A stretch of DNA of 7,715 nt, from positions 1 to 7,715 of the forward strand of contig JAENXP010000086.1 of the NCBI GenBank assembly GCA_016649475.1. Reading direction: 5' to 3'. Both the position numbers and the translations under genes were made by a program. The first letter of the stretch is position 1; each line of letters opens with the position of its first letter. Under the pieces are notes generated by a model. It saw only the letters and a program-made list of their open reading frames with translations. It ran no database searches and was not told the DNA's origin. The DNA comes from Burkholderiales bacterium (GTDB lineage Bacteria; Pseudomonadota; Gammaproteobacteria; Burkholderiales; SG8-39). Of this stretch, positions 1-7,715 are shown one piece after another.

Positions 1-64
1 ATTGCCGATGATGCGCATGTGCGGGACCGATGCGCCGCGGCTCTACGCGCGCGTACTGCCGCGC
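1..64. other. Stretch after the hyfI stop; no supported gene
   Basis: This is what remains of the window beyond the last operon gene. I see no hairpin followed by a T-run on the minus strand, so there is no visible intrinsic terminator and the transcript may continue past the edge. A minus-strand ATG at 18-16 opens a frame reading MRIIGN that runs off the window. It could be the start of another gene, but six codons without a clear ribosome binding site are not enough to call one. Confidence 0.4.
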
Positions 65-583
65 CTAGCTTTTGGCGTCGGCGGTGATCGCGGTGAGTAT
101 GCCCTGCATCAGCGCGGTCGGCGTGGGCGGGCAACCGGACACTGCTACATCGACTGCAATCACATTCGCGACTCGTCCGCAACTGGCGTAGCTCTCGCCG
201 AATATTCCCCCGGTGCAGCCGCAGTCGCCGACCGCGACTACGAGCTTGGGTGCGGGCATCGCATCGTAGGTGCGCTTGAGCGCGACTTCCATGTTGCGCG
301 CCACCGGCCCGGTTACCAGCAGCAGGTCTGCGTGGCGCGGGCTGGCGACGAACTTGATTCCCAGTGCCTCGATGTTGTAATAGGGATTGTTGAGCATGTG
401 AATCTCGAGTTCGCAGCCGTTGCAGGAGCCCGCGTCGACGTGGCGGATGGCGAGCGACCCGGCGAACATGCCGAGGATTTCCTGCTGCAGCTGCTGATTC
501 AGCACGCGCAATGCCTCGTCGGCCTGCGGCGGCGACTCGGTCTTGATGCCGACGCGAACGATCTGTCTCAGCAGTTGATACAT
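65..583 (-). CDS. hyfI: Hydrogenase-4-like small subunit (NuoB/HyfI family)
   Basis: 172 aa, a complete small subunit of the NuoB/HycG/HyfI family. In such complexes it sits at the membrane arm, against the large subunit, and carries one [4Fe-4S] cluster that is the last electron relay before the active site. The four expected ligands are visible: C54 and C57 in GSCNGCE, C121 in GDCGCTGG, and C151 in SGCPPTP. The CxxC spacing of the first pair is the hydrogenase type; complex I NuoB has adjacent cysteines. C123 and C135 are extra. There is no signal peptide or twin-arginine motif, so the protein should be cytoplasmic, as in group 4 enzymes. The ATG at 583 gives the N-terminus expected for the family, although the best Shine-Dalgarno-like sequence is rather far upstream. 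It is the last operon gene visible and is separated from hyfG by a 259-base gap. The family assignment is firm; the electron donor and acceptor are unknown. Confidence 0.93.
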   Translation of the reverse strand: MYQLLRQIVRVGIKTESPPQADEALRVLNQQLQQEILGMFAGSLAIRHVDAGSCNGCELEIHMLNNPYYNIEALGIKFVASPRHADLLLVTGPVARNMEVALKRTYDAMPAPKLVVAVGDCGCTGGIFGESYASCGRVANVIAVDVAVSGCPPTPTALMQGILTAITADAKS

Positions 584-594
584 GGTATTTGCAT
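568..594 (-). other. Possible 8-codon upstream ORF overlapping the hyfI start
   Basis: An ATG at 594-592 opens a frame reading MQIPCINC and stopping at TGA (570-568). It overlaps the hyfI start in another frame. The Shine-Dalgarno-like AGAAGGA at 603-597 lies 13 bases before the hyfI ATG, which is long, and only 2 bases before this ATG, which is short. It may be chance or may tune hyfI translation. There is no sequence evidence that it is translated. Confidence 0.15.
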
Positions 595-596
595 GG

Positions 597-603
597 TCCT
601 TCT
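597..603 (-). promoter_or_regulatory. Likely Shine-Dalgarno sequence for hyfI
   Basis: AGAAGGA on the minus strand is the only strong purine-rich ribosome-binding sequence ahead of hyfI. The spacing to the hyfI ATG is 13 bases, longer than the usual 5-9. No better in-frame start with family-like sequence is seen upstream, since the frame is closed by stops in the gap. Confidence 0.45.
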
Positions 604-655
604 ATGCGCCGCGACTCAGAACACGGCCCGCTATCCCCGCGTAATTGTCATTTCT

Positions 656-685
656 TTGCGCGGACGAAAAACCGTCCGTGCGCAA
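656..685 (-). repeat. Stem-loop in the hyfG-hyfI gap
   Basis: Read on the minus strand, TTGCGC-AC-GGACG pairs with CGTCC-GCGCAA around a six-base loop GTTTTT. That makes 11 base pairs with a two-base bulge. No T-run follows on either strand, so it is not a typical intrinsic terminator. It is one of two strong hairpins in the gap. Confidence 0.6.
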
Positions 686-712
686 TCGGCGATCTTGGAT
701 AACAGCAACCCC

Positions 713-724
713 AAACCCGGGTTT
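713..724. repeat. 12-base perfect palindrome AAACCCGGGTTT
   Basis: A perfect, self-complementary 12-base sequence between the two hairpins of the gap. Its two-fold symmetry could suit a dimeric DNA-binding protein, but no promoter is recognisable nearby, so any operator role is speculative. Confidence 0.4.
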
Positions 725-738
725 ATCAATAACCGTAT

Positions 739-773
739 TTTCCATACGGATGTGCTTTTGATCCGTATAGAAA
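739..773 (-). repeat. 13-bp stem-loop in the hyfG-hyfI gap
   Basis: On the minus strand TTTCTATACGGAT pairs with ATCCGTATGGAAA around a nine-base loop CAAAAGCAC. Eight inner pairs are perfect. The one imperfect position is a U-G wobble in minus-strand RNA but a C-A mismatch in plus-strand RNA, so the fold favours a transcript in the operon's direction. A further copy of the arm core, ATACGG, follows on the minus strand at 738-733. No T-run follows, so a simple terminator is unlikely. Confidence 0.65.
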
Positions 774-842
774 GTGCGGTTGGCGCGCGCAGCGCGCAAG
801 CCCTTTCGTGGCATGCGAGAGTAGTCAAAGCTGCGTACACAA

Positions 843-2387
843 TTACAGATCACAGCCCGAATACGACAGATTGAACGATTTGTTGATCAATGGAAAATCG
901 GGAACGATATTGCCGTTTACCGCAAACGCGAGTGCGGGCCAGTTTTGCCAGGAAGGATCGTGCGCATGGCAGCTGCGAATGCGGCCGTCGGCGCCCGATT
1001 CCAGCGCGACCACGGACTCTCCGCGCCAGCCCTCGACCCAGCCCAGCCCCATCCTGCCGGCGGGGATTTCAGGCAGCGGGGCCGCGATTTCGCCCGCGGC
1101 GATGTACTCGATCACGCTGCGGACCAGGCGCAGCGATTCGAAAATTTCTTCGAAGCGCATGATCACGCGCGCGGCGACGTCGCCGTTCTTGTGGGTTTGC
1201 ATGCGTGCGTCGAGCACGTCGTAGGGTGCCGGCCGGGCTTGAGCGCGCAAGTCCCAGGCCTGGCTGCTGGCGCGACCGGCGAGGCCGATCACGCCCAGTT
1301 TGCTCGCGGTGTTGGCGGTGAGCCGGCCGCAGGTGAGAAAGCGGTCCTGCAGTCCGGGATGGTCGTCGTAGATATCCTTGAGCAGGCGCACTTCGCGCTC
1401 GAGTGGGTCGCACTCGGCGCCGATCGCATCGAGGCCGGCGCGCCCGGGCTCGCAGGCGACACCGCCGGGGACGATGCAATCCATCATGTAGCGGTGGCCG
1501 AAAAGCTTCGCGTTCAAGCGCAGCACGTCCTCCTTCAGCCGCATGAACTGCGCCAGACCGAAGGCGAGGCCGCCGTCATTGCCCAGATAGCCGAGGTCTC
1601 CGAGGTGGTTGGCGATGCGTTCGCGCTCGAGCATGAGCGCGCGCAGCATGAGCGCGCGCGCCGGCGGCGCCACCGCGGCGATGCTCTCCAGCGCCATGCT
1701 GTAGGCCCAGGCGTAGGTTACGGTGCTGTCGCCGCTCACGCGACCCGCGAGCCGCGCGCCTTCTGCCAGCTCCATGCCCTGGAAGCGTTTGTCCACGCCC
1801 TTGTGCGTGTATCCCAGATGCTCTTCCAGGCGCAACACCTTCTCGCCGACGATGGAGAAACGGAAGTGGCCCGGTTCTATGGTTCCGGCATGCACCGGGC
1901 CTACGGGAATCTCGTGCACACCGTCTCCGGCTACCGTAGTGAAGGCGTAGTCGTCGCCGCCTTGTGCAAAAACCGTCGCCGCTGCTGCGTCGTGTCGCAG
2001 GGGCTGGTCCGTGTCCTGCCAGGCGGCATGTCGCAGCCAGGGCCGCCGGTCCGCAGCGTCTGCATCGATACCGAGCAGATCGCGCGCGGCTCGCTGCATG
2101 CGATGCGCGGGATAGAAAATCGGCGACAGATCCGGATAGTGCGGCTGGTCCGCGGGCAGCGCGCTGCGCAGCCACAGCATGCCTTCGGGTTTTGCCAGCG
2201 CGAGGTGCAGCACATAGCCCTGGCCGTGGTCCTGTTCGTCCGTGCCCCATAGGGCGGCAAGGCGCCCGCCCTGGTCTTTTACCGCATGGCAGATGTCCGG
2301 CAGTTCCGCCGCCGTAGTCTGTCCCTGCCACGCCGGCACCGCCCCGGGTAGTTCACTCAGATGCAGCGGTAAGCTTTCAAACGCCAT
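843..2387 (-). CDS. hyfG: Hydrogenase-4-like large subunit without NiFe ligands (NuoC-NuoD type)
   Basis: 514 aa, homologous to HycE/HyfG and complex I NuoCD. Residues 1 to about 150 form a degenerate NuoC-like domain (YPDLSPIFYPAHR at 84-96). Residues from about 155 are the NuoD/large-subunit domain, with GPVHAGTIEPGHFRF at 163-177 and EEHLGYTHKGVDKRFQG at 188-204. In NiFe hydrogenases this domain binds the metal centre through RxCGxC and DPCxxC. Here those sites read RVSGDS (216-221) and DPSWQN (477-482), so all four cysteines are missing. The protein ends FNLSYSGCDL with no maturation tail. It therefore cannot be a normal NiFe hydrogenase and fits the Ehr group of hydrogenase-related complexes; the real substrate is unknown. 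By hand alignment the quinone-site tyrosine of complex I NuoD is also absent (G219 in its place). The start is supported by GGAGG 11 bases upstream. hyfF ends 21 bases before it, and a 259-base gap follows it. Confidence 0.93.
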   Translation of the reverse strand: MAFESLPLHLSELPGAVPAWQGQTTAAELPDICHAVKDQGGRLAALWGTDEQDHGQGYVLHLALAKPEGMLWLRSALPADQPHYPDLSPIFYPAHRMQRAARDLLGIDADAADRRPWLRHAAWQDTDQPLRHDAAAATVFAQGGDDYAFTTVAGDGVHEIPVGPVHAGTIEPGHFRFSIVGEKVLRLEEHLGYTHKGVDKRFQGMELAEGARLAGRVSGDSTVTYAWAYSMALESIAAVAPPARALMLRALMLERERIANHLGDLGYLGNDGGLAFGLAQFMRLKEDVLRLNAKLFGHRYMMDCIVPGGVACEPGRAGLDAIGAECDPLEREVRLLKDIYDDHPGLQDRFLTCGRLTANTASKLGVIGLAGRASSQAWDLRAQARPAPYDVLDARMQTHKNGDVAARVIMRFEEIFESLRLVRSVIEYIAAGEIAAPLPEIPAGRMGLGWVEGWRGESVVALESGADGRIRSCHAHDPSWQNWPALAFAVNGNIVPDFPLINKSFNLSYSGCDL

Positions 2388-2398
2388 GTGGTTCGAAT

Positions 2399-2403
2399 CC
2401 TCC
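2399..2403 (-). promoter_or_regulatory. Strong Shine-Dalgarno sequence of hyfG
   Basis: GGAGG on the minus strand, 11 bases before the hyfG ATG, in the 21-base space after the hyfF stop. It is the clearest ribosome binding site in the operon and supports ATG 2387 as the start. A site of its own may let the large subunit be made at a higher rate than the membrane subunits. Confidence 0.6.
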
Positions 2404-2408
2404 GGATC

Positions 2409-3863
2409 TCATCCGATCAGCTTCGCCGCTTCGCGGTACCAGTCGACGAGGTAAGGCGGAATGTAAAACCCGAGCGCCAGCACGATCGCGAGGTGCGCGA
2501 ACACCGGGACCAGCGCCGGCGGGTGTGGCAGGCGCTTGGCATTGGTCTCGCCGAATACCATCGGCTGCACCTTGCTGAACACCGCCGCGAATGCCACGCC
2601 CAGGGCGATCAGGAGGAACGGCGTCGCCCAGGGCTGCTGGCGCATGGCGCTGGTGAGTATGAGGAACTCGCTCGCAAACACACCAAAGGGCGGCAGGCCG
2701 AGAATCGCGACCGTTCCCAGCATCAGGCCCCAACCCACCGTGGGGCTGACTTTCATCAGCCCGCGAATGTCGTCCATGATCTGTGTCCCGGCCTTTTGTG
2801 CGGCATGGCCGACCGCAAAGAATATCGCGCTCTTCGTGAGGGAATGCACCGTCATGTGCAGCAAGCCGGCGAAGTTGGCCACGGGACCGCCCATGCCGAA
2901 GGCAAAGGTGATCAGTCCCATATGCTCCACCGACGAATAGGCGAACATGCGCTTGATGTCCTTTTGCCGCGACAGGAAAAAGGCCGCGACCACCACCGAT
3001 AGCAGGCCGAAGCCCATCATCAGGTGGCTGGCGAAGGGCGCCTGCAGGGCGCCGTCGACCAGCACTTTGCAGCGCAGAAGTGCGTACAGCGCGACGTTGA
3101 GCAGCAGGCCCGAGAGCACTGCCGACACCGGCGTCGGGCCTTCGGCATGGGCGTCGGGCAGCCAGTTGTGCAGGGGCACCAGCCCCACCTTGGTGCCGTA
3201 GCCCACCAGCAGGAACACGAACGCAAGCGACATCACCGTCGGCTCCAGGCTGCCGGACACCGCCTCCAGCCGCGTCCACAGGAGCGCGTGGCCGCCCGAG
3301 CCCAGCACCTTTTCCGAAGAGGAGTAGAGCAGGATGGTGCCGAACAGTGCCTGGGCGATGCCTACGCCGCAGAGGATGAAATATTTCCACGCCGCTTCCA
3401 GGCTCGCCGGCGTGCGGTACAGGCTCACCAGCAGGACGGTGGTGAGCGTGGCCGCCTCCAGCGCCACCCACAGGATGCCGAGATTGTTGGTCAGCAGCAC
3501 CAGCAACATGGTGAACACGAACAGCTGGTACATGCTGTGAAACAGCCGCAGCCGGTTGTCGGACAGCTTGCCGTGCGCGTGCTCGATGCGCATGTAGGGG
3601 CGCGAGAACAGCGACGTCGTCATGGAAACGAACGCGGTGAGCGCGACCAGGAACACATTGAGCGAGTCGACGAAGAACTGCTCGTCCGCGGTGACCAGGG
3701 GACCCTGCGAGATTACCTGCGCGGTCAGCGCCGCCGCAGCGATGAACGTGGCGATGCTCATGGCGATGTTCAGGCCCGCCGCCCAGTTCTTGTGTCCCCA
3801 CAGTGCGAGCAGGATTCCGCCCAGAAGCGGCGTGCCCAGTACAAGATAGAGTTGCCAGTTCAT
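2409..3863 (-). CDS. hyfF: Hydrogenase-4-like subunit F (NuoM/NuoN-like antiporter subunit)
   Basis: 484 aa, very hydrophobic and full length for HyfF, a polytopic inner-membrane subunit of the Mrp/NuoLMN antiporter family that is thought to move protons or sodium ions. Family marks, by position: E136 in VALEAATLTT (the glutamate of transmembrane helix 5), K225 in GYGTKVGLVPLHNWLPDAHA (helix 7 lysine), GPTPVSAVLSG at 242-252, SSVEHMG at 310-316, K344 in HSLTKSAIFF, and GLPPFGVFASEF at 389-400. Where HyfB has a lysine (MLKTAIY), HyfF has an asparagine, N256 in LLLNVALY; from memory this is usual in HyfF-like proteins. The gene starts 28 bases after the hyfE stop with only a weak ribosome binding site (GGG), which suggests translation coupled to hyfE. 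hyfG follows after 21 bases. The HyfF assignment rests on the motifs, length and operon place. Confidence 0.93.
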   Translation of the reverse strand: MNWQLYLVLGTPLLGGILLALWGHKNWAAGLNIAMSIATFIAAAALTAQVISQGPLVTADEQFFVDSLNVFLVALTAFVSMTTSLFSRPYMRIEHAHGKLSDNRLRLFHSMYQLFVFTMLLVLLTNNLGILWVALEAATLTTVLLVSLYRTPASLEAAWKYFILCGVGIAQALFGTILLYSSSEKVLGSGGHALLWTRLEAVSGSLEPTVMSLAFVFLLVGYGTKVGLVPLHNWLPDAHAEGPTPVSAVLSGLLLNVALYALLRCKVLVDGALQAPFASHLMMGFGLLSVVVAAFFLSRQKDIKRMFAYSSVEHMGLITFAFGMGGPVANFAGLLHMTVHSLTKSAIFFAVGHAAQKAGTQIMDDIRGLMKVSPTVGWGLMLGTVAILGLPPFGVFASEFLILTSAMRQQPWATPFLLIALGVAFAAVFSKVQPMVFGETNAKRLPHPPALVPVFAHLAIVLALGFYIPPYLVDWYREAAKLIG

Positions 3864-3891
3864 GCGGACCCGGCGGAATGCGGAGGGTGTT

Positions 3892-4554
3892 TCATTCTTC
3901 CTTCAATTTCTCCAGGTGGCTGATGTCCAGGCTGTCGAAGCGCTCGCGGATCTGGAAAAAGAACACGCCCAGAATGACCATGCCCACCAAAACGTCCAGG
4001 GCGATGCCGAACTCGACCACCATGGGCATGCCGTAGGTGGCGCTGGTGGCGGCGAAAAACAGGCCGTTCTCCATGGCGAGAAAGCCGATCACCTGCGGTA
4101 CCGCCTTGGAGCGGGTGATCATCGTGAGGAAGGCGAGCAGCACGCAAGCGAGCGCGATGCCCAGAGTGCTTTTGGTGATGGTGCCGGCGAGCTGCGAGAT
4201 CGGCAGGGCCACGTTGAACGCCAGGATTACAAGCACGATGCCGACGAGCATGGTGGCGGGAATGTTGATCAGCGTCTCCACGTCCCACTTGACGTTGAGC
4301 TTGCGGATCAGGCGGTGCAGCACCCAGGGGAGAATCAGCACTTTGAGCACGAAGGTCAGCGCCGCCGAATAATACAGATGATGCTGCGCGGTGCTGAAGG
4401 CCACCACCAGGGTCGATAGTGTCAGCGTCAGTCCCTGCAGCGCGAACAGATTGATGAGCGACAGGATGCGCCGCTGCGTCAGCATGGCGAAGGAAAGCAG
4501 CAGCAGCATCGCGGCAAGCAGGTTGATGATCTGCGAAGCGAGGGACAGATGCAC
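3892..4554 (-). CDS. hyfE: Hydrogenase-4-like subunit E (NuoK-like membrane subunit)
   Basis: 220 aa with about six or seven predicted membrane helices, the usual HyfE length. The second half resembles complex I NuoK, which links the redox-coupled part to the antiporter-like subunits. E162 in AMENG and E181 with D187 in VVEFGIALD are acidic residues within membrane helices, as expected for the charged path in NuoK. The N-terminus ASQIINLLAAMLLLLSF is typical of the family. The C-terminal tail from about 201 (QIRERFDSLD onwards) is charged and should be cytoplasmic. The start is GTG at 4554, one base after the hyfC stop, with GGAA a suitable distance upstream inside hyfC, so translation is probably coupled to the end of hyfC. 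Because hyfC carries an early stop 237 bases before its normal end, that coupling could be weakened. Confidence 0.92.
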   Translation of the reverse strand: MHLSLASQIINLLAAMLLLLSFAMLTQRRILSLINLFALQGLTLTLSTLVVAFSTAQHHLYYSAALTFVLKVLILPWVLHRLIRKLNVKWDVETLINIPATMLVGIVLVILAFNVALPISQLAGTITKSTLGIALACVLLAFLTMITRSKAVPQVIGFLAMENGLFFAATSATYGMPMVVEFGIALDVLVGMVILGVFFFQIRERFDSLDISHLEKLKEE

Positions 4555-4555
4555 G

Positions 4556-5506
4556 TCAGGTTTCCAGCAGGAAGTGGATCAGCATCGCCAGCACCGCCAG
4601 CAGGAAGGCCGTGCCGAGGTACTCGGGGGCGCGGAAAATGCGCATCTTGGCGCTCACCATTTCGATCACTGCCATGGCGAAGCCGCCGACGGCGAGCTTG
4701 GCCACGAGCGCGGGCAGCGCCAGCAGCAGACCGAGCGCATCGCCGCCCTCGGCAATGCCGAACGGGAAGAACAGCGCTATGCCGATGCACGATTAGACGA
4801 AGAGCTTGAGCGCCGCGGACCACTCGATCAATGCCAGGTGACGCCCGGAATATTCCAGCACCATCGCCTCGTGGATCATGGTGAGCTCGAGGTGCGTGGA
4901 CGGATTGTCCACTGGTATGCGTGCGTTTTCGGCCAGCGACACCATGGTGAACGCAATTCCGGCGAAGGCAAGGCTGGGGTAGATCACGAAGTCCGCATGC
5001 GCGAGGTACTGGACGATGGTGGCGAGCGAGGTCGAATGGGAAATCAGCGAGGCGGTGAACAGCGTCATCAGCAGCGCCGGTTCGGCAAGAAAGCCCACCA
5101 TCATTTCGCGCCGGGCGCCGAGCGAACCGAAGGCGGTGCCGACGTCCATGGCGGCGAGCGAGATGAATACCCGCGCCAGGGCGAATATGCCCACCAGAGC
5201 GATGGCGTCGGCGGCGGGCGAGAAAGGCAGGTCGGTGCCGAGTATCGGGACGATGGCCGCTGCCAGGCACATGCAGGAGAACAGCACATAGGGCATGACG
5301 CGGAACAGGGGCGACGCACTGTGCGCGAGCACCGCCTCCTTCGCGAACAGCTTCCTCAGGGTGCGGTAAGGCTGCAAGATGCCCGGGCCGCTCTTGTTCT
5401 GCAGCCACGCGCGGCACTGGTTGACCCAGCCCAGCAGCATCGGCGCGAGCAGCACCGCGAGCACGATCTCGGTGAGTTGGGCGACCAGTCCGGGCCAGGA
5501 AATCAT
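4556..5506 (-). pseudogene. hyfC: hyfC-like NuoH-family membrane anchor, interrupted by an in-frame TAA
   Basis: Read through, this frame has 316 residues plus one stop, about the normal HyfC/NuoH length. The NuoH/HyfC family anchors the FeS and large subunits to the membrane and forms the junction to the ion-pumping arm. Family marks: QNKSGPGILQPYRTLRKLF (36-54), AFGSLGARREMM (125-136), E195 in LAENARIPVDNPSTHLELTM, and HEAMVLEYSG (212-221). After LKLFV (233-237) codon 238 is TAA (4795-4793). The same frame then continues for 78 recognisable residues (SCIGIALFFPFGIAEGG, and RAPEYLGTAFLL further on) to TGA at 4558-4556. No frameshift is seen; one base change would explain it. The stop removes roughly the last two membrane helices. 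It may be a real nonsense mutation or a base-calling error; the intact neighbours favour an error or a very recent mutation. The start ATG overlaps the hyfB stop by four bases (ATGA). Confidence 0.85.
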
Positions 5507-7503
5507 CTGACGAACAACAGCAGCACGAGCAGCGTGACAAAACTGTACATCAGGTACACCGAGATGCGGCCGCGCTGCAGCAGGGTCACCACCCGGGTGA
5601 GCGCTTCGGTGACTTTGGCCAGCGGCAGATACAGCCAGTACCAAAAATGATCCTCGACGGTGACGCGGTAGCGCGGTGCCGCGTCGAACTGCGTGGGCAG
5701 CTCGCGTTTCATCCGGAAAAACGGTTCGAATACCTGGCGGATCGGCTGGCCGAAGCCTTCGGCGGTGTCCTGCATGCGTGCGGTCTGCGCCGGGAAGCCG
5801 CAGTCCCAGGGCGGCGCGCGGCGCACGCGGCCGTGGTAGAAGCGGCGTACGGCGAGCCAGGTCGCGAGCCATACCGCCAGGATCACGAGCAGGAACAGGA
5901 ACGGCGCGTAGCTCGCGCGGTCCGGACTGATCGGCGCGAGGAACATCCAGCTGGTCGCGTCGGCGCCCAGCGTTTTGCCAAGCAGCTGGCCCGTGACCGA
6001 GTCGATGACGCCGATAACCCACACCGGCGCCACCCCCAGCGCGAAGCAGCCGGCCGCAAGCCAGATCAGTCCCGCGCGCTCCCAGATCCCCGCGTCATGC
6101 GCTTGGTTCAGGTGTTCTTCGCGCGGTTGGCCCAGAAACACCACGCCGTAGAACTTGACCATCACGTAACCTGCCAGCGCCGCCGCGAGCGCGACCGCGG
6201 CCGCGGCGACCGGGATCAGCATGTTCAGATAGGGATGCGGGAGGTTGGGCGTGAACAGAAAGGCCTGCAGCAGCAGCCATTCGGAAACGAAGCCGTTAAG
6301 GGGCGGCAGTCCGGCAATGGCGAGGGTGCCTACCAGCGCCAGCCAGGCGACCCAGGGCATGCGGTGTATCAGCCCGCCGAGCTTGCCCAGTGCGCGCTCG
6401 TGCGTGGCATGCAGCACGGAGCCCGTGGCAAGAAACAGCAGGCTCTTGAAGTAGGCGTGATTGATGCAATGGTAAAGCGTGGCTGTGAGCGCGAGCGCGG
6501 CGAGTGCGCGCATGCCGAACGACTGGAATATGACGGTGAGACCCGCGCCGACCAGGATGAAGCCGATGTTCTCGATCGAGGAATAGGCGAGCAGGCGTTT
6601 CATGTCGCTTTGCACCGCGGAAAATACGACGCCATAGAGCGCGGACGCGAGGCCGAGCACCAGGATCACCACGCCCCACCACCACACCTGTGTGTGCAGC
6701 AGGTCGAAAAGCACGCGCAGGAGCCCGTAAATCGCGGTTTTCAGCATTACCGCGGACATCAGTGCCGACACCGGCGAAGGCGCTGCGGGGTGCGCCTCGG
6801 GCAGCCACACGTGCAGCGGCAGCATGCCGGCCTTGGCGCCGAAACCGAACAGGGCCAGCGCGAACGCGACCGTGGCCCAGAGCGGCGCGAGCTGTACCGA
6901 GCGCATGTTGTCGAAGGTATAGTCGCCGGTGCCGTGCAGCAGGCCGAAGCAAAGCAGTATGCCGATGGCGCCGACGTGGGCGATAAGGAGGTAGAGAAAG
7001 CCGGCGCGCCGAATCTCGGCCTTGGTGTGGTCGCTGGTGACGAGGAAATAGGAAGACAGCGCCATGGTCTCCCAGAACACCATGAAGCCGTAGGCGTCGT
7101 CGGCCAGCAGCACCAGCGCCATGCTCGCGATGAACACGTGGTAGTAGAGGCATTGCAGCCCGGGCGGCGTGCCTTCGCCGCGGCGAAAGTAACCCGCTGC
7201 GAACACCGAGATGCCCGCGGTGACGGTGCCCAGCAGCAGCAGAAAAAATGCGGAGAGCGGATCGAGCCGAAGATGGAAGGGCAGGTCGGGCAGGCCCAGC
7301 GGCAACACCAGCGACTGGGTGGCACCGCCCAGGGCATTGAGCGCCGCCGCCGCCAGCGCGAGCGCCCCCAGCGCGCCCGCGGGAAACAGCACCCGGCTCA
7401 CCAGGTGCAGATTGCGCGGATAGAATACGCCCGCCAGCCCGAGCGCGAGCCACAACAGGATCACGCCCAGAATCAGCTGCAAGGCTGAGCCGGGTGCGGG
7501 CAT
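5503..7503 (-). CDS. hyfB: Hydrogenase-4-like subunit B (NuoL/NuoM-like antiporter subunit)
   Basis: 666 aa, the usual HyfB length, an inner-membrane subunit of the Mrp/NuoL antiporter family thought to translocate ions. Residues of the ion path are present: E145 in FWETMALSSY (helix 5), K224 in FGAKAGMLPLHVWLPEAHP (helix 7), K255 in AVMLKTAIYG (helix 8), and H349 and K353 in CINHAYFKSLLF. SSIENIG (308-314) and GLPPLNGFVSEW (398-409) are further family marks. After the 14-helix core comes the HyfB-specific C-terminal part: a helix near 532-553, APPWDCGF (563-570), a soluble segment, and a final helix at about 648-664. The ATG at 7503 overlaps the metG stop as TAATG and has little ribosome-binding sequence of its own, so it probably relies on ribosomes finishing metG. 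Its stop overlaps hyfC by four bases. It is the first gene of the operon and one of only two antiporter-like subunits here. Confidence 0.95.
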   Translation of the reverse strand: MPAPGSALQLILGVILLWLALGLAGVFYPRNLHLVSRVLFPAGALGALALAAAALNALGGATQSLVLPLGLPDLPFHLRLDPLSAFFLLLLGTVTAGISVFAAGYFRRGEGTPPGLQCLYYHVFIASMALVLLADDAYGFMVFWETMALSSYFLVTSDHTKAEIRRAGFLYLLIAHVGAIGILLCFGLLHGTGDYTFDNMRSVQLAPLWATVAFALALFGFGAKAGMLPLHVWLPEAHPAAPSPVSALMSAVMLKTAIYGLLRVLFDLLHTQVWWWGVVILVLGLASALYGVVFSAVQSDMKRLLAYSSIENIGFILVGAGLTVIFQSFGMRALAALALTATLYHCINHAYFKSLLFLATGSVLHATHERALGKLGGLIHRMPWVAWLALVGTLAIAGLPPLNGFVSEWLLLQAFLFTPNLPHPYLNMLIPVAAAAVALAAALAGYVMVKFYGVVFLGQPREEHLNQAHDAGIWERAGLIWLAAGCFALGVAPVWVIGVIDSVTGQLLGKTLGADATSWMFLAPISPDRASYAPFLFLLVILAVWLATWLAVRRFYHGRVRRAPPWDCGFPAQTARMQDTAEGFGQPIRQVFEPFFRMKRELPTQFDAAPRYRVTVEDHFWYWLYLPLAKVTEALTRVVTLLQRGRISVYLMYSFVTLLVLLLFVR

Positions 7504-7715
7504 TATTTGACTTTCATGCCCGGTTGCGCGCCGCTGTCGGGGGCGAGCAAATAGATGCCAGGCGTATCGCCCGACGCCCCTTTTGGGTCGCCGCTGGCCC
7601 GTTGTTGGTCGCCGCTAGCGGCGAGCACCATCCCTTGCGACAGGCCAAATTTCATTTTGCGCGGAGCAAGGTTGGCCACCATTACGGTCAAGCGGCCCGC
7701 AAGCAGAGCCGGGTC
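7503..7715 (-). CDS. metG: Methionyl-tRNA synthetase, C-terminal end (partial)
   Basis: The last 70 codons of a gene that enters from beyond the right edge; no start lies in the window. The sequence [20 protein letters not shown] followed by QGMVLAAS, and [15 protein letters not shown] at the end, match the EMAP/Trbp111-type OB-fold at the C-terminus of bacterial MetRS. That domain dimerises the enzyme and helps bind tRNA(Met); the catalytic part is off the window. The frame is open to the edge, so the internal TTG at 7691 should not be taken as a start. The loop between GMVLAAS and [10 protein letters not shown] is enlarged by a three-copy ASGD repeat, while family members usually have a short loop here. 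The TAA stop overlaps the hyfB ATG by one base, which puts the hyf operon directly behind a housekeeping gene. An isolated tRNA-binding protein cannot be excluded from this fragment, but metG is much more likely. Confidence 0.88.
7557..7619 (-). repeat. Three-copy 21-base in-frame repeat inside metG
   Basis: Three consecutive 21-base units encode [14 protein letters not shown] and ASGDTPG. The first two units are close at DNA level (GCTAGCGGCGAC and GCCAGCGGCGAC); the third has drifted (GCGTCGGGCGAT). The repeat adds two seven-residue steps to a surface loop of the OB-fold. Slippage or unequal crossing-over keeps the reading frame because the unit is a multiple of three. Confidence 0.75.

Follow-up and report, generated by a model that had tools for sequence, protein, structure and literature searches.

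The hydrogenase-like complex encoded on the stretch of DNA analysed here, one whole contig (C417) of 7,715 nt that we call the window, may act as a redox-driven ion pump and not as a hydrogenase, and it may have been recruited to inorganic-carbon uptake in some RuBisCO-bearing relatives. We assign this reading a probability of roughly 0.4. In part of the lineages of the window's order, the genes of the complex co-occur with RuBisCO and are linked to genes for SulP transporters and carbonic anhydrase-like proteins, and this association is new. Among the open-access matches listed, there was no published link between complexes of this kind and carbon uptake, which is no proof of its absence from print. 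Likewise, the terms 'hydrogenase', 'complex I' and 'NDH-1' were not found in the accessible part of a 2024 minireview on the DIC toolkit (PMC10880623).

Gene content and type of the complex

The window comes from a draft assembly of 864 contigs that total 3.67 Mb (completeness 83%, contamination 6%). Its genes lie on the minus strand in the order 3' end of a metG-like gene, hyfB, hyfC, hyfE, hyfF, hyfG, a 259-nt gap and hyfI, and the contig ends 64 nt past hyfI. The large subunit gene hyfG (843..2387) is an intact open reading frame for a NuoC/NuoD fusion of 514 aa with the Pfam domains Complex1_49kDa and Complex1_30kDa, and the small subunit is encoded by a hyfI-like gene (65..583; Pfam Oxidored_q6). 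The remaining genes of the complex code for a hyfF-like antiporter subunit (2409..3863; NCBIfam hydrogenase 4 subunit F, 883 bits against a cut-off of 543), a hyfE-like membrane subunit (3892..4554; NCBIfam NF008556, 101.5 bits and below the cut-off of 136; no Pfam match), a hyfC-like (NuoH) subunit with an in-frame TAA (4556..5506; Pfam NADHdh over the first 237 residues) and a hyfB-like (NuoL) antiporter subunit (5503..7503; NCBIfam hydrogenase 4 subunit B, 928 bits against a cut-off of 667). Directly upstream, and outside the complex, lies the 3' end of a tRNA-binding-domain gene (7503..7715). This gene is likely metG, given its Pfam tRNA_bind match and the methionyl-tRNA synthetase family that also flanks other loci of this type. 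Among the window's open reading frames, none was found for HyfA, HyfD, HyfH/NuoI, HyfJ, formate dehydrogenase or hyp genes; the operon contains no NADH module, and an Rfam search gave no match. The gene order B-C-E-F-G-I is present in 50 of the 55 loci of the order, the other five being interrupted by contig ends, and in 28 of the 34 loci of a class-wide sample.

Judged from these features and from published descriptions, the large subunit belongs to a predicted six-subunit, complex I-like membrane complex, hyfBCEFGI, of the energy-converting hydrogenase related (Ehr) type, in agreement with the first-pass annotation. Large and small subunits resembling those of group 4 are combined with antiporter-like membrane subunits, and the large subunit is devoid of the [NiFe] CxxC motifs. 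In the available excerpts, Ehr complexes are described as lacking the CxxC motifs and as being of unknown function (PMC10284858, PMC4378227) and are suspected to be ion-coupled oxidoreductases (PMC6349859); the hyfBCEFGI set was reported in Nitrospira (PMC5596200). The Ehr complexes of comammox Nitrospira and Sulfobacillus, compared here by their partly available descriptions, likewise unite a group-4-like large subunit without CxxC with antiporter-like subunits. They differ from the complex studied here, which in some lineages of the window's order is associated with genes for SulP, carbonic anhydrase and RuBisCO. The family is an already known, functionally orphan one, and the window's HyfG is a well-conserved member of it.

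The predicted partners of HyfG are conserved at key positions. In HyfI, Cys54, Cys57, Cys121 and Cys151 are invariant in 143-145 rows, and the CxxC spacing of C54/C57 resembles that of HycG and not the consecutive Cys pair of NuoB in complex I; the ligand set of a proximal [4Fe-4S] cluster is intact. HyfB keeps E145, K224, K302, K353 and E408 (126-128 rows, with no more than one exception per residue), and HyfF keeps E136, K225, K304 and E399 (137-139 rows, with no more than two exceptions per residue). These channel residues are the equivalents of E144 and K229/K234 of NuoL/NuoM, E407 of NuoM and others, and they support the ion transport that had been suggested earlier. Coupling of this transport to a redox reaction is plausible.

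The former [NiFe] site of HyfG

A sequence search of the PDB matches HyfG best to E. coli HycE (7z0s_E, E 5e-51). HycE is also the top match of the predicted fold (Foldseek E 1.3e-27, TM 0.84), followed by E. coli NuoCD (1.7e-19). The AlphaFold model of HyfG is of good quality as a whole (pLDDT 78.5, pTM 0.84) but unreliable at the pocket loops 146-197 and 490-514, where pLDDT falls below 50. In the HMMER alignment, the HycE ligands C241, C244, C531 and C534 fall on S218, S221, S508 and G511 of the window, and a MAFFT alignment with HycE, HyfG and NuoCD of E. coli agrees. No Cys stands at any ligand position of the window's protein, in which the four L1/L2 ligands of group 4 [NiFe] hydrogenases are therefore missing. 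This confirms the central claim of the first-pass annotation, a hydrogenase-like large subunit without any of the four [NiFe] cysteines, and also its placement of L1 on RVSGDS (residues 216-221; 1725..1742, minus strand). L2 had been assigned to DPSWQN (residues 477-482; 942..959, minus strand), which we reject. This conserved segment exists, but it aligns to AATYAN of HycE and APSFVN of Thermus NuoD, about 30 residues upstream of NLSYSG (residues 506-511; 855..872, minus strand). The L2 ligand cysteines fall on NLSYSG, and the protein ends three residues on. The replacement is therefore Ser/Ser and Ser/Gly: the proposed Ser/Ser pair holds, and the proposed Ser/Asn pair has to be replaced by Ser508/Gly511. 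Cys512 lies one place past the ligand position, in a column that is mostly His (60) or Gln (44) among 143 rows.

The HyfG alignment comprised 145 distinct rows, namely the window and profile hits above 200 bits without stops, duplicate loci being excluded; 142 of these rows (window counted) have letters at all four ligand positions. The four positions read S,S,S,G in 111 of the 142 rows and C,C,C,C in a single one, with at most one Cys in the others, a pattern that is not due to chance, and Gly occupies the second ligand place of L2 in 141/143 rows. The single row with all four Cys (L017, 2223-3584) adjoins an Ehr operon on the same contig. In a HyfG tree with E. coli HycE/HyfG as outgroup, it forms a long branch beside the 63 Cys-less rows, which make up one group (support 99). 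HycE continues for 32 residues past R537, whereas a HycE-like C-terminal propeptide after L2 is absent from the window's HyfG. Of 147 hits, 144 end within one codon of the profile end, and in the other three the match ends early. The missing tail is a weak marker, because the four-Cys L017 protein has no tail either. Since the four cysteines that hold Ni/Fe are gone, the complex likely does not handle hydrogen.

Several residues around the former metal site are strongly conserved. Asp220 occurs in 141/142 rows, the four-Cys L017 being the sole exception. Asn502, Lys503, Ser504 and Tyr509 are invariant (143/143, four-Cys row included), and E. coli HycE and HyfG have Ile at 502 and Gly at 503. 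E171 corresponds to HycE E193, the proton-relay Glu of hydrogenases (142/142 rows), and R455 to the canopy Arg R478 of HycE (143/143 rows). Two further canopy residues are N506 (139/143 rows), where HycE has D529 and the four-Cys row Glu, and N260 (141/143 rows), where HycE has S283 and the four-Cys row Asn. The roles of HycE E193, R478 and other canopy residues are described in the available part of PMC9474812. The loss of the cysteines is tracked by D220 and N506, because the remaining lining is common to the four-Cys relative or to hydrogenases; N260, N502 and K503, which are also present in L017, are thus no mark of a new reaction. The quinone-binding His and Tyr of complex I NuoD are replaced by I170 and G219 (each 142/142 rows), and a complex I-type quinone site was rejected on these grounds.

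Carbon-related genes around Ehr operons

The Ehr large subunit was detected in 54 of 200 genomes of the window's order, with hits above 480 bits scored as positive (two are contig-end fragments) and genomes with hits of only 223-255 bits (G004, G137, G172 and G185) scored as negative. Canonical nuoD is also present in 53 of the 54, the exception being the window's own incomplete genome. Form I/II RuBisCO occurs in 38/54 Ehr genomes compared with 37/146 others (odds ratio 7.0, Fisher P 9e-9, a value that ignores kinship), and 16 of the 54 Ehr genomes are without it. Here, 13 genomes with RuBisCO-like hits of 206-235 bits only were counted as RuBisCO-negative and G166, with a 137-bit fragment, as positive. 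The window's own genome has a RuBisCO large subunit gene with cbbS-like and LysR-type genes.

A SulP gene lies within 8 kb of 15 of the 57 Ehr operons of the order, against 0.51 expected from SulP density, an expectation that does not include the 1.1 kb slack which the distances carry on one side. Split hits were counted once, and distances from the operon ends were estimated via the HyfG position. All 15 SulP-linked operons are among the 40 in RuBisCO genomes, and none is among the 17 elsewhere (P 0.0025). In a control with canonical nuoD, 0/57 lay within 15 kb of a SulP gene. The 15 cases span six families, with 12 of them in three, and the independent tree pairs for the linkage are few (three starred); part of it could reflect shared lineage inheritance. 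From the company they keep, we infer that these SulP neighbours carry bicarbonate; their substrate could be sulfate, because their scores are far under the BicA cut-off.

Carbonic anhydrase-like genes were also found in some of the loci; one of the locus collections retained 80 of 573. The CcmM/Cam-type gamma carbonic anhydrase occurs in L118, L123 (about 6 kb away, cut), L125, L153, L158, L160 and L161 among the 55 loci of the order, and further in L024, L030, L031 and L032. A CsoSCA-like carbonic anhydrase is present in L121, L126 (there split over two frames), L148 and L158 of the order, also in L025 and, outside the order, in L187, there without a Pfam match. R.D, NIQDG and three His are found in every one of the ten gamma sequences that are not cut, and CxDxR and H...C are kept in the six CsoSCA-like loci in which the relevant part is present; we take these motifs to be zinc-binding. 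L030, L031 and L111 have cbbL, cbbS or cbbQ at a distance of no more than about 10 kb. In the HyfG tree, the window forms a pair with L117 (SH-aLRT 90), and next to this pair (92) stands a four-genome family in which every operon has SulP or carbonic anhydrase neighbours. The window itself has no SulP or carbonic anhydrase neighbour on a contig that stops 64 nt beyond hyfI.

Neighbour tallies were based on our own gene calls (proteins of 100-900 aa), with two genes a side for RuBisCO genomes and the class and three for RuBisCO-free genomes; the flank totals were 125/126 (one HyfF row dropped), 71/71 for the RuBisCO-free genomes and 101 for the class. The 125 flanking proteins of RuBisCO genomes include methionyl-tRNA synthetase (8), NUBPL/Mrp-type ATPase (7) and cobalamin adenosyltransferase (7), which look like housekeeping functions, as well as SulP (8) and hexapeptide proteins (6). 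Among the 71 flanking proteins of RuBisCO-free genomes, SulP is outside the 25 commonest neighbour families. Short-chain dehydrogenases are present among these flanks (5/71).

The association was not reproduced across the class. From 275 genomes drawn, three of the window's order were left out, and 33 Ehr genomes outside the order remained (E up to 1e-110 for Ehr and up to 1e-70 for RuBisCO). RuBisCO was present in 18/33 Ehr genomes compared with 112/239 others (P 0.46), SulP was linked to 1/34 operons (L182, a truncated operon), and no neighbour family exceeded two of the 101 flanking proteins. Six annotated plasmid copies, from Variovorax, Burkholderia, Methylocalor, two Rhizobium and Methylovirgula, have six genes each, and their gene tables, which are incomplete, list no carbon-uptake neighbours. 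Therefore, the carbon link is at most a recruitment within some lineages and not the general function of the complex. A partnership with DabA was rejected as well, since DabA does not co-occur with Ehr in the order (10/54 vs 30/146, P 0.84).

Proposed function and competing explanations

If the complex is a redox-driven ion pump, a soluble low-potential carrier would donate electrons directly to HyfI; we base the direct donor on an operon without a HyfH/NuoI-like ferredoxin subunit. The substrate turned over in the HyfG pocket would be small and polar, other than H+ and probably other than quinone, and HyfB, HyfF and HyfC would convert this turnover into an H+ or Na+ gradient. Potentially, in autotrophs, the gradient or local chemistry drives bicarbonate import by SulP, with carbonic anhydrase alongside. 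The complex shares with E. coli formate hydrogenlyase and hydrogenase 3/4 (HycE, HyfG) the CD fusion, the proton Glu, the canopy Arg and a small subunit of the CxxC type, but it is without the four [NiFe] Cys, the C-terminal extension, HyfA, HyfD, HyfH, HyfJ and the hyp genes. With respiratory complex I (NuoB, NuoCD, NuoH, NuoL, NuoM, NuoN) it has the fold and the pump residues in common, whereas the quinone His/Tyr, the tandem Cys and the NADH module are missing.

A somewhat unlikely alternative is a general respiratory Ehr complex, in which formate dehydrogenase, CO dehydrogenase or ferredoxin supplies electrons to a quinone and ions are pumped, the SulP and RuBisCO neighbours being inherited with the lineage and without a tie to carbon uptake. 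A formate dehydrogenase-Ehr complex was proposed in sibling lineages of Cyanobacteria (PMC6349859) and a CO dehydrogenase stands beside hyfBCEFGI in Ca. Nitrospira nitrosa (PMC5596200), according to the excerpts available of both papers. A molybdo-oxidoreductase-like gene, judged by eye, is found near L009, and the absence of the association outside the order also fits this explanation. However, the missing quinone ligands argue against it, the 25 most frequent neighbour families in the order (125 + 71 proteins) include no formate or CO dehydrogenase, and the nuoD genes of the same genomes are never near SulP.

It is also tempting to speculate that, after NDH-1MS and DAB, the complex represents a third type of machinery that couples energy to the concentration of inorganic carbon. 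This would be a hydrogenase with an emptied metal site that acts on CO2/bicarbonate or powers the SulP importer and is partnered by a carbonic anhydrase, either CcmM-type gamma or CsoSCA-like, and we consider it unlikely. Its pocket would be formed by the invariant basic residues R455 and K503, the proton-relay E171, the new Asp220 and the Ser residues replacing Cys. Complex I-type pump subunits and a tie to inorganic carbon or autotrophy are shared with NDH-1MS and DAB, as far as these are described in the accessible part of PMC13144422. Unlike DAB, the window's operon has no DabA-like subunit, and it has no CO2-hydrating subunit of its own, as NDH-1MS and DAB do; carbonic anhydrase-like neighbours occur in some loci only.

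That the complex is out of use in this genome, where hyfC is cut short at codon 238 and hyfI is set apart by a mobile-type repeat, appears improbable. The in-frame TAA of hyfC lies at 4793-4795, and the homologous frame continues past it to a stop at codon 317; the window's copy of the complex may for this reason be non-working. The dispersed repeat within the hyfG-hyfI gap (656..828) has 79 matches or pieces in its own genome, itself included (E up to 10), the best being about 80% identical over 165 nt. The gap of 259 nt is unusual, since only one of the 55 loci of the order has one as long and 35 have at most 33 nt, compared as profile-end distances. The earlier statement that the sequence is not decaying therefore stands for hyfG, which is intact and conserved, but is not secure for the operon. 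On the other hand, the five other subunits are open, the tested key residues of HyfB, HyfF, HyfG and HyfI are kept, uninterrupted 316-aa relatives of hyfC are up to 97% identical, and a single-base error is possible in a draft MAG of 864 contigs.

Very improbable is a sulfur-linked complex that, like MBS, reduces polysulfide or another sulfur compound, with SulP importing sulfate. MBS of P. furiosus is a Ni-free relative with solved structure and known reaction that has likewise lost the [NiFe] centre and kept the pump, and SulP neighbours were found in Thiobacillus and Sulfuriferula records. According to the available part of its description, however, two of the four Cys remain in MBS, its proximal cluster has three Cys, and the proton Glu is missing (PMC7684303). 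The window shows the reverse, with no ligand Cys, all four cluster Cys of HyfI at CxxC spacing and E171, and several of the SulP genes accompany carbonic anhydrase-like and cbb genes.

The maturation protein HypD, needed by group 4 [NiFe] hydrogenases, gave no hit in 19 of the 54 Ehr genomes of the order (E 1e-30; some genomes are incomplete) and is present in the window's own genome. HypD correlates with Ehr in the order (35/54 vs 31/146 genomes), but only among RuBisCO-positive genomes (32/38 vs 15/37), the RuBisCO-negative ones having 3/16 vs 16/109. The Ehr complex of M. tuberculosis was judged to be no hydrogenase, as maturation genes are lacking (PMC6728331, available excerpt). A [NiFe] hydrogenase with non-cysteine ligands, which the retained proton Glu and canopy Arg and the overall HypD correlation might suggest, can be rejected with near certainty in view of the Gly at the second L2 position, the HypD-free carrier genomes and the lack of that correlation where RuBisCO is absent.

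Hydrogenase 4 and formate hydrogenlyase are frequent annotations of Ehr genes, without an established reaction. Such labels had been called misleading for the window and, with NCBIfam and JGI names of that sort, rightly so; the alignment reveals both the replacements at the [NiFe] site and the surviving parts of a hydrogenase. The Sideroxydans cluster GALL_all_03470 to 03520 was interpreted as a formate hydrogenlyase in the accessible text of PMC5178258, and we infer that it is of the Ehr type. Caution is therefore advised when hydrogen or formate metabolism is read from Ehr genes. Since the complex is linked to genes for SulP, carbonic anhydrase and RuBisCO, a concrete role for it can be tested in culturable autotrophs. 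If the proposed recruitment is true, chemolithoautotrophs would have an additional redox-driven supply route for inorganic carbon.

Features of the window operon

In the window, codon 238 of hyfC (4556-5506) is an in-frame TAA (4793-4795), and the homologous reading frame runs past this stop. The assembly is wrong at this codon, or else hyfC is truly interrupted. At 7501-7505, the start codon of hyfB (5503-7503) touches or overlaps the stop codon of the upstream gene, which is likely metG (7503-7715). Because of this arrangement of stop and start codons, hyfB may be co-transcribed with the likely metG gene. Between hyfG (843-2387) and hyfI (65-583) lies a dispersed repeat (656-828) with inverted-repeat arms at 731-751 and 761-781. 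It has 79 matches or pieces in the source genome of the window (E values up to 10), the best of which is about 80% identical, and it looks like a miniature mobile element.

Neighboring genes and further operon copies

Spermidine-synthase-like and YoaK-like genes recur near Ehr operons, at 19 and 12 loci, respectively (L008, L071, L086 and L088 are among the loci with such recurring neighbors). At loci of the window's order in RuBisCO-free genomes, the Kup-type K+ transporter family accounts for 4 of 71 flanking proteins (alignment A3), and the UbiD and short-chain dehydrogenase families for 5 each. Three loci, L119, L168 and L169, are second, divergent copies of the Ehr operon, and genomes G130, G177 and G102 each harbor two kinds of Ehr operon. 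In L182 (genome G369) the operon is truncated, and a SulP transporter gene comes after its hyfG and hyfF.

Tandem operons at locus L017

Locus L017 carries two operons in tandem (8-4392 and 4798-12197), one encoding a four-cysteine large subunit and the other an Ehr-type subunit without these cysteines. The hydrogenase-type large subunit possesses all four (RICGVC ... LCYSCTDR) and lacks the HycE-like C-terminal tail. This operon pair provides a natural comparison of the four-cysteine and cysteine-less states.
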